This document shows, in pieces, positions 1-64,000 of a DNA stretch of 64,000 nucleotides (position 1 is the first letter of the stretch; every line of letters starts with the position of its first letter). The stretch spans positions 6,076,001 to 6,140,000 of the forward strand of contig NZ_JAFIBW010000001.1 of assembly GCF_017833295.1 (NCBI RefSeq). Reading direction: 5' to 3'. Source of the stretch: Methylobacterium sp. PvR107. Lineage in GTDB: Bacteria; Pseudomonadota; Alphaproteobacteria; Rhizobiales; Beijerinckiaceae. The position numbers were made by a program, and so were the translations under genes. A model generated the notes under the pieces. The model worked only from the letters and a program-made list of their open reading frames with translations. It searched no databases and was not told the origin of the DNA.

Positions 1-405
1 GTGGTGAACATGCGGCCGCCCGCGCAGCTGATCCGGGCCGGCGTGCACGCGCTGCCGTGCCTCGGCGACGGGCGCCAGTCCGGCACCTCGGCCTCGCCGT
101 CGATCCTGAACGCCTCGCCGGAGGCGGCGGCGGGCGGCGGCCTCGCCCTGCTGCGCACCGGCGACCGCGTGCGGGTCGACCTGCGACGCGGAACCGCCGA
201 CATGCTGGTCGATGCCGACGAGATCGGCCGCCGCCGCCGCGCCCTGGAGGAGGCCGGCGGCTACGCCTATCCGGCCTCGCAGACCCCCTGGCAGGCGATG
301 CAGCGCGCCGCCGTCGGGCAGATGCATACCGGCGCGATCCTGGAGGGCGCCGAGCGCTTTCAGCGGATCGCGCAGACCAGCGGCCTGCCGCGCGACAACC
401 ACTGA
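1..405 (+). CDS. Sugar-acid dehydratase, IlvD/Edd family (3' end only)
   Basis: This is the C-terminal 134 residues of a dehydratase whose start lies upstream of the window. The segment contains the family signature around LPCLGDGRQSGTS followed by PSILNASPEAA and GGGLALLRTGDRV, which is the swivelling C-terminal domain of IlvD/Edd enzymes. The variant closing with a Gln-Arg-rich tail is typical of L-arabonate/D-xylonate/D-galactonate dehydratases rather than of IlvD, which fits the neighbours: a ketoglutarate semialdehyde dehydrogenase and a sugar 1-dehydrogenase. It would convert a sugar acid to the 2-keto-3-deoxy acid using an Fe-S cluster, in the cytoplasm. The exact substrate is inferred from context. 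Confidence 0.85.
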   Translation: MVNMRPPAQLIRAGVHALPCLGDGRQSGTSASPSILNASPEAAAGGGLALLRTGDRVRVDLRRGTADMLVDADEIGRRRRALEEAGGYAYPASQTPWQAMQRAAVGQMHTGAILEGAERFQRIAQTSGLPRDNH

Positions 406-459
406 GACACGGCGATCCCGGACCCGGCTGGGCTCGGGATCGGCCTGCGAATTCAAGGT

Positions 460-509
460 CCGCCCCGTCCTTCCGGGTTCCGCTTCGCGACCCCGGAAGG
501 ACGGGGCGG
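460..509. repeat. Perfect 18-bp inverted repeat, REP-like
   Basis: The arms at 460-477 and 492-509 are exact reverse complements separated by a 14-nt loop (gttccgcttcgcga). The loop and inner arm (ccgggttccgcttcgcgaccccgg) recur in near-identical form at about 32590-32613, so this is a dispersed palindromic unit and not only a terminator. It sits between the dehydratase and the end of the convergent GntR gene and could stop transcription from both sides, although there is no T-run. Confidence 0.6.
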
Positions 510-644
510 GCGATTGAGCCGCCTCTGCAGGAGCGTGGCGTCGATGGGCCGGGTCGAACACTTGGACCGGGCGGAGCCAGGAACCTTCGCGGGCGCGGAA
601 GGGGGGCCTGCCACCGAAGGGCAAGCCCTCGGAAACCGGGCCCC

Positions 645-1388
645 TCAGGGCCGCAGCGCCATCTCGGTGTCGGACAGAGCGAGGCGGATCAGCTCGGTCA
701 TCGTCGCGCGGGCGGCGGCCGGGTCCCCCGACACGATCGCCTCGTAGAGAGCCCGGTGATCGGGCATCGGGTCCCGCGGCATGACTTGGCGCCGATACTT
801 GAAGATCGTCGTCCAGGTGACCGCGGCCGCGATGGAACTCGACAGGGCCATCAAGGGGCCGTTGCGGGCGGCCTCCAGGATCAGGTCGTGAAAGGCCTGA
901 TCGGCGGCCCGCCCGGCCTCGGTGGCGAGGCCGTGGCGGCCCATCTCCTCGAGGGCGTGGCCCATCCGGGCGACGTCGAGGCTCGAGCGCCGCTCGGCGG
1001 CCAAGGCGGCCGCCGCCGGCTCGACGATCATCCGCAGCTCGAACAGGTCGCGGATGAAGGCCTCGCTCGGCTCCGCCTCGAAGGCCCAGGCCAGGATATC
1101 CGGGTCGAGCAGGTTCCACCGGCTCCGCTGGCTGACCCGCGTCCCGGTGCGCGGCCGGCTCTCGACGAGGCCCTTGGCGCTCAGGATGCGAATCGCCTCG
1201 CGATACGCGGTCCGCGACACGTTCAGCTGTTCCGAGAACTCGATCTCGCCCGGCAGCACGTCGCCGGGCGCGTAGCGGCCGCCCAGGATCGCGACGCCCA
1301 GATCCCGGGCGACCGATCCGTGGATGCGACGCGAGCCTGAGGCAAGCGGAAGCTTGATATCCTCCAGACCGCGACCCTGCCTCACCAC
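645..1388 (-). CDS. GntR-family (FadR/FCD) transcriptional regulator
   Basis: The 247-residue protein has an N-terminal winged helix (about residues 20-90, with VSRTAYREAIRIL as recognition helix) and a C-terminal FCD domain whose helical bundle shows the FELRMIVEPAAAALAA motif and the D..FH and DH metal or effector-binding residues. The start is set at the GTG at 1388 because GGAGGTG lies a few bases upstream; the open frame extends further but its N-terminal part is low-complexity. It is divergent from the semialdehyde dehydrogenase gene with about 140 bp between, so it probably controls that cluster in response to a sugar acid or keto acid. The effector is not identifiable from sequence. 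Confidence 0.85.
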   Translation of the reverse strand: MVRQGRGLEDIKLPLASGSRRIHGSVARDLGVAILGGRYAPGDVLPGEIEFSEQLNVSRTAYREAIRILSAKGLVESRPRTGTRVSQRSRWNLLDPDILAWAFEAEPSEAFIRDLFELRMIVEPAAAALAAERRSSLDVARMGHALEEMGRHGLATEAGRAADQAFHDLILEAARNGPLMALSSSIAAAVTWTTIFKYRRQVMPRDPMPDHRALYEAIVSGDPAAARATMTELIRLALSDTEMALRP

Positions 1389-1520
1389 GTCACCTCCGGT
1401 CCGAGCCACCGGTCCGGGGCAGGATCGCCGCGATCGTACTTGGAAGTTGTAGGAGCGCAAGCGGCGACACCCCCTGGGCGGAAGGGCCGCGGCGCTTGCG
1501 ACGCAGAGCAAACTGATCTA

Positions 1521-1540
1521 GTTTATTTGTATGAGTAAAC
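1521..1540. promoter_or_regulatory. Inverted repeat GTTTA-N10-TAAAC over the dehydrogenase start
   Basis: The arms GTTTA (1521-1525) and TAAAC (1536-1540) flank TTTGTATGAG and overlap the ATG at 1531. The centre resembles the TTGTAT half-sites bound by FCD-type GntR regulators, and the regulator gene is divergent. No ribosome-binding site is visible before the ATG, so the message may be leaderless. Operator function is an inference. Confidence 0.35.
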
Positions 1541-3138
1541 AGGCTGCAGAGCACGGAGCGATCCGGGGTAGCGCCCTGATCGGTGCCGCGGAGGTAACGA
1601 CCGAGGAGACCTTCCAGGCGTTCGATCCGGCGTCCGGGGCGGCGCTGGAACCGCGCTTCGCGGTGGCTGGAACACGGGAGGTCGCGGCGGCCTGCGCGCT
1701 CGCCGACGCGGCGTTCCCGAGCTACGCGGAGACCGATCCCGGGACGCGCGCGCAGGCCCTGGAAGCGGCGGCGGCGGGCATCGCCGATCTCGGCCCGTCC
1801 CTCATCGAACGGGCGATGGCCGAGACCGGGCTGCCCCGTGCGCGCCTGGAGGGCGAGCGGGCCCGCACGGTCGGCCAGCTCCGCCTGTTCGCGGATCTCG
1901 TCCGGTCGGGCGCGTGGGTCCGGGCGACGATCGATCCGGCGCTGCCGGAACGACAGCCGCTGCCGCGGCCGGACCTGCGCCGGCGCCATGTCGCGATCGG
2001 GCCCGTGGCGGTGTTCGGGGCGAGCAACTTCCCGCTCGCCTTCTCGGTGGCGGGCGGCGACACCGCCTCGGCACTCGCGGCCGGTTGCCCGGTCGTGGTG
2101 AAGGGTCATCCCGCCCATCCCGGAACCGGGGAGCTGGTGGCGCGGGCCCTGCGCGCGGCTTTGGCCGCCTCGGGCCTGCACGCGGGCGTGTTCTCCTACC
2201 TTCCGGGACCGTCGAACGCCCTCGGCGCCGCGCTGGTCGCCGATCCCCGGATCAAGGCCGTGGGCTTCACCGGGTCGCGCGGGGGCGGGCTCGCGCTGAT
2301 GCGGGTGGCGGCCGGCCGTCCCGAGCCGATCCCGGTCTATGCCGAGATGAGCGCGGTCAATCCCGTCCTGCTCCTGCCCGGTGCGCTGCGGGACCGAGGG
2401 ACCGGCCTCGCGGCCGGCTTCGTCCAGTCCCTGACGCTGGGCGCCGGCCAGTTCTGCACCAATCCGGGCCTGCTGATCGGGATCGCGGGTCCCGAGATCG
2501 ACGCCTTCGCGGAGGCGGCCGGGGCGGCGATCCGGGCGAGCGTGCCGCACACGATGCTGACCGCCGACATCCGCGACCGCTTCGAGCACGCGGTGGCCGC
2601 GATGGCGGACCGCCCGGGCGTGACGGTCGCGGCGCGCGGGAGCACGGCCGGACCGGGCGGCGCCCCCGCCACCTTGCTGCGCACGGACGCGCGCAGCTTC
2701 CTGGCGAACCCGGCGCTCGCCGACGAGATGTTCGGCCCCGCGGCGATCCTGGTGGCGGCCGCCGGCCTGGCGGAGATCATCCGGGTCATCACGGCCCTCG
2801 GGGGGCAGCTCACGGCGACGCTGCACCTCGACCGCGCGGACGAGCATCTCGCCGCCGGGCTGGTGCCGCTGCTGGCGCGCAAGGCCGGCCGCATCCTCGC
2901 CAATGGCTGGCCCACCGGCGTGGAGGTCGCCCCCGCGATGGTGCATGGCGGCCCGTTCCCGGCGACCTCGGACAGCCGCAGCACCTCGGTCGGCACCCTG
3001 GCGATCGAGCGGTTCCTGCGCCCGGTCTGCTACCAGGACCTGCCCGACGCGCTGCTGCCGGCGCCCCTGCGTCCGGCCAATCCCTGGCGCCTTGCGCGCC
3101 GGATCGACGGCACCCTCAACCCGCCGCCGGATCCCTGA
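1531..3138 (+). CDS. Alpha-ketoglutarate semialdehyde (2,5-dioxopentanoate) dehydrogenase
   Basis: This 535-residue aldehyde dehydrogenase belongs to the long KGSADH group (EC 1.2.1.26). Visible landmarks are the cofactor-site stretch GPVAVFGASNFPLAFS, FTGSRGGG, the general-base Glu272 in VYAEMSAVNP, and the catalytic Cys309 in GAGQFCTNPG. It oxidises alpha-ketoglutarate semialdehyde to alpha-ketoglutarate, the last step of non-phosphorylative pentose or sugar-acid degradation. Its neighbours encode a sugar-acid dehydratase, an AraD1-family protein and a sugar 1-dehydrogenase, which supports this assignment over a generic aldehyde dehydrogenase. The ATG at 1531 has no clear Shine-Dalgarno but fits the usual N-terminus of the family. 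Confidence 0.85.
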   Translation: MSKQAAEHGAIRGSALIGAAEVTTEETFQAFDPASGAALEPRFAVAGTREVAAACALADAAFPSYAETDPGTRAQALEAAAAGIADLGPSLIERAMAETGLPRARLEGERARTVGQLRLFADLVRSGAWVRATIDPALPERQPLPRPDLRRRHVAIGPVAVFGASNFPLAFSVAGGDTASALAAGCPVVVKGHPAHPGTGELVARALRAALAASGLHAGVFSYLPGPSNALGAALVADPRIKAVGFTGSRGGGLALMRVAAGRPEPIPVYAEMSAVNPVLLLPGALRDRGTGLAAGFVQSLTLGAGQFCTNPGLLIGIAGPEIDAFAEAAGAAIRASVPHTMLTADIRDRFEHAVAAMADRPGVTVAARGSTAGPGGAPATLLRTDARSFLANPALADEMFGPAAILVAAAGLAEIIRVITALGGQLTATLHLDRADEHLAAGLVPLLARKAGRILANGWPTGVEVAPAMVHGGPFPATSDSRSTSVGTLAIERFLRPVCYQDLPDALLPAPLRPANPWRLARRIDGTLNPPPDP

Positions 3139-3209
3139 CAGGCCATCGCGCCCGCAGAAGGCGCGTCTTCGGGGCGACCCAACGCGGCCGCTCCCGGGAG
3201 GAACGCAAC

Positions 3210-4195
3210 ATGGGACAATCACTCCTACAATTCCGTCGGCCCGACGGGACGCGGGGCGTGGCGTGGCGCTGCCGGCCGATGGCCTGGCCCGCCAGATCCT
3301 CGGCGTCGACAGCGTCCTCGCGCTGGCGCGACAGGCCCTCGCGGCCGGGGACGATCTGGCCGCGACGGCGGCCCGGGCCGGGCTGGGCGAGGCCGTCGAT
3401 CTCGACACCGTGCGCCTGCTCCCGCCGATCGACCACGCGGATCCCGCGCACCTGCTGCTCAGCGGCACCGGCCTGACGCATCTCGGCTCCGCGGAGGGGC
3501 GGGACAGGATGCACCGCGCCGCGGCGGCCGATCCGGCGCCGACCGACTCGATGCGCATGTTCCGGATGGGCGTCGAGGGCGGCAGGCCGGCGCCGGGAGA
3601 GGCGGGCGTCCAGCCGGAATGGTTCTACAAGGGCGACGGCTCCTGCCTGATCGCCTCCGGCGAGCCGCTGGTCTCGCCGGCCTTCGCCCTCGACGGCGGC
3701 GAGGAACCGGAGATTGCCGGGATCTACCAGATCGACGCCGCCGGCACGCCGGTGCGCCTCGGCTTCGCCCTCGCCAACGAGTTCTCCGACCACGTGACGG
3801 AGCGCGGCAACGACCTGTGGCTCGCGCATTCGAAGCTCCGCCCGGCCGCGCTCGGCCCGGAGCTGTGGCTCGGCGCCCTGCCGCCGGACGTGCGCGGCGT
3901 GAGCCGCATCCTGCGCGACGGCACCGTGCTCTGGGAGAAGCCGTTCCTCTCGGGGGAGGCGAACATGTCCCACACCGTCGAAAACCTGGAGCGGCACCAT
4001 TTCAAATACGCGCCGTTCCGCCGGCCCGGCGACGTGCATGTCCACTGCTTCGGAACCGCCACGCTCTCGTTCAGCGACGGCGTCACCGCCCGGCCCGGCG
4101 ACGTGTTCGAGATCGAAGCCGCCCCGTTCGCGCTGCCCCTGCGCAATGCCCTGGCGGTCGCCCCAGCGGCCGATCCAACCGTGACGGTGCTGTGA
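3210..4195 (+). pseudogene. AraD1-family (FAH-fold) protein, frameshifted by a 5-bp duplication
   Basis: The gene starts at ATG 3210 behind GGGAGGAACGCAAC and reads MGQSLLQFRRPDGTRGVA, then loses frame. The rest of the protein (LPADGLARQIL to the end at 4195, including SMRMFRMGVEGG, WFYKGDG, NEFSDHVTE and LWEKPFLSGEANMSH) lies in another frame. The junction at 3255-3269 is a tandem GGCGT-GGCGT-GGCGC; removing one GGCGT restores one continuous frame. The family (AraD1, related to fumarylacetoacetase-fold enzymes) acts on 2-keto-3-deoxy sugar acids and usually sits in arabinose or galactose clusters. A rescued start at GTG 3263 would give about 310 residues but lacks a ribosome-binding site. 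A sequencing error cannot be excluded. Confidence 0.75.
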
Positions 4196-4196
4196 G

Positions 4197-5123
4197 ATGG
4201 CGAACCCGATCCGCATCGGGCTGGTGGGCGTCGGCAAGATCGCCCGCGACCAGCACCTGCCGGTGATCGGCGCCTCGCCGGACTACACCCTCGCGGCGGT
4301 GGCGAGCCGCCAGGGTACGTATGACGGGGTGCCGAACTACCGGACCCTGCCCGAGATGCTCGCGGGTCGGCACGGTCTCGAGGCGGTGGCCCTGTGCCAG
4401 CCGCCGCAGGCCCGGTTCGAGGCGGCCCTGGCGGCGATCGAGGCGGGCCTCCACGTCTTCCTGGAGAAGCCCCCGGGGGCGAGCCTGGCCGAGATCGGGC
4501 TTCTCGTGGCGGCGGCGCGGGCGCGGGGCGTGAGCCTCTTCGCCAGCTGGCACTCCCGATACGCGTCCGGCGTCGAGCCCGCGCGGCGCTGGCTGGCGGG
4601 GCGCCGGATCCGCGCGGTGTCGATCGCCTGGATGGAGGATGTCCGCCACTGGCACCCGGGCCAGGACTGGATCTGGGAAGCCGGCGGGATGGGCGTGTTC
4701 GATCCGGGGATCAACGCCCTGTCGATCGCGACCCGCATCCTGCCGCCCTTCTTCCTGACCGGCGCGATCCTGGAGGTTCCGGCGAACCGGCAGGCGCCGA
4801 TCGCCGCCGACCTGCGCTTCGGGGACGCCGCCGGCACCCCGATCCGGGCCGTGTTCGACTGGCGCCAGACCGGTCCGCAGACCTGGGACATCCGGGTGGA
4901 GACCGACGACGGGACCCTGGTGCTGTCGCGGGGCGGCGCGGTCCTCACGATCGACGGCCGGGACCAGCCGCTGCCGCCCGAGGCCGAGTACCGCGGCCTC
5001 TACGACCGTTTCGCCGCCTTGGTCCGCTCCGGCGCCAGCGACGTCGACCTGAATCCGCTCACCCATGTCGCCGACGCCTTCCTGCGCGGCGAGCGCCGGA
5101 CCGTGGAGGCCTTCACGGACTGA
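4197..5123 (+). CDS. Sugar 1-dehydrogenase (L-arabinose/D-galactose type), Gfo/Idh/MocA family
   Basis: A 308-residue oxidoreductase with an N-terminal Rossmann motif (GLVGVGKIARDQHLPVI) and the Gfo/Idh/MocA catalytic EKPP motif (Lys91). The HWHPGQDWIWEAGGMGVFDPG stretch is characteristic of the D-galactose/L-arabinose 1-dehydrogenase subgroup. It would oxidise the aldose to its 1,4-lactone with NAD(P)+ in the cytoplasm, feeding the lactonase, dehydratase and semialdehyde dehydrogenase encoded around it. The start codon is one base after the stop of the AraD1 gene, so the two are translationally linked. Substrate preference between arabinose and galactose cannot be settled from sequence. Confidence 0.8.
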   Translation: MANPIRIGLVGVGKIARDQHLPVIGASPDYTLAAVASRQGTYDGVPNYRTLPEMLAGRHGLEAVALCQPPQARFEAALAAIEAGLHVFLEKPPGASLAEIGLLVAAARARGVSLFASWHSRYASGVEPARRWLAGRRIRAVSIAWMEDVRHWHPGQDWIWEAGGMGVFDPGINALSIATRILPPFFLTGAILEVPANRQAPIAADLRFGDAAGTPIRAVFDWRQTGPQTWDIRVETDDGTLVLSRGGAVLTIDGRDQPLPPEAEYRGLYDRFAALVRSGASDVDLNPLTHVADAFLRGERRTVEAFTD

Positions 5124-5195
5124 CCGGCACGGGTCCGAGCGGAACACGAACGCGACAGAGCCGATCAGGGCCGCGCGTCATTGGGGGAGTCAATC

Positions 5196-6725
5196 ATGAG
5201 GAAGACCACGCGATGGGCGGCGCTCGCCTTGTGCGCCGTCACGGTCTCGGCGGGCATAGGGCCGGCCGAGGCCCAACAGGCGGATCCCGCCCTCGACGGG
5301 GCACCGGCTCTGGTGCGGCCGGGCCCGAAGGCGAGCCGCGCGCAGAAGGCTCAGTACCGCGCGAACCGCGCCCGGCGCCGGACCATCCGTGAGGCCCGGA
5401 GCTTCGCGGGCGCCAGCAGCGCGGCGGCCTCGAGCATCGCGCAGGGCAGCACCGCGGCCCCGCCCAGCCTGCCGCCCGGCACGCTCGACCTCGGCAACGG
5501 GATCACCATGGTCCTGAACTACACGGGCGAGTTCGCCGCCAACCCGAAGGGCGGGATCCGCCAGGGCTCGGATTATGCCGGCCAGGTGTTCTTCGGCCTC
5601 GACGCCGATCTCGGCCGCCTCGCCGGGATCGACGGCGGCGCGGTCCACGCCATCGTGACGGAGCGCCACGGGCGCAGCCTGTCGAACGACTTCATCGGCA
5701 ACACCACCAGCGTGCAGGAGATCTACGGCGGCGGCCAGACCGCGCATCTCTCGTCGCTGTCCTACGAGCAGAAGCTGTTCGACAACCGCCTCGACGTCGA
5801 GGTCGGCCGCCTCCTGGCCAATCCGAACTTCCTGGCCTCGCCGTTCTACTGCAACTTCCAGAACAACGGCATCTGCGGCGCTCCGAAGGGGGTGTTCAAG
5901 ATGACGAACCTCACGTGGTGGCCGATCGCAACCTGGGGCGCCCACGGCAAGGCCTGGGTCACCGACACGGTGTTCGTGCATGCCGGCGTCTACGAGGTGA
6001 ATCCGCGCGATCAGCAGGACGACCAGAACGGCATCGACTAGTCGACCCGGGGCGCCACCGGCGTCGTGGTGCCGGTGGAGGTCGGCTACTCGACCAATTT
6101 CGGCAACGACCCGCTTCCGCGCAACTACGGCATCGGCGCGATCATCGACCAGTCGGACTACACGGATCCGGTGCAGGACGTGCGCCGGGGCGCCTACCTG
6201 CTCAGCGGCCTCGACCCGCTGACCCGGTTCGGCCGGTCGGCGATCTACGCCCGGTTCGACCAGATGGTCTGGCGTCCGGATCCGACCGCCGTCCAGGGCC
6301 TGACCCTGTTCGGGACCTTCCTGGCCGGGACCGGCGGCCGCCAGTACGAAGACTACTTCCTGAACGGCGGCGCCGTCCTCACCGGCACTTTCCCGGGCCG
6401 TCCCTACGATATCTTGGGCGTCGGCTTCGCGCTGGAGCATTTCTCGCCGCTCGGCCTCGCCAATTACCGGGCCGCGCGTGCGTCGCTCGGCCTCGACAAC
6501 CGCGGCATCGCCGCCACGCAGACCATCCTGGAGCTGAGCTACGGTATCCAGCTCACCCCGGCGGTGCGCCTGATGCCGAACCTGCAATACGTCATCAACC
6601 CGCAGCCGCAGGAGAAATTCGCCTTCCGGCCGCGGGCGATCCCCGATGCCGTCGTGGTCGGCGCGAAGCTGTCGGTGGACCTGTTCACGCTGGCGGGCCT
6701 CGCCAGGGGGCCGGGCAGCAACTGA
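5196..6725 (+). pseudogene. OprB-type carbohydrate-selective porin with in-frame amber codon
   Basis: ATG 5196 follows GGGGGAG at good spacing and begins a Sec signal peptide (MRKTTRWAALALCAVTV, cleavage near AEAQ). The mature part has OprB features: LNYTGEFAANPKGG, VGRLLANPNFL, FYCNFQNNGICG, and beta-strand repeats up to the end at 6725. A TAG at 6039-6041 interrupts the frame after DDQNGID; the same frame resumes with STRGATGVVVPVEVGYSTNF. OprB homologues carry Trp at this site, so a TGG to TAG change is the simplest explanation. Unless suppressed, no complete barrel is made. The porin would have admitted the sugars oxidised by the neighbouring enzymes. Confidence 0.8.
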
Positions 6726-6732
6726 CGCCGGG

Positions 6733-6805
6733 CCCGGAGCGTCGCGGGCCGGCCCGCGACGCTCCGGGTTGATCGAGACCGGCCGCGCGGATCATCCGCG
6801 CGGCC
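6733..6805. terminator. Two strong perfect hairpins after the porin gene
   Basis: Positions 6733-6768 form a perfect 36-bp palindrome (arms cccggagcgtcgcgggcc and its complement), and 6781-6805 form a second perfect hairpin with 12-bp arms around a single C. They lie eight bases after the porin stop. Neither has a T-run, so the role may be transcript protection or Rho-linked termination. Confidence 0.5.
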
Positions 6806-6927
6806 GCACCGTTTCCGGGCGCGCCCGGACGGGCCGGCGCCGCCGGGCGCTCGACCGGGGGGGTCCGATACCCGGGTGGCGCGCCATCCGCCGGAACCTC
6901 CGGCCCGGCGCCGCATTGACTCTCAGA

Positions 6928-6942
6928 TTATAGTTGTTCTAA
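6928..6942. promoter_or_regulatory. ICE-like site TTATAG-TTG-TTCTAA
   Basis: An imperfect palindrome resembling the Irr/iron-control element (TTAGAA-N3-TTCTAA) lies about 50 bp before the small Cys-rich gene. The right half TTCTAATTC is identical to that of the site at 17290-17304 upstream of the FecI-type sigma gene. The local AT-richness stands out in this GC-rich window. Regulator identity is inferred only. Confidence 0.35.
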
Positions 6943-6991
6943 TTCGCAAGAGAGAACGGCACCACGCCGATCCGATCAGGAGACCCGCGAC

Positions 6992-7192
6992 ATGGCCAAC
7001 GCGCATTGCGAGAGCTGCAAGTTCTTCGACGAGCACAAGGGCAATGGCGCCGCCGCCCTGGGCGACGCCGGCCTGTGCCGGTTCAACCCGCCGGTCAGCC
7101 AGCCGGAGCCGGAATCCAAGGGCCTGTGGCCGGTGGTCTCGTCGGGCGACTGGTGCGGCCACTTCACGGCCGAGATGACCGCGGCCGAGTAA
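6992..7192 (+). CDS. Small Cys-rich conserved protein
   Basis: A 66-residue protein with four cysteines in the pattern HCESCKFFDE, GLCRFNPP and GDWCGHF, which would suit a small zinc or iron-binding knuckle. The gene has a clear ribosome-binding site (AGGAGACCCGCGAC before ATG), its own terminator at 7217-7244 and a possible iron-control element upstream, so it forms an independent unit. Similar short proteins are common in Methylobacterium and relatives, but no function is known to me. Confidence 0.75.
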   Translation: MANAHCESCKFFDEHKGNGAAALGDAGLCRFNPPVSQPEPESKGLWPVVSSGDWCGHFTAEMTAAE

Positions 7193-7216
7193 GCCCTCCG
7201 CCACGGCGGATGATCG

Positions 7217-7244
7217 GGGCCAGCCATCGCGGCTGGCCCTTTTT
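7217..7244 (+). terminator. Intrinsic terminator
   Basis: The stem GGGCCAGCC / GGCTGGCCC (7217-7225 and 7231-7239) has a 5-nt loop and is followed by TTTTT (7240-7244). It lies 25 bp after the stop of the small Cys-rich gene. Confidence 0.85.
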
Positions 7245-7265
7245 CGTGCGCCGCGCCGGGCGCGA

Positions 7266-7811
7266 TCAGCTCGGCCCGGCGGCCAAGTCGATCGCGTAGA
7301 GGTGCGCCTTGGACGTGATGAACCGGCGCGCCTCCCCCGGACCGAAGCAGCAATTCGAGCAGACCGGGATCAGTCCGAGCCGGTGACCGTCCACCGAGAA
7401 GACCTGAATGCCGGCCCCGGAACGCGTCCAGATCCAGCCGCCGCGGTCGACGCACAGCCCATCCGGAACGCCGGGCTCGGCCTCGACGACGGCGCGCCTC
7501 TCGCCCAGTGTCTGATCGGCCGCCACCGGGCAGGCCTAGATCCTGTGCCCGTCGCCACCCGCCGTGTGCGCGGTGTCGGTGACGTCGAGCGTGCGCCCGT
7601 CGGGCGCGAAGGCGAGGCCCTTGGGCTGTCCGCGCGCGGCCACGCACGTCAGGGCGGCGCTGGCCGGATCGAAGCGGTAGACGTTGTGATGGCCCGGATC
7701 GGGCTCGGCGAGGCGGCCCTGCCGCGGCGTGTTCAGCGCTGAGGCCGCCCGTTCGACTCGGCACCGGATGCGCGCGCGCACCGCATTGCCGGACCGCACC
7801 GCACAAACCAT
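7266..7811 (-). pseudogene. SMP-30/gluconolactonase family remnant
   Basis: Two pieces in the same frame match the C-terminal half of sugar lactonases: NVYRFDPASAALTCVA, GLAFAPDGRTL and VTDTAHTAGGDGHRI, then after a TAG at 7536-7538 VEAEPGVPDGLCVDRGGWIWT and FITSKAHLYAIDL. The first half of the beta-propeller, including the metal-binding residues near the N-terminus, is missing; only unrelated sequence precedes NVYRF. Both the truncation and the amber codon mark it as dead. A lactonase is the step between the sugar dehydrogenase and the dehydratase, so it probably belonged to the adjoining pathway. Confidence 0.7.
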
Positions 7812-8150
7812 CGCGACTTAGCAGAATGTCTCATCGGCCAGCCTCTGTGGAGTAATTTATCCCAGAAATCGCCGGCTCAAGAGACGAAACCATCGTCGTC
7901 GGCTGTTTTGAGACAGACCGCGATGGTCGATCGCGCGCAATCCGCCAATCATGCGAGATAAAACAGGGCTCGAAAACCGCGATCGTGAGGAGAATATTTT
8001 TCTCTTACGGAGGAATTCGGAAAGCCGTTTCATTGACGTCGGTCGCGCCGGCCATCAATTCTGGTGCCCGGTTTGGATGTCCGATCGCGCAGCCTCCGTT
8101 CCTCGCGACGGAAGCGATTCGCCCTCCCGCCCCACCGCAAGGCACCTGGA
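7812..8150. other. Intergenic region before the sulfonate operon
   Basis: No convincing gene is seen. The stretch is relatively AT-rich (for example gaatatttttctcttac near 7993) and probably carries the operon promoter and sulfur-control sites, but I could not assign a specific element. TTGACG at 8034 is a possible -35 without a good -10. Confidence 0.4.
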
Positions 8151-8717
8151 ATGACACGACCGAGACTCGTCGGGCTGAGCGCGAACCTGCAGCGCCCGTC
8201 CAAGACACGCACCCTGGTGGATGCCGTGCTGCGCGAGGCGAGCGCCCAGGCCGCCCTCGACGCCCGCATCCTCGACTTCGTCGATGCCGGCCCGGGTCTC
8301 GGGGCCGCCTGGAGCCGCGACCAGCTCGCGCCGGCCGCCCGCAGCGTGCTCGCGGCGGTCGAGGAGGCGGACGGGCTCGTGGTCGGCTCGCCGGTCTACA
8401 AGGGCGCCTATACCGGCCTGTTCAAGCACCTGTTCGACCTGGTCGATCCGGCAGTGCTGGCCGGCAAGCCCGTGGCCATCGTGGCCACCGGCGGCGGTCC
8501 ACGCCACGCCCTCGTGGTCGAGCACGCCTTCCGGCCGCTGTTCGGATTCTTCGGCGCGCTCCAGATCCCGACGGCGGTCTACGCCTCCGATTCCGATTTC
8601 AGCGACGGCGTGCTGACCGACGTCGGCGTGCGCGCCCGCGCCACCGAGGCCGGCGGGCAGCTCGCCGCGCTGCTCCTCCATCGTGCGGCCCCGCTCGCGC
8701 TCGCCGCGGCGGAGTAA
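8151..8717 (+). CDS. msuE: NADH-dependent FMN reductase, MsuE type
   Basis: A 188-residue flavodoxin-like reductase with LVGLSANLQRPSKTRTL (FMN phosphate loop), GSPVYKGAYTGLFKHLFDLV and ATGGGPRHALVVEHAFRPL, closely following the MsuE/SsuE pattern. It supplies reduced FMN to the monooxygenase encoded at the end of the operon (SsuD), allowing sulfite release from alkanesulfonates under sulfate limitation. ATG 8151 was chosen because the family N-terminus starts there, although the ribosome-binding site is weak. It is the first gene of a six-gene unit with short gaps or overlaps. Confidence 0.85.
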   Translation: MTRPRLVGLSANLQRPSKTRTLVDAVLREASAQAALDARILDFVDAGPGLGAAWSRDQLAPAARSVLAAVEEADGLVVGSPVYKGAYTGLFKHLFDLVDPAVLAGKPVAIVATGGGPRHALVVEHAFRPLFGFFGALQIPTAVYASDSDFSDGVLTDVGVRARATEAGGQLAALLLHRAAPLALAAAE

Positions 8718-8725
8718 GGCGGCCG

Positions 8726-9685
8726 ATGCTCGACCGACGCGCCCTGCTGGCCGCCCTCGCGGCCCTTCCCCTTGCACCGGCTCTGGGCCGGCGCGCCGTC
8801 GCGGCCGAGTCCGGCTTGGTGCGCATCGGCTACCAGAAGAACGGCATCCTGGTCGTCGCCAAGCAGCAGGGAATCATCGAGAAGCGCCTGGAGCCCCTCG
8901 GGCGGTCGGTGCGCTGGGTCGAGTTCTCCTTCGGGCCACCGCTGCTGGAAGCCCTGTCGCTGGATGGCATCGATCTCGGCCAGACCGGCGACGCCCCGCC
9001 GATCTTCGCACAGGCCGCGCGCTCCAACCTCGTCTACGCGGCCGCCCAGGAGGCCGGCGGCTCCGGCGCCGGGATCCTGTTGCCGAAAGGCTCGGAGATC
9101 CGCAGCCTCGCCGAGCTCAAGGGCAAGCGCGTCGCCTTCGCCAAGGCATCGAGCGCCCACAACCTGACCATCGCGGCCCTGGAGAAGGCCGGCCTGAGCT
9201 ACGCCGACATCGAGCCTCTGACGCTGGCGCCCGCGGATGCCGCGGCCGCCTTCGCCCGGGGCAGCATCGACGCCTGGACGATCTGGGACCCGTACTTCGC
9301 CATCGCCGAGCAGGGGGAGGGCGTGCGCGTGCTGGTGCGCGCCACCGACGTCACCCCGCAGAACAACTTCTTCCTGGCGAGCCGGCCCTTCGCGGAGCGT
9401 CAGGGGCCGGCGCTCACCGCGGTGATCGCGGCGCTGGGCGAGGTGGCGGCCTGGTGCATGCAGAATCGCGGCGCGGTGGCCGAACTCCTGTCGCAGGGCA
9501 CCGGCGTGCCGCTGGCCGCGACGCGGCGGGCGGTGGACCGGACCGACTACGTGATCGGCCCGATGACCGACCGCGTCGTCGCCGAGCAGCAGCGGGTCGC
9601 CGACCGCTTCCACGCCCTGAAGCTGATCCCCAAGCCGATCCGTATCGCCGACGCGGTCTGGACCGCCCCCGCCCGCAACGGCTGA
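8726..9685 (+). CDS. ssuA: Sulfonate ABC transporter substrate-binding protein (first copy)
   Basis: A 319-residue SsuA-type periplasmic protein with an N-terminal signal (MLDRRALLAALAALPLAPAL, cleavage near AVAA) followed by [26 protein letters not shown] and the [11 protein letters not shown] ligand loop; C-terminal LKLIPKPIRIADAVW is typical of the family. The arginine pair at the N-terminus could direct Tat export. It would capture aliphatic sulfonates for the permease and ATPase encoded downstream. It lies eight bases after msuE and is followed by a related second copy, which probably differs in ligand range. Confidence 0.9.
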   Translation: MLDRRALLAALAALPLAPALGRRAVAAESGLVRIGYQKNGILVVAKQQGIIEKRLEPLGRSVRWVEFSFGPPLLEALSLDGIDLGQTGDAPPIFAQAARSNLVYAAAQEAGGSGAGILLPKGSEIRSLAELKGKRVAFAKASSAHNLTIAALEKAGLSYADIEPLTLAPADAAAAFARGSIDAWTIWDPYFAIAEQGEGVRVLVRATDVTPQNNFFLASRPFAERQGPALTAVIAALGEVAAWCMQNRGAVAELLSQGTGVPLAATRRAVDRTDYVIGPMTDRVVAEQQRVADRFHALKLIPKPIRIADAVWTAPARNG

Positions 9686-9703
9686 GACCGACCGCAGAGA
9701 GCT

Positions 9704-10753
9704 ATGACCGACCGATCGCCCCGCGCGCTGTCCCTGTCGCCCGCCAGCGGCCCCGCCCCGAGCCGCCGGCTGCTCCTGTCCGCCGGGCTCGGCCTGGCGG
9801 CGGCCGCGCTGCTGCGGCCGGCCCGCGCGGCCGGAAGCATCCGGATCGGCTACCAGAAATACGGCTCCCTCGTGCTGCTGAAGGGTCGCGGCACCCTGGA
9901 GAAGGCGCTCCAGCCACTCGGCACGACGGTGGCGTGGTCGGAATTCCCGTCCGGGCCGCCGCTGCTGGAGGCGCTGAATGCCGGGGCGATCGATTTCGGC
10001 TCGGCGGGCGAGGCGCCGCCGATCTTCGCCCAGGCGGCGAGCGCGGAGCTGCGCTACGTCGCCGCCGAGCCGCCGGCCCCGCGGGGCGAGGCGATCCTCG
10101 TGCCCAAGGACAGCCCGATCCGCAGCGTCGCCGAGCTGCGCGGCAAGACCATCGCGCTCAACAAGGGCTCGAACGTCCATTACCTGCTGGTGCGCGCCCT
10201 GGCGCAGGCCGGCGTGCCCTACGACGCGGTGACGCTCGCCTTCCTGGCGCCGGCGGATGCCAACGCCGCCTTCGTGCGCGGCTCGGTCGATGCCTGGGTG
10301 ATCTGGGACCCGTTCCAGGCCGCCGCCGAGCGCGCCACCGGGGCCCGGGTCCTGGTCGACGGGCAGGGGGCCAACGGGCAGGGGCTCGCCCCCAACCGCC
10401 AGTTCTACCTGTCCCGGCGCGGCTTCACGGATGCGAGCCCCGAGCTCGTCTCGGCCGTGCTCAAGGCGATCGGGGCGGTCGATGCCTGGGCCGAGGGCCA
10501 TGCCGAGGCCGTGGCGGCGGAACTCGCCCCCTCGGTGGGCATTCCCGCGCCGGTCCTCGGCGTCGCGCTGGGGCGCCTGTCCTACGGCGTCGCACCCCTC
10601 GACGCGACGGCGATCGCCGACCAGCAGAAGGTGGCCGACGCCTTCCACGGTCTCGGCCTCCTCCCGAAGCCGATCCGGGTCGCCGACGCCGTGTGGACGC
10701 CGCCCGGGCCCACGAACGACACCAAGTCCGAGAAGCGGACGGAGAACCGCTGA
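9704..10753 (+). CDS. ssuA: Sulfonate ABC transporter substrate-binding protein (second copy)
   Basis: A 349-residue paralogue of the preceding gene: [46 protein letters not shown] and [16 protein letters not shown]. Its export signal contains a twin arginine ([19 protein letters not shown]). The ligand-contact regions differ from the first copy ([16 protein letters not shown] against AQEAGGSGAGILLPKG), suggesting a different sulfonate range. Its stop codon overlaps the permease start (TGATG). Confidence 0.9.
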
Positions 10754-11535
10754 TGCGCCCCTCCAAGCTCGAGCGCCTGGGCGACACGGCCCTGCCCTGG
10801 CTCGTGCCGGCGGTGATCCTGCTGGGCTGGCAGGCCGCGGTCTCGGCCGGCCTGGTCTCCAACCGGTTCATGCCGGCGCCCCTCGACGTGGTCCGGGCCG
10901 GCTGGGAGGCCGGGCGGACCGGGGAGCTCTGGACCAATCTCGGGGTCAGCACCCTGCGGGCGCTGGCGGGCTTCGTGGTCGGCGGCGGCATCGGCTTCGC
11001 GCTCGGCCTCGCCAACGGCCTGTCGCGCCTGTCGGAGCGGCTGACCGACACCTCGGTGCAGATGGTGCGCAACGTGCCCCACCTGTCGCTGATCCCGCTG
11101 GTGATCCTGTGGTTCGGCATCGGCGAGGAGGCCAAGCTGTTCCTCGTGGCGCTCGGCGTGTTCTTCCCGATCTACGCCAACACCCTGCACGGCATCCGCT
11201 CGGTGGATCCGGGCCTCGTGGAGATGGGCCGGGTCTACGGCATGTCCCGGACCGAGCTGTTCACCCGCGTGGTGCTGCCCGGCGCCCTGCCGTCGATCTT
11301 CGTCGGCCTGCGCTACGCGCTCGGCATCATGTGGCTGACCCTGATCGTCGCCGAGACGATCTCGGCCTCCTCGGGGCTGGGCTACATGGCCATGCAGGCC
11401 CGCGAGTTCATGCTGGTCGACGTCGTCGTGCTGGCGATCCTGATCTACGCGGCGCTCGGCAAGCTCGCCGACGCGCTCACCCGCCAGCTCGAGCGCGCCT
11501 GCCTCGCCTGGAACCCCGCCTACAGGAGCGCCTGA
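10753..11535 (+). CDS. ssuC: Sulfonate ABC transporter permease
   Basis: A 260-residue inner-membrane permease with about six hydrophobic segments and the EAA loop typical of importers ([27 protein letters not shown]), which contacts the ATPase. It forms the transmembrane path for sulfonates delivered by the two binding proteins. The start overlaps the stop of the second ssuA and its own stop overlaps the ssuB start (TGATG), so translation is coupled. Confidence 0.92.
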
Positions 11536-12386
11536 TGCTGCTCGACGCCGTCCGCCGCGAGGCCCTTTCCGACCTCGGCACCGATCCCCGGCAGGCCGCC
11601 GCCACCGCGCCGGCGCGCACCCTCGCGGAACCCGCCGGCCGCGGGATCGCCGTCACCGTCCGCGACCTGCACAAGAGCTTCGACGGCAACGCCGTCATCG
11701 AAGGCCTGAACCTGTTCCTGCCGGCCGGGGGGTTCACCGCGGTGGTCGGGCGTTCCGGCTGCGGCAAGAGCACCCTGCTGCGCCTGATCCTCGGCCTCGA
11801 GACGCCGACCGGCGGCCGCATCGACCTCGAAGGGCCCGACGGCAGCCTGCGCCGCTCCGAGCCGCCGAAGCGGATCATGTTCCAGGAGCCGCGCCTGCTG
11901 CCCTGGGCGCGGGTCGTCGACAACGTCGCGGTCGGCCTGTCCGGCCACGGCTCCCGGGCCGAGCGCCGGGAGCGGGCGCTCGCAGCGCTGGCCGAAGTCG
12001 GCCTCTCCGACAAGGCCGGGCAGTGGCCCGCCACCCTGTCGGGCGGCCAGAGGCAGCGCGTGGCGCTGGCCCGGGCGCTGGTGAGCCGGCCGGGCCTGCT
12101 CGCCCTCGACGAGCCGCTGGGCGCCCTCGACGCCCTAACCCGGATCGGCATGCAGGACCTGATCGAGCGGATCTGGCAGGCGCAAGGGTTCACGGCGCTC
12201 CTCGTCACCCACGACGTCGCCGAGGCGGTGGCGCTGGCCGACCGCATCCTCGTGATCGAAGAAGGCCGGATCGCCCTTGACCTGCGGGTGGACGTGCCGC
12301 GCCCGCGCCGGCGGGGCGACCCGGATCTCGCCCGCCTCGAGGGCCGCATCCTCGATCACCTGCTCGGCACGCAGCCGACCGTCTGA
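11535..12386 (+). CDS. ssuB: Sulfonate ABC transporter ATP-binding protein
   Basis: A 283-residue ABC ATPase with Walker A (GRSGCGKST), Q-loop and FQEPRLLPW, signature [15 protein letters not shown], Walker B ([12 protein letters not shown]) and the switch His ([10 protein letters not shown]). The [10 protein letters not shown] and [11 protein letters not shown] sequences are typical of SsuB/TauB. It powers uptake by the permease. About 40 residues precede the usual start of the domain and have no obvious role. Confidence 0.93.
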
Positions 12387-12396
12387 AAGCGGGCCG

Positions 12397-12416
12397 CCGT
12401 TGCCCCGAAGCAACGG
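12397..12416 (+). terminator. Hairpin after ssuB
   Basis: CCGTTGC (12397-12403) and GCAACGG (12410-12416) form a stem with a 6-nt loop just after ssuB. A second inverted repeat (gccggatgcg at 12439-12448 and its complement at 12470-12479) follows, before ssuD. There is no T-run; the pair may attenuate or stabilise the transcript between ssuB and ssuD. Confidence 0.4.
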
Positions 12417-12501
12417 CCTGCCCTAGCTCTTGAAGATCGCCGGATGCGCGCAGTCGGATCCGGCTTTTCCGCATCCGGCCCCGGCCGCAAGGGAGATTCC
12501 G

Positions 12502-13677
12502 ATGACCGCATCGACTGACGGGCGCGCCGACGTCCTCTGGTTCCTGCCGACCCACGGCGACGGGCGCTATCTCGGCGCCCAGGAGGGAGCCCGGGAGGTC
12601 TCGCTCTCCTATCTCCGGCAGATCGCGCAAGGCGCGGACGAGCTCGGCTATTACGGCGTGCTGCTGCCGACCGGGCGCTCCTGCGAGGATTCCTGGATCG
12701 TCGCCTCGGCGCTGGCGCCGCTGACCAAGCGCCTGCGCTTCCTCGTGGCGGTGCGGCCGGGCCTGATGGAGCCCGCCGCGGCGGCGCGCATGACCGCGAC
12801 CCTCGACCGGATCTCGGACGGGCGCCTCCTGATCAACGTCGTCACCGGCGGCGACCCGGTGGAGCTCGCCGGCGACGGCGTGTTCCTGTCCCACGACGCG
12901 CGCTACGCGGTCACCGACGAGTTCCTGACGATCTGGCGCGGCCTGCTCGCGGGCGAGACCGTGACCTTCCAGGGCGAGCACCTGCGCACCGAGAACGGCC
13001 GGGTGATCTTCCCGCCGGTGCAGAAGCCCTATCCGCCGCTCTATTTCGGCGGCTCCTCGCCCGCCGGGATGGAGGTCGCGGCCGAGCATTGCGACGTCTA
13101 CCTCACCTGGGGCGAGCCGCCGGCCCAGGTCGCGGAAAAGATCGCCGCCGCCCGGCAGGCCGCCGAAGCGAAGGGCAAGACCTTCTCGTACGGCATCCGC
13201 CTGCACGTCATCGCCCGGGAGACGGAAGGGGAGGCCTGGGACGCCGCCGGGCAGCTGATCTCGAAGCTCGACGACGCCACCATCGCCAAGGCGCAGGAGA
13301 CCCTGAAGCGGCAGGATTCCGTCGGCCAGAGCCGCATGATGGCGCTCCACGGCGGCAGCCGCGACAAGCTCGTGGTGGCGCCGAACCTCTGGGCCGGCGT
13401 CGGCCTCGTCCGCGGCGGCGCCGGGACGGCTCTGGTCGGCTCGGCCAATCAGGTCGCCGACCGGATGAAGGAGTACATCGATCTCGGGATCGACCGCTTC
13501 ATCCTCTCGGGCTACCCGCATCTGGAGGAGGCCTACCGCTTCGCCGAGCTGGTCTTCCCGAAGCTGCCGCTGCGCCCCACCACGGGCCGGCCGGCGGGCA
13601 ATGCCCGCAACGACGGTCCGTTCGGCGAGATCATCGCCAACGACCTCGTCCCGACCCGCCGCGTCGGCGCGCACTGA
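12502..13677 (+). CDS. ssuD: FMNH2-dependent alkanesulfonate monooxygenase
   Basis: A 391-residue bacterial-luciferase-family enzyme. Landmarks are [15 protein letters not shown] at the N-terminus, the active-site region [12 protein letters not shown] (with the conserved Cys), [15 protein letters not shown] and the LSYLRQIAQ stretch, all characteristic of SsuD. It cleaves alkanesulfonates to aldehyde and sulfite with O2 and FMNH2 from the reductase encoded at 8151. ATG 12502 follows GGGAG at proper spacing; the open frame upstream is not conserved-looking. It closes the sulfonate operon, though a 115-bp gap with hairpins separates it from ssuB. Confidence 0.93.
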
Positions 13678-13680
13678 CCG

Positions 13681-13722
13681 GCAGATCGGCTTGGCCCACA
13701 ATATTGGGCATGGCTGATCTGC
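13681..13722 (+). terminator. Inverted repeat after ssuD
   Basis: GCAGATC (13681-13687) pairs with GATCTGC (13716-13722), with further partial pairing inside around CCCACAATATTGGG. It lies four bases after the ssuD stop, so it is a likely end-of-operon structure, although there is no T-run. Confidence 0.45.
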
Positions 13723-13826
13723 ATTCGTGCCATCCGGGTGTCATGGTGACGCCATCCTTGGCGTCCATCCGCCCCGCCCATTGCCGCGCGACGCGCTCGC
13801 GCGGCCTGGACGAGTAAAGGATGTCC

Positions 13827-14096
13827 ATGACTGCGACCAAGACGGCCCTGTTGGCCATCGGTCTGTGCCTCGGCCCGGCCGCGGCCTTCGCGGCGCAATC
13901 CCCGGCCCGGGAGGCGCTCAAGCAATACTGCACCGGCGACTACATGGATTACTGCAGCGCCTACGCGCCGGGCGGCCCGGAGGTGGAGGCCTGCTTCAAG
14001 GCCAATCTCAAGAAGCTGACCCCCGGCTGCTCGGCGGCGATCACCGCCTACAAGAAGGAGCAGCGGGCGACCCGGCGCGTCAGCGAGGCGCGCTGA
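13827..14096 (+). CDS. Small secreted Cys-containing protein
   Basis: An 89-residue protein with a Sec signal (MTATKTALLAIGLCLGPAAAFA) and a mature part holding four cysteines (QYCTGDYMDYCSAY, EACFKANLKKLTPGCS), suggesting two disulfide bonds in the periplasm. ATG 13827 is preferred over 13821 because it is correctly spaced from AAGGA. Similar small proteins are widespread in Methylobacterium. I do not know the function. Confidence 0.7.
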   Translation: MTATKTALLAIGLCLGPAAAFAAQSPAREALKQYCTGDYMDYCSAYAPGGPEVEACFKANLKKLTPGCSAAITAYKKEQRATRRVSEAR

Positions 14097-14331
14097 GCGC
14101 GCCGTCGAGGCCTCGCCCCATCTCGGGACGAGGTGGCGGCATCAGCGCAGGATCCGGGGGCGGCTCCGAGCCGCCGCCGGCCTGCACGATAATTTAAGCG
14201 CCTCGCTGTCATCAGGTTACGACAGAGTCCGGCCCAGCTTGAATCCCGTGAACCCGCGGCGATCCGCGCGCGACAGCACGGGATCTGCCGCGTCGGTCCG
14301 ATCGGGACTTCGAGCAGCGGAAGTTGTGCTG

Positions 14332-16587
14332 ATGACGACAGCCGAGATAGCGCCCGCCGCTTCCGAGCCCCGGGCGGAGGCCCGGGTGGCGCTGCTGCGC
14401 GGGGCCCGCATCGTCGCGGCCGCGGCCGTCACCGTGATGGTGCTGCTGCTCGACCTCATCAGCTACGCGCAGCTGATCTTCTCAGGCCCCCTGGCGGAGA
14501 GCCGGGCCGCCGGCCTGTCGGCGCTGCTCGCGGCCTACGTCCTGGGCAGCCTCGTCTTCATCGCCCTCCGCCGGACCGTGCGGGTCTCGCTCTCCTTCAT
14601 CGGGGCGGCCGCGATCGTGCAGGCGGCCATCGCCGCGGCGGTGGCCGGGCAGCTGGAGGACGCGGGCGTGACCGATCCGGAGACGGTCGGCCAGCTCGTC
14701 CTCGTCGCCTGCGGCGTCTCGACCTTCGCCACCGGAACGGTCTTCGCGCTGCTCGGCACCCTGCGGGCCTCGCTGCTGGCGCAGCTCCTGCCCTACCCGG
14801 TGCTCGCCGGCTTCCTCGGCGGCGTCGGGCTGCTGTTCCTGCGCAGCGGCGTGCAGATCGGCGGCCATGTCGACGATCCCCTTGGGGCGCTCGTCCGCGC
14901 CCTCGATCCGGCGACCCTCGATCCGGGCCGGATCGATGCGGGCGCGCTCGCGCGCATCGCCCTGACCCTCGCCATCGGGTTCTGCGCCTTCTACCTGCCC
15001 CGGATCGTCCGGCACTGGGGGACCTATCCCACGGTCATCCTGGCGAGCCTCGTCGTGGTGCATCTCGGCCTGGCCTGGACAGGCACCAGCATCGGGGCCG
15101 CGCAAGCGGCGGGCTGGCTGATCGAGCCGCTGCCGGCGGGTTCCCTGCTGCGCCCGCCGGCCATCGGCAGCCTGCTGGCCTTCGATCCGCACCTCCTCCT
15201 GCCGATCTGGCCCAAGATCGCCACGCTGGTGATCGTCGCGGTGATCATCCAGATCCTCTACGTGGTCAGCGTCGAGCTGGAGATCCGGCGCGAGCTCAAC
15301 ATCGACCGGATCTTCGTCGCCTCCGGCGCCACCAACCTCGTCGCCAGCCTGTTCGGCAGCTCCGCCATGGGCTTCGGGCGGACCTCGACGCTGCTGCTGC
15401 ACAATATCGGCGGCGGCCACTGGCTCGGCTGGTGGCTGACCCTCGCGGTCATGGCGGCGCTGCTGGTGATCGGCGCGAGCCCCCTCGCGCTGCTGCCCCG
15501 CCCCCTGGCCGGCGGCGCCCTGATCGCCATCGGCATCGGCCTGCTGTTCAACCTCGGCGTCGCCAGCCGGACCCTTCCGGCCTGGGAGATCGCCATCGCG
15601 CTGGTCGTGTGCGCGTCCACCGCGGTTTTCGGCGCGACCACGGGCTTCCTGGTCGGCGTCGTGCTGGCGATCCTGATCTTCGGCGTCGAGTACGGGCAGA
15701 TCGGCGCAATCCGCCGGTCGCTGTCCGGGGCGGACAGGCGCAGCAGCGTCATCCGCGGCCCCGACGCGGCCGCCCGGCTCGAGGCGGCCGGCGGCCGCAC
15801 CCGGATCTACACCCTGCAGGGCTACCTGTTCTTCCTCAACGCGCAGGCGGTCTACCGCCGGGCCGCCGCGGAGGCCGGGCCCCTGCGCGTCCTGATCCTC
15901 GATTTCCGCGAGACGGTGGGGCTCGACAGCTCGGCGCTGATCGCGTTCCGCAAGATCGGGCAGCTCGCCGAGCAGCGCGGCTTCGACGTGCTGCTGGTCC
16001 ATCTCACACCGAGGGCGCTCCGGCAGGTCACGCGCAACGGCCTCGCCGGCGAAGCGCGGATCCGGATCCTCGACACCCTGGACGAGGCCCTGCGGGCCGC
16101 GGAGACGACACTGCTCGCGGAGGCCGGCGGCGCCGGTCCGGGCGAGGTCGCGGTCTTCGCCCGGCACATGGCCGACCGGCTGGGCTGCGCGTCCGGGCCG
16201 GGCGATTTCGGTCCCTACTTGACCGTGCGCGACCTGCCCGCCGGCGCGGTTCTGATGCGCCAGGGGGAGGCGGCCGAGGCGCTGTACTTCCTCGAGACGG
16301 GCCTCGTCTCCATCGAGATGGAGGTCCCCGGCCGCGCCAACCTGCGGCTGCGCACCACCACGGCCGGGACGGTGATCGGCGAGATCGCGCTGGTGCGGGG
16401 CGGCCGGCGCACCGCCACGGCCATCGCCGAGACGGCCTGCCGGGTGGCCGGGATCGACCGCGCCGCCCTCGCCCGCATGGAACGGGAACGGCCCGACCTC
16501 GCGCTGTTCTTCCAGCGCTTCCTGATCCTGGAACTCGCCGGCAAGGTTTCGGACACCAACCGGCTGCTCGAAGCCGAGATGCAGTGA
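14332..16587 (+). CDS. SulP-family anion transporter with STAS and cyclic-nucleotide-binding domains
   Basis: The protein (about 751 residues) has three parts: a membrane domain of roughly ten hydrophobic segments (residues 20-460), a STAS domain (about 485-575, with ILDFRETVGLDSSALIAFRKIG), and a C-terminal cNMP-binding-type beta-barrel (about 627-745, with GEIALVRGGRRTAT in the phosphate-binding cassette position). SulP proteins move sulfate, bicarbonate or other anions. The cassette has E and R near the usual ligand contacts, so nucleotide binding is plausible but unproven. The gene follows the sulfonate operon, which makes sulfate or sulfite-related transport attractive but is not evidence of substrate. 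Start codon between 14239 (TTG) and 14332 (ATG) is uncertain. Confidence 0.85.
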   Translation: MTTAEIAPAASEPRAEARVALLRGARIVAAAAVTVMVLLLDLISYAQLIFSGPLAESRAAGLSALLAAYVLGSLVFIALRRTVRVSLSFIGAAAIVQAAIAAAVAGQLEDAGVTDPETVGQLVLVACGVSTFATGTVFALLGTLRASLLAQLLPYPVLAGFLGGVGLLFLRSGVQIGGHVDDPLGALVRALDPATLDPGRIDAGALARIALTLAIGFCAFYLPRIVRHWGTYPTVILASLVVVHLGLAWTGTSIGAAQAAGWLIEPLPAGSLLRPPAIGSLLAFDPHLLLPIWPKIATLVIVAVIIQILYVVSVELEIRRELNIDRIFVASGATNLVASLFGSSAMGFGRTSTLLLHNIGGGHWLGWWLTLAVMAALLVIGASPLALLPRPLAGGALIAIGIGLLFNLGVASRTLPAWEIAIALVVCASTAVFGATTGFLVGVVLAILIFGVEYGQIGAIRRSLSGADRRSSVIRGPDAAARLEAAGGRTRIYTLQGYLFFLNAQAVYRRAAAEAGPLRVLILDFRETVGLDSSALIAFRKIGQLAEQRGFDVLLVHLTPRALRQVTRNGLAGEARIRILDTLDEALRAAETTLLAEAGGAGPGEVAVFARHMADRLGCASGPGDFGPYLTVRDLPAGAVLMRQGEAAEALYFLETGLVSIEMEVPGRANLRLRTTTAGTVIGEIALVRGGRRTATAIAETACRVAGIDRAALARMERERPDLALFFQRFLILELAGKVSDTNRLLEAEMQ

Positions 16588-16620
16588 CCTGCCCGGGGGC
16601 ACCGGGAGTCATGCCGCGGC

Positions 16621-17016
16621 TCAGCCCGCCGCCAGCACCACGGCGAGCCCGATATGGGTGACCTGATGGAGGAACTGGTCGGCGCCGATCAGCCACCAGA
16701 ACCGGGCGTCGGTGGGCGGCAGGCGGGTCCGCTGGCCGACCAGGGCCTTGCCGCGGTCGATCGCCGTGTGGATCGCGAAATCCACGAGCGCCAGCCACCA
16801 CAGGGCCGGCTGGACCATCAGGGCGATCAGCAGGGTGCCGAGGCCGTGCAGGGCGGTGTGGGCGCAGAGCGGGGCGAGCCAGCCCGAGCCGCGCTCCTTG
16901 CCCTGCGCCATCCAGGTGCTCTGCAGGAGGAAATCCGCCCCGAGCTGCTTCACCGCGAAGGCGAGGAACAGCAGCGCGAAGGCCCCAACCGGAACAGGCG
17001 TGTCGACGGACGGCAT
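16621..17016 (-). CDS. DUF3307-family membrane protein
   Basis: A 131-residue protein with four hydrophobic segments and the DUF3307 pattern: KQLGADFLLQSTWMAQGK, HTALHGLGTLLIAL, DFAIHTAIDRGKA and WWLIGADQFLHQVTHIGL. The repeated His and Asp residues within or beside membrane segments may bind metal. Function is unknown. It is convergent with the SulP gene, 33 bp apart. Confidence 0.75.
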   Translation of the reverse strand: MPSVDTPVPVGAFALLFLAFAVKQLGADFLLQSTWMAQGKERGSGWLAPLCAHTALHGLGTLLIALMVQPALWWLALVDFAIHTAIDRGKALVGQRTRLPPTDARFWWLIGADQFLHQVTHIGLAVVLAAG

Positions 17017-17383
17017 CGCGGCCCTGGTGCTCCTCCTCCGGCCCCGGGGAACAGGTCCGCGACCCGAATCGGGGACGGGCCAGCATACACGCCTGGTCCT
17101 GCCCTGACGCGCAGGGGAACCCGGCCCGCCGGACCGGTGTGACCGGCCGCCGGGTGCCCGAGGGCGCGTGCCGGCCGTCCCCGACAGAGAGAATGAAAAA
17201 CTACAGAACACCGGCAGCAGGACAGTATTATCCCACCATTACAAAGCAAAAATCCTCGCTATCCATCTATAAAATTGACGTCGTTGAGTTTTTAATCGTT
17301 CTAATTCATGAAGATAAATATTGTTCGGTCAATGGCGCGCGTGTTAGCCGTCACATCTGCATGGACCGTGCAAGCGTGACAAT
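17017..17383. other. AT-rich intergenic region before the FecI-type sigma gene
   Basis: The stretch 17190-17340 is markedly AT-rich compared with the rest of the window and contains no credible gene. It is the upstream region of the sigma factor gene and holds an iron-control-like site at 17290-17304. The composition suggests a regulatory region or acquired DNA. Confidence 0.45.
17290..17304. promoter_or_regulatory. ICE-like site TTTTAA-TCG-TTCTAA
   Basis: An imperfect palindrome similar to the rhizobial iron-control element lies about 80 bp before the FecI-type sigma factor start. It shares GTTCTAATTC with the site at 6928-6942. Given the siderophore genes downstream, iron control through Irr or a related regulator is plausible. 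Confidence 0.4.
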
Positions 17384-18184
17384 GTGAGCGCGACAGTGGC
17401 GACCTTGAAGCGCGACGTCATCCGCGACGACCTCGGCGGGACCACGAAGGCTTCCGGGTTCGGAGCGCTCGCGGTGTTCGAGCGCCATCGCGTCACCTAT
17501 CTCGCGAGCGCCCGCCGCATCCTCGGCTGCCCAGCTCAAGCGGAGGACGTTGTCCAGGATGTCATGCTCCGGCTGATCGCTGATCCGCCCGAGGCCGCGG
17601 AGGGCTTCCTGGCCGCCTATGTCGGGCGGATGGTGCGCAATCTCGCCCTCGATCGGGCGCGGCGGCGCGGCCTCGAACGGCGCCTGTTCACCGGCCTCGA
17701 CGATGCCCCGGACCCCGCCGATGCCGGGGGAGGGACGCCCGAGGCGGCCGCGGCCTCGCGCGAATCCCTGCGGCAGGTCGAGGCCGCGGTGGCCGAGCTG
17801 CCGGAGCCGGTGCGCACCGCGTTCCGGCTGCACCGGGTCGAGGGCGTGCCGCAGACCGAGATCGCGGCCCGGCTCGGCGTCTCACGCGCCCTGGTGTGCG
17901 GCCTCGTGCGTCGGGGACACCTGCACTGCCTCGCGGCCCTCGACCGCCGCTGCGGGGCCTGCCCGGCGCGCGTCCGCGAGCCAGCCGAGCATCAGCACCA
18001 AGCCCATCCCGTCCGCCAGGACCTCCGCCACGACCCGGCTGGCGAGCACCCCCGTGTAGCCCATGAGCGGCGGCAGGATCAGGAGCGACGGGATCAGCGC
18101 CAGCCCCTGCGCGGCCAGCGACACCGCCGCGGCCCGGCGCGGCGCGCCGATCGCCTGGAACAGGGTCGCGGCGGTGAGCTGTAG
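17384..18184 (+). CDS. FecI-like ECF RNA polymerase sigma factor
   Basis: The sigma core is residues 20-190: region 2 (FERHRVTYLASARRILGCPAQ, EDVVQDVMLRLI, LAAYVGRMVRNLALDRARRR) and region 4 (LPEPVRTAFRLHRVEGVPQTEIAARLGVSRALV). The length of the core and the region-4 form are FecI-like, the group that drives siderophore uptake genes. After CLAALDRR (about 17951) the frame continues for some 75 residues of low-complexity Gln/His/Arg sequence that is antisense to the MATE gene and unlikely to be functional. No FecR-type anti-sigma gene is present beside it. The GTG start has no clear ribosome-binding site. Confidence 0.75.
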   Translation: MSATVATLKRDVIRDDLGGTTKASGFGALAVFERHRVTYLASARRILGCPAQAEDVVQDVMLRLIADPPEAAEGFLAAYVGRMVRNLALDRARRRGLERRLFTGLDDAPDPADAGGGTPEAAAASRESLRQVEAAVAELPEPVRTAFRLHRVEGVPQTEIAARLGVSRALVCGLVRRGHLHCLAALDRRCGACPARVREPAEHQHQAHPVRQDLRHDPAGEHPRVAHERRQDQERRDQRQPLRGQRHRRGPARRADRLEQGRGGEL

Positions 18185-19294
18185 GCCCACCGGCACGAAG
18201 GCGGCGGCGAAGACCGTGAGCGCGCGGGCGCCTTCGCGGGCCGTGCCGGGATCCTGTGCGAACAGCCCGGCGAGCGGCTCCGCCAGCGCGAGCATCAGCC
18301 CGCCGACGGCGATCCCGTAGGCGAGGGCCGCGGCCAGCACGAAGCCGAGGCCGCGGTGGAGCCGGTCCCGGCGGCCGGCGCCGGAGGCGTGGCCGAGCAC
18401 CGCCTGGGCGCCCGCCATCATGCCGAGCAGCGGCAGGGCCGCCACCAGGGTCAGCCGCAGGGCGATGCTCTGGGCGGCGACCGCGGCGGCGCCGTAGGGG
18501 GCGGCGGCCTCCACGAACAGCGCCATCGCGAAGGCCGCGAGCAGGCTGGAACCGGTGGCCGGAACGGCGAGCCGCAGGGCCTCCGGCAGCAGGCCGGCCG
18601 CGCTCCGGCCGCCGGGCCATCGGAACCGGATCCGGTCCGGGCCACGCGCCCGGGCGAAGTGCAGGCCGTAGGCTCCGGCCCCCGCCAGCTGTGCGCCGAT
18701 GGCCGCCCAGCCCGCGCCCGCGGTGCCGAGGCCGCAGAGGCGGATCAGCACCCCGTCGAGCAGGATGTTCAGGCCGAAGCTCCCCACCATGATGGCGCCG
18801 CTCAGGCGCGCATGCCCCTGGGCGCGCACGATGAAGCCGCCAACGATCATCACCAGCATCAGGGCCGTGCCCAGGGTGGACAGCACGGTGTAGGGGGCGG
18901 CCGCTTCGGCGAGCGCCGCATCGGCCCCGAGGAGACCGAGCCAGAACGGCGTGTCGATCAGGATCGCGGCCGTCACCGCCAGCCCGGCCGGCAGGCTCAG
19001 CCAGAAGCCCAGGACGGCGGCCGCGTCGGCCCGGCGGCGGTCGCCCGCGCCGAGCGCCCGCGCGACCTGCGAGGCCGCCGCGATCCCGGCGCCGTAGCCG
19101 AGCGCCGCGACCAGCAGCGTCACCGGATACGCGATGGCGATGGTCGCGATGGCCGCCGCGCCGAGATCGGCCACGAACCACGCATGGACCAGCATCTGCA
19201 GCGCGTGGGCCGAGATCCCGAGGATCGCCGGTCCCGACAGGCGCAGGACCAGGGCGACGACGCCGTCCTGGTCGAGATCGACCGGCCGCCTCAC
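17882..19294 (-). CDS. MATE-family efflux transporter, probable siderophore exporter
   Basis: About 470 residues with twelve hydrophobic segments and the two-fold MATE pattern: LSGPAILGISAHALQMLVHAWFV at the start of the first half and LRLAVPATGSSLLAAFAMALFVEAAAPYG at the start of the second. It starts at GTG 19294 in a GTGA overlap with the hydroxylase gene stop, so translation is coupled. Its place behind hydroxamate-forming enzymes suggests export of the siderophore or a precursor. Its 3' end overlaps the coding part of the convergent sigma gene. Confidence 0.85.
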   Translation of the reverse strand: MRRPVDLDQDGVVALVLRLSGPAILGISAHALQMLVHAWFVADLGAAAIATIAIAYPVTLLVAALGYGAGIAAASQVARALGAGDRRRADAAAVLGFWLSLPAGLAVTAAILIDTPFWLGLLGADAALAEAAAPYTVLSTLGTALMLVMIVGGFIVRAQGHARLSGAIMVGSFGLNILLDGVLIRLCGLGTAGAGWAAIGAQLAGAGAYGLHFARARGPDRIRFRWPGGRSAAGLLPEALRLAVPATGSSLLAAFAMALFVEAAAPYGAAAVAAQSIALRLTLVAALPLLGMMAGAQAVLGHASGAGRRDRLHRGLGFVLAAALAYGIAVGGLMLALAEPLAGLFAQDPGTAREGARALTVFAAAFVPVGLQLTAATLFQAIGAPRRAAAVSLAAQGLALIPSLLILPPLMGYTGVLASRVVAEVLADGMGLVLMLGWLADARRAGPAAAVEGREAVQVSPTHEAAHQGA

Positions 19295-20622
19295 GGGGCC
19301 GTCGCGGCGGGCCGGATCGCCGCGCGGGCCGCGCGCTCCGCGTCGAGGATCGTCCGCGCGATGGCGCCGGCCCGCACCGGCAGGATCGACAAAAGCGTCT
19401 CGGTCAGCCCGTGGGTCGGCTCGCTGAAGCCCTGGAGGTGCAGGCTCACCCGGGGCTCCGCGGAGACGAGCGGCAGGCGGTAGTGCCGGTCCGCGGTCTC
19501 GCCGTCCATGTACGGGCGCACGGGATCGAGGACCGCCGGCACCGTGGCGCGCTGGTAGCCGGTGGCGCAGATCACCGCCGCGTAGGGCTGCCGCTCCTCG
19601 GTCCCGGCGACGTCGTCGCGCAGGGTCGTGCACAAGCCCTCGGAGGCCGGCTTCAGCGCCACGACCCGGGTGCTGCGCCGCAGCCGGTAGCGGGTCACGC
19701 CGCTGACCTCCTGCTCGTAGAGCGTCGCGTAGAAGTCCTGGATCAGGTCCGCGTCGACCACCGCGTAGTTGGTCGACCGGTGCGCGGCGATCAACTCGGC
19801 CCGCACCGGTTCTGGGGCGTCGTGGATGCGGTCGACGGCGGCCGGGTCGAAGATCTCGTTGACGAAGGGGCTGTCATCGGCGGGCTTCAGGGCGGGCCCG
19901 CGGATCGCCAGATCGACCAGGGCGCGCGGGTAGCGCGCGCCGAGATCGGTGGCGATCTCCACGGCGCTCTGACCCGCGCCCACCACCAGGATGCGCGGCT
20001 CCGGCCCGTCGAGGCGCGGCGCACCGAGGGCCTGGGCGATTCCCGGCAGGTACCAGGACGAGTGGATCACCCGCCGGTCCCGGGCGTGCGCCGCGAAGGG
20101 GGCGGGGATCGCCGGATCGCCGCCGGCCGCCACGACCAGGTGGCGGCAGCGGCGCAGGCGGCGCGCCCCGACCCCGTCCCGGGCCTCGACCACGAAGGCG
20201 GCGAGCCGCCCGTCCCGGGTCTCGGGCCGCACGGCCTCCACGGTCTCGCCGTAGGCCACGACGTCGGAGAAGCGGTCCGCCGCCCAGGCGAGGTAGTCGT
20301 TGTACTCGACCCGTGACGGGTTGAACGTCTTGAGGTTGAGGAAGGTGCTGAGCCGCCCCTTCACGTGCAGGTAGTTGAGGAAGCTGAACGGGCTCGTCGG
20401 GTCGCGCAGGGACACGAGGTCCTTCACGAAGCTGATCTGCATGTCGGCCCCGGGCAGCATCATCGCCCGGTGCCAGCCGAACTGCGCCTGCCGCTCGATG
20501 AAGCGCATCGCGGGTCGGGGCGGCCCGTCGCGCATCGCGTCCTGCAGGGCGATGGCCAGGGACAGGTTGGCCGGGCCGAAGCCGATGCCGATGATGTCGT
20601 CGGTTGCGGGGTGATCCGTCAT
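19291..20622 (-). CDS. L-ornithine/L-lysine N-monooxygenase (siderophore hydroxylase)
   Basis: A 443-residue flavoprotein of the PvdA/IucD/SidA family. It shows the FAD site (GIGFGPANLSLAIAL), the substrate-side sequences HRAMMLPGADMQISFVKDLV and PTSPFSFLNYL, the NADPH site (VVGAGQSAVEIATDL) and ATGYQRATVP. It hydroxylates the side-chain amine of ornithine or lysine, the first step to a hydroxamate iron ligand. The upstream partner is an IucB-type acyltransferase that would acylate the hydroxylamine, and the MATE gene follows with a 4-nt overlap. Ornithine is the more common substrate in alphaproteobacteria, but sequence alone does not decide this. Confidence 0.9.
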   Translation of the reverse strand: MTDHPATDDIIGIGFGPANLSLAIALQDAMRDGPPRPAMRFIERQAQFGWHRAMMLPGADMQISFVKDLVSLRDPTSPFSFLNYLHVKGRLSTFLNLKTFNPSRVEYNDYLAWAADRFSDVVAYGETVEAVRPETRDGRLAAFVVEARDGVGARRLRRCRHLVVAAGGDPAIPAPFAAHARDRRVIHSSWYLPGIAQALGAPRLDGPEPRILVVGAGQSAVEIATDLGARYPRALVDLAIRGPALKPADDSPFVNEIFDPAAVDRIHDAPEPVRAELIAAHRSTNYAVVDADLIQDFYATLYEQEVSGVTRYRLRRSTRVVALKPASEGLCTTLRDDVAGTEERQPYAAVICATGYQRATVPAVLDPVRPYMDGETADRHYRLPLVSAEPRVSLHLQGFSEPTHGLTETLLSILPVRAGAIARTILDAERAARAAIRPAATAP

Positions 20623-20653
20623 CGCGCGCGTCTCTGCTCGATCGGAGGAGGGT

Positions 20654-21667
20654 CTAGACCGGCACGCTCGGGGGCCGCGGCGCCGCGTCGGCGGCCGCGG
20701 CGCCCGGCACCCAGAGCCGGTCGCGGACGAAATGCGCCCGCGACAGGGCGACCAGGGCCGCGCGCTTGTGCGGGAAGTCGACGGTGGCGATCGTCGCGAA
20801 ACCGGAGGCGTGGAGGTTCCGGATCTGCCGGGCGTGGTCGGCCCGGGGCTCGCCGACGATGCGCTGCGTGCGCGGCTCGTCCAGGAACAGGTAATGCATC
20901 AGCGAGGGGAGCCAGGCCGAGAGGTATGGCCGCCCGCGCACGGCGTCGTCGCCGATCGCCACGTGCCAGCCGCGATCGTAGGGGCCGGATTCGTAGAGCG
21001 GGCCGAGCCGGCTCTCCCGCGCCCAGTACAGCTCGAAATAGCCGAACGGAATCCCGTCGAGACAGCCGAACAGCGGCAGGGTCGCGGGGTCTTCCTGGAG
21101 CCGACCGAGATAGGCGGCGTGCGCCTCGAGGGTGCCGGTCTCCTGCCAGACAGCGGCGACCCGGGGATCGTTCATCCAGGTCGAGAACAGGATGACGTCG
21201 CCGGGCTCGGTCAGGGTCCGGAAGCTCAAGCGCCGGCCGAGCCACGGGATGGTGCGCCCGTAGACCGTGCCGGCCGGCGTCTCGGGCCGCAGCGGGTGCC
21301 GGCGGCCCTGCGTGACGGTGAACAGCTCGGGGAAGGGCGGCCGGGTGGCCGGGAGCCAGCGGGCGGCGCATTGCCAGAGCAGGCCCGGCAGGATCTCGAC
21401 GCCGCCGCCGATACGCCGGGCGGCCCCGAGGGCGAGCAGACGCCCGGCCGTGTCCGGATCGGCCTCGACGCCGATGCGCAGCACCCGCGTGTCCGCGGCG
21501 GTCAGCGCCTCGGCGCGCGCGAGGATCGCCGCCGCGGCCGCCGCCGGATCGCCGGGCCCGCCGAGGCGGATCACCGGCGCCTCCCGGGTCCCGTCCAGGA
21601 CGAGCGAAACCCGCGCCGCGTCGTCCGTCCCGCCGTCGTGCGTGCCGGGCCTCGAAGCGTCCGTCAT
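20654..21667 (-). CDS. Siderophore N-acyltransferase, IucB/RhbD/AlcB type
   Basis: A 337-residue GNAT-fold enzyme. The first 150 residues are variable; the acyltransferase domain follows with LSFRTLTEPGDVILFSTWMNDPRVAAVW, FGYFELYWARE, YDRGWHVAIGDD and YLFLDEPRTQRIVGEPRADH, a strong match to the hydroxamate-forming family. It would transfer an acyl group from CoA to the N-hydroxylated amine. ATG 21667 follows GGAGGA. It is divergent from the NRPS gene and upstream of the hydroxylase by 31 bp, forming an operon with it and the exporter. Confidence 0.85.
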   Translation of the reverse strand: MTDASRPGTHDGGTDDAARVSLVLDGTREAPVIRLGGPGDPAAAAAAILARAEALTAADTRVLRIGVEADPDTAGRLLALGAARRIGGGVEILPGLLWQCAARWLPATRPPFPELFTVTQGRRHPLRPETPAGTVYGRTIPWLGRRLSFRTLTEPGDVILFSTWMNDPRVAAVWQETGTLEAHAAYLGRLQEDPATLPLFGCLDGIPFGYFELYWARESRLGPLYESGPYDRGWHVAIGDDAVRGRPYLSAWLPSLMHYLFLDEPRTQRIVGEPRADHARQIRNLHASGFATIATVDFPHKRAALVALSRAHFVRDRLWVPGAAAADAAPRPPSVPV

Positions 21668-21843
21668 CCGTCCTCCGGGTGGCGCCGGCGCGTGTCGCCG
21701 GCCCCTCCCTGACGGTTGGGGCCGCCTGGTGTTCAGGCGATGGGCGCGGATGCCGTTCCGGCCGCCGCGGGTACGCCGCCGTGAACGCCACCCCGCCTCA
21801 ACCGTCAGTCCGTCGAGGCCCGGAGCGGCGCAGGAGCGAGCGG

Positions 21844-24699
21844 ATGGACAGGCAGGCCGGCCAGGAGGCGAGCACGGAGGCGAGCGCGGACTGGACGCAG
21901 GGTCCGGTGGTGGTGGCGTTCGACCGGGCCGGGCACGGTGCGTTCTGGCCGGCTCGGCGCGCGCTGCCGGCCGGCTGGACGCGTGCCTGCGATCCCTGCG
22001 GGATCGACGCGGCGCGCGCCTGGATCGCGGATCCGGCGCACGCGCCCGGGCCGGCCCGGGCGACGGAGCCCGCCCCCGATGCCGACCGCGAGACCGTCCC
22101 GGCGCGCCTCGCCCGCCTCGCCGCGGCGGCACCGGAGCGGCCGGCGGTGCTGTTCGACGGGGAGATCCTCACCCGCGGCGCCCTGGACGCCCGGGCGGCC
22201 GCCCTGGCGGCCGGGCTCGCCGCGCGCGGGATCGGGCGCGGAGACCGGGTCGCGGTGGCGCTGGACCGGTCCCCGGACCTGATCGTGGCGCTGCTCGGGG
22301 TGCTGCGCGCCGGCGCGGCCTTCCTGCCCCTCGATCCCGCCTACCCGGCGGCCCGGGTGCAGATGATGCTGGCCGATGCCGCCGTCGCGGATTGCCTCAC
22401 GACCCCCGCGATCGCCGAACGCCTCGCGCTGCCCGCCGGGATCGCGCGGCTCGATCCCGCAGCCCTGCGCGCCGCCGCGCCCGCCGGCCGGGCCTGCGCC
22501 ATGCCGGAACCGGGGGATCCGGCCTACCTGATCTACACCTCGGGCTCCACGGGCACGCCGAAGGGCGTCCTCGTCGAGCACGGGCCGCTCGCCATGCATT
22601 GCCGCACCACCGCGGCGGCCTACGCGATGGGCGAGGCGTCGCGCGAGCTCCACGTCCTGTCCTTCGCCTTCGACGGCGCCCACGAGCGCTGGATGACGCC
22701 CCTCATGGCGGGCGGCTGCATCGTGCTGCGCGGACCCGAACTCTGGACCGCCGCCGAGACCCTGGCGCAGATCCGCCGCCACCGGGCGACCCATGCGGGC
22801 TTTCCCACGAGCTTCATCGGCCAGCTCGCCGAATGGGCCGAGCGGCTGGGCGCGGCGCCCTCGGTCGAGGTCTACTCCTTCGGCGGCGAGGGCATGGCCC
22901 GCGAGACCTTCGCGCGGCTCGGCCGCGCCCTGAAGCCCCGGCTGCTGATCAACGGCTACGGCCCGACCGAGTGCGTGATCTCGCCGCTGATCTGGACGGT
23001 TCCGCCGGAGACGACCTTCGACGAGCCCTACGCGCCGATCGGACGACCGGTCGGGGCCCGGGCGGCCTACGTGCTGGGGCCCGACCTCGTACCCGTGGGG
23101 GAGGGGGAGACCGGCGAGCTCTATATCGGCGGCGGCCTCGCCCGGGGCTACTGGCGGCAACCCGCGCTCACCGCCGAGCGCTTCCTGCCGGACCCGTTCG
23201 CGGAAAGCGGCGGCCGGATGTACCGCACCGGCGACCGGGTGTGGCGGCGGCCCGACGGCAGCCTCGCCTTCGCGGGCCGGGCGGACGATCAGGTCAAGAT
23301 CCGCGGCCACCGGATCGAGATCGGCGAGGTCGAGGCGGCGCTCCGCGGGCTGCCGGGAGTCGCGGAGGCGGTCATCCTGCGCCGGGACGGCCCGGCCGGC
23401 GCCTATCTCGCGGGCTACGTCGTCCCGGCCCCCGGCCGGCGTCTCGAGGCCGGGCGCCTGCGCGCCGGCCTCGCCCGCACCCTGCCGGAGCCGATGGTGC
23501 CGGCGAGCCTGATCCTGCTCGACCGCCTGCCGGTCACCGCCAACGGCAAGCTCGACCGCGACGCCCTGCCGGACCCCGCCGCCGACGACCGGCGCGGGCG
23601 GCCGCCGGGCACCGCCACGGAGCGGCGGCTCGCGGGGATCTGGTCCGACGTGCTGGGCTTCCCGGTCCGGGTCGCGGATCGGCGCTTCTTCGAACTCGGC
23701 GGCGATTCCCTCTCGGCCCTGCGGCTGGTGGCGCGCCTGCGCCTGATCGCGCCCCGGGGCGGGATCGGGGTGGCGGATCTCCTGCGCGATCCGACCATCG
23801 CCGAGCTGGCGGCCCGGATCGAGGCCGGCGCGGCCTCCGCCGAGGACGGGCCGGCCGCCCTGGTCCGGCTGTCCGCCGGACGCCCGGGCGGCGGCCGGCC
23901 GCTGCTCGTGCTGTTCCCGGGGCTGCTCGTCAGCACCCGGGAATACGAGCCCCTGGTCGCCCATCTCGGACCGGAGCCGGAGGCGCACGGCTTCCTCTGC
24001 GCCTCGCTGGTCGCGGACGTGCGGCCCCTGCCGGCCGTCGCCGACCTCGCCGCCGCCTATGCCGAGCGGGTGCGCGCCCTGATGCGCGACCGGGCGGGCC
24101 GTTGCGTGTTCCTGGGCTGGTCCTGGGGCGGGGTTCTCGCCTACGAGACCGCCCGCCTTCTCGGCCCGGACTTTCCCCTGGACTGGGTCGGGATGCTCGA
24201 CGCCTGCGGGCTGGAGCCCAATTTCGCCCCCGGCGCCGGCCGGCCGCTCGGGCCCGAGGAGCGGGCGGCGCACGCGGCGATGCTGGCGGCCTGGCTCGAC
24301 CGCGCGCCGATGCGGCCCCAATGGGAGGCCCTGCGCGCCCGCATGGATCCGGAGGCGGAGGCGCAGTTCCTGCGCTTCCTGGCCGCCGAGCCGCAGCCGC
24401 TCCCCGCCGACGGTCCCGAGGTCGGCAGCCGGGAGCGGATGCTCTGGACGCTGGTCGACCACGCCATCCAGTTCCGCGCCCTGCGGCTGGAGCCGGGCGC
24501 GGTGCCGATCCGGAGCTTCGTGGCCGCGGATTCCCTGGCCCGGGGCCGGCCGGTGATCGACTGGGCGCCGCTCACCGGCCGGCTCCTGGCGGTGGAGACC
24601 GTCCCGGAGACCGACCATCTCGACATCGTGCTGTCGCCGCACCTGCACGCCCGGATCGCCGCGCTGACGGCGGCGTCCCCGGTCTGGAGCGCGGCCTGA
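21844..24699 (+). CDS. Single-module NRPS: MbtH-like, adenylation, carrier, thioesterase
   Basis: A 951-residue chain. Residues about 20-64 (VVVAFDRAGHGAFWP, LPAGWTRAC) look like an MbtH domain. The adenylation domain spans about 95-575 with LIYTSGSTGTPKG, NGYGPTECVISPL, YRTGDRVWR and a terminal NGKLDRDALP. The carrier follows with Ser622 in FFELGGDSLSAL. A thioesterase closes the chain with Ser760 in GWSWGG and His925 in ETDHLDIVL. There is no condensation domain, so the thioesterase probably oligomerises or cyclises hydroxamate units, as proposed for vicibactin-type synthetases. ATG 21844 is well spaced from AGGAG. Substrate cannot be read reliably by eye. Confidence 0.85.
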   Translation: MDRQAGQEASTEASADWTQGPVVVAFDRAGHGAFWPARRALPAGWTRACDPCGIDAARAWIADPAHAPGPARATEPAPDADRETVPARLARLAAAAPERPAVLFDGEILTRGALDARAAALAAGLAARGIGRGDRVAVALDRSPDLIVALLGVLRAGAAFLPLDPAYPAARVQMMLADAAVADCLTTPAIAERLALPAGIARLDPAALRAAAPAGRACAMPEPGDPAYLIYTSGSTGTPKGVLVEHGPLAMHCRTTAAAYAMGEASRELHVLSFAFDGAHERWMTPLMAGGCIVLRGPELWTAAETLAQIRRHRATHAGFPTSFIGQLAEWAERLGAAPSVEVYSFGGEGMARETFARLGRALKPRLLINGYGPTECVISPLIWTVPPETTFDEPYAPIGRPVGARAAYVLGPDLVPVGEGETGELYIGGGLARGYWRQPALTAERFLPDPFAESGGRMYRTGDRVWRRPDGSLAFAGRADDQVKIRGHRIEIGEVEAALRGLPGVAEAVILRRDGPAGAYLAGYVVPAPGRRLEAGRLRAGLARTLPEPMVPASLILLDRLPVTANGKLDRDALPDPAADDRRGRPPGTATERRLAGIWSDVLGFPVRVADRRFFELGGDSLSALRLVARLRLIAPRGGIGVADLLRDPTIAELAARIEAGAASAEDGPAALVRLSAGRPGGGRPLLVLFPGLLVSTREYEPLVAHLGPEPEAHGFLCASLVADVRPLPAVADLAAAYAERVRALMRDRAGRCVFLGWSWGGVLAYETARLLGPDFPLDWVGMLDACGLEPNFAPGAGRPLGPEERAAHAAMLAAWLDRAPMRPQWEALRARMDPEAEAQFLRFLAAEPQPLPADGPEVGSRERMLWTLVDHAIQFRALRLEPGAVPIRSFVAADSLARGRPVIDWAPLTGRLLAVETVPETDHLDIVLSPHLHARIAALTAASPVWSAA

Positions 24700-24701
24700 C
24701 C

Positions 24702-25475
24702 ATGCGGGATCCCGACTGCGCGTTCGAGGCCCTGCGCGACGCCCACGTCGCGGCGCTGACCGGCTCCCTGATCGACGGGGTCGAGCACGGGCCCGGAGGG
24801 GCCGGCTACGTCTGGTCGCGCGGCATCCCGGACCCGACGCTGAACTTCGCCTACGGGGTCCGCCATCCGGACCAGTTCGCCTGGGCGGGGGCGGCCGCCC
24901 TCGGGCGCGCCCGCGCGCCGGCCTTCCTGGCCCGCGACCCCGAGGAGGTCGCGGCCCTGGACGCCCTGTTCGAGCCCGCCGCCCGCTATCCGGCGTGCTG
25001 GATGGTGGCGCGGCCGGCCGCCGCGCAGGCCGCGTCGGGCGCCTCGGTCACCGTGCACGCCGCCCCCGCGCCCGGCCCGGATTTCGAGGCGGTCTTCGCC
25101 AACCTCTCCGACGACCCCGCCGTGCGCACGCATCTGCGCCGCCATTACCTGCCGGCGCTCCGGGCGGCCCGGGGGCGGCCCGGGCTGGCGCCGGTCCATA
25201 TCGTCCTCAGCGATGCCGGCGGCCCGGCGGCCTGCGCGAGCCTCTACCTGCGCGGCGACACGGCCGGGCTCTACAACGTCAGCACCCGGGCCGACCGGCA
25301 GCGCCGCGGACTGGGCACGGCCGTGACCGCCGCGGCCCTGCGCGAGGCGCGGGCGCGCGGGGCCGCCCGGGTCTTCCTGCAATGCCCGGCCGGCGGTGCC
25401 GTCGAGGCGCTCTACGCCCGGGCCGGCTTCCGGGCGGTCTGCACGCCGACCCTGCTGTGCACGAGCCCGCCCTAG
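24702..25475 (+). CDS. GNAT-family N-acetyltransferase of the siderophore locus
   Basis: A 257-residue protein with a GNAT fold in its C-terminal half: LYNVSTRADRQRRGLGTAVT holds the acetyl-CoA motif A (RRGLGT), followed by ALREARARGAARVFLQC and ALYARAGFRAV. The N-terminal half contains family-variable sequence with LNFAYGVRHPDQFAW. It starts two bases after the NRPS stop and is co-transcribed. A likely role is acetylation of the alpha-amine of the amino-acid building block or maturation of the siderophore; this is inference from position. Confidence 0.75.
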   Translation: MRDPDCAFEALRDAHVAALTGSLIDGVEHGPGGAGYVWSRGIPDPTLNFAYGVRHPDQFAWAGAAALGRARAPAFLARDPEEVAALDALFEPAARYPACWMVARPAAAQAASGASVTVHAAPAPGPDFEAVFANLSDDPAVRTHLRRHYLPALRAARGRPGLAPVHIVLSDAGGPAACASLYLRGDTAGLYNVSTRADRQRRGLGTAVTAAALREARARGAARVFLQCPAGGAVEALYARAGFRAVCTPTLLCTSPP

Positions 25476-25527
25476 CGGGGGCGGCCCGTCCCAGATCGTG
25501 CGCCGCGCGTAAATTTTCCCCACGCCC

Positions 25528-25821
25528 TCAGAAGGCCTCCTCGCCATACCCGTAAGGCGTCACGCTGAAGACGAAGCTGATCGCGGCTTCAGCGTCGCGC
25601 AGGGCCAGGGCGCTGACCGGTCCGGCCAGGATCCGGGCTCCGCCCTCCGCGCGGGCCGCGTACCGACCCCGGCGGCCGAGGGCGGCCAGGCTCGCGAGGA
25701 CGTGGCGCGCGGCCCGGGGGCGCCGGACGCCGTTCTCGTCGAGCCAGAGCGCCCCATCCTCCGGCCAGGCGCGCAGGGGAACAGGGTGCCCGGGCCCGTC
25801 CGGGCGGGCGCGGAGGCTCAC
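25528..25821 (-). CDS. Hypothetical protein coupled to the SGNH hydrolase
   Basis: A 97-residue protein beginning at GTG 25821 inside the stop of the preceding gene (GTGA). It reads naturally in this frame (PLRAWPEDGALWLDENGVRRP, DAEAAISFVFSVTPYGYGEEAF), with a Tyr/Gly-rich C-terminus. I do not recognise it. The overlap with the SGNH hydrolase gene and shared strand suggest a joint function, possibly a small surface or envelope protein. Confidence 0.6.
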   Translation of the reverse strand: MSLRARPDGPGHPVPLRAWPEDGALWLDENGVRRPRAARHVLASLAALGRRGRYAARAEGGARILAGPVSALALRDAEAAISFVFSVTPYGYGEEAF

Positions 25822-26558
25822 GGGCGCAGGCCCCAGGCCGCGTGCAGGACCCGCAGAGGCGGCGCCGAGGCCGGCGCAACCGCGCGGACCGTCCGCGATG
25901 CGGACAGGATCGGATCGGTCACCGCCAGACGGACGATCTCGGCGGCCAGGGCCGTGTAATCGGCGAGATGGACGCCGTCCCGGCACAGGCCCGGCCCGGC
26001 CAGGCCCCCGGGCCCGTCGCGCAGGGCCGCGAACGGGTCGATGAAGCCGTGGCCCCGCTCCGCGCAGAGCGCCGCGAGGCGGCCTGAGAAAACGGCGATC
26101 GCGGCCGGATCCCGGCCGGTCGCCCAGGCGCCGATCGGCGGGACGGCGGCCACGAAGACCTGCGCCGACCAGCCCTCCAGGATCCGCAGGATGCGTCGGG
26201 CCTGCGCCTCGAAGCGCGCGACGCTCCTTGCCCGCGCCGGATGCCGCCAGCGCTGGATGTCGTTGGTGCCGATGATCAGCACCGAGGCCGCGCAGCGGAC
26301 CGGAACGCGCAGAGCCGCCAGATGCCCGGCGCAATCGGCCGCGGTGCTGCCGCCGACGGCGAGGTTGATGCAGGGCCGGCCGCCGAAATCCGGCGCCCCG
26401 AGGAACTCCGCGTGGGAATTGCCGGCGAGCAGCACGCTGTCCGGGTCGGCGGCGCGGAGCGCGGCGCGGATGCCGGGGCGCCGCTCGGCGAAGCGGCGGC
26501 CGACGATCCGGCCGTGATGCCAGTGCCGGGCGGCCGTCCCGATCCATGAAGCGCGCAT
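25818..26558 (-). CDS. SGNH/GDSL-family hydrolase
   Basis: A 246-residue hydrolase with block I containing the nucleophile Ser48 (LLAGNSHAEF), block II Gly region (NLAVGGST), block III (LIIGTNDIQRW) and the C-terminal catalytic pair in DGVHLADY. SGNH enzymes remove acyl or acetyl groups from glycans and lipids; no signal peptide is seen, so it is probably cytoplasmic or its signal is atypical. ATG 26558 was chosen as the first in-frame ATG before a conserved-looking start. It may serve the siderophore locus (ester handling) or be unrelated. Confidence 0.75.
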   Translation of the reverse strand: MRASWIGTAARHWHHGRIVGRRFAERRPGIRAALRAADPDSVLLAGNSHAEFLGAPDFGGRPCINLAVGGSTAADCAGHLAALRVPVRCAASVLIIGTNDIQRWRHPARARSVARFEAQARRILRILEGWSAQVFVAAVPPIGAWATGRDPAAIAVFSGRLAALCAERGHGFIDPFAALRDGPGGLAGPGLCRDGVHLADYTALAAEIVRLAVTDPILSASRTVRAVAPASAPPLRVLHAAWGLRP

Positions 26559-26882
26559 GCGTGACCTGAACAGGCGTGGGGGATCGCGCACCCGGACTGG
26601 GTGTCCGGGCGCTTGACGAAAATCGTCGAGGCCGCTCGACCGATTACCGGCGGCGGAATGTCTTGTTATTGCTTCCAGAAACGCCGGAAACCGATCGAAA
26701 GACGGAACCAATACATTGGACCGTGCCGAGATTTATATGTGGGAAAAATTCACACGTCAATGGCCAAGCTGACGATCCGGCGGCGGCGTGCCGGGCGGGG
26801 ACGTCTTCCGGCCTGCCCGGTGCCGCGCTACGTCAGGCGTCCTAGCCGGGCGGCCGAGTCGCCCGGGACAGGGGGAGCCAGG
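26559..26882. other. Intergenic region between SGNH hydrolase and SDR
   Basis: No gene is supported. A moderately AT-rich patch lies at 26690-26760 (gagatttatatgtgggaaaaattcacacg) and probably holds promoters for the divergent genes. No operator could be named. Confidence 0.4.
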
Positions 26883-27647
26883 ATGATCAAGGACCGGGTC
26901 TTCATCGTCACCGGAGCGGGTTCGGGCCTGGGCGCGGCGACCGCGCGCGGCCTCGTGGCGGCGGGGGCGCGGGTCGTCGTGGCCGACATCGCCCGGGAGG
27001 CCGGCGCCCGGGTGGCGGAGGAGCTCGGCGCGCAGGCGCGCTCCGTGGCCGCCGACGTCACCAGCGAGGCCGAGGGCGCGGCGGTGGTGCAGGCGGCCCT
27101 CGACGCGTTCGGGCATCTCCACGGGCTGGTGAACTGCGCCGGCATCGCGCCGGGGGAGAAGGTGGTCGGCCGCGACGGGCCGCACCGGCTCGACAGCTTC
27201 GCGCGGGCGGTCTCGGTCAACCTCGTCGGCACCTTCAACATGATCCGGCTGGCGGCCGACGCCATCGCCCGGGAGGCGCCCGACGCCACGGGCGCCCGGG
27301 GCGTGATCGTCAACACCGCCTCGATCGCCGCCTTCGACGGCCAGATCGGGCAGGCCGCCTACGCGGCCTCGAAGGGCGGCGTGGTCGCCATGACGCTGCC
27401 CATCGCCCGGGAACTCGCCCGGCACGGCATCCGGGTGGTCACCATTGCCCCCGGCATCTTCGAGACGCCGATGATGGCGGGGCTGCCCCAGGACGTGCAG
27501 GACACGCTTGGCCAGAGCGTGCCCTTCCCGCCGCGCCTCGGCCGCCCGTCGGAATACGCGGACCTCGTCCGCCACATCTGCGAGAACCCGATGCTGAACG
27601 GCGAGACGATCCGGCTCGACGGGGCGTTGCGGATGCCGCCGCGCTGA
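26883..27647 (+). CDS. Short-chain dehydrogenase, 3-hydroxyacyl-CoA dehydrogenase type 2-like
   Basis: A 254-residue SDR with the cofactor motif [29 protein letters not shown], the catalytic Ser in [14 protein letters not shown] and the YxxxK pair in AAYAASKGG. The [33 protein letters not shown] region is typical of the HSD17B10/FadB2-like group, NAD-dependent 3-hydroxyacyl-CoA or related alcohol oxidation. It appears monocistronic. The exact substrate is not deducible. Confidence 0.85.
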
Positions 27648-27651
27648 CGGC

Positions 27652-27900
27652 TCAGCCGATCGACACGCTGGTCAGGACCTCGGCGGCGCGGCGGACCTCG
27701 GCGGCGATCATCTCCTCGCTCGGGCCGTCGATCGGCAGGTCCGACAGGATCGCCGCCACGTCGCGCTTCACGTCCTCGCGGATCTCCGGGTTCTCCTCGG
27801 AGAGCCGCCCGATCAGGACGCCGAGCACGATCTCCAGGGCGGACAGCTTGGCGTGCAGGCGCGTGAAATCGTCCAGCGGCTCGGGCTCGTTTCCGGTCAT
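27652..27900 (-). CDS. Small hypothetical helical protein
   Basis: An 82-residue protein predicted to be mostly helical (FTRLHAKLSALEIVLGVLIGRL, EEMIAAEVRRAAEVL), acidic, without a signal. ATG 27900 has GGAG at good spacing; an upstream ATG at 27912 lacks one. It is convergent with the SDR gene, four bases apart. Function unknown. Confidence 0.6.
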   Translation of the reverse strand: MTGNEPEPLDDFTRLHAKLSALEIVLGVLIGRLSEENPEIREDVKRDVAAILSDLPIDGPSEEMIAAEVRRAAEVLTSVSIG

Positions 27901-28127
27901 GGCCTGCTCCATCCGAGGGGGAGTCCGCCGTCGCCCAGGGGCACGCCGGATCACCCGCGTCTCATATAGAGGCATCCGCCTCCCGTCTCGCCGGGCGCCC
28001 GACCCCGCGCGCCGCGCGAACGCGGCGCGAAGCCGGCGGCCGAATTTTTCCCCGGTTGCGCGCAACCGGATTTCCGGACCCGACGTTTGATGCTCCCGTG
28101 AACGAACCCGCAAAGGGACATCCCGCC

Positions 28128-28697
28128 ATGATCACCCGCCTCACCGCCGCAGCCGGCCTGCTCGCCCTCTCCGCCAGCCTCGCCGTGGCCCAGACCCCCG
28201 CGGCGAAGCCTGCCGAGCCCGCCACGAAGGCCGACAGCAACCTGAAGGAATGGCAGGTCGCCAAGGCCGCCAAGGTCGGCCTCGCCCAGGCGCTGACCAC
28301 CGCCGAGTCGCAGGGCGACGAGAAGGGCGGCCGCGCCATCGACGCCGATTTCGAGAAGGCCGGCAGCAAGGATCCGGCCCATTACGCGATCAAGGTCGTC
28401 TACCCGAGCGGCAAGCTCGTCGAGTACGGCATCAACGCCGATACCGGCGCGCTCTACAAGACCGAGAACCAGCCGTTCGAGCGCTACTTCACGCGCCTGA
28501 AGGCCTCCGACTTCCAGAACGCCAAGACCTCCCTGAAGGACGCGCTCGCCATCGCCGAGCAGAAGGCCGGCGGCGGCAAGGCCTACGAGGCCGAGGTCGA
28601 GAAGGACGGCTCCGCGGTCCAGTACGCGATCAAGGTCGCCGGCGCCGACAAGGAGCAGGCGGTCAAGGTCGGGCCGGACGGCAAGGTCCTGAACTGA
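28128..28697 (+). CDS. PepSY-domain secreted protein
   Basis: A 189-residue periplasmic protein with a Sec signal (MITRLTAAAGLLALSASLAVAQ). Two PepSY-like repeats follow: KVGLAQALTTAESQGDEKGGRAIDADFEKAG...YAIKVVYPSGKL in part, then SLKDALAIAEQKAGGGKAYEAEVEKDG with YAIKVAG. PepSY domains often restrain proteases or bind envelope partners. The gene has its own ribosome-binding site (AAAGGGA) and no co-transcribed neighbour within 240 bp. Confidence 0.75.
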   Translation: MITRLTAAAGLLALSASLAVAQTPAAKPAEPATKADSNLKEWQVAKAAKVGLAQALTTAESQGDEKGGRAIDADFEKAGSKDPAHYAIKVVYPSGKLVEYGINADTGALYKTENQPFERYFTRLKASDFQNAKTSLKDALAIAEQKAGGGKAYEAEVEKDGSAVQYAIKVAGADKEQAVKVGPDGKVLN

Positions 28698-28741
28698 GGG
28701 CATGGGCTGCGACGGAGCCCGTCGCAGCCCCGTCCGTCCGT

Positions 28742-28765
28742 GCGAGCGGCGCGAAGCAATCCGGG
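28742..28765. repeat. Dispersed repeat gcgagcggcgcgaagcaatc
   Basis: The 24-bp element starting at 28742 matches the reverse complement of 55041-55064 at 21 of 24 positions. It lies in the 244-bp gap between the PepSY gene and the molybdenum hydroxylase gene, which otherwise has no recognisable gene. Confidence 0.55.
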
Positions 28766-28941
28766 CGGCGCCACGCTTTACCGGGGCGCGCCGCCCTGGG
28801 TCGCCGCGCTCCGCGCCCGACAGCGGCCCGGTCGGGTCGGCCGCTGCAACCTGTCGCCCCGCCGCCCGCGGACCCGAACGCCCGCCTCGGCCATTCCCAT
28901 CGTACGCGGCGGCCCGAGCGGCCGAGGACGGGGAGGGCGGC

Positions 28942-31218
28942 ATGGACGCGCGCGCAGGGGAAACCGACGGCCATCTCGGCCACTCCCACACCCGGGTCGA
29001 GGGCCCCGACAAGGTCACCGGCCGGGCCCTCTACAGCTCCGACCTCACCGGGCCGGAGGCCGGCACGGCCCACGCGGCCCTGGTGACCAGCACGGTTGCC
29101 CGGGGCCGCATCACCGGGTTCGACCTCGCGGCGGCCGAGCGGGTGCCGGGTCTCCTGCGGATCTTCACCCACCGGGATCTCGCGGGCGCGGTGGCGCCGG
29201 TGCAGCACCTGATGGCCGGCGGCTTCGCCAACAGCTCGCACCGACCCCTCGAGTCCTACGCGGTGGCGTATGCCGGCCAGATCGTGGCGCTGGTTGTCGC
29301 CGAGACCCTGGAGGCGGCCGAGGCAGCGGCTGGTGCGGTCAAGGTCTCCTACGCATCCGAGCCCGCCGCCGGCGGCTTCGACGCCCCCGGCGCCGAGACC
29401 GTGCGCCTCGCCGACCTGAAAGCCCAGCACGAGGACATCGCCCGGGGCGATGCCGAGGCCGCCTTCCGGGATGCCGCCCTCCGCGTCGAGGCCCGCTACG
29501 AGACCCCGGTCCAGCACCACAACCCGATCGAGCCGTTCACCACCCGGGCCGCCTGGGACGGCGAGAGGCTCACCGTGCACGAGCCGACTCGCTATGTCGG
29601 CGCCGTCCAGCACGGGCTCGCGGCGCAGCTGGGGCTCGATCCCGCGAACGTGCGGGTGGTGGCGGGGCTGATCGGCGGCCATTTCGGCTCGAAATTCGCG
29701 CTGTCGCAGCACACGGCGCTGGTTGCGCTCGCGGCCCAGCGCCTCGGTCGGCCGGTGTCCCTGGTGCCGAGCCGGCGGCAATGCTTCACCATCGCCAATT
29801 ACCGGCCGGAAACGCGTCATCTGATCCGCCTCGGCGCCGACCGGACCGGCCGCTTCACCGCCCTGGTCCACGAGGCCGAGACGGTGACGTCGCGCTTCGA
29901 TCCCTTCGTGATGGAGGGCGCGGAGGTGACCGCGAGCCTCTATGCCTGCCCGAACATCCGCACCGAGGAGCGGGCCGTGCGGGTCGACCGCAACACGCCC
30001 GGGCCGATGCGGGCGCCCCCGGAGGTGCCCTTCCTGTTCGCCCTGGAGAGCGCCGTCGACGAGATGGCGGTGGCGCTCGGCATGGACCCGATCGAACTGC
30101 GCCGGCTCAACGACACGGCGGTCGATCCGGTCAGCGGAAAGCCGTTCTCGACCCGGCCGCTGATGGCCTGCTTCGAGGCCGGGGCGACGGCCTTCGGCTG
30201 GTCGCGCCGGGTGCCGCGCCCGGGTTCGATGCGCGCCGGTCCCTGGCGGGTGGGTCTGGGCTGCGCGACCTCGGTGCGCCCCGTGAAGATCGCCGCCGCG
30301 ACGATCCAGGTCCGGCTCGGCCCGGACGGATCGGCAGAGGTGGCCTGTGCGCACCACGAGATCGGCAACGGCATCACCACGCTGCTGGCCATGGGGGCGG
30401 CGGATGGGCTCGGCGTGCCGGTGGAGCGGGTGACGGTCCGGCTCGGCGACACGGAGCTGCCGGCGGCCGGCATCTCGGGCGGGTCGAGCACGACCACCAG
30501 CCTGATGAGCGCCCTGGCGCTCGGCTGCCGGCAGATCCGCGAGACGCTGGCACAGGCGGCGACCGGGCGGGGCGGGCGCCTCGCCGGCCGGGATCCGGGC
30601 TCCTTGCGCCTCGCGGACGGGCGGCTCGCGGCGCTGGACGGGACCGGGATCGCGCTGGCGGAGGCCGTCGGGCCCGAGGGCGTCGCGACGGTCGCGGCGT
30701 TCGTGCCGGCGGGGGCCGACCACGACAAGGCCCTCGCGGGCCTGCGGCGGGGCCATATCGGGCTCACCCTCGGAGGGGGCGGCAAGGCCGTGTCCTGGGG
30801 CTTCGGGGCGCAGTTCGCGGAGGTCCATATCCATGCCGAGACCGGGGAGATCCGGGTGGCGCGGCTGACCGGCGCCTTCGCGGCGGGGCGGATCCTCAAC
30901 CCGCTGACCGCGAGGAGCCAGCTCACGGGCGGGATGATCTGGGGCCTCGGCTCCGCGCTGCTCGAAGAGACGGTGGTCGACGGCGCCGCCTATCGCAATC
31001 CGGATCTCGCCGAGTACCTCGTCCCCACCGCGGCGGACGCGCCGGAGGTCGAGGCGCTGCTGGTGGCCGATCCCGACGATCAGGTGGACGCGCTGGGCGT
31101 GAAGGGTTTGGGGGAACTGGGGATCATCGGGGTGAACGCGGCCATCGCCAACGCCGTCCACCACGCCACCGGGCGCCGAATCCGCAAGCTTCCGATCCGA
31201 TTGGAGGATGTGGCGTAA
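28942..31218 (+). CDS. Xanthine dehydrogenase-family molybdenum-binding subunit (aldehyde oxidoreductase type)
   Basis: A 758-residue large subunit of the molybdenum hydroxylase family, PaoC/YagR-like. It shows the N-terminal VEGPDKVTGRALYSSDLTG, the Moco-contact GGHFGSKFALSQHT (family GGGFGGK position), EIGNGITTLLAM, GGSSTTTSL and the catalytic Glu in VKGLGELGIIG. The enzyme hydroxylates aldehydes or heterocycles using molybdopterin and normally needs a 2Fe-2S subunit and an FAD subunit. Neither lies next to it: a PepSY gene precedes it and an aldo/keto reductase is convergent. It starts at ATG 28942 after GGGGAGGGCGGC. Confidence 0.85.
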   Translation: MDARAGETDGHLGHSHTRVEGPDKVTGRALYSSDLTGPEAGTAHAALVTSTVARGRITGFDLAAAERVPGLLRIFTHRDLAGAVAPVQHLMAGGFANSSHRPLESYAVAYAGQIVALVVAETLEAAEAAAGAVKVSYASEPAAGGFDAPGAETVRLADLKAQHEDIARGDAEAAFRDAALRVEARYETPVQHHNPIEPFTTRAAWDGERLTVHEPTRYVGAVQHGLAAQLGLDPANVRVVAGLIGGHFGSKFALSQHTALVALAAQRLGRPVSLVPSRRQCFTIANYRPETRHLIRLGADRTGRFTALVHEAETVTSRFDPFVMEGAEVTASLYACPNIRTEERAVRVDRNTPGPMRAPPEVPFLFALESAVDEMAVALGMDPIELRRLNDTAVDPVSGKPFSTRPLMACFEAGATAFGWSRRVPRPGSMRAGPWRVGLGCATSVRPVKIAAATIQVRLGPDGSAEVACAHHEIGNGITTLLAMGAADGLGVPVERVTVRLGDTELPAAGISGGSSTTTSLMSALALGCRQIRETLAQAATGRGGRLAGRDPGSLRLADGRLAALDGTGIALAEAVGPEGVATVAAFVPAGADHDKALAGLRRGHIGLTLGGGGKAVSWGFGAQFAEVHIHAETGEIRVARLTGAFAAGRILNPLTARSQLTGGMIWGLGSALLEETVVDGAAYRNPDLAEYLVPTAADAPEVEALLVADPDDQVDALGVKGLGELGIIGVNAAIANAVHHATGRRIRKLPIRLEDVA

Positions 31219-31232
31219 GAAGCACCGCCTCA

Positions 31233-31256
31233 CCCTCCCCCGCACAGGGGGGAGGG
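31233..31256. terminator. GC-rich hairpin between convergent genes
   Basis: CCCTCCCCC (31233-31241) pairs exactly with GGGGGAGGG (31248-31256). It lies 15 bp after the molybdenum hydroxylase stop and 45 bp before the end of the convergent aldo/keto reductase gene, so it can serve both. The unit looks like a dispersed CTCACCCTCCCCC-type repeat. Confidence 0.55.
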
Positions 31257-31300
31257 AGAACCGCGCCATCTTGAGCCGTGCTTTAGGCCGCTCCCGCCAC

Positions 31301-32410
31301 CTACTCCATCGTCGGCGCGAGCTTCTTCACGCTCGCGACGTCCTCGCCCAGCCACGCCGCGTTCTTGGCGGTGCCGTCGAAGGTCGCGCTCGTCTTGAAC
31401 AGCTCGTACTTGCCCTCCAGCGCGTAGGGCTTCGACCGCGCCAGCAGTTCGGCCACCGCCGCCTTGTCCATCGGCGTGAAGGTCTTCACCGCCTCGAAGG
31501 CCTGATCGAGGTCGCGCTGGCTCTGGATGCCGGTGATCACCACCGAGACCGGCAGGTTCAGCGAGAAGTGCAGGTACTCGATCGGCTGGATCGGCGCATC
31601 CGCCTTCAGGATCACCCCGTCGCCAAACGTCTTCATGGCGAGCGGCGCGATGCCGTTCTGCACGAGATACGGCAGGACGAGGTGGCTGAACGAGCGGAAA
31701 TGCGCGTCCATCACGTTGACGGGCATCTGCACGGAATCGAAGTGGAAGCCGCGCTCGGCGGCGACCTCCAGCATCTGCAGGTGGATACGCGGATCCTTGT
31801 GGCCGGTGAAGCCGATGTAGCGCAGCTTGCCCTGCTTCTTCGCTTCGAGAAAACCCTCCATGGCGCCGCCCTCGGCGAAGACCCGGTCGGGGTCGTCGTA
31901 GCGCAGGATCTCGTGGTGCTGGACGAGGTCGATCCGGTCGGTACGCAGGCGCAGGAGCGACTGGTCGATCTGCTTGAGCGCCTCCTCCTTGGTCCGCCCG
32001 TCCATCTTGGACATCAGGAAAACCTTGTCGCGGTAGCCGTCCTGGGCCAGCGCCGCGCCCATGCGCAGCTCGGAGCGCCCCGCGTTGTAGTCCCAGCAAT
32101 TGTCCATGAAGGTGATGCCGCGGTCGATCCCGGCATGGATCAGCCGCGTCGCCTCGGCGTCGGTCACCGCGCTCTTGCCGAGGTGGAATCCGCCCATGCC
32201 GATCGCCGAGATCTTCTCCGACGTCCGGCCGAACGAACGATAGAGCATCTCGCCCCGGCGCTCGCCGGGATCGGTGACGAAGGGCAGGTCGGCGGGATCC
32301 TGCGGGCGGTTGCCCGGAAGCGCGGGGGCGTTCACGGCCGCACCTGCGCTGCCGGCGCCCGCGAGGCCTGCGCCGAGCACGGCGCCCTGAAGGAAGCTGC
32401 GGCGTTCCAT
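31301..32410 (-). CDS. Exported aldo/keto reductase
   Basis: A 369-residue AKR with a twin-arginine-like leader (MERRSFLQGAVLGAGLAG), then SFGRTSEKISAIGMGGFHLG, the catalytic Asp/Tyr/Lys region (FMDNCWDYNAGRSE and LMSKMDGR) and DLVQHHEILRYDDPDRVF. The leader suggests folding in the cytoplasm with cofactor before Tat export, which is seen in a subset of AKRs. Ribosome-binding site GGAGAC precedes the ATG. Substrate unknown. Confidence 0.85.
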   Translation of the reverse strand: MERRSFLQGAVLGAGLAGAGSAGAAVNAPALPGNRPQDPADLPFVTDPGERRGEMLYRSFGRTSEKISAIGMGGFHLGKSAVTDAEATRLIHAGIDRGITFMDNCWDYNAGRSELRMGAALAQDGYRDKVFLMSKMDGRTKEEALKQIDQSLLRLRTDRIDLVQHHEILRYDDPDRVFAEGGAMEGFLEAKKQGKLRYIGFTGHKDPRIHLQMLEVAAERGFHFDSVQMPVNVMDAHFRSFSHLVLPYLVQNGIAPLAMKTFGDGVILKADAPIQPIEYLHFSLNLPVSVVITGIQSQRDLDQAFEAVKTFTPMDKAAVAELLARSKPYALEGKYELFKTSATFDGTAKNAAWLGEDVASVKKLAPTME

Positions 32411-32481
32411 CGGCTGTCTCCGTTCGAGAATGTCTGGGTGGAATCGATCATTCGGCAGGGGGCGCTTCCATGAGCCACGGC

Positions 32482-32640
32482 GTCATTCCGGGGCGCCGCA
32501 GGCGAGCCCGGACCCGAAGGAGCACGCCGGAGGCGGGCAATCCAGAGCCGCTATCGAAGCAAGCTCCTTCCGCGTCGGGGTGTCTGGATCCGGGCTCCGC
32601 TTCGCGGCCCCGGGATGACGAGGCGGATGCTCGAGCGTCG
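32482..32640. repeat. Composite palindromic intergenic repeat
   Basis: The 278-bp gap between the aldo/keto reductase and larB contains gtcattccggggcgccgcag and ccgggctccgcttcgcggcc, both typical of rhizobial interspersed palindromes. The latter matches the core of the hairpin at 460-509. No gene is seen here. Confidence 0.55.
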
Positions 32641-32688
32641 AAGCAACCTCCAGCGTCACGCATCGGGGTCGGAAACGGTTCTGCCGGG

Positions 32689-33369
32689 TCATCGTTCGAT
32701 CTCCGCGGCGAGGCGTCCTGCCGCGTGGAGCAGGCGCAGGGCGGCGCAGGCGGCGCCGTAGCCGTTGTCGATGTTGACCACCGTGATGCCCGGCGCGCAG
32801 CTCGCCAGCACGGCGTCGAGGGCGGCGCGCCCGCCGGCCGCGACGCCGTAGCCCACGGATGTCGGGACCGCGATCACCGCGCCGGCCACGAGGCCGCCGA
32901 CGACGCTCGGCAGCGCCGCGTCCATCCCGGCGGCGACGATCACCACCGGATGGGCGCGGATCTCCTCGATCCGCGTGGTCAGCCGCCACAGGCCGGCGAC
33001 GCCGACATCGGCGAAGAGCGAGGCCGCACGGCCGGCATAGGCCAGCACCCGCAGGGCCTCGCGGGCGACGGGGACGTCCGAGGTGCCGGCCGCCACCACG
33101 GCGACGCGGGCCGGGCCGGCGATCCGCGGCGCCGCGCCGAACACCGCCGTGCGCGAGACCGGGCAATAGTCGAGCCGCGCGGCGTCCCTGAGCCGGTCGC
33201 GCTTCTCCGGGTCGAGGCGGGTGAGGAGCAGCGGGGCGCCGCGGGCGCGTGCGGCCTCCAGGATCGCGTCGATCTGCTCCGGGCTCTTGCCGGCGCAGAA
33301 GATCGCCTCCTCCAGGCCGATCCGCTCGGACCGGGCGAAATCGAGGGTGAATTCGTCCGTCACGCTCAC
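32689..33369 (-). CDS. larB: Nickel pincer cofactor biosynthesis protein LarB
   Basis: A 226-residue NCAIR-mutase-like protein. Landmarks are ERIGLEEAIFCAGKSPEQI near the N-terminus and the PurE-like half with VVAAGTSDVPVAREAL, DVGVAGLWRL, VIVAAGMDAALPSVVGGLV and VPTSVGYGVAAGG. LarB carboxylates and hydrolyses nicotinic acid adenine dinucleotide to the dicarboxylated mononucleotide precursor of the nickel pincer cofactor. It starts at GTG 33369 in a GTGA overlap with the larE stop. Confidence 0.92.
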   Translation of the reverse strand: MSVTDEFTLDFARSERIGLEEAIFCAGKSPEQIDAILEAARARGAPLLLTRLDPEKRDRLRDAARLDYCPVSRTAVFGAAPRIAGPARVAVVAAGTSDVPVAREALRVLAYAGRAASLFADVGVAGLWRLTTRIEEIRAHPVVIVAAGMDAALPSVVGGLVAGAVIAVPTSVGYGVAAGGRAALDAVLASCAPGITVVNIDNGYGAACAALRLLHAAGRLAAEIER

Positions 33370-34187
33370 GACCGGGCCTCGCCCTGCTGCACCAGGAAAG
33401 CGCTGCCGACCCGGTAGGGCGCGAAGCGGACCGGACCGGCGAGGCGCGGCGGCGCGATCGCCCGGATGCCGGCCCCGAGTCTTTCGCGATCCGCGGCGGC
33501 GAGGGCCGCGAGGCTCCCGGGATCGAGTTCCACCACCACGCCCTCGGCGCGCACCCGGCAGCGGACCGCGCGCCTGGGGCCGCTCTCCGCGTCGAGCGCC
33601 CCGCCCACCAGCCGCTCGACCGCGTGGATGAAGCTTAAGGTCTCCGGCTCGATCGGGATGCCGGTCTCGACCCGGCTCGACAGGCAGGGGGCCGCGGGCA
33701 ATTCCGCCACCGCGCCGAGGCCGAGGCCGCGGGCGAGCGCCCGGACGGCGGCCTTGTCGAACCCGGCCTCCACGTAAGGGTGGCGCACGCCGTGCGCCCG
33801 GGCCGCGTCGAGGCCGGGGCGGTATTCGCCGAGATCGTCGCGGTTGGCCCCCGACAGGATCTGCCGGTCGGTGACGGCCCGGACCGCGCCGTACAGATTG
33901 GTCTTGCAGAAGAAGCAGCGGTCGACCGGGTTCGCCCGGTAGGCCGGGTCGGCGAACTCGCCGGCCTCGATCACCCGCAGGTCCCAGCCCTCGCGGGCGG
34001 CCTCGGCGCGGACCCGCGCGGTCGCCTCCGCGGGCACGGCCGGCGAGACCGCGTGGACCATGAGGGCCCGCCCCGGCGCCAGCCGGTGGGCGAGAGTGGC
34101 GAGCGTCAGGCTGTCGACCCCGCCGCTCACCGCCACCGCCACGGGGCCGAGCCCGGCGAGGACCGTTTCGAGATGCTGGCGCGTCAC
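33366..34187 (-). CDS. larE: ATP-dependent sacrificial sulfur transferase LarE
   Basis: A 273-residue PP-loop enzyme with SGGVDS at residues 21-26, NPVDRCFFCKTNLYGAV and AAPCLSSRVETGIP. LarE activates the cofactor carboxylates with AMP and inserts sulfur. The Cys in PCLSSR lies where the sacrificial Cys of lactobacillar LarE is expected; together with the CxxC in CFFC this gives three cysteines, the arrangement reported for Fe-S cluster LarE enzymes, so this one may be catalytic rather than sacrificial. It starts at GTG 34187 in a GTGA overlap with the larC stop. Confidence 0.9.
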   Translation of the reverse strand: MTRQHLETVLAGLGPVAVAVSGGVDSLTLATLAHRLAPGRALMVHAVSPAVPAEATARVRAEAAREGWDLRVIEAGEFADPAYRANPVDRCFFCKTNLYGAVRAVTDRQILSGANRDDLGEYRPGLDAARAHGVRHPYVEAGFDKAAVRALARGLGLGAVAELPAAPCLSSRVETGIPIEPETLSFIHAVERLVGGALDAESGPRRAVRCRVRAEGVVVELDPGSLAALAAADRERLGAGIRAIAPPRLAGPVRFAPYRVGSAFLVQQGEARS

Positions 34188-35488
34188 CGCTCCTCCTCCG
34201 GCGGCTGCGCCGGTAGCTGTTCCAGGGCGAGGCGCTCGGCCTCGTGGCGCAGGATGGCCCGAACCGCGTGGCCCGCATGGTCCCGGGCGTCGTCGGCCTC
34301 GGCCTTGGCGGTGCGCCCGCCCGGCCGGTCCACGACCTTCACCCGGACCGGCCGGCCCGCCTGCTCGACCGTATGGGCTTCCCGATCCAGCACCGCGCGC
34401 TCGACCCGGTGGTAACGCAGGCCGATCGTGGTGGTCTCCCGGAAGCAGGCCGCGATGGCGGCCGCCAGGCTCTCCGGCCGCGCCAGGGCCTGGATATGGG
34501 CCATCATCCGGCCCTTCTTGCCGATGACCGGCATCTGCACGACGTCCACGATGCCGGGCTCGGCGCGCAGCCGGTCGAGCCCCATGGCGAGATCCTCGCC
34601 GGACTGGTCGTCGATCTCGAAGGCGATCACCGCGAGGTCCCGCCGACCCGTGGCGGCGGCTCCGTCCTCCAACACCAGGGCGCGCAGGCAGTTGCTCAGG
34701 CCCGGCAGGACCTTCGTGCCGAAGCCGATGCCGGTGCGCCCGAGAATGCCCCGGGGGCGGCCCCGCCCGGGGTCGTCGCCGCAGAGGTGGCGCAGGATCG
34801 CCGCCCCGGTGGGGGTGACGCGCTCGCCGGGGATACCGTCGTCGAGGGTGGAAAAGCCTGCGAGCAGCAGCGTCGTGGCGGGGGCCGGGACGGGGAGGGG
34901 GCCGTGCTGGGTCCTCACCCGGCCGGAGCCGAGCGGCAGGGCCGAGACGCTCCAGCTGCGCGCCTCCAGCGCGGCGATCAGGTGGGCGGCGGCCACGATG
35001 TCGGCGATCGAGTCGTAGGCGCCGACCTCGTGGAACGCCACCGCCTCGACCGCGATGCCGTGGACCCGGGCCTCCGCGTCGGCGAGATGGCCGAAGATGC
35101 CCAGCGCGTGCGCCCGCACCGCCGGCGCGATGCCGGCCGCCTTCAGCGCGGCGCGGATCTCCGACCATGGCCGGTGACCATGACGGTCCCCGTGGGCGTG
35201 CCCGTGCCCATGGCCGTTCGCAGGATCGTGGTGATGCCCGTGATCAGGGCCCGCGTGCGTGTGATGGCCGTGCTCGGAGGGTCCGGGCTCCGCGTCGGGC
35301 CCTGAAACGAGAAAGCGCGCTCCGGACAGGATACCGTCGTTGTGCGGGCGGACCGCGCAGCCGATGCGGGCATCGACCGCACGGATGCTCGCGCGGACGC
35401 CGTCCTGGTGCGCGGGAAAGGCGTCCAGCAGCGCGGCGGCGAACATGTCGCCGGCCACGCCGCCGAGCGCGTCGAGGTGGATATGCAT
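34184..35488 (-). CDS. larC: Nickel insertion protein LarC (unsplit)
   Basis: A 434-residue protein starting MHIHLDALGGVAGDMFAAALLDAF, the LarC N-terminus. A His-rich segment of about 35 residues (near residues 72-106, many HGH and HDH runs) probably binds nickel. The C-terminal part holds GFGTKVLPGLSNCLRALV and IGKKGRMMAHIQAL. LarC inserts nickel into the thiolated precursor using CTP. In lactobacilli the coding region needs a programmed frameshift; here it is one continuous frame. It heads the larC-larE-larB operon. The start ATG 35488 has a weak ribosome-binding site. Confidence 0.92.
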   Translation of the reverse strand: MHIHLDALGGVAGDMFAAALLDAFPAHQDGVRASIRAVDARIGCAVRPHNDGILSGARFLVSGPDAEPGPSEHGHHTHAGPDHGHHHDPANGHGHGHAHGDRHGHRPWSEIRAALKAAGIAPAVRAHALGIFGHLADAEARVHGIAVEAVAFHEVGAYDSIADIVAAAHLIAALEARSWSVSALPLGSGRVRTQHGPLPVPAPATTLLLAGFSTLDDGIPGERVTPTGAAILRHLCGDDPGRGRPRGILGRTGIGFGTKVLPGLSNCLRALVLEDGAAATGRRDLAVIAFEIDDQSGEDLAMGLDRLRAEPGIVDVVQMPVIGKKGRMMAHIQALARPESLAAAIAACFRETTTIGLRYHRVERAVLDREAHTVEQAGRPVRVKVVDRPGGRTAKAEADDARDHAGHAVRAILRHEAERLALEQLPAQPPEEER

Positions 35489-35590
35489 CGTCTGCCGGTC
35501 GACCTGCCGCGGAACGGGGGAATCCGATCCAGATCGGCCCCGCCCGCCGCAAGGCAAGGTTTGCCCGATGACGCAGGCGGCGCCCCAGGC

Positions 35591-35680
35591 CGCGGCTTAT
35601 CGACCGCGGCTTATCGACCGCGGCTTATCGACCGCGGCTTATCGACCGCGGCTTGTCGACCGCGGCTTGTCGACCGCGGC
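35591..35680. repeat. 14-bp tandem repeat, six copies
   Basis: The unit ggcttatcgaccgc starts at 35594 and is repeated at 35608, 35622 and 35636, then as ggcttgtcgaccgc at 35650 and 35664, ending in a partial copy. The array lies between the larC start (35488) and the end of the Crp/Fnr gene (35683), so upstream of the lar operon. It has the form of iterated regulator sites or a slippage-prone satellite. Confidence 0.85.
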
Positions 35681-35682
35681 GC

Positions 35683-36393
35683 TCAGGCGAGTTGCAGGTA
35701 GGCCGGGTCAAACAGCCCGCGCTCCATCAGGGCGTCGAGATCGCGGATCGCCAGGCGCCGGCTGCGGAGTGTGACGAGGCCGCTGGTGCGCAGCTCCTTG
35801 AGGGTGCGGTTGATGTGCACGCTCGTCTGGCCGAGGGCGTCGGCGAGGTCCGGCTGGGTCACCGGCATCGGCAGCGTCGTCCCGTCGGCGAGACCGACCC
35901 GCGCGAGCCGCAGGTGCAGCTCGCAGAACAGGTGCGCCAGTCGCTCGATCGCCGAGCGGCGGCCGACGCTGGCGATCCACTCGCGATGGATGGCGACCGT
36001 GGAGAGCGTCTCGCGCCACAGGCAGTCCTCGATCACCGGCCGGCCTCGGACGGCGTCGCCCATCTGCTCCGGGGTGATGCGCGCGACCGTGACCGGGGTG
36101 AGCGCCCCGATGGCGTGGTCCATGCGCGCCCGGCGAAACACGAACGGATCGCACAGGTCGCCGGGCAGCAGCAGCGAGACGATCGCCCGCCGCCCATCCG
36201 GGAACTGCTTGTAGCGGCAGGCCCAGCCGTCGAGGATGAGGTGGGTGTGCTGCGCGTCGCTGTGCTGCCCTTCGATGTCCTGGCGGGCCGCGACGTGGCG
36301 GACATGCTGGCGCGCGAGGCCGTCGAGGACCGCGCGGTCCTCGGGCGCGAGCCGGACATGCGGCTCCAGCTTCCGGACGAACGGGTTATCCAC
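35683..36393 (-). CDS. Crp/Fnr-family transcriptional regulator
   Basis: A 236-residue regulator with an N-terminal cNMP-type sensor barrel (DIEGQHSDAQHTHLILDGWACRY in part, PDGRRAIVSLLLPGDLCD) and a C-terminal winged helix (VTQPDLADALGQTSVHINRTLKELR). It lacks the Cys cluster of true Fnr and resembles the Methylobacterium group that responds to unknown signals. It lies upstream of the lar genes on the same strand, with the tandem repeat between, so it may control them; this is inference. Confidence 0.88.
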   Translation of the reverse strand: MDNPFVRKLEPHVRLAPEDRAVLDGLARQHVRHVAARQDIEGQHSDAQHTHLILDGWACRYKQFPDGRRAIVSLLLPGDLCDPFVFRRARMDHAIGALTPVTVARITPEQMGDAVRGRPVIEDCLWRETLSTVAIHREWIASVGRRSAIERLAHLFCELHLRLARVGLADGTTLPMPVTQPDLADALGQTSVHINRTLKELRTSGLVTLRSRRLAIRDLDALMERGLFDPAYLQLA

Positions 36394-36810
36394 GCCCGCC
36401 CCCGGTCAGATCGCAGCCGCGCCGAAGGCGTGCGCGCGGGCCCGCCCCATGCCGCCGGTGCGATGATCCGGGGGCGCTTGGCACACGGGGCCGGGCCCGC
36501 CGCCGCGTCGCGCGGCAAGGCACGGAGGCGCCGGACGGTCCGCTGATCCGCGGGTTCGCACGACAGCGCCGCCGAAGGTGTCGATGAAGTATCGAAGCAC
36601 GGATATTTCTATTCGCAAAAGGCAAGCGGTCTTCCGAACAGCGAAGTCCGGATCTTCTTGAGCGGCTTGTGCCTGGCCCTGAGAAACGCGCGCCAACCTG
36701 TGTTAAGCCGCCCCGCCGCACGTTTGTCATGGACGCAGCGAGGCTCCGTATCGCGGCCGCTCTGGCCTCGCCCGGGGGAGGGCCGCCGCCCTACCGGGGC
36801 ACGGGATGGC
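36394..36810. other. Intergenic region between crp/fnr and yihY
   Basis: No supported gene. A small AT-rich patch at 36590-36620 (gatatttctattcgcaaaag) may hold the promoter of the Crp/Fnr gene. ORFs across this region lack family features. Confidence 0.4.
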
Positions 36811-37992
36811 CTATTCCGCCGCGGCCCCGACCGTGTCGGCCATGCGCGCCCGGCGCGTGCCCAGGGGCTGGGGCTCGCCGACGGTCGTGTCCTCGGCGGT
36901 CTGATGCTCCATCTCGGCATTCACCTGGGCACCAATCAGCACGATCATGGTCGAGAGCCAGATCCAGGTCATGAAGCCGATCGCCGCGCCGAGCGAGCCG
37001 TAAGTCTTGTTGTAGCTGCCGAAATGGGCGACGTACCAGGAGAACAGCAGCGAGGCGACGATCCACAGCACGGCCGCCAGGGCGCCCCCGGGCGTGACCC
37101 AGCGCCAGCGCGGCGCGTCCCGGCTCGGCCCGTAGCGATAGAGCATTGCGAGCCCGAGCAGGACCGCCACGAGCAGCGTCGGCCAGCGCAGCAGCGTCAG
37201 CCACCACGCATCCGTGCCGAGCCCGACATACGTGAGCACCACCGGCAGCACCACGATGGCCGACAGCGCCAGGAGCAGGAACAGCAGCGCGCCGGCCGTG
37301 AAGGCGAGAGAGACGAGGTTGAGCACGATGAAGTTGCGCTTCTCGCGCTCGTTGTAGACGAGGTTGAGCGCGTCGAAGACGTGCTTCACGCCGCCATTGG
37401 CGCTCCAGACCGACAGGACGATGCCGAGGATCAGGCTGAAACCGAGGGTGGTGTTGCCCTGCTCGTTCAGCCGCTTGACCTGATCGCTGACGATCTCCAG
37501 CGCTCCCTGGGGCAGGATGCCCTGCAGGCTGGCGAGCTGATCGTTGATGGTCGAGGCGTCGGCGATGAGGCCATAGCAGGACACCAGCGCCGCCACCGCC
37601 GGGAAGATCGCCAGCAGCGTGAAGAAGGTGACGCCGGCCGCGATCAGCGACAGGCGGTTCTCGCCGATGTCGTGATAGGTGCGCAGCGCGATGTCCTTCC
37701 AGCCCTTGGCGGGGATCTCGGTCGGACCCGACGCGTTCCGCCCGCGATCGGCCTGGCTCCGGGCGACGGCCTCAGCCTCGCCGCCCTCGTGCGAGGGCGA
37801 GGGCCGCCGCGCGTCGTCCTGGCTGCCGGGCCGGGTCGCGGCCCGGCCGGAAGACCGGTCGGCCGGCGGTCCCGACCGGCGCGGGAAGGCGACCAGGCCG
37901 ACCAGCGCGGTGGCGAGCGCCAGCGTCCAGACCGTCGAGGCATGCCCCTCGGGACCGGGGGCCTCGGTGCGGACGGGATCGGGGGCTGACAT
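36811..37992 (-). CDS. YihY/BrkB-family inner membrane protein
   Basis: A 393-residue protein with a variable, Ser/Arg-rich N-terminal 90 residues and a YihY core of six or so membrane segments: SLIAAGVTFFTLLAIFPAVAALVS, LGFSLILGIVLSVWSANGGVKHVFDALN, YGSLGAAIGFMTWIWLSTMIVLIGAQVNAEMEH. Members are often misannotated as ribonuclease BN; their role is unknown, possibly transport. ATG 37992 follows GAGGTC. Confidence 0.85.
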   Translation of the reverse strand: MSAPDPVRTEAPGPEGHASTVWTLALATALVGLVAFPRRSGPPADRSSGRAATRPGSQDDARRPSPSHEGGEAEAVARSQADRGRNASGPTEIPAKGWKDIALRTYHDIGENRLSLIAAGVTFFTLLAIFPAVAALVSCYGLIADASTINDQLASLQGILPQGALEIVSDQVKRLNEQGNTTLGFSLILGIVLSVWSANGGVKHVFDALNLVYNEREKRNFIVLNLVSLAFTAGALLFLLLALSAIVVLPVVLTYVGLGTDAWWLTLLRWPTLLVAVLLGLAMLYRYGPSRDAPRWRWVTPGGALAAVLWIVASLLFSWYVAHFGSYNKTYGSLGAAIGFMTWIWLSTMIVLIGAQVNAEMEHQTAEDTTVGEPQPLGTRRARMADTVGAAAE

Positions 37993-38082
37993 CGGCGGAC
38001 CTCGGCGACACTTCGGTTGGACATCGGGCAAGAGCCGAACGGTACTCGCAAAGGCACGTTCGAATGGCCGCAACCGCGAAGG

Positions 38083-38108
38083 GGAACGCCGTCATGCGCG
38101 CAACGGTT
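38083..38108 (+). promoter_or_regulatory. EcfG-like promoter GGAAC-N16-CGGTT
   Basis: GGAAC (38083-38087) and CGGTT (38104-38108) are separated by 16 bp, close to the EcfG consensus GGAAC-N16/17-CGTT. It lies about 35 bp before the start of the SDR gene on the same strand. Confidence 0.4.
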
Positions 38109-38143
38109 CGCCGTGAAGTTGCAAGGCGGCGTGGAGAACAAGC

Positions 38144-39114
38144 GTGGCGCCGCTCAGGGGCGGGACCGTCGTCATCACGGGCGCCTCCAGCGGCATCGGC
38201 CGGGCCGCCGCCGAGGCCTTCGCGGCCCGGGGCGCCCGGGTCGTCCTGGCGGCGCGCCGGGCCGCGGTGCTCGACCGGATCGTCCGGGACCTGCGCGGGT
38301 CGGGGGCCGAGGCCGTCGCAATCCCCACCGACGTCACCGACCCCGCGGCCGTGACGGCCCTGGCCCGGGCGGCGATGCGCACCTTCGGCGGCATCGATGT
38401 CTGGATCAACAACGCGGGGTCGGGGTGTTCTGCCCTCTGCTCGACGCGCCGCTCGACCTGCACCGGCCGACGATCGCGGTGTACCCGCTCGGCGCGATCC
38501 ACGGCGCCTACGCGGTGCTGCCGCACTTCCTGGATCGCGGCCGGGGCACGCTGATCAACACGGTGTCCATGGGCGGCTGGGCACCGACACCCTTCGCGGC
38601 CGCCGACACGGCGAGCAAGTTCGGCCTGCGCGGCTTCTCGGCAGGCCTGCGCCAGGAACTCGCCCGCCACCGGCACATCCATGTCTGCGGCGTGTTCCCC
38701 GCCATCGTCGATACGCCGGGCCTGGAGCACGGCGCCACCGTGACGGGCAGGCGGCTCAATCCCGGACACCTGTTCTACCCAGCCGAGGCCGAGACCTTCA
38801 TCCGCCTCGTGCGCCGCCCGCGCGACGCGGTGGCGGTCGGCTGGCCGGCCCGCCTCGCGCTGGTCGGCTACGCCCTGGCCCCATACCCGACCGAGCACCT
38901 CATGGGCCTCGGCTTCCGCCACGCCCTCGACCGGGCCGATCCGGGCCCGCGGACGCACGGCGCCCTGCGCGATCCGTTGCCGCAGGGCACGGGTGCGGAC
39001 GGGGGCCGGCATGCCCGGAAAGGCGTGCCGTCCGCCGGAGCGCTGAGCGCCGGCCTGGCCGCGGCCGGAGCCTGCGCGGCCCTGCTCGTCGGGGTCGCGG
39101 CGGCTCAGCTCTAG
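38144..39114 (+). pseudogene. Short-chain dehydrogenase with a one-base frameshift
   Basis: The first 90 residues (GGTVVITGASSGIGRAAAEAF, IDVWINNAGS) read from GTG 38144 behind GGAG. Frame is then lost in GCGGGGTCGGGG near 38417-38427; adding one G gives NNAGVGVFCPLLDAPLDL, which continues in the next frame through INTVSMGGWAPTPFAAADTASKFGLRGFSAGLRQEL to 39114, ending in a C-terminal membrane-like segment (LAAAGACAALLVGVAAAQL). The lesion sits in a G-run, so assembly error is possible. A related SDR fragment lies at 59870. Preceded by an EcfG-like promoter. Confidence 0.75.
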
Positions 39115-39229
39115 GAGCTGAAACCCCGTTCGGGCGACGGCCTAACCCATGTTGCGGCATGGGGCGCCTCGGCGCGCCACAACCGGTCACACGGGCGCGA
39201 CCGGCCCGCACGCCGACGACCGGACCTGA

Positions 39230-40006
39230 ATGCCCGCACCCGAAGGCTCATCGCTGCTCGATCCCATCGAGGATGTATCCCTCGCGGATCCGGCCGGGGA
39301 TCCCGTCGGGGAGACCCGGTACGGTCTGCCGGAGGCGGTGCGCGCGCATCTCGGCACCCTGCTCGGCCACGCCTATGACCGGATCGGCCCGGCGCCGGGG
39401 GCGACCTCGGATCGCTTCGCCGAGTTGCTGGCGCGCCTCGAGGCCGCGCTGGTGCAGGCCGATGGCGAGCGCGACGGGACGTTCCGCGCGGGCCTGCTGG
39501 AAGTGGTGCCCGCGCTGCACCGGTTCGCCGTGTCGCTGACCCGCGACCCGGCTGCGGCCGACGACCTGGTGCAGGACACGCTGCTGCGCGGCTGGCGGGG
39601 GCGCGGGGGCTTCACCCCCGGCACCAATCTGGAAGCGTGGCTGTTCACGATCCTGCGCAACGTCTTCTACAGCCAGCACCGCAAGCATGGCCGGGAAGTC
39701 TCCGATACCGACGGCAACCACGCCGAGCGGCTGACCAGCGTGCCCGAGCAGGGCGGTCATCTCGACCTTCAGGACGTGCGCGCCGCCCTCGACCGCCTCG
39801 CGCCGGTGATGCGCGAGGCGCTGGTCCTCGTGGCAATCGAGAACCTGAGCTACGAGGAAGCCGCCGCCGTGATGAACTGCCGGATCGGCACCGTGAAGAG
39901 CCGCGTCTGGCGCGCCCGCGAGCAGCTCGCGCGGATGCTCGGCTACAGCGGCTCCGAGATCGGCAACGACGGGGTGATCCTCTCGGTGACCGGCGCGACG
40001 GTCTGA
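39230..40006 (+). CDS. EcfG-type sigma factor with N-terminal NepR-like segment
   Basis: A 258-residue protein. The C-terminal part (about 85-250) is a sigma factor of the EcfG group: DDLVQDTLLRGW, TNLEAWLFTILRNVFYSQHRKHGRE, LDLQDVRAALDRL, REALVLVAIENLSYEEAAAVM and GTVKSRVWRAREQLARML. The first 80 residues are unusual: 33-74 contain LPEAVRAHLGTLLGHAYDRI and DRFAELLARLEAAL, the two-helix pattern of NepR anti-sigma factors. If real, the sigma factor carries its own inhibitor. A later start at GTG 39451 would give a sigma-only form. A separate NepR homologue is encoded nearby. Function in the general stress response is inferred. Confidence 0.8.
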   Translation: MPAPEGSSLLDPIEDVSLADPAGDPVGETRYGLPEAVRAHLGTLLGHAYDRIGPAPGATSDRFAELLARLEAALVQADGERDGTFRAGLLEVVPALHRFAVSLTRDPAAADDLVQDTLLRGWRGRGGFTPGTNLEAWLFTILRNVFYSQHRKHGREVSDTDGNHAERLTSVPEQGGHLDLQDVRAALDRLAPVMREALVLVAIENLSYEEAAAVMNCRIGTVKSRVWRAREQLARMLGYSGSEIGNDGVILSVTGATV

Positions 40007-40403
40007 TCCGGTTCCCGGTCGTCGCCTTCGGTCGCGTCTCACGCCCCCACGAGCGGCGCGACGGTGTCGAACGCGGCACCGCCCTGCATGGCTGCGCTCC
40101 GCGCGCCAGGACGGTGCCGCGGCTCCGGACCTGAAACGATGTGATTTCGGGGAGCTGATCGTCCGATTCGCCGGCCCGGCCGGATCGGACCCGAGCCGGC
40201 TTTTAAAGCTGAATACGAGAATTCAGCATTTCCATCGCGGTATTCGGCGATGAATTTGACTTAGGTGAAAGCGCGCCGGCCCGGTCCTGGGCGACATGAA
40301 GGGGGTTGGGTCGATCCGTCGGCTCGGCTCGGCTCCCGTCGGTGCGACATCCCCCCGATCCACCGATGGGAGCCACCCGCCCGGGGACGCGACCTGGACG
40401 CCC
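40007..40403. other. Intergenic region between the convergent sigma and nepR genes
   Basis: No gene is supported. It contains GCTGAAT-N6-ATTCAGC (40208-40227) and, just before it, a GCCGGC-flanked structure ending in TTTT (about 40172-40204) that could terminate the sigma transcript. A short AT-rich patch follows to 40262. Confidence 0.4.
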
Positions 40404-40652
40404 TCAGGTCGAAGCGCCGCCCGCACGGTCCGCGTCGAGCTGCTGCAGCAGCTCCGCCAGCCGCGGATCCAGAGCCTCGTCGATGACCGGATCGTAGAGC
40501 GCCCGCAATTGCTGGCCGAGCCGCAGGCGCGTCCGCGCGTCGAGGTTGGGGCCGCTCGCGACGGGAACCACCCGCAGGGCTCCCGGCGCGCCGCCGGACG
40601 CGGCTCGTGCGGGGGGCCGCGGGGCGGCACGCTGGTGTTCAGGCTGGGGCAT
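40404..40652 (-). CDS. NepR-family anti-sigma factor
   Basis: An 82-residue protein whose C-terminal half carries the NepR signature: RTRLRLGQQLRALYDPVIDE followed by ALDPRLAELLQQLDADRA. NepR binds and blocks EcfG sigma factors until phosphorylated PhyR removes it. The N-terminal half is Ala/Pro-rich and disordered, as usual for the family. ATG 40652 has a purine-rich run directly before it (spacing short), so the start is uncertain. It faces the NepR-EcfG gene across a 400-bp gap. No phyR is present in the window. Confidence 0.75.
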   Translation of the reverse strand: MPQPEHQRAAPRPPARAASGGAPGALRVVPVASGPNLDARTRLRLGQQLRALYDPVIDEALDPRLAELLQQLDADRAGGAST

Positions 40653-40707
40653 GCCCCCTACATCGGCCCGGACCGGCGCGACGGCAACCACCCGGCCCGG
40701 CGGAGTT

Positions 40708-41013
40708 TCAGGCGTCGTCCTCGGGCGCGAACACCTCGCCCCGTTCCGCGAGGACCGTGTCGGCCTCGTCGCGGGCCAGCGCGTCGCCGGCGGGGATGGC
40801 CGCCTCGCCACGCCCGAACATCCGCGCCAGCGCACCTTCCCAGCCGGGCGGCAGGGCCTGCCCCTGCCCGGCAAGGATCTGCCCGGCGCGGCGGCAGACC
40901 CGCTCCCAGGCCGTCGCATCCATCGCGGTGAAGTCGGTCCCGAGACCGAGCTCGGTCCCGGCGCGCGTCGCGGCCTCGGCCCATCCGGGCGGCGGAAACG
41001 GCGTATCGGTCAT
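40708..41013 (-). CDS. Small acidic hypothetical protein
   Basis: A 101-residue protein without signal or membrane segment, with FPPPGWAEAATRAGTELGL, WERVCRRAGQILAGQG and LPPGWEGALARMFGRG, and an acidic tail. Two PPGW motifs suggest an internal repeat. It is 55 bp upstream of nepR on the same strand and may be co-transcribed with it. Not recognised. Confidence 0.6.
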   Translation of the reverse strand: MTDTPFPPPGWAEAATRAGTELGLGTDFTAMDATAWERVCRRAGQILAGQGQALPPGWEGALARMFGRGEAAIPAGDALARDEADTVLAERGEVFAPEDDA

Positions 41014-41105
41014 GGCGTGCAGCCTCGTGCCGGATCAGGGAGGCGGGTAGATAGGGCGTCCGCGGCCAGCGGCCCCGGGACGGGCGCCGGGACGGGCGCC
41101 GGATG

Positions 41106-41663
41106 TCAGCGCAGCCCGTGGGCGGCGAGTTCCTCCGGCACCAGCGCGGCGGCCTCCTGGCGCGCCAGGATCGCCTCGAGGGTGGCCGGGCGATCATGCC
41201 AGGCATCGATTCCGACATCGCAGGAGCGGGTGGTGTCGGGCAGCCAGCCGTGGCTGTGTCCGTAGAGGTGGCGGGTCTCCCGCCACAGGCCCGGCCAGGC
41301 CCGGTGCGCGTAATGCGACAGGAACAGGCGGTGCGTCCGTCCCTGCGCGTCCGGGACCGACAGGCGGGCGCTGTCCACCGGCGGCTCCGCCCACGGCAGA
41401 TCCAGCACCCGGTTCGAATCGTGGTTGCCGCGGACGAGGCGCTTCGTCCCGTTCAGCCGCGCGAAGATCGCCGCGCAATGGGCGCGGCTCGCATGGGCGG
41501 CGAAGTCGCCGAGATGCCAGACGGAATCCTCCGGTCCGACGACGGCGTTCCAGCCGGCGACCAGGGCCTCGTCATGGGCTTCGACGCTGCCGAAGCGCCC
41601 CCGGCGATGGCGGAGGATGTGCGGATCGCCGAAATGCGTGTCCGCGGTGAAGTAGATCGCCAT
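41106..41663 (-). CDS. Metallophosphoesterase
   Basis: A 185-residue calcineurin-like phosphoesterase with all metal-binding blocks visible: TADTHFGDPHI, WHLGDFAAH, LVRGNHDSN, LSHYAHRAW and LYGHSHGWLPD. The compact form matches phage- and bacteria-type phosphoesterases that act on small phosphodiesters or phosphoproteins. ATG 41663 is chosen because it lies two residues before the DxH block at the usual spacing. Confidence 0.85.
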   Translation of the reverse strand: MAIYFTADTHFGDPHILRHRRGRFGSVEAHDEALVAGWNAVVGPEDSVWHLGDFAAHASRAHCAAIFARLNGTKRLVRGNHDSNRVLDLPWAEPPVDSARLSVPDAQGRTHRLFLSHYAHRAWPGLWRETRHLYGHSHGWLPDTTRSCDVGIDAWHDRPATLEAILARQEAAALVPEELAAHGLR

Positions 41664-41838
41664 TCCGTCGAGGCTCGCGTCCGAGATCGCATCCACGAGA
41701 CCGTCACGGCGGTCCGTGCGGTTCCGGAGCGAGGTGGACCGGGCTGCGCCCCGGGCAAGGCTGCGCGGCATCCTGCCTCCGGACTGCGCCCGGGCGAGGC
41801 GCTATGATCCGGCCGGTGCGGCGCCCACGGCTGAGGCG

Positions 41839-42543
41839 ATGCTCGATCCCGAGATCTATGCCCATCTTCTTGACGCGGCTGGCGCGCATCCGCCGCTGCG
41901 TGCGGCCCTCGTGGAGGCCGGGCCGATCGCCATCGCGCCGCCCGCGCACCCGAGCGTCGCGGATCGCCTGTTCGTCGAGGTGGTCAACCAGCAGCTCTCC
42001 ACCCGGGCCGCCGCGGCGATCTGGGCGCGGATCGAGGCCGCAGCGGCTGCGGCGGCCTCAAGCCCGCGCGGCCTGTTCGAGGCCGGGGACGCGGATCTCC
42101 TGCGCGGCTGCGGGATTTCGGGCAACAAGGTCCGCGCCCTCCAGGCGATCGTCGCGGCGGAGGCGGCGGGGCTGCTCGGGCCCGACCTCGCCGCGCTTCC
42201 GCACCCGGAGCGCGCGACGGTCCTGTGCGGCATCCGTGGCATCGGCCCCTGGACGGCCGACATGGTCGGCATCTTCCATTTCCACGATCCGGACATCTGG
42301 CCCGAAGGCGACGTGGCGGCGGTGGGCTGCCTGCGCCGCCTCACCGGCCGGGACGACACGCGCGACGTGGCAGCGGCCTTCGCGCCGTACCGCTCGATCC
42401 TGGCCCGTTACCTGTGGCGCATCAAGGACACGGCCGCGGCGGTGCCCGCCCGCGCGCCGCGCCCGGAGCCTCGGCCCGGCCCCGGAAACCGGGTGACGGA
42501 CGGCCGGGGATCGGCTATCCGTCGGCGCCGCCCGGGCCCGTAG
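41839..42543 (+). CDS. DNA-3-methyladenine glycosylase, AlkA-like
   Basis: A 234-residue HhH-GPD DNA glycosylase. It shows FVEVVNQQLSTRAAAAIW, the helix-hairpin-helix with catalytic Asp in GIRGIGPWTADMVGIF and HDPDIWPEGDVAAVG. It excises alkylated purines from DNA. ATG 41839 follows GAGG. The last 30 residues are basic and disordered, and the TAG stop lies inside the downstream tRNA gene (overlap of ten bases), so the C-terminus may be longer than needed. Confidence 0.85.
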   Translation: MLDPEIYAHLLDAAGAHPPLRAALVEAGPIAIAPPAHPSVADRLFVEVVNQQLSTRAAAAIWARIEAAAAAAASSPRGLFEAGDADLLRGCGISGNKVRALQAIVAAEAAGLLGPDLAALPHPERATVLCGIRGIGPWTADMVGIFHFHDPDIWPEGDVAAVGCLRRLTGRDDTRDVAAAFAPYRSILARYLWRIKDTAAAVPARAPRPEPRPGPGNRVTDGRGSAIRRRRPGP

Positions 42544-42609
42544 CTCAATGGTTAGAGCCGGCCGCTCATAACGGTCTGGTTGCAGGTTCGAGTCCTGCCG
42601 GGCCCACCA
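42534..42609 (+). tRNA. tRNA with CAU anticodon (Ile2 or Met)
   Basis: A full cloverleaf is visible: acceptor GGGCCCG / CGGGCCC, D-arm GCTC/GAGC, anticodon stem GGCCG / CGGTC with loop CTCATAA, T-arm GCAGG-TTCGAGT-CCTGC, and an encoded CCA end (42607-42609). The anticodon is CAT. The 8-nt D-loop (AATGGTTA) resembles tRNA-Ile2, whose C34 becomes lysidine, more than elongator tRNA-Met; initiator tRNA is excluded by the pairing at the acceptor end. Confidence 0.9.
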
Positions 42610-42709
42610 TGCGGCCTGTCCAGCGCCAGTCCGGCCGCTCGCGTTGCTGAGGAACCGTTCGACCGCGCGCGGGTCTACCAGGCCGATCTCATGACGCGAC
42701 ACCCTTCAG

Positions 42710-42737
42710 CCCGCCCGGCTCGCCGGCGCGGGTTTTT
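42710..42737 (+). terminator. Intrinsic terminator after the tRNA
   Basis: CCCGC (42710-42714) pairs with GCGGG (42728-42732), with an inner CCGG-CTCG-CCGG stem, followed by TTTTT (42733-42737). It lies 100 bp downstream of the tRNA. Confidence 0.7.
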
Positions 42738-42867
42738 CTCGGGCCGGTGCGGGACGGCCCTGCCGGGACGGCCGACGCGGCGGCGCGAATAAGCCGGGTC
42801 GGAATTCGCGCAGAACCGCCGCCCCGACCGTGGGTTACCTCCCGAAGGTGCCTCACGGAGTGGTTGA

Positions 42868-43137
42868 TTGCCCCGCTACTTCTTCGACATACACGACGGC
42901 CAGCTCCAACCGGATACCGAGGGAACGGAGTGCGCGGACTTCGAGGCTGCCCGCCGGGAAGCGATGATCAGCCTGCCGGAGATCGCGCGCTGGATCATCC
43001 CGAGCGACGGTGACAATCAGGCCTTTACCGTGCTGGTCCGGGACGAAGGCGGGGCTCTCGTCTACACGGCCACGCTGACCTTCGCGGCCCTGCGGCTGGA
43101 CAGCGGGCCCGATTCCGGGCGCGGCCCGACCGGGTAG
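42868..43137 (+). CDS. DUF6894-family protein
   Basis: An 89-residue protein starting MPRYFFDIHDGQLQPDTEG with the typical DUF6894 sequence (CADFEAARREAMISLPEIAR) and a C-terminal TVLVRDEGGALVYTATLTF. The TTG start at 42868 follows GGAG at correct spacing. These proteins are abundant in Methylobacterium and rhizobia, often in several copies; function unknown. Confidence 0.8.
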   Translation: MPRYFFDIHDGQLQPDTEGTECADFEAARREAMISLPEIARWIIPSDGDNQAFTVLVRDEGGALVYTATLTFAALRLDSGPDSGRGPTG

Positions 43138-43244
43138 CGGCCGTCCCGTTCGCCCCCGACGGGCGGTGAACAGGATCCGCCCATTGGCGTTGCTCCTTTG
43201 TCGCCCCCGAGAGGCGGCGCGAGGAAACACGCGAGGGCTCCCCC

Positions 43245-43532
43245 ATGAAGACGCTGATATCCCTGATCGCCGCCGGCCTCCTGGCGACGGGCTCCGTGGC
43301 CCTGGCCGCCGAGGGAACCAACGCATCCGGCAGCGCCGCTCCGCACGGCAACCGCATGCAGGGCTCGCCGAACGCGGCCGGCTATACCGGCAAGAGCGAC
43401 ACGACCGGCTCGACCCATGTCGGCGCGCCGGGCTCGGAGATGCCGAAGCAGGACGGCCGCATGCAGGGCTCGCCCAACGCGGCCGGCTTCCAGAAGGAGG
43501 GCGGCACGACCGGCAGCTCGGGCGGCCGCTGA
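43245..43532 (+). CDS. Small secreted protein with internal repeat
   Basis: A 95-residue protein with Sec signal (MKTLISLIAAGLLATGSVALA) and a Gly/Ser-rich mature part holding two copies of RMQGSPNAAG, at about residues 37 and 72, each followed by an aromatic residue. No cysteines. Likely a periplasmic, disordered stress protein; function not known. Ribosome-binding site GAGGG precedes the ATG. Confidence 0.7.
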   Translation: MKTLISLIAAGLLATGSVALAAEGTNASGSAAPHGNRMQGSPNAAGYTGKSDTTGSTHVGAPGSEMPKQDGRMQGSPNAAGFQKEGGTTGSSGGR

Positions 43533-43630
43533 TCCCGGCGCGCCTTCGTCGGACGGACCGGGATGAACCCGCGCGCCGGCGTCGCCATAGGCCGCCGGCA
43601 GCCGCGGCGGCTGCGCCACGAGGACGATCC

Positions 43631-43843
43631 ATGACGCACGGCGCGCGCAACGACAGCCCCGCCACGGTGACGGCGATCAAGCGTGGGGATGTCATGGCCC
43701 AGGTCGCGGTCGTGCTCGTCGGCACCGCCGATCGCATGGCCTCGGTGATGACGGTCGATTCCCTCGAAGAGCGGGGTCTCAAGGATGGCGCCACCGTCCA
43801 CGTCCTGGCCAAGGCGGTGAACGTGCTGCTCGTGAAGCCGTAG
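43631..43843 (+). CDS. TOBE/Mop-domain molybdate-binding protein
   Basis: A 70-residue protein made of a single Mop-type TOBE domain: ARNDSPATVTAIKRGDVMAQVAV, VLVGTADRMASVMT, LEERGLKDGATVHVLAKAVNVLLVKP. Molbindin-type proteins of this size oligomerise to store molybdate or related oxyanions. No ModABC genes are nearby. The variable loop lacks some usual ligands, so binding is inferred from family. Confidence 0.75.
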   Translation: MTHGARNDSPATVTAIKRGDVMAQVAVVLVGTADRMASVMTVDSLEERGLKDGATVHVLAKAVNVLLVKP

Positions 43844-43986
43844 CGGCGGCACGGGGTTCGCATGGGCGAGGCCGCGCGGCTTGGCCCGCCGCTTCGGCGG
43901 ATCGGTCATCCAGCCGTCATCGGGCTGGCCTAGGGCGGCGCCTCTCCCTCAAGCCAGCCCCTGCGATGACGGGATACGTTGACCCG

Positions 43987-44130
43987 ATGGATTGGTTCGA
44001 CCTGCCTGACGACACGCCCCGGCCGGCGGACGCCGATCGGAGCCGGATGCGGCTCTACATCGCCGCCGGCCTGCTCGGCATCGGCGCCCTCGGCATGGTC
44101 GGCGGCCTCCTGCACATCCTGCCGGCCTGA
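43987..44130 (+). CDS. Small single-span membrane protein
   Basis: A 47-residue protein with a short acidic, Pro-rich N-terminus (MDWFDLPDDTPRPADADR) and one hydrophobic helix (LYIAAGLLGIGALGMVGGLL). It ends 13 bp from the convergent stop of the RND pump gene. Composition and codon pattern look genuine, but no family is recognised and the ribosome-binding site is weak. Confidence 0.5.
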   Translation: MDWFDLPDDTPRPADADRSRMRLYIAAGLLGIGALGMVGGLLHILPA

Positions 44131-44142
44131 CGGCGGGACGCG

Positions 44143-47100
44143 TCAGGCCGCACGGTCCGCCCGCGGCTCCGGGAAAGGCGCGCGCCGCCCGGCCGCCGCC
44201 GGCGCGCGCCGGCCGAACCGCGCGTAGAGCGCCGGCAGCACCACCAGGGTCAGCAGGGTCGCGCTGATCAGGCCGCCGATCACCACGGTGGCGAGCGGCC
44301 GCTGCACCTCCGCCCCCGTCCCGGTGGCGAGCGCCATCGGCACGAAGCCCAGGGAGGCGACCAGCGCGGTCATCGCCACCGGCCGCAGCCGGGTGAGGGC
44401 GCCCTCGCGGATCGCCGCCTGCAGCGGCCGGCCCTCGGCGACGCGCTGCTTGATGAAGGTCAGCATCACCAGGCCGTTGAGCACCGCCACCCCCGAGAGG
44501 GCGATGAAGCCGACCGCGGCCGGCACCGAGAGCGGCATCCCGCGCAGCCACAGGGCCGCGATGCCGCCGGTGAGCGCCAGCGGCACCGCGCTGAACACCA
44601 GGAGCGCGTCCCGCGCGCCGCCGAGCGCCGAGGTGAGCAGCAGGAAGATCAGGAAGAAGCAGACCGGCACCACCACGGTGAGCCGCGCCTGGGCCGAGGC
44701 GAGGTTCTCGAACTGGCCGCCCCAGGTCACGGAGGCGCCCGCCGGCAGGGTCACCTGCGCGGCGACCTTCACTTGCGCCTCCGCCACCAGCGAGCCGATG
44801 TCGCGCCCGCGGACATTGGCGGTGACCACGACCCGGCGGCGGCCGTTCTCGCGGCTGATCTGGTTCGGCCCCTCACTCACCGAGAACTGCGCCACCTGCC
44901 GCAGGAGCACGGAGGCGGCCCGGCCGTTCACGCCCGGCGGGAGGGGGACCGGCAGGTTCTCCAGGGCCTCCCGGTCCTCCCGGACCTGGTCGGTCAGGCG
45001 GACGACGATCGGCACGCGCCGGTCGCCCTCGAAGACGAATCCGGCTTCCTTCCCGCCCATGGCGGCGCCGATCACCTCCTGGATCGCCCCGGTGCTGAGC
45101 CCCAGCCGCGCCGCCTCGGTCCGGTCGATCCGGATCTCGAAGACCGGCAGGCCGGTGATCTGCTCGACCTTCACGTCGTCGGCCCCCGGGATCCCGCGCA
45201 GGATCGCGGCGATCCGGTTGGCGGTGTCCAGCATCGGCTCGAAGGCATCGCCGAACACCTTCACGGCGAGGTCGCCCCGGGTCCCGGCGAGCAGCTCGTT
45301 GAAGCGCAGCTGGATCGGCTGGGAGAACTCGTAAGTATTGCCGGCGAGCTCGCCTAAGGACGCCTCGATCCGCTCCTGCAGTTCAGCCTTCGACAGGGCC
45401 GGGTCGGGCCAATCCGCCTGCGGCTTGAGCATGACGAACGTGTCGGAGGAATTCGGCGGCATCGGGTCGGTGGCGACCTCGGCGGTGCCGGTCTTCGAGA
45501 ACACGTAGGCGACCTGCGGGAACTTGGCGATCGCCCGCTCCACCTTGAGCTGCATCGCCTGCGACTGGGTCAGCGACGTGGACGGGATCCGGGTGGCGTT
45601 CAGCGCGATGCTCTTCTCGTCGAGGAGCGGGATGAACTCGGTCCCGAGCCGGGTGGCGAGCAGGCCGGCGCCCGCGAGGAGCAGCAGCGCCGCCCCGACG
45701 AACGGGGCGGGCGCCCGGATCGCCGCGGCGAGGAGGGGCCGGTAGAGCGCCTTCAGGCCCCGGACGAGGGGGTTCTCCGACTCGGTGACCCGGCCGGTCA
45801 GCGCGATGGCGATCAGGGCCGGCACGAAGGTCAGGGACAGCACGAAGGCCGAAGCCAGCGCGAGGATGACGGTCAGCGCCATCGGCTGGAACATCTTGCC
45901 CTCGACGCCCGTGAAGGTCAGGAGCGGGACGTAGACCAGGATGATGATTGCCTGCCCGTACAGGGACGGCTTGATCATCTCCTCGGCGGAGTTGCGGACC
46001 GTCTCCAGCCGCTCCTCCCGGGTGAGGGCGCGCCCGATTGCGTGCTGCCGCTCGGCGAGGTGGCGCAGGGCGTTCTCGGTGATGATCACCGCCCCGTCGA
46101 CGATCAGCCCGAAATCGAGCGCCCCGAGGCTCATCAGGTTGGCGGAGATCTTCCCCTCGACCATGCCGGTCACGGTCATCAGCATGGCGGCCGGGATGAC
46201 GAGGGCCGCGATCAGCGCCGCCCGGATGTTGCCGAGGAGCAGGAACAGCACGACGATCACGAGGGCGGCCCCCTCCGCGAGATTCCAGCCCACCGTGCGG
46301 ATCGTGGCCTCGACGAGCTGCGTCCGGTCGAGGACGGTCTGGACGACGATGCCGGGGGGCAGGGTACGCCGGATCTGCGCCAGGCGGGCATCGACGGCGG
46401 CCGCCACCGTGCGGCTGTTCTCGCCGATCCGCATCAGGGCGGTGCCGATGACCGTCTCCTGCCCGTTCTCGCTGGCCGAGCCGGTGCGCAGGTCGCGCCC
46501 GATCCGCACCGTGGCGACGTCGCGGATCCGCACCGGCACGCCGCCGCGGCTGGCCACCACCACGTCGGCGATCGCCTCCGGGCCCTCCAGGCGGCCGGCG
46601 GCGCGCACCACGTAGCTCTCGCCGTTATCCTCCAGGTAGCGGGCGCCCTGGTTGGAATTGTTGGCCTGGAGCGCCCGGGCGACGTCCGCGAAGGAGAGGT
46701 CGAGGGCGGTCAGCGTCGTGGGGTCCGGCTGGACGTGGTACTGCTTCTCGAAGCCGCCGATCGCGTCGACGCCGGCGACGCCCGCGACGGACTTGATCTG
46801 CGGCCGGATGATCCAGTCCTGCACCGTGCGCAGGTAGGCGACCCGCTCCAGCTCCGTCCTGAGATCCTGGCCCTCCGGGGTCCGGTAGCTGCCGTCCGGC
46901 TGCCAGCCCGGCTGGCCGGCCGGCACGGTCGCGCGCTCAGGCAGCGGGGCATACTGGATCGACCACATGGTGATCTCGCCCAAGCCCGTGGAGATCGGGC
47001 CCATCCGCGGCTCGACCCCGGAGGGCAGGTCCTCCCGCGCCTGGGCGATGCGCTCGGCGACCTGCTGGCGGGCGAAGTAGATGTCGAGGGATTCGGCGAA

Positions 47101-47388
47101 GACCGCGGTGATCTGTGAGAAGCCGTTGCGCGAGAGCGAGCGGGTGTATTCGAGGCCCTTGATGCCGGCGAGCGCGGTCTCGACCGGATAGGTGACCTGC
47201 CGCTCGACGTCGGCCGGCGACAGGGACGGGGCCAGGGTGTTGATCTGGACCTGGTTGTTGGTGATGTCGGGCACCGCGTCGATCGGCAGCTTCGTGAGCG
47301 CGACGGCGCCGAAGCCCGATGCCAGCAGCACGAGGAGCAGCACCAGCCAGCGCTGGCGGACCGAGACGGCGAGGATGCGGCTGATCAT
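44143..47388 (-). CDS. Heavy-metal efflux RND pump, CzcA/CusA family
   Basis: A 1081-residue inner-membrane pump. It has the RND N-terminus (MISRILAVSVRQRWLVLLLVL), KLPIDAVPDITNNQVQI, the segment-4 signature GALDFGLIVDGAVIITEN with the charged D..D..E pattern typical of divalent-metal (Co/Zn/Cd) pumps rather than Cu/Ag, and twelve membrane segments in two halves. It expels metal with proton antiport together with the adaptor encoded just upstream. No outer-membrane CzcC-type gene is in the window. Confidence 0.92.
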   Translation of the reverse strand: MISRILAVSVRQRWLVLLLVLLASGFGAVALTKLPIDAVPDITNNQVQINTLAPSLSPADVERQVTYPVETALAGIKGLEYTRSLSRNGFSQITAVFAESLDIYFARQQVAERIAQAREDLPSGVEPRMGPISTGLGEITMWSIQYAPLPERATVPAGQPGWQPDGSYRTPEGQDLRTELERVAYLRTVQDWIIRPQIKSVAGVAGVDAIGGFEKQYHVQPDPTTLTALDLSFADVARALQANNSNQGARYLEDNGESYVVRAAGRLEGPEAIADVVVASRGGVPVRIRDVATVRIGRDLRTGSASENGQETVIGTALMRIGENSRTVAAAVDARLAQIRRTLPPGIVVQTVLDRTQLVEATIRTVGWNLAEGAALVIVVLFLLLGNIRAALIAALVIPAAMLMTVTGMVEGKISANLMSLGALDFGLIVDGAVIITENALRHLAERQHAIGRALTREERLETVRNSAEEMIKPSLYGQAIIILVYVPLLTFTGVEGKMFQPMALTVILALASAFVLSLTFVPALIAIALTGRVTESENPLVRGLKALYRPLLAAAIRAPAPFVGAALLLLAGAGLLATRLGTEFIPLLDEKSIALNATRIPSTSLTQSQAMQLKVERAIAKFPQVAYVFSKTGTAEVATDPMPPNSSDTFVMLKPQADWPDPALSKAELQERIEASLGELAGNTYEFSQPIQLRFNELLAGTRGDLAVKVFGDAFEPMLDTANRIAAILRGIPGADDVKVEQITGLPVFEIRIDRTEAARLGLSTGAIQEVIGAAMGGKEAGFVFEGDRRVPIVVRLTDQVREDREALENLPVPLPPGVNGRAASVLLRQVAQFSVSEGPNQISRENGRRRVVVTANVRGRDIGSLVAEAQVKVAAQVTLPAGASVTWGGQFENLASAQARLTVVVPVCFFLIFLLLTSALGGARDALLVFSAVPLALTGGIAALWLRGMPLSVPAAVGFIALSGVAVLNGLVMLTFIKQRVAEGRPLQAAIREGALTRLRPVAMTALVASLGFVPMALATGTGAEVQRPLATVVIGGLISATLLTLVVLPALYARFGRRAPAAAGRRAPFPEPRADRAA

Positions 47389-47398
47389 GGCACGATCC

Positions 47399-48715
47399 TC
47401 AATGGTCGTGGTCGGCGTCGGCCTTGCCGAGCTCGGCCTTCAGCAGGAAGGAATTGCCGACCGCGATCTCGGCCCCGGGCTCGAGCCCGGCGGTGACCTC
47501 GTAGGCCTCGTCGTCGGACCGGCCGAGGGTGACCGGCCGCTTCTCGAACCCGTCCGGATTGCGCACGAAGACGACGCTCCGGCCCGCGACCGTCTGGACG
47601 GCCGTCTTGGGGATCCGGACCGGGACCGCGTCCTGCGCGATCTCGACCTCGGCGGTGACGAAGGTGCCGGGCCGCCAGGCGCCGTCGGGATTCGGAAGGG
47701 CGACGATCACCCGGGCCGAGCGCGTGTCGGCATTGAGGAACGGGCTGACGAAGATCAGCCGACCGTCCGCGCGGGGCTGCGCGTCGCTCGCCCGGCCGGG
47801 CGTGATCGTGACCCGGGCGCCCTCCCGCACCTGGGCGAGATCGAGCGTCGGCACCGACAGCTCGATCCAGACCGTGGAGAGGTCCGCCACCGTGTAGAGG
47901 TCCGCCGGATCGCCCTCCTTGCCGACCGCCGTGCCGACATCGACCTTGCGCTCGACGATGCGGCCGGCGAGCGGCGCCCGCAGGGGATAGCGGCGCAGGG
48001 TCGACTGGTTCGGCGTGGCCTCGTCGCGCTTCTGGGCGGCCGCCACCTCGGCGGCGTCGAGGCCGAGCGCCGACAGCTTCTGACGGGCCAGGTCGACCCG
48101 GAGCTGATTCTCGAGATAGGCGGCTCGGGCGGTCTCGAAGGCCGCCTCCGAGGCGGTGCGCGAGGCGAGCAGCTTCTGCTGGCGCTCGAAGTTGATCTTC
48201 TGCAGCTCGGCCTGGACCAGGGCGGTGAGATACTCGCTCTTGGCGTCGGCGACCTCGCGGCTGTCGAGGATGGCGACGATCTCGTTCGCCTGCACGGCGT
48301 CGCCGAGGCGCTTGCGCATCTCCGCCACGGTGCCGACCACCCGGGCCGGGACCCGGGCGATCCGGTCGGTGTCGGGGGTGATGGTGCCGGGCACGAGGAG
48401 ATGGCGCGCCAGCGTGCCGCCCGCCACCGTCCGGGTGGTGATGTCCTGGCCCGCGACCTGGTCGGGCCGCATCCGGATCGCATCCTCCGCGTGGGCCTCC
48501 CCCGACTCGTGCCCGTGCGCGTCGTGGGCCTGGCCCGGGACCGCCGGCCGGTCCGCCGGACCGGAATGGTCCGGATCGCGGCCCTCACCGGCGGCCGGGG
48601 GACGCACCAGGCCGGCGGCGGCGAGCGCTTGGCGCAGGCCGTCGGGCAGGGGTGACAGGGCAGCGCCGACGGCGATGCCGGCGGCCAGGAAGGCCGCGGA
48701 CGGGAGAATGCGCAT
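47399..48715 (-). CDS. Heavy-metal efflux RND periplasmic adaptor, CzcB type
   Basis: A 438-residue adaptor with an N-terminal anchor (MRILPSAAFLAAGIAVGAAL), a His-rich stretch (AHDAHGHESGEAHAEDA), the hairpin helices around VADAKSEYLTALVQAELQ and AAFETARAAYLENQLRVDL, a lipoyl half (YPLRAPLAGRIVERKVDVGTAVG) and a beta-barrel domain. It ends in HDH. The His clusters probably bind metal in the periplasm. It is ten bases before the pump gene start. Confidence 0.9.
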   Translation of the reverse strand: MRILPSAAFLAAGIAVGAALSPLPDGLRQALAAAGLVRPPAAGEGRDPDHSGPADRPAVPGQAHDAHGHESGEAHAEDAIRMRPDQVAGQDITTRTVAGGTLARHLLVPGTITPDTDRIARVPARVVGTVAEMRKRLGDAVQANEIVAILDSREVADAKSEYLTALVQAELQKINFERQQKLLASRTASEAAFETARAAYLENQLRVDLARQKLSALGLDAAEVAAAQKRDEATPNQSTLRRYPLRAPLAGRIVERKVDVGTAVGKEGDPADLYTVADLSTVWIELSVPTLDLAQVREGARVTITPGRASDAQPRADGRLIFVSPFLNADTRSARVIVALPNPDGAWRPGTFVTAEVEIAQDAVPVRIPKTAVQTVAGRSVVFVRNPDGFEKRPVTLGRSDDEAYEVTAGLEPGAEIAVGNSFLLKAELGKADADHDH

Positions 48716-48860
48716 GCGGGGTGCCCGTGGACTGGCTCGGCCGGGACGGCCGGGCGCCGCGCGCGGCGGCCCCGAGGGTCCCGTTCAGGTGTCGCGGAGG
48801 AATGAGCCCGGGGCCGAGGTCGGCCTCCGGGCCGGACGCGCGCCGGTGGGCGGCGTCAGC

Positions 48861-49232
48861 TCACGCGCGCGGTGGCCGGGGCAGCCGGTCGGGCACGACG
48901 GAGGGGAGCGCCCGCGCGAGCGCCGCAGGGAGCGGCCGGCCCGGGACGGCCGGCGGGGCGATATCGGCCGCGTCCAGGCGGGCGGCCTGATGGCAGCCGC
49001 AATGGAGGTGCGCGCCGAGGCCGGGATCGACATTCCCGGACGCCGTCGCCGCGTCGAGAACCGGGCCCTCGCTCCGGCTGTGATGACCGTCCGCATGGAA
49101 GGCCAGATCCGCCGCGAGACCGACGCCCGGCGCGGCGATGGACAGGATCAGGACGAGCGCCAGCATGCGGGCGGCGATCGCCCACACACCGTGCGCCCGT
49201 GCGGCGCGCCTATCCCGAACCTGGAAGGTCAT
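48861..49232 (-). CDS. Small Cys/His-containing membrane or secreted protein of the efflux locus
   Basis: A 123-residue protein with a basic N-terminus and one hydrophobic helix (ARMLALVLILSIAAPGVGLA), then AFHADGHHSRSEG and LGAHLHCGCHQAARLDAADI, a likely metal-binding motif. It sits upstream of the adaptor gene on the same strand. Position and motif suggest a periplasmic metal-binding accessory; no family name is assigned. ATG 49232 is the plausible start; the frame upstream is low-complexity. Confidence 0.6.
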   Translation of the reverse strand: MTFQVRDRRAARAHGVWAIAARMLALVLILSIAAPGVGLAADLAFHADGHHSRSEGPVLDAATASGNVDPGLGAHLHCGCHQAARLDAADIAPPAVPGRPLPAALARALPSVVPDRLPRPPRA

Positions 49233-49311
49233 CGCGACCCTTATGGGCGATCCGGGGCAGGGCGCACAAGTGTCGGCGGGCCGCGGCGCCCGGGTCTGCG
49301 GGAAGCGGCGT

Positions 49312-50337
49312 TCAGGCGCCCAGCCGGAGAACCCAGTCGTAGAAATCCGTCCAGGTCTCCGTCCGGGCCGGGGCGCCGGAAGCCTCGGCCGCATCGGCCT
49401 GCGCGCGGAGGTCGCGGGGGGCGCAGCCGAACGCGGCCTTGAAGGCCTGGGCGAAATGCGCGGGGCTCTCGAACCGCCAGCGATACGCGACCTCCGAGAT
49501 CCGGGCGAAGCGCCCGTCGGCGGCGAGGTCCCGGTACGCCCGGGCGAGCCGGCGCTGCCGGATATAGCCCGAGACGCCCCCGAACGGGACGAACAGGCGG
49601 TACAGGGCGCTGCGCGACAGGCCGAACTGCCGGCCCAGGGTCTCGGCGCTCAGGTCTGCGGACGCGAGTTCGGCCTCGATGAAGCGCCGGATGGCGAGAA
49701 GGAGCGGCGTCCCCATCGGGGCCTGGGCGAGGCGGTCCTCCTCCGGCAAGCCGAAGGCCGCCGCGCCGAGCAGCGCGGCCGTCGCCTGCGCGGCCGCGGC
49801 AGCCTCCCGCTCCGAGAATCCGATGGCGTGCGCGCTCAGGGCGCGCAGATGGTCGTTGACCATCCGGCCGAACGGGGTCGCCCCCCGGATCACCGACCCG
49901 TGGAGACCGTCGAGCGCAGCCTGGTGCGCGCCGAAGAGCGCCCGCGGCAGCACCACGGTGATGGCTTGGTAATCCGTGGACTGGGCGGACAGGGGGCGCG
50001 ACAGGTCGAGCAGGCAGATATCGCCCGGCGTGCAGTCGCGCTCGCGGCCGCCGATCGCGAGCCTGGACTGACCGGCAAGGCGCACATGCGCCAGGATGTG
50101 GTCGACGCCCATGCGGGCCACGAGGGCGGGCTCGCGCTCGAACCGGAGGCCCGAGGCGCTGGCACGGCACAGGATCGCCGTGCCGAGGTGCCGGACCTGC
50201 GACTGGCCGCGGAACGCGGCGACGTCTTCCTTCCGGATCGCGAAGTCCCAGAACGGCGCCACGGCATCACGCCACGCGGCAGCCTGATGGCTGCCGGGGC
50301 GCTCACCCTTGAGCTGCAGGACGGAATTCGACCGCAT
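49312..50337 (-). CDS. AraC-family transcriptional regulator
   Basis: A 341-residue regulator with an AraC-binding-like N-terminal domain (HILAHVRLAGQSRLAIGGRERDC in part, CTPGDICLLDLSRPL) and a C-terminal pair of helix-turn-helix motifs (SAETLGRQFGLSRSALYRLFVPFGG and RISEVAYRWRFESPAHFAQAFKAAFG). The family often binds small organic or aromatic ligands. It precedes the efflux genes on the same strand by 79 bp but may be independent of metal. Confidence 0.85.
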   Translation of the reverse strand: MRSNSVLQLKGERPGSHQAAAWRDAVAPFWDFAIRKEDVAAFRGQSQVRHLGTAILCRASASGLRFEREPALVARMGVDHILAHVRLAGQSRLAIGGRERDCTPGDICLLDLSRPLSAQSTDYQAITVVLPRALFGAHQAALDGLHGSVIRGATPFGRMVNDHLRALSAHAIGFSEREAAAAAQATAALLGAAAFGLPEEDRLAQAPMGTPLLLAIRRFIEAELASADLSAETLGRQFGLSRSALYRLFVPFGGVSGYIRQRRLARAYRDLAADGRFARISEVAYRWRFESPAHFAQAFKAAFGCAPRDLRAQADAAEASGAPARTETWTDFYDWVLRLGA

Positions 50338-50643
50338 CGCTCGCGTTACGCGTTCCTGCCCTTGCGTTCTCGCCGCCGGGCTTCTCTTACGACGAGTCCG
50401 GATCGACAGAAAAGGGGGCGCGCGCCCAAAGTGGTTGCCCGCTCCTATACGGGATTTCCCGCAATCCGGACCATGCCCGCTTGGCCCATCATGAAAGACC
50501 AAGGGGAAAATGACCGGGCCTATTCCCGGCGGCGGGCCTGAGATCCGGCCCGAAAACTAGACGTCCCGCGTGCCGGGAGGCCGCGGGACGGGGCGTTTCA
50601 TGGGTGTGAGGCCGGCGGATCCGGCCCCGGGGTTGGCGCTGCG
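50338..50643. other. Intergenic region after araC start
   Basis: No supported gene. It contains the hairpin CGTCCCGCG (50562-50570) and CGCGGGACG (50582-50590) which, read on the minus strand, is followed by TCTAGTTTT and so could terminate the small secreted-protein gene at 50644-50823. Confidence 0.45.
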
Positions 50644-50823
50644 TTACTTCCCGCTCGGCGCCGCGCCGCTGCCGGTGGCGCCATTGCCGGAGCTGCCGCT
50701 TCCGGCCGGGGCACCGGATGTGGAGGTGTTGCCGTTGGGCGTGCTCTGCGCGGCGGCCAGGCTGGCGCTTCCGGCGACGAGGGCGAGGGCGAGCAGGGCG
50801 GATTGGACGGTTCGGCTGGTCAT
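50644..50823 (-). CDS. Small secreted Gly/Ser-rich protein
   Basis: A 59-residue protein with Sec signal (MTSRTVQSALLALALVAGSASLAAA) and a mature part of about 34 residues made almost only of Gly, Ser, Thr and Ala. ATG 50823 follows GGAG. Likely a disordered periplasmic or surface peptide. An EcfG-like promoter lies upstream. Function unknown. Confidence 0.6.
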   Translation of the reverse strand: MTSRTVQSALLALALVAGSASLAAAQSTPNGNTSTSGAPAGSGSSGNGATGSGAAPSGK

Positions 50824-50883
50824 GGCTCTCCTGAATCCCGATCGGGGTCTCGACGTGCTGGCCCGTGCCGGCATGGTCAGGGT

Positions 50884-50909
50884 AACCACCGCCCGCTCGA
50901 GCCTGTTCC
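50884..50909 (-). promoter_or_regulatory. EcfG-like promoter GGAAC-N17-GGTT
   Basis: On the minus strand GGAAC (50909-50905) and GGTT (50887-50884) are 17 bp apart, upstream of the small secreted-protein gene. This is one mismatch from the EcfG consensus CGTT at -10. Confidence 0.4.
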
Positions 50910-51064
50910 ATTTCAAGTTGAAATCCGGAACGGGCAGGCTCGAGGGACGCGCACCGGTTCGGCCCCCTGCGGGTCGCGGCCGGATCCGTTCGCCGCCTTC
51001 CGTGCCACCGGGAACATCGCCGCGGCACCCAAGCTTGTCGGAGAATCGAGCCCGGGAGGGTGGC

Positions 51065-51241
51065 GTGCGGATGTTTCGGATCATGCAGGCGGCAACGGGC
51101 GCCATCCTCTGGATCGGCTCGGCGCTGGATCCCTAGAAGGCCCTCGACGCGATGGCGCGGACAGCCGGCTACCGCGACCGGAACACCATCCCGTCCCACC
51201 TGCATGCCGGGGGCCTCCATGTCGAGGAGGTGGGGGCGTGA
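51065..51241 (+). pseudogene. Small protein gene with in-frame amber codon
   Basis: Behind GGGAGG, the frame reads (V)RMFRIMQAATGAILWIGSALDP, then TAG at 51134-51136, then KALDAMARTAGYRDRNTIPSHLHAGGLHVEEVGA to a TGA at 51239-51241. The two parts form a natural 58-residue protein if the TAG is read as Glu (GAG in place of TAG). Not a known family. It could also be a 23-residue peptide. Continuation of coding character after the stop favours a nonsense mutation. Confidence 0.45.
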
Positions 51242-51272
51242 GCCGCCGCCGGACGGAAGCCGGAGACGCATC

Positions 51273-51515
51273 ATGACCAAGCTGTTCATCGCGCAGGTGC
51301 GCGACGCGGGCGGGGAGAAGCCCCTCGTGACCGTCAGGGCCGAGGCCGAGGGCGAGGCGCGCCTGTTCCTGGCCGCGGCCTATCCGGACGCGGAGATTGC
51401 CAGCATCACCGAGCCCAGCGACTGGACGAGCGACGCCGACACCGGAGCCAAAGCCGGCGACATCCGGGAGCATCCCGGCGTGACGTGGCAGCCGCCGTCG
51501 AGCCTGGCCGGTTGA
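51273..51515 (+). CDS. Small hypothetical protein
   Basis: An 80-residue soluble protein (MTKLFIAQVRDAGGEKPLVTV, ARLFLAAAYPDAEIASITEP) with a Ser/Asp-rich C-terminal half. The ATG follows CGGAGAC at proper spacing, 31 bp after the preceding pseudogene. Not recognised. Confidence 0.6.
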   Translation: MTKLFIAQVRDAGGEKPLVTVRAEAEGEARLFLAAAYPDAEIASITEPSDWTSDADTGAKAGDIREHPGVTWQPPSSLAG

Positions 51516-51595
51516 GGCCGTCCCGGCGGGCGGATTGACGACAAATGTAGCGATGCGGTTGACGGGTCCTCAGCGCGGATCGCCGAGGCTGCGGC

Positions 51596-51952
51596 ATGAT
51601 ATCCGGTGATCCGACACCGCGCCTGTTCGCGGCCGCGGCCGCCCTGACCGGGACCGGCCTCCTGATGTGCCGCTCGGAGCCGTCCTGGGACGGGATCCTG
51701 GCCGGCCTGCTCTGCCTTGGGCTCTGGGGCCTCGGGACCCTCGCGGCACGGCCGGCACGCCCCTTGAGACGCCCACGACCGCGGCGGCCGGTGATCCTGG
51801 AGGCGTTCGTCGTCGAGACGCCCCGGGCCGCACCGGAGCTGCTGCCGGCCCCACGGACGACGGCCCGTGATCCGGCGGCCTCTCCTTGGCTGCCCGAGGT
51901 GCGGGCCCATCGGCAGCGGGTCGTCGAGCGATACACGCGCCAGCGCCGATAG
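51596..51952 (+). CDS. Hypothetical membrane protein
   Basis: A 118-residue protein with two hydrophobic segments near the N-terminus (LFAAAAALTGTGLLMC and ILAGLLCLGLWGLGTLAA), then an Arg/Pro-rich linker and a basic C-terminus. ATG has GAGG eight bases upstream. No family recognised; coding character is fair. Confidence 0.5.
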   Translation: MISGDPTPRLFAAAAALTGTGLLMCRSEPSWDGILAGLLCLGLWGLGTLAARPARPLRRPRPRRPVILEAFVVETPRAAPELLPAPRTTARDPAASPWLPEVRAHRQRVVERYTRQRR

Positions 51953-52126
51953 ATTCGGCCGGCGGCCAGGCCCAACCGCTCACATTCCCGCCATCACCCG
52001 CGATTTGCCGGCCCAGGACGGTCCGGGCCCGGAACTGCCGCGGGCCTCAGGCCCATTCCCAATCGGCAACGGCACAGCCTCCGGGCCGGTCGGTGTCGGC
52101 ACGGAGACTGGCGAGAAGGACGCTCC

Positions 52127-52477
52127 ATGCTCGATCGACCGATCCTCGGGCTGGCCGTGTGGCTCTCGAAGCCCGCGGGCTTCCTGGCGACCTGCTTCAC
52201 CGTCACGGCAGGTCTCGCGGCCGGCGCCCTGCTGAGCTTCGACGACCACTGGGCGCTCGTCTTCAACCTGTTCCTGTCCATCGCCGCGATGCTCCTGGCG
52301 GGCGTGATCCTGGTGGCCGGCGCCCGCGATACCGGCGCCATCCAGATCAAGCTCGACGAGCTCATCCGCGCCGTCGAGAATGCCGACGACCGCCTGGTCG
52401 GGATCGAGGCGCGCAGCGCCGAGGAGCTGGAGCTCATCCGGCAGGGCCAGCATTCGGAACCGGTTGCGGAGCCGTGA
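52127..52477 (+). CDS. Low-affinity iron permease family protein
   Basis: A 116-residue protein with two hydrophobic helices (LATCFTVTAGLAAGALLSF, LVFNLFLSIAAMLLAGVILVA) followed by TGAIQIKLDELIRAVENADDR, the signature of the short bacterial Fet4-like (low affinity iron permease) family. Iron transport has not been shown for these short forms. The gene has GAAGGA before the ATG. Confidence 0.75.
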   Translation: MLDRPILGLAVWLSKPAGFLATCFTVTAGLAAGALLSFDDHWALVFNLFLSIAAMLLAGVILVAGARDTGAIQIKLDELIRAVENADDRLVGIEARSAEELELIRQGQHSEPVAEP

Positions 52478-52576
52478 CCGCCCGTCGCGCAGTCCGGTGC
52501 GGCGCGGTCGCGAGATTCTGCCGCAGCACCGATCCGGTGCGCCCGGAGTTGGCCGAGAGCCAACCCAGGAGACAGC

Positions 52577-52777
52577 ATGGCGGACAAGACTGACGTGACG
52601 ACCTACACGGTGAAGCAGGCGCTGGCCGCCAAGGTCGACGACCACATCGAGATCGCGGTCGAGACGCAGGACGGCACCACGCTGAAGCTCAAGGCGACCG
52701 CCGACCAGCTGGATGCCCTGGTGGGCGATCTGGAGACGATCCTGGACGCCGATGATGCGGAGGGCGGGGCCGCCTGA
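52577..52777 (+). CDS. Small acidic hypothetical protein
   Basis: A 66-residue soluble acidic protein (YTVKQALAAKVDDHIEIAVE, ADQLDALVGDLETILDADDA). Strong ribosome-binding site AGGAG. Similar short proteins occur in Methylobacterium. Function unknown. Confidence 0.65.
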   Translation: MADKTDVTTYTVKQALAAKVDDHIEIAVETQDGTTLKLKATADQLDALVGDLETILDADDAEGGAA

Positions 52778-52811
52778 GCGGCCTGTCCCGAAGCGGAAGC
52801 CGGCCGGGCGC

Positions 52812-52862
52812 GCAAGGGCGCGGCTTCGGCAAAGGCGCGGCTTCGGCAAGGGCGCGGCGCCC
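52812..52862. repeat. 17-bp tandem repeat
   Basis: The unit gcaaRggcgcggcttcg occurs at 52812-52828 and 52829-52845, followed by a partial third copy to about 52857. It lies in the 200-bp gap before the AI-2E-type gene and is followed by a gcgccc-gatc-gggcgc hairpin. Confidence 0.6.
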
Positions 52863-52980
52863 GATCGGGCGCCGTCGCCATTGAAGAGTCCGGGCGGACA
52901 TTCCGGCTCAAAACCAAACCGGCCCCCGTGCAGTTGTGCCCATGAGCGTGGGCCGTCCGCGCATGCGTACCGGAGCTCCC

Positions 52981-54939
52981 ATGCCCATCGAGCCGAGTGC
53001 CGCCCCGCGCCAGCCCGCGCAGGTGCCGCCGCCCCTCGTTCCGGGCCTGCGCGGCCTCCTGACCCTCGCGGTCAGCGTCGTCCTGATCGCCGCCCTCTAT
53101 CTCGGCCGCGAGGTGTTCATTCCCCTCGTTCTGGCCGTCCTGCTCAGCTTCGTCCTGGCTCCGGTGGTCAACCTGCTGCGCCGGCTGCGCCTCGGCCGCA
53201 TCCTGTCGGTCATCGTCGCCGTGCTGCTCGCCCTCGGGGTCATCGGCGGCATCGGGACGATCATCGGCACCCAGGTCGCCGGCCTTGCCGGCAACCTGCC
53301 CCAGTACCAGGCCACCGTGCAGAAGAAGGTGGCGGGCCTGCAGCAGGGCTGGCTCGGCGACGCGAACCGCATCCTCCAGAAGTTCAACCACCAGGTGCAC
53401 GACGCGACCCAGAAGGCCGACGCCGCAGGCACGACCGCCGAGACAGGGCCGGCGGGCGAGACGCCCAAGGCGCAGCTCGTGCGCATCGAGCAGCCCGAGC
53501 CCTCGCCCCTGGCGCTGGCCGAGAAGGTGCTCGGCCCCATCGTCTCGCCGTTGACCGACGTCGGCATCGTCCTCGTCGTCGTGGTGTTCCTGCTCCTGCA
53601 GCGGGAGGACCTGCGCAACCGCATGATCCGCCTGTTCGGGTCGAGCGACCTGCACCGCACGACGGTGGCCATGGACGACGCGGCGGGCCGACTCGGCACC
53701 TACTTCCTGGCCCAGCTCGGCATGAACGCCGCCTTCGGGGTCATCGTCGGGGTCGGCCTCTGGTTCATCGGGGTGCCCAACCCGCTGCTATGGGGCGTGT
53801 TCTCGGCGATCATGCGCTTCATCCCCTATATCGGCGCCGTCGCCTCCGGGGTCCTTCCCGTGGCCCTGGCGGCCGCGGTCGACCCGGGGTGGACGATGGT
53901 GATCGCGACCGCGGGGCTGTTCCTGATCGCCGAGCCGATCTTCGGACAGGTGATCGAGCCGCTGCTCTACGGCCATTCCACCGGGCTCTCGCCTTTCGCG
54001 GTGATCGTCTCGACCCTGTTCTGGGGCTTCCTGTGGGGGCCCATCGGCCTGATCCTGGCCACCCCGTTCACCGTCTGCCTCGTGGTGCTCGGCCGCCACG
54101 TGGACAGCCTGGAATTCCTCGACGTCCTGCTCGGCGACCGGCCGCCGCTGACGCCGGTCGAGAACTTCTACCAGCGCATGCTGGCGGGCGACCCGGACGA
54201 GGCGCGCGACCTCGGCGAGGCCATGCTGAAGGAGCGGTCGCTGTCCTCGTACTACGACGAGGTGGCGCTCAAGGGCCTGCGGCTCGCCGCGAACGATTTC
54301 GTGCGCGGGGTCGTGACGCCGGCGCAACTCGACAACATCCGCGCCTCGGCCCGCTCGCTGGTGGATGATTTCGAGGACCATCCCGACGCGGAACCCCAAG
54401 GGGACGACAAGAAGGTCAATCCGGGGGAGACGCCGACCCTGGCCGAGCGGACCCATCCCAAGACCGAGGCCATACCGGGCCAGGCGCCGTCCCGCGACTC
54501 CCTGCCCGAGGCGTGGCGCGGGGACGCCCCCGTCCTTTGCGTGGCCGGGCGCGGCCCCCTCGACGAGGCCTCCTCGGCGATGCTGGCCCAGTTGCTGCGC
54601 AAGCACGGGCTCGGCGCCCGGGTCATCGGCTACGAGGCCGTCGCGCGCGATCGCATCCGCGATCTGGACCTCACGGGCGTGGCGATGGTGTGCATCTCCT
54701 ATCTCGACATCAGCGGCAGCCCCGCGCATCTGCGCTACCTGCTGGAGCGCCTGAAGCGGCGTGCCCCGCAGCTGCCGGTGCTGGTGGGCCTCTGGCCTGT
54801 GGACGAGACGGTGCTCACCGATGCCGCGCTGGGCCGGTCGATCGGGGCCGACGTCTACGTGTCTTCGCTGCGCGACGGGGTCGAGGCCTGCCTGCAAGCC
54901 ACGCAGGCCGCCCCGGGCAGGGGCGCCGAGGCCGCCTGA
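52981..54939 (+). CDS. AI-2E-family transporter with extra C-terminal Rossmann-like domain
   Basis: A 652-residue protein. Residues about 20-400 form the AI-2E/TqsA transporter core: LGREVFIPLVLAVLLSFVLAPVVNLLRRL, VGIVLVVVVFLLLQREDLRNRMIRLFG, GVPNPLLWGVFSAIMRFIPYIGA, IEPLLYGHSTGLSPFAVIVS. Residues about 400-480 form a helical linker. From about 515 a soluble alpha/beta domain follows (VLCVAGRGPLDEASSAMLAQLLRKHGLGARV, MVCISYLDISGSP, LPVLVGLWP) that resembles B12-binding or receiver-like Rossmann folds. Start 52981 has GGAG at correct spacing. Substrate unknown; these proteins also export other molecules. Confidence 0.8.
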   Translation: MPIEPSAAPRQPAQVPPPLVPGLRGLLTLAVSVVLIAALYLGREVFIPLVLAVLLSFVLAPVVNLLRRLRLGRILSVIVAVLLALGVIGGIGTIIGTQVAGLAGNLPQYQATVQKKVAGLQQGWLGDANRILQKFNHQVHDATQKADAAGTTAETGPAGETPKAQLVRIEQPEPSPLALAEKVLGPIVSPLTDVGIVLVVVVFLLLQREDLRNRMIRLFGSSDLHRTTVAMDDAAGRLGTYFLAQLGMNAAFGVIVGVGLWFIGVPNPLLWGVFSAIMRFIPYIGAVASGVLPVALAAAVDPGWTMVIATAGLFLIAEPIFGQVIEPLLYGHSTGLSPFAVIVSTLFWGFLWGPIGLILATPFTVCLVVLGRHVDSLEFLDVLLGDRPPLTPVENFYQRMLAGDPDEARDLGEAMLKERSLSSYYDEVALKGLRLAANDFVRGVVTPAQLDNIRASARSLVDDFEDHPDAEPQGDDKKVNPGETPTLAERTHPKTEAIPGQAPSRDSLPEAWRGDAPVLCVAGRGPLDEASSAMLAQLLRKHGLGARVIGYEAVARDRIRDLDLTGVAMVCISYLDISGSPAHLRYLLERLKRRAPQLPVLVGLWPVDETVLTDAALGRSIGADVYVSSLRDGVEACLQATQAAPGRGAEAA

Positions 54940-54981
54940 GACGGTTTCCGTTTGACCGCTCCGGTCGAGGTGTCCTTCTCG

Positions 54982-55070
54982 GTCATCACGAGCGCAGCGA
55001 AGTGGCCCAGGGCAGCGCGACATCAGCCGTCGCCGCGCTGTCTGGATTGCTTCGCTCCGCTCGCCAGGAC
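54982..55070. repeat. Interspersed palindromic repeat
   Basis: Left arm cgagcgcagcgaag (54989-55002) matches the complement of 55050-55063 at 13 of 14 positions, with 47 bp between. The right half (55041-55064) is the reverse complement of the element at 28742-28765. The whole 54940-55368 gap holds this and no supported gene. Confidence 0.6.
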
Positions 55071-55368
55071 GGGGGAGCCGAAATCATCCTCCGGAACCGC
55101 TCTGGGACCGCCTGCCGTACCCGCCTGCCGCGTCGTCGCCTTCGACCCCGAACCCGGCCGCGCAGAGCCGGTCGGATACCATCCGGGGCGTCGAGTATTC
55201 TGCTATGGATCGTTGTCGGAGCTTCGCATTGAGGAGACGTTGGGTGTCCCGCTGCGTGTTCGCCATCCGGGATGGCGAAATGTCGGCTGATCCGGATCCG
55301 GTCCGCCGCGCGTGCCGGCGCGCCCCGGGCGAGGCGGCGCGCTGCGGCCCGATGCTCGGCTGGGCGCC

Positions 55369-55647
55369 ATGACCGGTCCGGACGGCGCCCCAGACCCGGG
55401 CTCGGCTCCGCCGCCGGCGCGCTATCGGCTGCAATGTGTCGTGCACCGGGAGAGCGCGAGCGGCATCATCATCCACGACGAGCAGATTTTCGGGCGCTCC
55501 GAGGTGACCGCGATTGCGGACGCGAAGGCGCGGTTTGCGCATCTGCTCGCCGGCCGCTCGGGCTCGGCGGCCCTGCGGGATGCGGCCGGACGGGTGGTCT
55601 GGTCCACGCAGCAGAATGCTGCGCCCGGGGCGTTCAAACCCCTGTAA
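55369..55647 (+). CDS. Hypothetical protein
   Basis: A 92-residue soluble protein (RYRLQCVVHRESASGIIIHDEQIFGRSE in part, AIADAKARFAHLLAGRSGSAAL, GRVVWSTQQNA). The sequence looks natural with mixed alpha/beta character. The start at 55369 is uncertain because no strong ribosome-binding site is seen. Not recognised. Confidence 0.55.
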   Translation: MTGPDGAPDPGSAPPPARYRLQCVVHRESASGIIIHDEQIFGRSEVTAIADAKARFAHLLAGRSGSAALRDAAGRVVWSTQQNAAPGAFKPL

Positions 55648-55686
55648 CGGCCTGTCCGGTCGCGCGGCGGCGGCGCCGGGCAGACC

Positions 55687-55860
55687 TCAGCGGTTCGGTT
55701 CCAGATCGATCACCGGTCCGCCGACATCGAAGAATTCGTCCTCGAAGAGCAGGCCTTCTTCAAGCTCATCGTCCTCTCTCCGCCGGAATGGCACGATCGA
55801 GGACAGTACTCCGAGGCAGAGCGCACCGGCAACGAAGGCAATCAGGATGGCGATGCTCAT
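55687..55860 (-). CDS. Small single-span membrane protein
   Basis: A 57-residue protein with one hydrophobic N-terminal helix (MSIAILIAFVAGALCLGVLSSIV) and an acidic tail (EDDELEEGLLFEDEFFDVGG). Convergent with the preceding gene. Possible EcfG-like -35 (GGAAC at 55923-55919) upstream. Not recognised. Confidence 0.5.
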   Translation of the reverse strand: MSIAILIAFVAGALCLGVLSSIVPFRRREDDELEEGLLFEDEFFDVGGPVIDLEPNR

Positions 55861-56082
55861 GACGGAACACCCGGGTGCAGCGTGCACCTGCAGCAAGCAC
55901 CGACAAGATTAAGACTCGGTTCCCGCTCGGCGCAATCGAAATCCGCACCGGCGGTGACCGCGGGCTGGATCGGGCCCTGAAATGCCGCGTCCGGCCTCAG
56001 TTCGGCGGCCGTCGGCCCACCGGCCGGTGCCGCGCCGCGGCAGACTCGAGCCCCTGCACGTACGGCGCGATTCGCGTCCCGC

Positions 56083-56565
56083 TCAGCCCTGCGCGGGCAC
56101 CTTATCCTTCTGGTGATCGACCTCGTCGCGGATGCCGTGACCGGCCATCAGGATTTCGGCCATGAACGCGCCGAGCGCCGCCACCGTGCAGACCAGCGCC
56201 GCCCCGAAGCACGCGAACAGGATCGACGCCGTGGCGGCGTCACGCAGCGCTCCGACGAACAGGGTCAGCACCGCCATGCCGATCAGGCCGCCTCCCAGCG
56301 AGGCCAGCACGACGGCGAGGTCGAGGATAAAGGAGCGCCGCCGCAGGAAGGTCAGGCGGCGGCCCAGACGCGCGGCCTCGGCGCTCGTCGCCTTGGCGGC
56401 CTCCGCCGAGAGCGCGTCGACCTTGTCGGAGATCCGGCCGAGCCGGGTCGAGAACACGTTCAGCAGGGTCGCGAGCGCCGAGAGCAGGAAGGCGGGCGCG
56501 AGCGCCACTTGGATGATATGCGCGATGCTGTCGGGCTCGGCGGAGCTGAGGGAGAATCCGAACAT
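56083..56565 (-). CDS. DUF2721-family membrane protein
   Basis: A 160-residue protein with three hydrophobic segments (HIIQVALAPAFLLSALATLLNVF, SFILDLAVVLASLGGGLIGMAVLTLFV, ASILFACFGAALVCTVAALGAFMAEIL) separated by an amphipathic helix (RLGRISDKVDALSAEAAKA) and RRLTFLRRR. This pattern is DUF2721. Function unknown. Confidence 0.75.
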   Translation of the reverse strand: MFGFSLSSAEPDSIAHIIQVALAPAFLLSALATLLNVFSTRLGRISDKVDALSAEAAKATSAEAARLGRRLTFLRRRSFILDLAVVLASLGGGLIGMAVLTLFVGALRDAATASILFACFGAALVCTVAALGAFMAEILMAGHGIRDEVDHQKDKVPAQG

Positions 56566-56670
56566 CGACCCTACGCTCGCGACCGCGTCATGCCCGGGCG
56601 GATCTCGGGGCAGATCTTGGGGATGACCCGGAAAGCGGCAGGGGAGCGCGAACGGACCATGCCGGGAGGG

Positions 56671-56766
56671 TCACCACAGGAGGCCCTCCGCGTGCAACCC
56701 GACGACGAGCAGGGCCAGCGCCGTGAGGAACGCGACCGCGAGGTAGGGGGCCGGGGTGTCGGTCAC
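56671..56766 (-). CDS. Very small membrane peptide, coupled to the upstream gene
   Basis: A 31-residue peptide (VTDTPAPYLAVAFLTALALL followed by VVGLHAEGLLW), essentially one hydrophobic helix. Its GTG start overlaps the stop of the 50-residue gene (GTGA), so translation coupling supports it. No homology recognised. Confidence 0.45.
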   Translation of the reverse strand: MTDTPAPYLAVAFLTALALLVVGLHAEGLLW

Positions 56767-56915
56767 CGGAGCCTCCACACCCGCGGATTGGTGGCGACCA
56801 CCGCCAGGACGTAGAAGGCCACGCCGAGCGGCGTCCCGTAGGCCACGACGGCAACGCCGATCCCGATCCAAGCCGACAGAAGCGCCAGCATCGACAGCAG
56901 CGCGAGCGGGTTCAT
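56763..56915 (-). CDS. Small two-span membrane protein
   Basis: A 50-residue protein with two hydrophobic stretches (LALLSMLALLSAWIGIGVAVVA and LGVAFYVLAVVA) ending in a basic tail (NPRVWRLR). ATG 56915 follows GGGAG at ideal spacing, which supports a real gene. Its stop overlaps the next start. Confidence 0.55.
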   Translation of the reverse strand: MNPLALLSMLALLSAWIGIGVAVVAYGTPLGVAFYVLAVVATNPRVWRLR

Positions 56916-56950
56916 GCGCGTCTCCCGAGGTTCAGCCGCTGACCGGATCG

Positions 56951-57343
56951 TCATCGCGCGGGCGACCGTGCCTGCACGACGAACGCCGCCGGCACATAGC
57001 GCCGGATGCAGGCGAGGGAAGCCGCGAGCGCCGGCCGGCTGAGGAACGGCCCGAACACGACCGGCGCATCGCCCGGCGGCGCCGCGAAGGCGTCGCCCGC
57101 ATCGAGGCGGGCCGGGAGCCCGCAGCCCCGGCCCGCTTGCGCGATCGCCGCGCCCGAAGGCGTGGACTCTTCCGGTCCGATGAAGCGCGACAGCAGCGTG
57201 CTGCGGATCGAGCCGGCATAGATCCACCAGCCGACCGTATCCTCCTCGACCGCCCCGGCCGGCCTCGGCAGCCCGGACAGACCGGCGACGACGAGCCCGC
57301 ACGCCGTGAGCTGCCGCGCGATCCGCCCGTTCACGCTCGACAT
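56951..57343 (-). CDS. Secreted hypothetical protein
   Basis: A 130-residue protein with signal peptide (RQLTACGLVVAGLSGLPRPAGA) and a mature part with three cysteines (CGLP and ACIRR regions) and GPEESTPSGAAIAQAGRGC. ATG 57343 is preceded by AGCGAGGG. It is 35 bp upstream of the two small membrane genes on the same strand and may be co-transcribed. Not recognised. Confidence 0.6.
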   Translation of the reverse strand: MSSVNGRIARQLTACGLVVAGLSGLPRPAGAVEEDTVGWWIYAGSIRSTLLSRFIGPEESTPSGAAIAQAGRGCGLPARLDAGDAFAAPPGDAPVVFGPFLSRPALAASLACIRRYVPAAFVVQARSPAR

Positions 57344-57691
57344 CCCTCGCTTCTCCACAGGTCGCCTGTCCTGTCCCGGCCCAAGTTCTGCCGGTGGCAG
57401 GGCGTGTGCGGTCATGCGGTTCCGACCCGCAACCCGGCGGATCCGGGTCAGGGTACGATGATCGGAACGGTGATGCCAAGAACGGGTCCGCGCCATGACA
57501 GTTTCCGCCCGCAAGCACGTTGCCGCGCGCCTGGGTCAGGACTGTGCGGCGGCCGCACCGGCCCGCAGGACAACGTCCCGGATGCGGACCGAACCCCGGC
57601 GACGATCGCCGGGCTGCCGACCGTTCACGCCGGCACGGCGACCGGTCGCGTCGTAAATTAATGTTAACCGCGTTCTGCCCCCCGCGCAGGC

Positions 57692-57720
57692 TTGCGAGCC
57701 GACCGCCGGTGGGATCTAAG
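57692..57720 (+). promoter_or_regulatory. Possible sigma70-like promoter TTGCGA-N17-TCTAAG
   Basis: TTGCGA at 57692-57697 and TCTAAG at 57715-57720 are 17 bp apart, the optimal spacing. It would start a transcript near 57727 that ends at the terminator at 57803. Confidence 0.4.
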
Positions 57721-57726
57721 AAACGA

Positions 57727-57803
57727 TGAAGCTTCCTGGTTGGTCCTGGGAACATTCACGAACGAACTCGAGCCCCGTCCGCCCCCGTGCGGCGGGGCTT
57801 TTT
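57727..57803 (+). ncRNA. Candidate small RNA (about 77 nt)
   Basis: The region runs from the predicted transcription start to a strong intrinsic terminator: stem AGCCCCG (57771-57777) with CGGGGCT (57793-57799), inner CCGC/GCGG pairing, and a T-run to 57803. It has no reading frame of note. Its place upstream of an outer-membrane protein gene is typical for sRNA, but no known RNA family is recognised. Confidence 0.4.
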
Positions 57804-58000
57804 GTTTCCGAAAAACTTTCGGATACCGTTTCATAACGCTGCCTGGGCCGGCGAAAAGCGGGATGTGCTCTAACGCACCTAGCTGCTTCCGCCCGAAAGC
57901 CTCGATTCCAGGCTGTTGCAGCGATGCACTATCGCGTCCGCGCATCCTGTCGTTCTTGTCGCGCCGCACACATCCCGCCTAACGGGAGACAGAGGACCAG

Positions 58001-58837
58001 ATGATCAAGAAGCTTCTTCTCGCCAGCGCCGCCACGGCTCTCCTGGCCGGCGCCGCCTCGGCCGCCGACCTGCCGCGCCGCGCTGCGCCGCCGCCGGTGT
58101 TCACCCCCGTCCCGGTCTTCACCTGGACCGGCGCCTATTTCGGTATCAACGCCGGCTACGCCTTCGACGCCAGCAGCCGCTCGAACAGCTCGGTGTTCGG
58201 CGTGCCCTTCCCCTACGCCGCCCCCGGCACGACCGCGACCTTCCGCGACCGCAGCCAGGACGGCTTCTCGGGCGGCGCCCAGGTCGGCTACAACTACCAG
58301 TTCACCCCGGGCTCGGGCGTGGTCGTCGGCATCGAGGCCGACGCCCAGTACCTCGACTTCGGCCGCAACCGGAACAACGCCTTCGTCAACGGCGCCGTCG
58401 CCCCGGGCTTCTACGTGACCGACCCGCGCGGCCTGTCGAGCCTCGACTACTTCGGCACCGTGCGCGGCCGCCTCGGCTACGCCTTCGACCGCACCCTCGT
58501 GTACGGCACCGGCGGCTTCGCCTACGGCTCGGGCAGCGCCGACCGTTCGTTCGGCGGCTATGCCGGCAATGACAGCTTCCGCACCGGCTACGCCGTCGGC
58601 GGCGGCGTGGAGTTCGCGCTCCCGACCGAGTCGTTCCTGAACTTCTTCCGCTCCTCGGCGGTGACGTTCAAGATCGAAGGTCTGTACGTGAACCTCGAGC
58701 GCGGCAACCGCAACCAGGGTGCCCTGGTGGTCAACGCCGCCAACCTCGTCCCGGTCGCCTACAGCGCCATCGGCCGCCGCGACGACGAGTTCGCCGTGGT
58801 CCGCGCCGGCCTGAACTACAAGTTCGGCTCGTACTAA
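58001..58837 (+). CDS. Omp25/Omp31-type outer-membrane beta-barrel protein
   Basis: A 278-residue protein with Sec signal (MIKKLLLASAATALLAGAASA) followed by DLPRRAAPPP and TWTGAYFGINAGYAF, then alternating beta strands (GFSGGAQVGYNYQF, GTVRGRLGYAFDRTLVYGTGGFAYG) and a C-terminal aromatic residue after LNYKFGSY, needed for barrel assembly. It is the porin-like protein family abundant in Rhizobiales; a structural role is likely. The ribosome-binding site is GAGG at good spacing. Confidence 0.9.
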   Translation: MIKKLLLASAATALLAGAASAADLPRRAAPPPVFTPVPVFTWTGAYFGINAGYAFDASSRSNSSVFGVPFPYAAPGTTATFRDRSQDGFSGGAQVGYNYQFTPGSGVVVGIEADAQYLDFGRNRNNAFVNGAVAPGFYVTDPRGLSSLDYFGTVRGRLGYAFDRTLVYGTGGFAYGSGSADRSFGGYAGNDSFRTGYAVGGGVEFALPTESFLNFFRSSAVTFKIEGLYVNLERGNRNQGALVVNAANLVPVAYSAIGRRDDEFAVVRAGLNYKFGSY

Positions 58838-58981
58838 GGTCTCCTCGCAAATGCCCCTTCCGTGCCGTCCGGCGCGGAGGGGGCCTCCCGGTGATCGGGA
58901 CATTGCGAGGCCTGTGGCCTGCCGCACCGCGCTCGACCTTGAGCATCCCCAGCCCGATCAGACTGGCCGCTTGAGCCGAGG

Positions 58982-59012
58982 AACGTCCCGGGAGTCACTC
59001 CCGGGACGTTTT
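58982..59012. terminator. Intrinsic terminator between convergent genes
   Basis: AACGTCCCGGGA (58982-58993) pairs with TCCCGGGACGTT (58999-59010) across a 5-nt loop, ending in TTTT (59009-59012). It stands between the Omp25-type gene and the end of the convergent DUF5872-type gene and works in both directions (AAC at the other foot gives fewer T). Confidence 0.8.
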
Positions 59013-59038
59013 GCTATTCTGGCGGCCTCCGGCCGGGT

Positions 59039-59554
59039 TCAGGCCTGGACGGCGTGCGCGAGCTGCGCCTTCGACATCCGCGACCGGCCCGGCACGTTCT
59101 GCGCGCGCGCCTTGCGCATCAGCTCGGCCTTCGTTGTGGTCGCCTCGCCGCCCTTGCCGGTCTTGCGCGCCGCAGCGGCCTTCTCGGCGGCCGCCTTCGG
59201 CTGCTTCGAGAACTGCTTGCCCTTGCGCGTGTCGGCCCGTTTCTTGGCCGTGCTGGCGGCGTATTCCGTGTCGGTCAGGCTCTCGCGGGCCTTCTTGGGC
59301 AGGTAGCGCTCGCCGGTCTTGCCGCTCGCCTTGCCCGACTTCGTGCCCCAGTCCTCGTCGGTCCATTGCTTGAGGTGGTTGTCCTCCGCCTTCTTGCCGG
59401 CGTAGCCGCCACCTTCCTTCTTGTATTCGGCCGTCGCCATCTGGGCCTTGCGCGCCGACCACTGGCCGGGCTTGCCGCCCTTGTTCGACTTCGTGACCTG
59501 CGTCTTGACCTTGTCCCACAGCTTGGGATCGGTCTTCTTGGCAGTTCCTGACAT
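59039..59554 (-). CDS. Lys-rich DUF5872-type protein with Rho-N-like tail
   Basis: A 171-residue very basic protein. Its middle (SNKGGKPGQWSARKAQMATAEYK in part, GGGYAGKKAEDNHLKQWTDEDWGTK) matches the DUF5872 pattern, and the C-terminal 35 residues (TTTKAELMRKARAQNVPGRSRMSKAQL in part) resemble a Rho/SAP-type nucleic-acid-binding module. It probably binds DNA or RNA under stress. An EcfG-like promoter lies upstream. Confidence 0.75.
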   Translation of the reverse strand: MSGTAKKTDPKLWDKVKTQVTKSNKGGKPGQWSARKAQMATAEYKKEGGGYAGKKAEDNHLKQWTDEDWGTKSGKASGKTGERYLPKKARESLTDTEYAASTAKKRADTRKGKQFSKQPKAAAEKAAAARKTGKGGEATTTKAELMRKARAQNVPGRSRMSKAQLAHAVQA

Positions 59555-59586
59555 CGGCGCGCCTCGCGAAAAAAGTTTCGGCGGAC

Positions 59587-59611
59587 AACACGGGACGTGC
59601 TGCTCTGTTCC
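59587..59611 (-). promoter_or_regulatory. EcfG-like promoter GGAAC-N16-TGTT
   Basis: On the minus strand GGAAC (59611-59607) and TGTT (59590-59587) are 16 bp apart, 33 bp before the start of the DUF5872-type gene. One mismatch from the consensus. Confidence 0.4.
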
Positions 59612-59869
59612 TGTGGCCCGGTGACCGGGTCCGGAGCCGGGGCCCCAGGGCGGGGGCGATCTCGGTCACGGCGGCGGTTGCGGGCCGCGCATCCTCCTGC
59701 CGCGCATCCGCTCCCAGGCGCCTTGCCCGCAGCCCCGGAGAACCTCCCGGATACGTCGGCGGCCTCGCCGGGTTGGCCACGAAGGATCGGCGCGCCGGAT
59801 GCCGACCTCACGGACTTCGAAAGGACGCGGCATGGCCGAACGCCGTTTCCGGAGCACGCCAGGAACGAC

Positions 59870-60330
59870 ATGACGCGGGCCCCGAAGCTGCCGCCGCCGG
59901 TCTACGACCCGGCGGATGTCGCGAAGGCGATCCTGTACGCCGCGGAGCACGGCCCGCGGGATGTCGATATCGGCGGCGGCGGCAAGCTGATGAGCGCGCC
60001 GCGCAAGCGCGTCCCCGCGGTGACCGACCGGATGGGCGCCGCCGGGGTGTCCAAGACCCAGAAGGCCGGATTGGCCGGGCGGGACCGGAACGGAGCCCTC
60101 TACGAGGCCGGCCGCGACGGCGCCGTCCGGGGAGGCTCGCCCCACCTCGTCAGGCGCAGCGTCTACACGCAGGCCTCGATCAATCCGGTCCTGACCGGAA
60201 TCCTGCTCGCGGGCGCCACGGCGGCCGCGGCCTCGCTGCTCGGCCCCCCCGGCCGGTCCTCAGGGCGGCGCGCCGCGACGCCGTCCCGCCGGCAGGGAAG
60301 CCAATCGTTCAGCGCGGGTTCGCGCGTATC
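59870..60330 (+). pseudogene. C-terminal fragment of a short-chain dehydrogenase
   Basis: The sequence LPPPVYDPADVAKAILYAAEHGPRDVDIGGGGK (in parts) and SAPRKRVPAVTDRMG is the C-terminal section of an SDR of the same type as the gene at 38144. The cofactor and catalytic parts are missing: nothing related is found in the 315 bp upstream (59555-59869). The frame continues into an unrelated Arg/Ser-rich region. It is probably the remnant of a deleted gene, although a short expressed fragment cannot be excluded. Confidence 0.55.
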
Positions 60331-60364
60331 CGGGCGCGCGAACCCGCTTCCGTCGGGAGACCCC

Positions 60365-60577
60365 ATGGCCCGAGATCAGAGCGGCGGCGCGACGCCGTCT
60401 CCCGAGGAACGGGCGGCGGGCGCGCGCGCCGGCCGGAAGCACCTCGGCGAGGACGGACGGCCGCAGACGCCCCCCACCGCCGACGCGCAGGAGGCGGCCG
60501 ACCGCACCGCGACAACGGGGACTGGGAAGCCGGAGCCGATCCCGCGCGCCACCAAGGACGGTCTGGACGGGGCATAG
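60365..60577 (+). CDS. Small hydrophilic hypothetical protein
   Basis: A 70-residue disordered protein rich in Ala, Gly, Thr and charged residues (SPEERAAGARAGRKHLGEDG, EAADRTATTGTGKPEPIPRA). ATG 60365 follows GGGAG at good spacing, so it is separate from the SDR fragment though in the same frame. No family. Confidence 0.5.
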   Translation: MARDQSGGATPSPEERAAGARAGRKHLGEDGRPQTPPTADAQEAADRTATTGTGKPEPIPRATKDGLDGA

Positions 60578-60608
60578 GCCTTCGGGCAGGTTCGCCCGAG
60601 ACAGCCCG

Positions 60609-60634
60609 GGAATAAAGCCGCCGGCCTGTCGGTT
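60609..60634 (+). promoter_or_regulatory. ECF-type promoter GGAATAAAG-N12-CGGTT
   Basis: GGAAT (60609-60613) and CGGTT (60630-60634) are 16 bp apart, upstream of the ECF sigma factor gene. The same elements with the same spacing occur at 62098-62123, before the LuxR-type gene, which suggests autoregulation by this sigma factor. Confidence 0.6.
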
Positions 60635-60730
60635 CCTGATCCTGTGACTCAGGGCTGCAGGGTGGCGCCCCATGGCTTCACGGGATCTCGACGGAGGCCC
60701 CCCGGCCCGCTGCGCCGCAGGGTGGACCGC

Positions 60731-61273
60731 ATGACCACCCTGGCGCGCGCGCGCTTCAGCCAGCTCGTCCTCCCGCGCCTCGACGAGGGCTACCGCCTCG
60801 CGCACTGGCTCACCGGCAACGCCACCGATGCCGAGGACGTGATGCAGGAGGCCTGCCTGCGCGCCTATCGGGCGATCGAGGCTTTCGCCGAGGGCAACGC
60901 CCGGGCCTGGTTCCTGACCATCGTCCGCAACACGGGCTATTCCTGGCTTCAGCGGAACCGGCCCCGGGCCGTGATCTTCGCCGAGGACCTCGCGCCGGAG
61001 GCCCAGGCCGCGCTGGAGACCGGCGGCATCCTGGCTCAGGCGCCGGAGACGCCCGAGGCGGCGCTCATCGCCCGCGACGATGCGGGGCATCTCGCCCGGG
61101 CGGTGGAGGCCCTGCCGGTCGCCTTCCGGGAGGCGCTGGTCCTGCGCGAGTATCACGGCCTCAGCTACCGGGAGATCGCCGCCGTGACGGGTGTCCCGAT
61201 CGGAACCGTGATGTCGCGCCTCGGCCGCGCGCGGCAGCACCTGCTGGCTCGGCTCGCGGAGGACGGGCGATGA
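60731..61273 (+). CDS. ECF RNA polymerase sigma factor
   Basis: A 180-residue sigma factor with region 2 (EGYRLAHWLTGNATDAEDVMQEACLRAYRAI, ARAWFLTIVRNTGYSWLQRNRP) and region 4 (LPVAFREALVLREYHGLSYREIAAVTGVPIGTVMSRLGRARQHL). Its stop overlaps the anti-sigma start (ATGA). A matching promoter lies 97 bp upstream. The class fits sigma factors paired with a membrane anti-sigma factor. Confidence 0.92.
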   Translation: MTTLARARFSQLVLPRLDEGYRLAHWLTGNATDAEDVMQEACLRAYRAIEAFAEGNARAWFLTIVRNTGYSWLQRNRPRAVIFAEDLAPEAQAALETGGILAQAPETPEAALIARDDAGHLARAVEALPVAFREALVLREYHGLSYREIAAVTGVPIGTVMSRLGRARQHLLARLAEDGR

Positions 61274-62088
61274 CCGACGACGAAACTCTCCTGCTCCTCA
61301 GCGCCTACGCGGATGGCGAGCTGTCGCCCGGCGAGGTCCTGGCCATGGAGCGCCGCCTCGCGGCCGAGCCCGGAGCACGGGTTGCCGCGGAGCGTCTGCG
61401 CACCCTCTCGACGGCGCTGCGCGAGACCCTGGCCGGCCCCCCCGCCCCGGAGGCCCTGCGGGCGCGCGTGATCCAGGGGATCGGCTTCGCAGATCCGCCG
61501 CCCGAGCGCGCAGCGGACGGCTCTCGGGGAGATTCCGGGGGAGGCTGGCGCGGGTCCTGGCGCGGGTCCTGGCGCGGCTCCTGGCAGGCGCTGGCCGCGA
61601 CGCTCCTTCTCGGCCTCGTCGGCGGCGCCACGCTCGGCAGCGGCGCCTATCGCGATCGCCCCGAGCCGCCGGCCACGATCGAGGCCGTGCTGGCCGGCCA
61701 CCTGCGCGGCCTCGCGGCGCCGCAGCCCTTCGACATCGCCTCCTCCGACCGGCACGTGGTCAAGCCCTGGTTCAACGGGCGGACGACCATCGCCCCCGAC
61801 GCGCCGGACCTCGCCGACCAGGGCTTCCCGCTGATCGGCGGCCGGGTCGACATCGTCACCCACACGCCCGTGCCGACCCTCGTCTATCGCCGGGACCGGC
61901 ACGTGATCAGCGTCACGGTGGTCCCGGCCGCCGACAGTCCGCCGGCCGACGAGGAGCGGCGGGACGGGTCCACGATCGTGCGCTGGAGCCTCGGCGATCT
62001 GACCTACTGGGCGGTGTCCGACCTGAACGCGCGCGACCTGCGCGGCTTCGTCGATCTATTCCGGTCCCGGACCGGGCGGCCGGGATAG
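61270..62088 (+). CDS. Transmembrane anti-sigma factor
   Basis: A 272-residue protein with an N-terminal anti-sigma-type helical region (LLLLSAYADGELSPGEVLAMERRLA), a central membrane helix (WQALAATLLLGLVGGATLG), and a periplasmic domain (VKPWFNGRTTIAPDAPDLADQGFPLIGGRVDIV in part, VYRRDRHVISVTVVP). Between the first part and the helix, a GSWR repeat has expanded. The ATGA overlap with the sigma gene implies coupled, equal synthesis. The signal is unknown. Confidence 0.85.
   Translation: MTDDETLLLLSAYADGELSPGEVLAMERRLAAEPGARVAAERLRTLSTALRETLAGPPAPEALRARVIQGIGFADPPPERAADGSRGDSGGGWRGSWRGSWRGSWQALAATLLLGLVGGATLGSGAYRDRPEPPATIEAVLAGHLRGLAAPQPFDIASSDRHVVKPWFNGRTTIAPDAPDLADQGFPLIGGRVDIVTHTPVPTLVYRRDRHVISVTVVPAADSPPADEERRDGSTIVRWSLGDLTYWAVSDLNARDLRGFVDLFRSRTGRPG
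61549..61584 (+). repeat. In-gene 12-bp tandem repeat
   Basis: Three copies of cgcgggtcctgg (the third reads cgcggctcctgg) at 61549-61560, 61561-61572 and 61573-61584 encode RGSW repeats just before the membrane helix of the anti-sigma factor. Length variation here would change the linker without shifting frame. Confidence 0.8.
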
Positions 62089-62097
62089 GATGTCCCA

Positions 62098-62123
62098 GGA
62101 ATAAAGTTCATCGCCGTACGGTT
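62098..62123 (+). promoter_or_regulatory. ECF-type promoter GGAATAAAG-N12-CGGTT
   Basis: GGAAT (62098-62102) and CGGTT (62119-62123), 16 bp apart, lie ten bp after the anti-sigma stop and 40 bp before the LuxR-type gene start. It is an exact copy of the arrangement at 60609-60634. Confidence 0.6.
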
Positions 62124-62163
62124 ACTCACTCTATCGCCCCATCGATTTGATGAGGATCCGCGC

Positions 62164-62937
62164 GTGATCGCCGAAATCGGACCGAATACGGCAATATCCG
62201 GAGACGTATCCGGATCCGCGCCCAAACCCGTGCGGGCTTGGCGGCTCATCGCCGGTGGGAGCGACCGCACCGCCTTCGACCCGGGGCTCGTCGAGACGGC
62301 GCTCCAGCTGCTGATCGAGCATTTCGAGCAGGGTCTGGCGGTCACCGACCGGTGCGGACGCGTGCAGTTCCTGAATCGTGCCGCCCGCGCCTATCTCGGC
62401 CGGGGCCTGCTGCGCCTCGAGCAGGGCTGCCTGCGCGGGACCAAGCCCGCGGACGCCGCGGCCCTGCGCAGGATCGTTGCGGACGCCGCCGCCGGGCATG
62501 GCGGCTCGGCGCGCCTCGAAGGCGAGGGCGCTCCGCTGCTGGTCGCCGCCTGCGCGATCCTGCCCTCCGCCGGCGCGGTCCCCGGGGGCGCCGTGCTCCT
62601 GCGTCTCGTCGATCCCGCGGCGGCGCGGCTGCCGACCGCCGCAATGCTCCAGGAGCAGTTCGGCTTCACCCCCGCCGAGGCGGCTCTGGCGGGGGACATC
62701 CTGGCCGGAAACGACCTCGCGGCGAGCGCGGCACGCCGCAGGATCACCCGGAACACGGCGCGCGTCCATCTGCGCCACCTCTTCGAGAAGACCGGCACCC
62801 GCCGGCAGGCGGAGCTGATGCGCCTGCTCCTGCTCTGCCCGCAGCCGATCGCCGCCGCACAATCTGGCGGCACCGAAATATCCGCTCCCGGGCCGCTCAG
62901 TCGTTCAAATGGGGGATGCGGATACAAGACAATATAG
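62164..62937 (+). CDS. LuxR-type regulator with PAS-like sensor domain
   Basis: A 257-residue protein. Residues 40-130 look like a PAS-type sensor (LLIEHFEQGLAVTDRCGRVQFLNRAARAYLG). The C-terminal 60 residues are a LuxR-type helix-turn-helix (FGFTPAEAALAGDILAGNDLAASAARRRITRNTARVHLRHLFEKTGT in part). GTG 62164 is the start. The upstream promoter matches that of the ECF sigma gene, so it is probably a sigma target and part of the same circuit. Confidence 0.8.
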   Translation: MIAEIGPNTAISGDVSGSAPKPVRAWRLIAGGSDRTAFDPGLVETALQLLIEHFEQGLAVTDRCGRVQFLNRAARAYLGRGLLRLEQGCLRGTKPADAAALRRIVADAAAGHGGSARLEGEGAPLLVAACAILPSAGAVPGGAVLLRLVDPAAARLPTAAMLQEQFGFTPAEAALAGDILAGNDLAASAARRRITRNTARVHLRHLFEKTGTRRQAELMRLLLLCPQPIAAAQSGGTEISAPGPLSRSNGGCGYKTI

Positions 62938-62996
62938 CGACGCTGACTCGGCCGATCGTGGACAAACCACAGATCTTTCGGCTCGACGGAGGCTGA

Positions 62997-63227
62997 ATGA
63001 TGATCTTCTCGCTCCTGAATTCTATCCAGAAGCGTCGCACGGCGGCGCGGAATTTCCGTGTCCTCTCGGCCCTCGACGACGAGATGCTCCACGATATTGG
63101 CCTGGACCGGCGGACGCTCCACACCTTCTGCGAGAACGGCTGCACGCACACACCCGTCCCGCAAAGCCGGCCGGACGCGCCCTTTGCGGCCGTGATGCCC
63201 CGCCCGCTGGGGGCCGCCTTCCGCTGA
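62997..63227 (+). CDS. DUF1127-family small protein
   Basis: A 76-residue protein with the DUF1127 sequence RRTAARNFRVLSALDDEMLHDIGLDRRTL. Such Arg-rich small proteins are numerous in alphaproteobacteria and some influence RNA or phosphate and nitrogen metabolism. GGAGG lies five bases before ATG 62997. The C-terminal half is variable. Confidence 0.75.
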   Translation: MMIFSLLNSIQKRRTAARNFRVLSALDDEMLHDIGLDRRTLHTFCENGCTHTPVPQSRPDAPFAAVMPRPLGAAFR

Positions 63228-63260
63228 ACGCCCGATCCGGGTGGCCACCCTCGGGGCCGC

Positions 63261-64000
63261 TCAGATCTCGAGGCAGATCTTGCCGAAGTGGCGGTTGCTC
63301 TCCTGGTGGCGGAACGCCGCGACGATCTCGTCGAGCGGGTAGCGGCTGTCGACCACCGGCCGCAGCCCGCAGGCCTCGATCCCGCGGACCATCGCGATCT
63401 GGTGGCGGCGGCTCCCGACCAGCACGCCCTGCAGGCGGATCTGCTTCAGGAGCGCCGGCACCAGGGGCAGCGCGCCCGCCACGCCTGTCAGGATGCCGAT
63501 CACCGAGATGTGGCCGGCGACCCGGACGGCGGCCATGGACTGTTCCAGCGTCGCCGGGCCGCCGACGTCGAGGACGTGGTCGACGCCGCGCCCGTCCGTC
63601 AGGCGCCGGGCGGTCTCGCCCCAGGCCGGGTCGGCGCGGTAATTGATGACATGGTCGGCGCCGAGACCGCGCAGGCGCTCCAGCTTGGCGTCGCTGGAGG
63701 AGGTGGCGATCACCGTGGCGCCCGCCGCCTTGGCGAATTGCAGGCCGAACAGCGACACGCCGCCGGTGCCCTGCACCAGCACGACGTCGCCGCTCGTCAG
63801 GCCGGCATCGGCGTGCAGCGCCCGCCACGCGGTCAGGCCGGCGGTGGTCAGCGTCGCCGCCTCGGCGTGATCCCAGCCCCGGGGCGCGCGGGTGAAGGCG
63901 GTGGCCGGTGCGGTCACCCGCTCGCGGGCGTAGCCGTCGACCCCGTCGCCCGGGACGGTGGCGAAGCCCTCGACCAGCGGCGTGCCCTCGAGCCAGGTCG
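63261..64000 (-). CDS. Zinc-type NAD(P) alcohol dehydrogenase (5' end beyond window)
   Basis: The C-terminal 246 residues of a medium-chain dehydrogenase: GVDGYARERVTAP, TTAGLTAWRALHADAGL, the cofactor motif VLVQGTGGVSLFGLQFAKAAG, VINYRADPAWGETARRLTDGRGVDHV in part and the end HFGKICLEI. The N-terminal zinc-binding part lies beyond position 64000. It is similar to quinone-oxidoreductase-like or allyl-alcohol dehydrogenases. Substrate unknown. Confidence 0.85.
   Translation of the reverse strand, partial: TWLEGTPLVEGFATVPGDGVDGYARERVTAPATAFTRAPRGWDHAEAATLTTAGLTAWRALHADAGLTSGDVVLVQGTGGVSLFGLQFAKAAGATVIATSSSDAKLERLRGLGADHVINYRADPAWGETARRLTDGRGVDHVLDVGGPATLEQSMAAVRVAGHISVIGILTGVAGALPLVPALLKQIRLQGVLVGSRRHQIAMVRGIEACGLRPVVDSRYPLDEIVAAFRHQESNRHFGKICLEI

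Follow-up and report, generated by a model that had tools for sequence, protein, structure and literature searches.

The sigma factor encoded at 39230..40006 almost certainly carries a diverged, NepR-derived segment at residues ~33-76, as judged from sensitive profile comparisons. The gene is a lineage-specific EcfG paralogue with an extension known from the EcfG proteins of Methylobacteriaceae. The fusion itself is genuine, yet as a trait of the Methylobacterium family it has already been published, according to the available sections of Francez-Charlot et al. 2016 (PMC4814048). The first-pass annotation had named no described natural fusion, a claim that this paper overturns; our literature search retrieved a description of the fusion from these sections of PMC4814048 only. 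Given the identity of the segment, our first choice for its role, with about an even chance of being right, is a leaky shield against NepR acting in trans. The claim of novelty is thus corrected, and the question of whether the extension adds any feature, stated as not known in the available text of the 2016 paper (PMC4814048), is narrowed.

The sigma factor gene and its NepR-like segment

The window is the whole stretch of 64,000 nucleotides analyzed here (C1:6076001-6140000), from a genome of 6.36 Mb whose closest named loci belong to Methylobacterium. The following features were considered:

39230..40006, plus strand: gene for an EcfG-type (ECF15) sigma factor with a NepR-like N-terminal extension, 258 aa plus stop, ATG at 39230
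39230..39325, plus strand: leader, aa 1-32, of variable length and sequence, pLDDT under 50 for residues 1-30
39326..39457, plus strand: NepR-like segment, aa 33-76, from the profile match, alignments, and AlphaFold model
39452..39454, plus strand: GTG codon of Val75, proposed earlier as an alternative start, a start codon in 0/9 orthologues
39482..39949, plus strand: sigma part, aa 85-240, regions 2 and 4, from Pfam, the PDB sequence match, and fold comparison
40404..40652, minus strand: stand-alone NepR paralogue, 82 aa, downstream of the sigma factor gene and convergent with it

Sigma factors of the EcfG/ECF15 class recognize promoters of the GGAAC/CGTT type and are controlled by NepR and PhyR. 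The window protein belongs to this class by sequence, with ECF regions 2 and 4 nearest to those of EcfG sigma factors. Pfam identified Sigma70_r2 (7.9e-17) and Sigma70_r4_2 (1.1e-13) in the 258-aa protein, both over the cut-off, and the nearest solved chain by sequence was 5uxx_A (E 1.1e-45, aa 84-237; runner-up 8.5e-22), which is the sigma partner of NepR in Bartonella quintana according to the PDB entry and its title. A PhyR-like decoy instead of a sigma factor was rejected, as the PhyR_sigma2 match (2.3e-10) was weaker than that of Sigma70_r2.

The NepR-like segment consists of helix 1 (~aa 35-52), a longer loop, and helix 2 from ~aa 58, and ~7 residues separate it from the sigma part. Pfam family PF18557 matched helix 2 only (aa 61-73), scoring 11.9 bits with the whole chain and 14.2 bits when residues 1-74 were searched alone, which does not reach the cut-off of 25.7 bits; therefore, we use the term "NepR-derived, diverged" rather than "a NepR domain". 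An HMM of 29 NepRs aligned both helices (aa 33-76, 15.3 bits; 13.3 bits with the full-length protein), and none of 2000 shuffles of the 80 N-terminal residues reached this score (best shuffle, 7.7). The 29 sequences are NepR matches in further genomes of the order, which we assumed to stand alone; three of them sit in stop-to-stop frames of 247-415 aa. The profile search of residues 1-80 proposed in the first-pass annotation thus returned a match.

Comparison by hhalign of 15 chosen fused extensions (alignment A2) with 18 of the 29 NepRs (A3) gave a probability of 97.9% (E 3.9e-13). The 15 rows are the window protein and 14 of the 20 named fused loci; they include intermediate paralogues with a better NepR match than the window protein and omit L040 and the weak loci L052, L054, L055, L057, and L061, which were dropped after HMM scoring, so that the selection leans towards the NepR reading. 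When the 15-row profile was searched against 177,635 PDB sequences, two NepR chains came top (E 0.23 and 0.59), followed by an unrelated chain at E 0.60, a result that is not significant alone. Residues L3, H10, L11, G12, L15, and Y19 of helix 1 and L36, L40, and A43 of helix 2 were invariant in the 15 rows, and a Pro invariant in the 18 NepRs is absent from the window segment. Paralogue C1:427657 of the same genome reached 40.7 bits with the Pfam NepR family, over the cut-off, and related fused proteins span the range of 29-NepR HMM scores between it and the window protein. The HMM and hhalign results point to common descent with NepR and uphold the earlier proposal that this EcfG sigma factor has been joined to a NepR-like segment.

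Distribution and origin of the fusion

With the window protein as query, matches running into the extension without stops were found in 24/24 genomes of the same genus. Outside the genus, a best match was listed for seven of the 16 genomes searched; six of these matches start no earlier than residue 82, and the seventh starts at residue 69 and has an internal stop. None of 64 sigma factor ORFs from elsewhere, one of them from Microvirga, carried a NepR segment. A strict test for fusion (NepR score of at least 5 bits, with up to 30 residues between NepR and sigma part) was passed by 35 of 44 Methylobacterium-like loci, which include two MAGs named only to family, some Methylorubrum, and some genes fetched twice. 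The nine that fail (L012, L018, L019, L020, L022, L052, L054, L055, and L061) are too diverged, and one of them, L012, is a member of the window's own orthologue group; L058 from Methylobacterium, whose match starts only at residue 133, was excluded from this count. In the fused rows, the NepR segment ends 5-17, mostly 5-10, residues ahead of the sigma start, a gap of at most 30 being required by the score.

The genome itself contained 14 matches to the window protein, which, together with further NepR loci, agrees with the earlier remark on multiple EcfG and NepR paralogues in Methylobacterium. Seven listed matches were examined as EcfG genes, and five of them passed the test for fusion. Helix 1 only was found at C1:1887968, and the ecfG gene at C1:2913623 is unfused and preceded by a separate nepR (locus C1:2913438-2914150).

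In the available sections of their paper, Francez-Charlot et al. 2016 describe the extension and its resemblance to NepR, credit reference 4 of their list, regard the extension as restricted to Methylobacteriaceae, and propose an "ancient fusion event" (PMC4814048). The window protein, as an EcfG of this family with an in-frame NepR-like extension of ~55 residues, agrees with that description. In our tree, the fused/unfused label needs one change (support 96/90; 41 and 13 rows), and a single ancient nepR-ecfG fusion would be the simplest reading. This reading falls short of proof because of the long branches and the loose label: the tree, rooted at the midpoint only, used 54 rows that we chose from 116, and the fused label required a NepR score above 0 bits and a gap of up to 40, L052 and L061 being labelled by hand. 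In Paracoccus acridae and P. lichenicola (L064, L072), nepR and ecfG are in frame with each other, and after the intervening stop the next ATG follows at a distance of 14 or 15 codons, which shows the ease with which such a fusion could arise.

Among the other NepR matches of the genome, two lie next to putative domains of other kinds. At C1:2049350-2049451 (plus strand; L122, L169), a match of 28.8 bits, over the cut-off, stands ahead of a receiver domain (by eye) in a 204-aa frame. Full-length relatives (query residues <=12 to >=192 of 195) were found in 15/15 genomes of the same genus, and among nine genomes outside the genus matches were listed for two, covering the receiver part only. At C1:5571872-5571973 (plus strand; L123, L168), a match of 27.6 bits forms the C-terminal end of an 802-aa frame whose domain order, judged by eye, is PAS-PAS-histidine kinase-receiver-receiver. 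Matches to this tail that extend at least to residue 194 of the query (of 202) were found in 11/15 genomes of the same genus, two of them having an internal stop; the tail apparently overlaps with the last receiver helix and might be a chance likeness.

Constraint and possible role of the extension

Among the window gene and its orthologues, pN/pS was 0.44 for the extension (aa 37-76; 95% over codons 0.30-0.62), 0.087 (0.05-0.13) for the sigma part, and 0.60 (0.34-0.99) for the leader, and 17/40 residues in the core of the tethered segment were invariant in ten sequences. The corresponding values in the EcfG1-like group (ten sequences) were 0.52 for the extension and 0.053 for the sigma part, indicating that the weak constraint is not peculiar to one paralogue. 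The extension frame is under purifying selection, weakly, and this counters the suggestion made with the first-pass annotation that the N-terminal part might never be made.

AlphaFold models were obtained for the window protein (mean pLDDT 70.5, pTM 0.37; 47 rows) and for L053, which has a better NepR match (37 rows; mean pLDDT 74.2, pTM 0.39). Both models predict helix 1, a loop, and a helix 2 that continues into the first sigma helix, with alignments that are shallow in the extension. Neither model yields an interpretable placement of the parts relative to each other, and docking in cis is neither supported nor excluded by them. The fold comparison of the window model concerns mainly aa 78-240, the extension lying outside its scope.

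The neighbouring NepR paralogue scored 20.3 bits with Pfam in a longer frame, below the cut-off. NepR matches of 28.6-36.0 bits (29-NepR HMM) were found at this position in all nine orthologous loci, and 31/40 core residues were invariant in ten sequences. The tethered segment is thus weakly constrained, whereas the adjoining NepR is somewhat better conserved across the nine orthologous loci, with overlapping pN/pS intervals (0.22 for the neighbour, 0.08-0.43). The convergent pair is separated, stop to stop, by 398 bases in the window and by 206-309 bases in the nine orthologous loci. The block is largely syntenic, with several of the flanking genes also kept in 7-9 of the nine loci; therefore, adjacency alone proves no partnership between the sigma factor and this NepR, and its value as special evidence is weakened. 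The gene directly upstream (38144-39114, plus strand), a short-chain dehydrogenase by eye, was matched in 3/9 orthologous loci.

The EcfG-type promoter GGAAC-N15-18-CGTT had no match in the window (0.93 expected). The relaxed motif GAAC-N16,17-SGTT had nine matches (3.0 expected; 3/100 shuffles had as many), none of them just upstream of 39230 or 40652. The nine include four at 38037-38109, over 1 kb ahead of the sigma factor gene, and we therefore claim no autoregulation. At the phyR-nepR locus, where phyR (by eye) is divergent from nepR C1:4159811 (L170, L120), none of the seven examined EcfG genes was nearby.

Experiments on Methylobacterium extorquens AM1, as given in the available sections of PMC4814048, bear on the role of the extension. 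Only a truncated form of EcfG1 bound NepR in vitro, and in two-hybrid assays NepR was bound by truncated EcfG1 and EcfG5 only, full-length EcfG1 showing no NepR binding in either assay (PMC4814048). In an in vivo pull-down, NepR interacted with both EcfG1 isoforms, namely the full-length protein and a form shorter by 14 residues that arises from a second start 14 residues in, and a sextuple mutant was complemented by the full ORFs of ecfG1 and ecfG2 (PMC4814048). Judging from the pull-down and the complementation by full forms, the extension does not lock the sigma factor tightly. In two-hybrid assays, no EcfG was bound by three NepR homologues of AM1, two of which bound PhyR (PMC4814048). The authors argue that the remaining EcfGs, EcfG2 above all, should be controlled by PhyR through a mechanism yet to be found, and they describe EcfG2 as apparently constitutively active (PMC4814048).

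As a leaky shield, the tethered diverged segment would act in cis as a competitor for the NepR-binding face of the sigma factor. NepR in trans would then bind poorly and the sigma factor would not be locked off, and the paralogue might be controlled through its expression or through a specific partner, for which the neighbouring NepR is the obvious candidate. This role is suggested by the NepR match over both helices, unequalled by any shuffle, and by the hhalign result, as well as by the presence of the extension throughout the genus, the single change on the tree, and the ATG at 39230, conserved in 9/9 orthologues. The spacing between the NepR segment and the sigma part fits a constrained geometry, and the NepR binding of truncated but not full-length EcfG1, with complementation by full ecfG1 and ecfG2, points the same way (PMC4814048, available sections). 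Against it stand the low pTM of both models with helix 2 running into the sigma helix, the weak constraint (pN/pS and invariant residues), the loss of the NepR-invariant Pro and the longer loop in the window segment, the pull-down of both EcfG1 isoforms with NepR in vivo, and the three AM1 homologues that bound no EcfG (PMC4814048).

Alternatively, the extension could be a relic, that is, a left-over fused anti-sigma domain without regulatory function, kept because it is in frame and either harmless or of help when the first sigma helix folds. In favour of a relic are the pN/pS values of the extension in both paralogue groups and of the leader, the smaller number of invariant core residues than in the neighbouring NepR, and the predicted models, in which helix 2 simply prolongs the first sigma helix. 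Nevertheless, the upper bootstrap limit of pN/pS is 0.62, the extension is present in every same-genus genome searched, nine residues are invariant in the 15 rows, and the pN/pS intervals of extension and neighbouring NepR overlap. We consider a relic possible but rather doubtful. Translation from an internal start near GTG 39452, with the NepR part as an untranslated frame, is very improbable. Inspection by eye showed no strong Shine-Dalgarno sequence at ATG 39230, and the second start of AM1 EcfG1 offers a precedent (PMC4814048, available sections), but conservation rejects this start: the codon, which the first-pass annotation had placed at 39451 and which actually lies at 39452, encodes Ala or Thr in the nine orthologues (L039-L047, named, 79-89% identical). 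Furthermore, a stop codon directly precedes the ATG in the window gene and in 4/9 orthologues, and third codon positions are the most variable in every part of the extension in the orthologue alignment.

In the idea put forward with the first-pass annotation, the tethered NepR would hold its own sigma factor off until phosphorylated PhyR bound it and opened the chain, with inhibitor and sigma factor in a one-to-one ratio. The argument for PhyR control of the remaining EcfGs and the two AM1 homologues that bind PhyR but no EcfG would suit such a PhyR-operated sigma factor (PMC4814048, available sections), as would the partly kept NepR helix positions of the window segment. However, binding of PhyR to a fused EcfG was not found in the available sections of PMC4814048, where EcfG2 appears constitutively active, the window segment ranks with the weaker matches to NepR (13.3 bits, compared with 40.5 bits for the EcfG1-like paralogue; 29-NepR HMM, full protein), and the predicted models contain no docking. 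We regard this arrangement as unlikely. It is similarly improbable that the locus forms a self-contained switch, in which the sigma factor would be deaf to the general NepR and would answer to the neighbouring NepR or to phosphorylated PhyR on the tethered segment. If this were true, the genus would have turned NepR into a portable tag, placed also on a receiver domain and a hybrid kinase of this genome.

Comparison with known systems

The window gene resembles EcfG1-EcfG6 of M. extorquens AM1 in its NepR-like N-terminal extension and in the presence of several paralogues per genome, and no ecfG lies at the phyR locus in AM1 or, among the seven EcfG genes examined, here (PMC4814048, available sections). 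Unlike EcfG1, it falls in a paralogue group outside the presumed EcfG1 group, which was inferred from its spread across the genus, the comparison with AM1 being drawn from its published description. Its extension is more diverged than that of the EcfG1-like paralogue, and, in comparison with the AM1 EcfGs, a NepR paralogue adjoins the gene. In the sigma-NepR complex of Bartonella quintana (PDB 5UXX), the two partners are separate chains, whereas here a diverged NepR segment is tethered to the sigma factor. An anti-sigma element and a sigma factor in one chain are also found in IutY (ECF243) and in members of ECF36, which, in the available sections of PMC8999054, are treated under activation by proteolysis; IutY carries a fused membrane-bound anti-sigma factor, and the ECF36 extensions contain transmembrane helices (PMC8999054).
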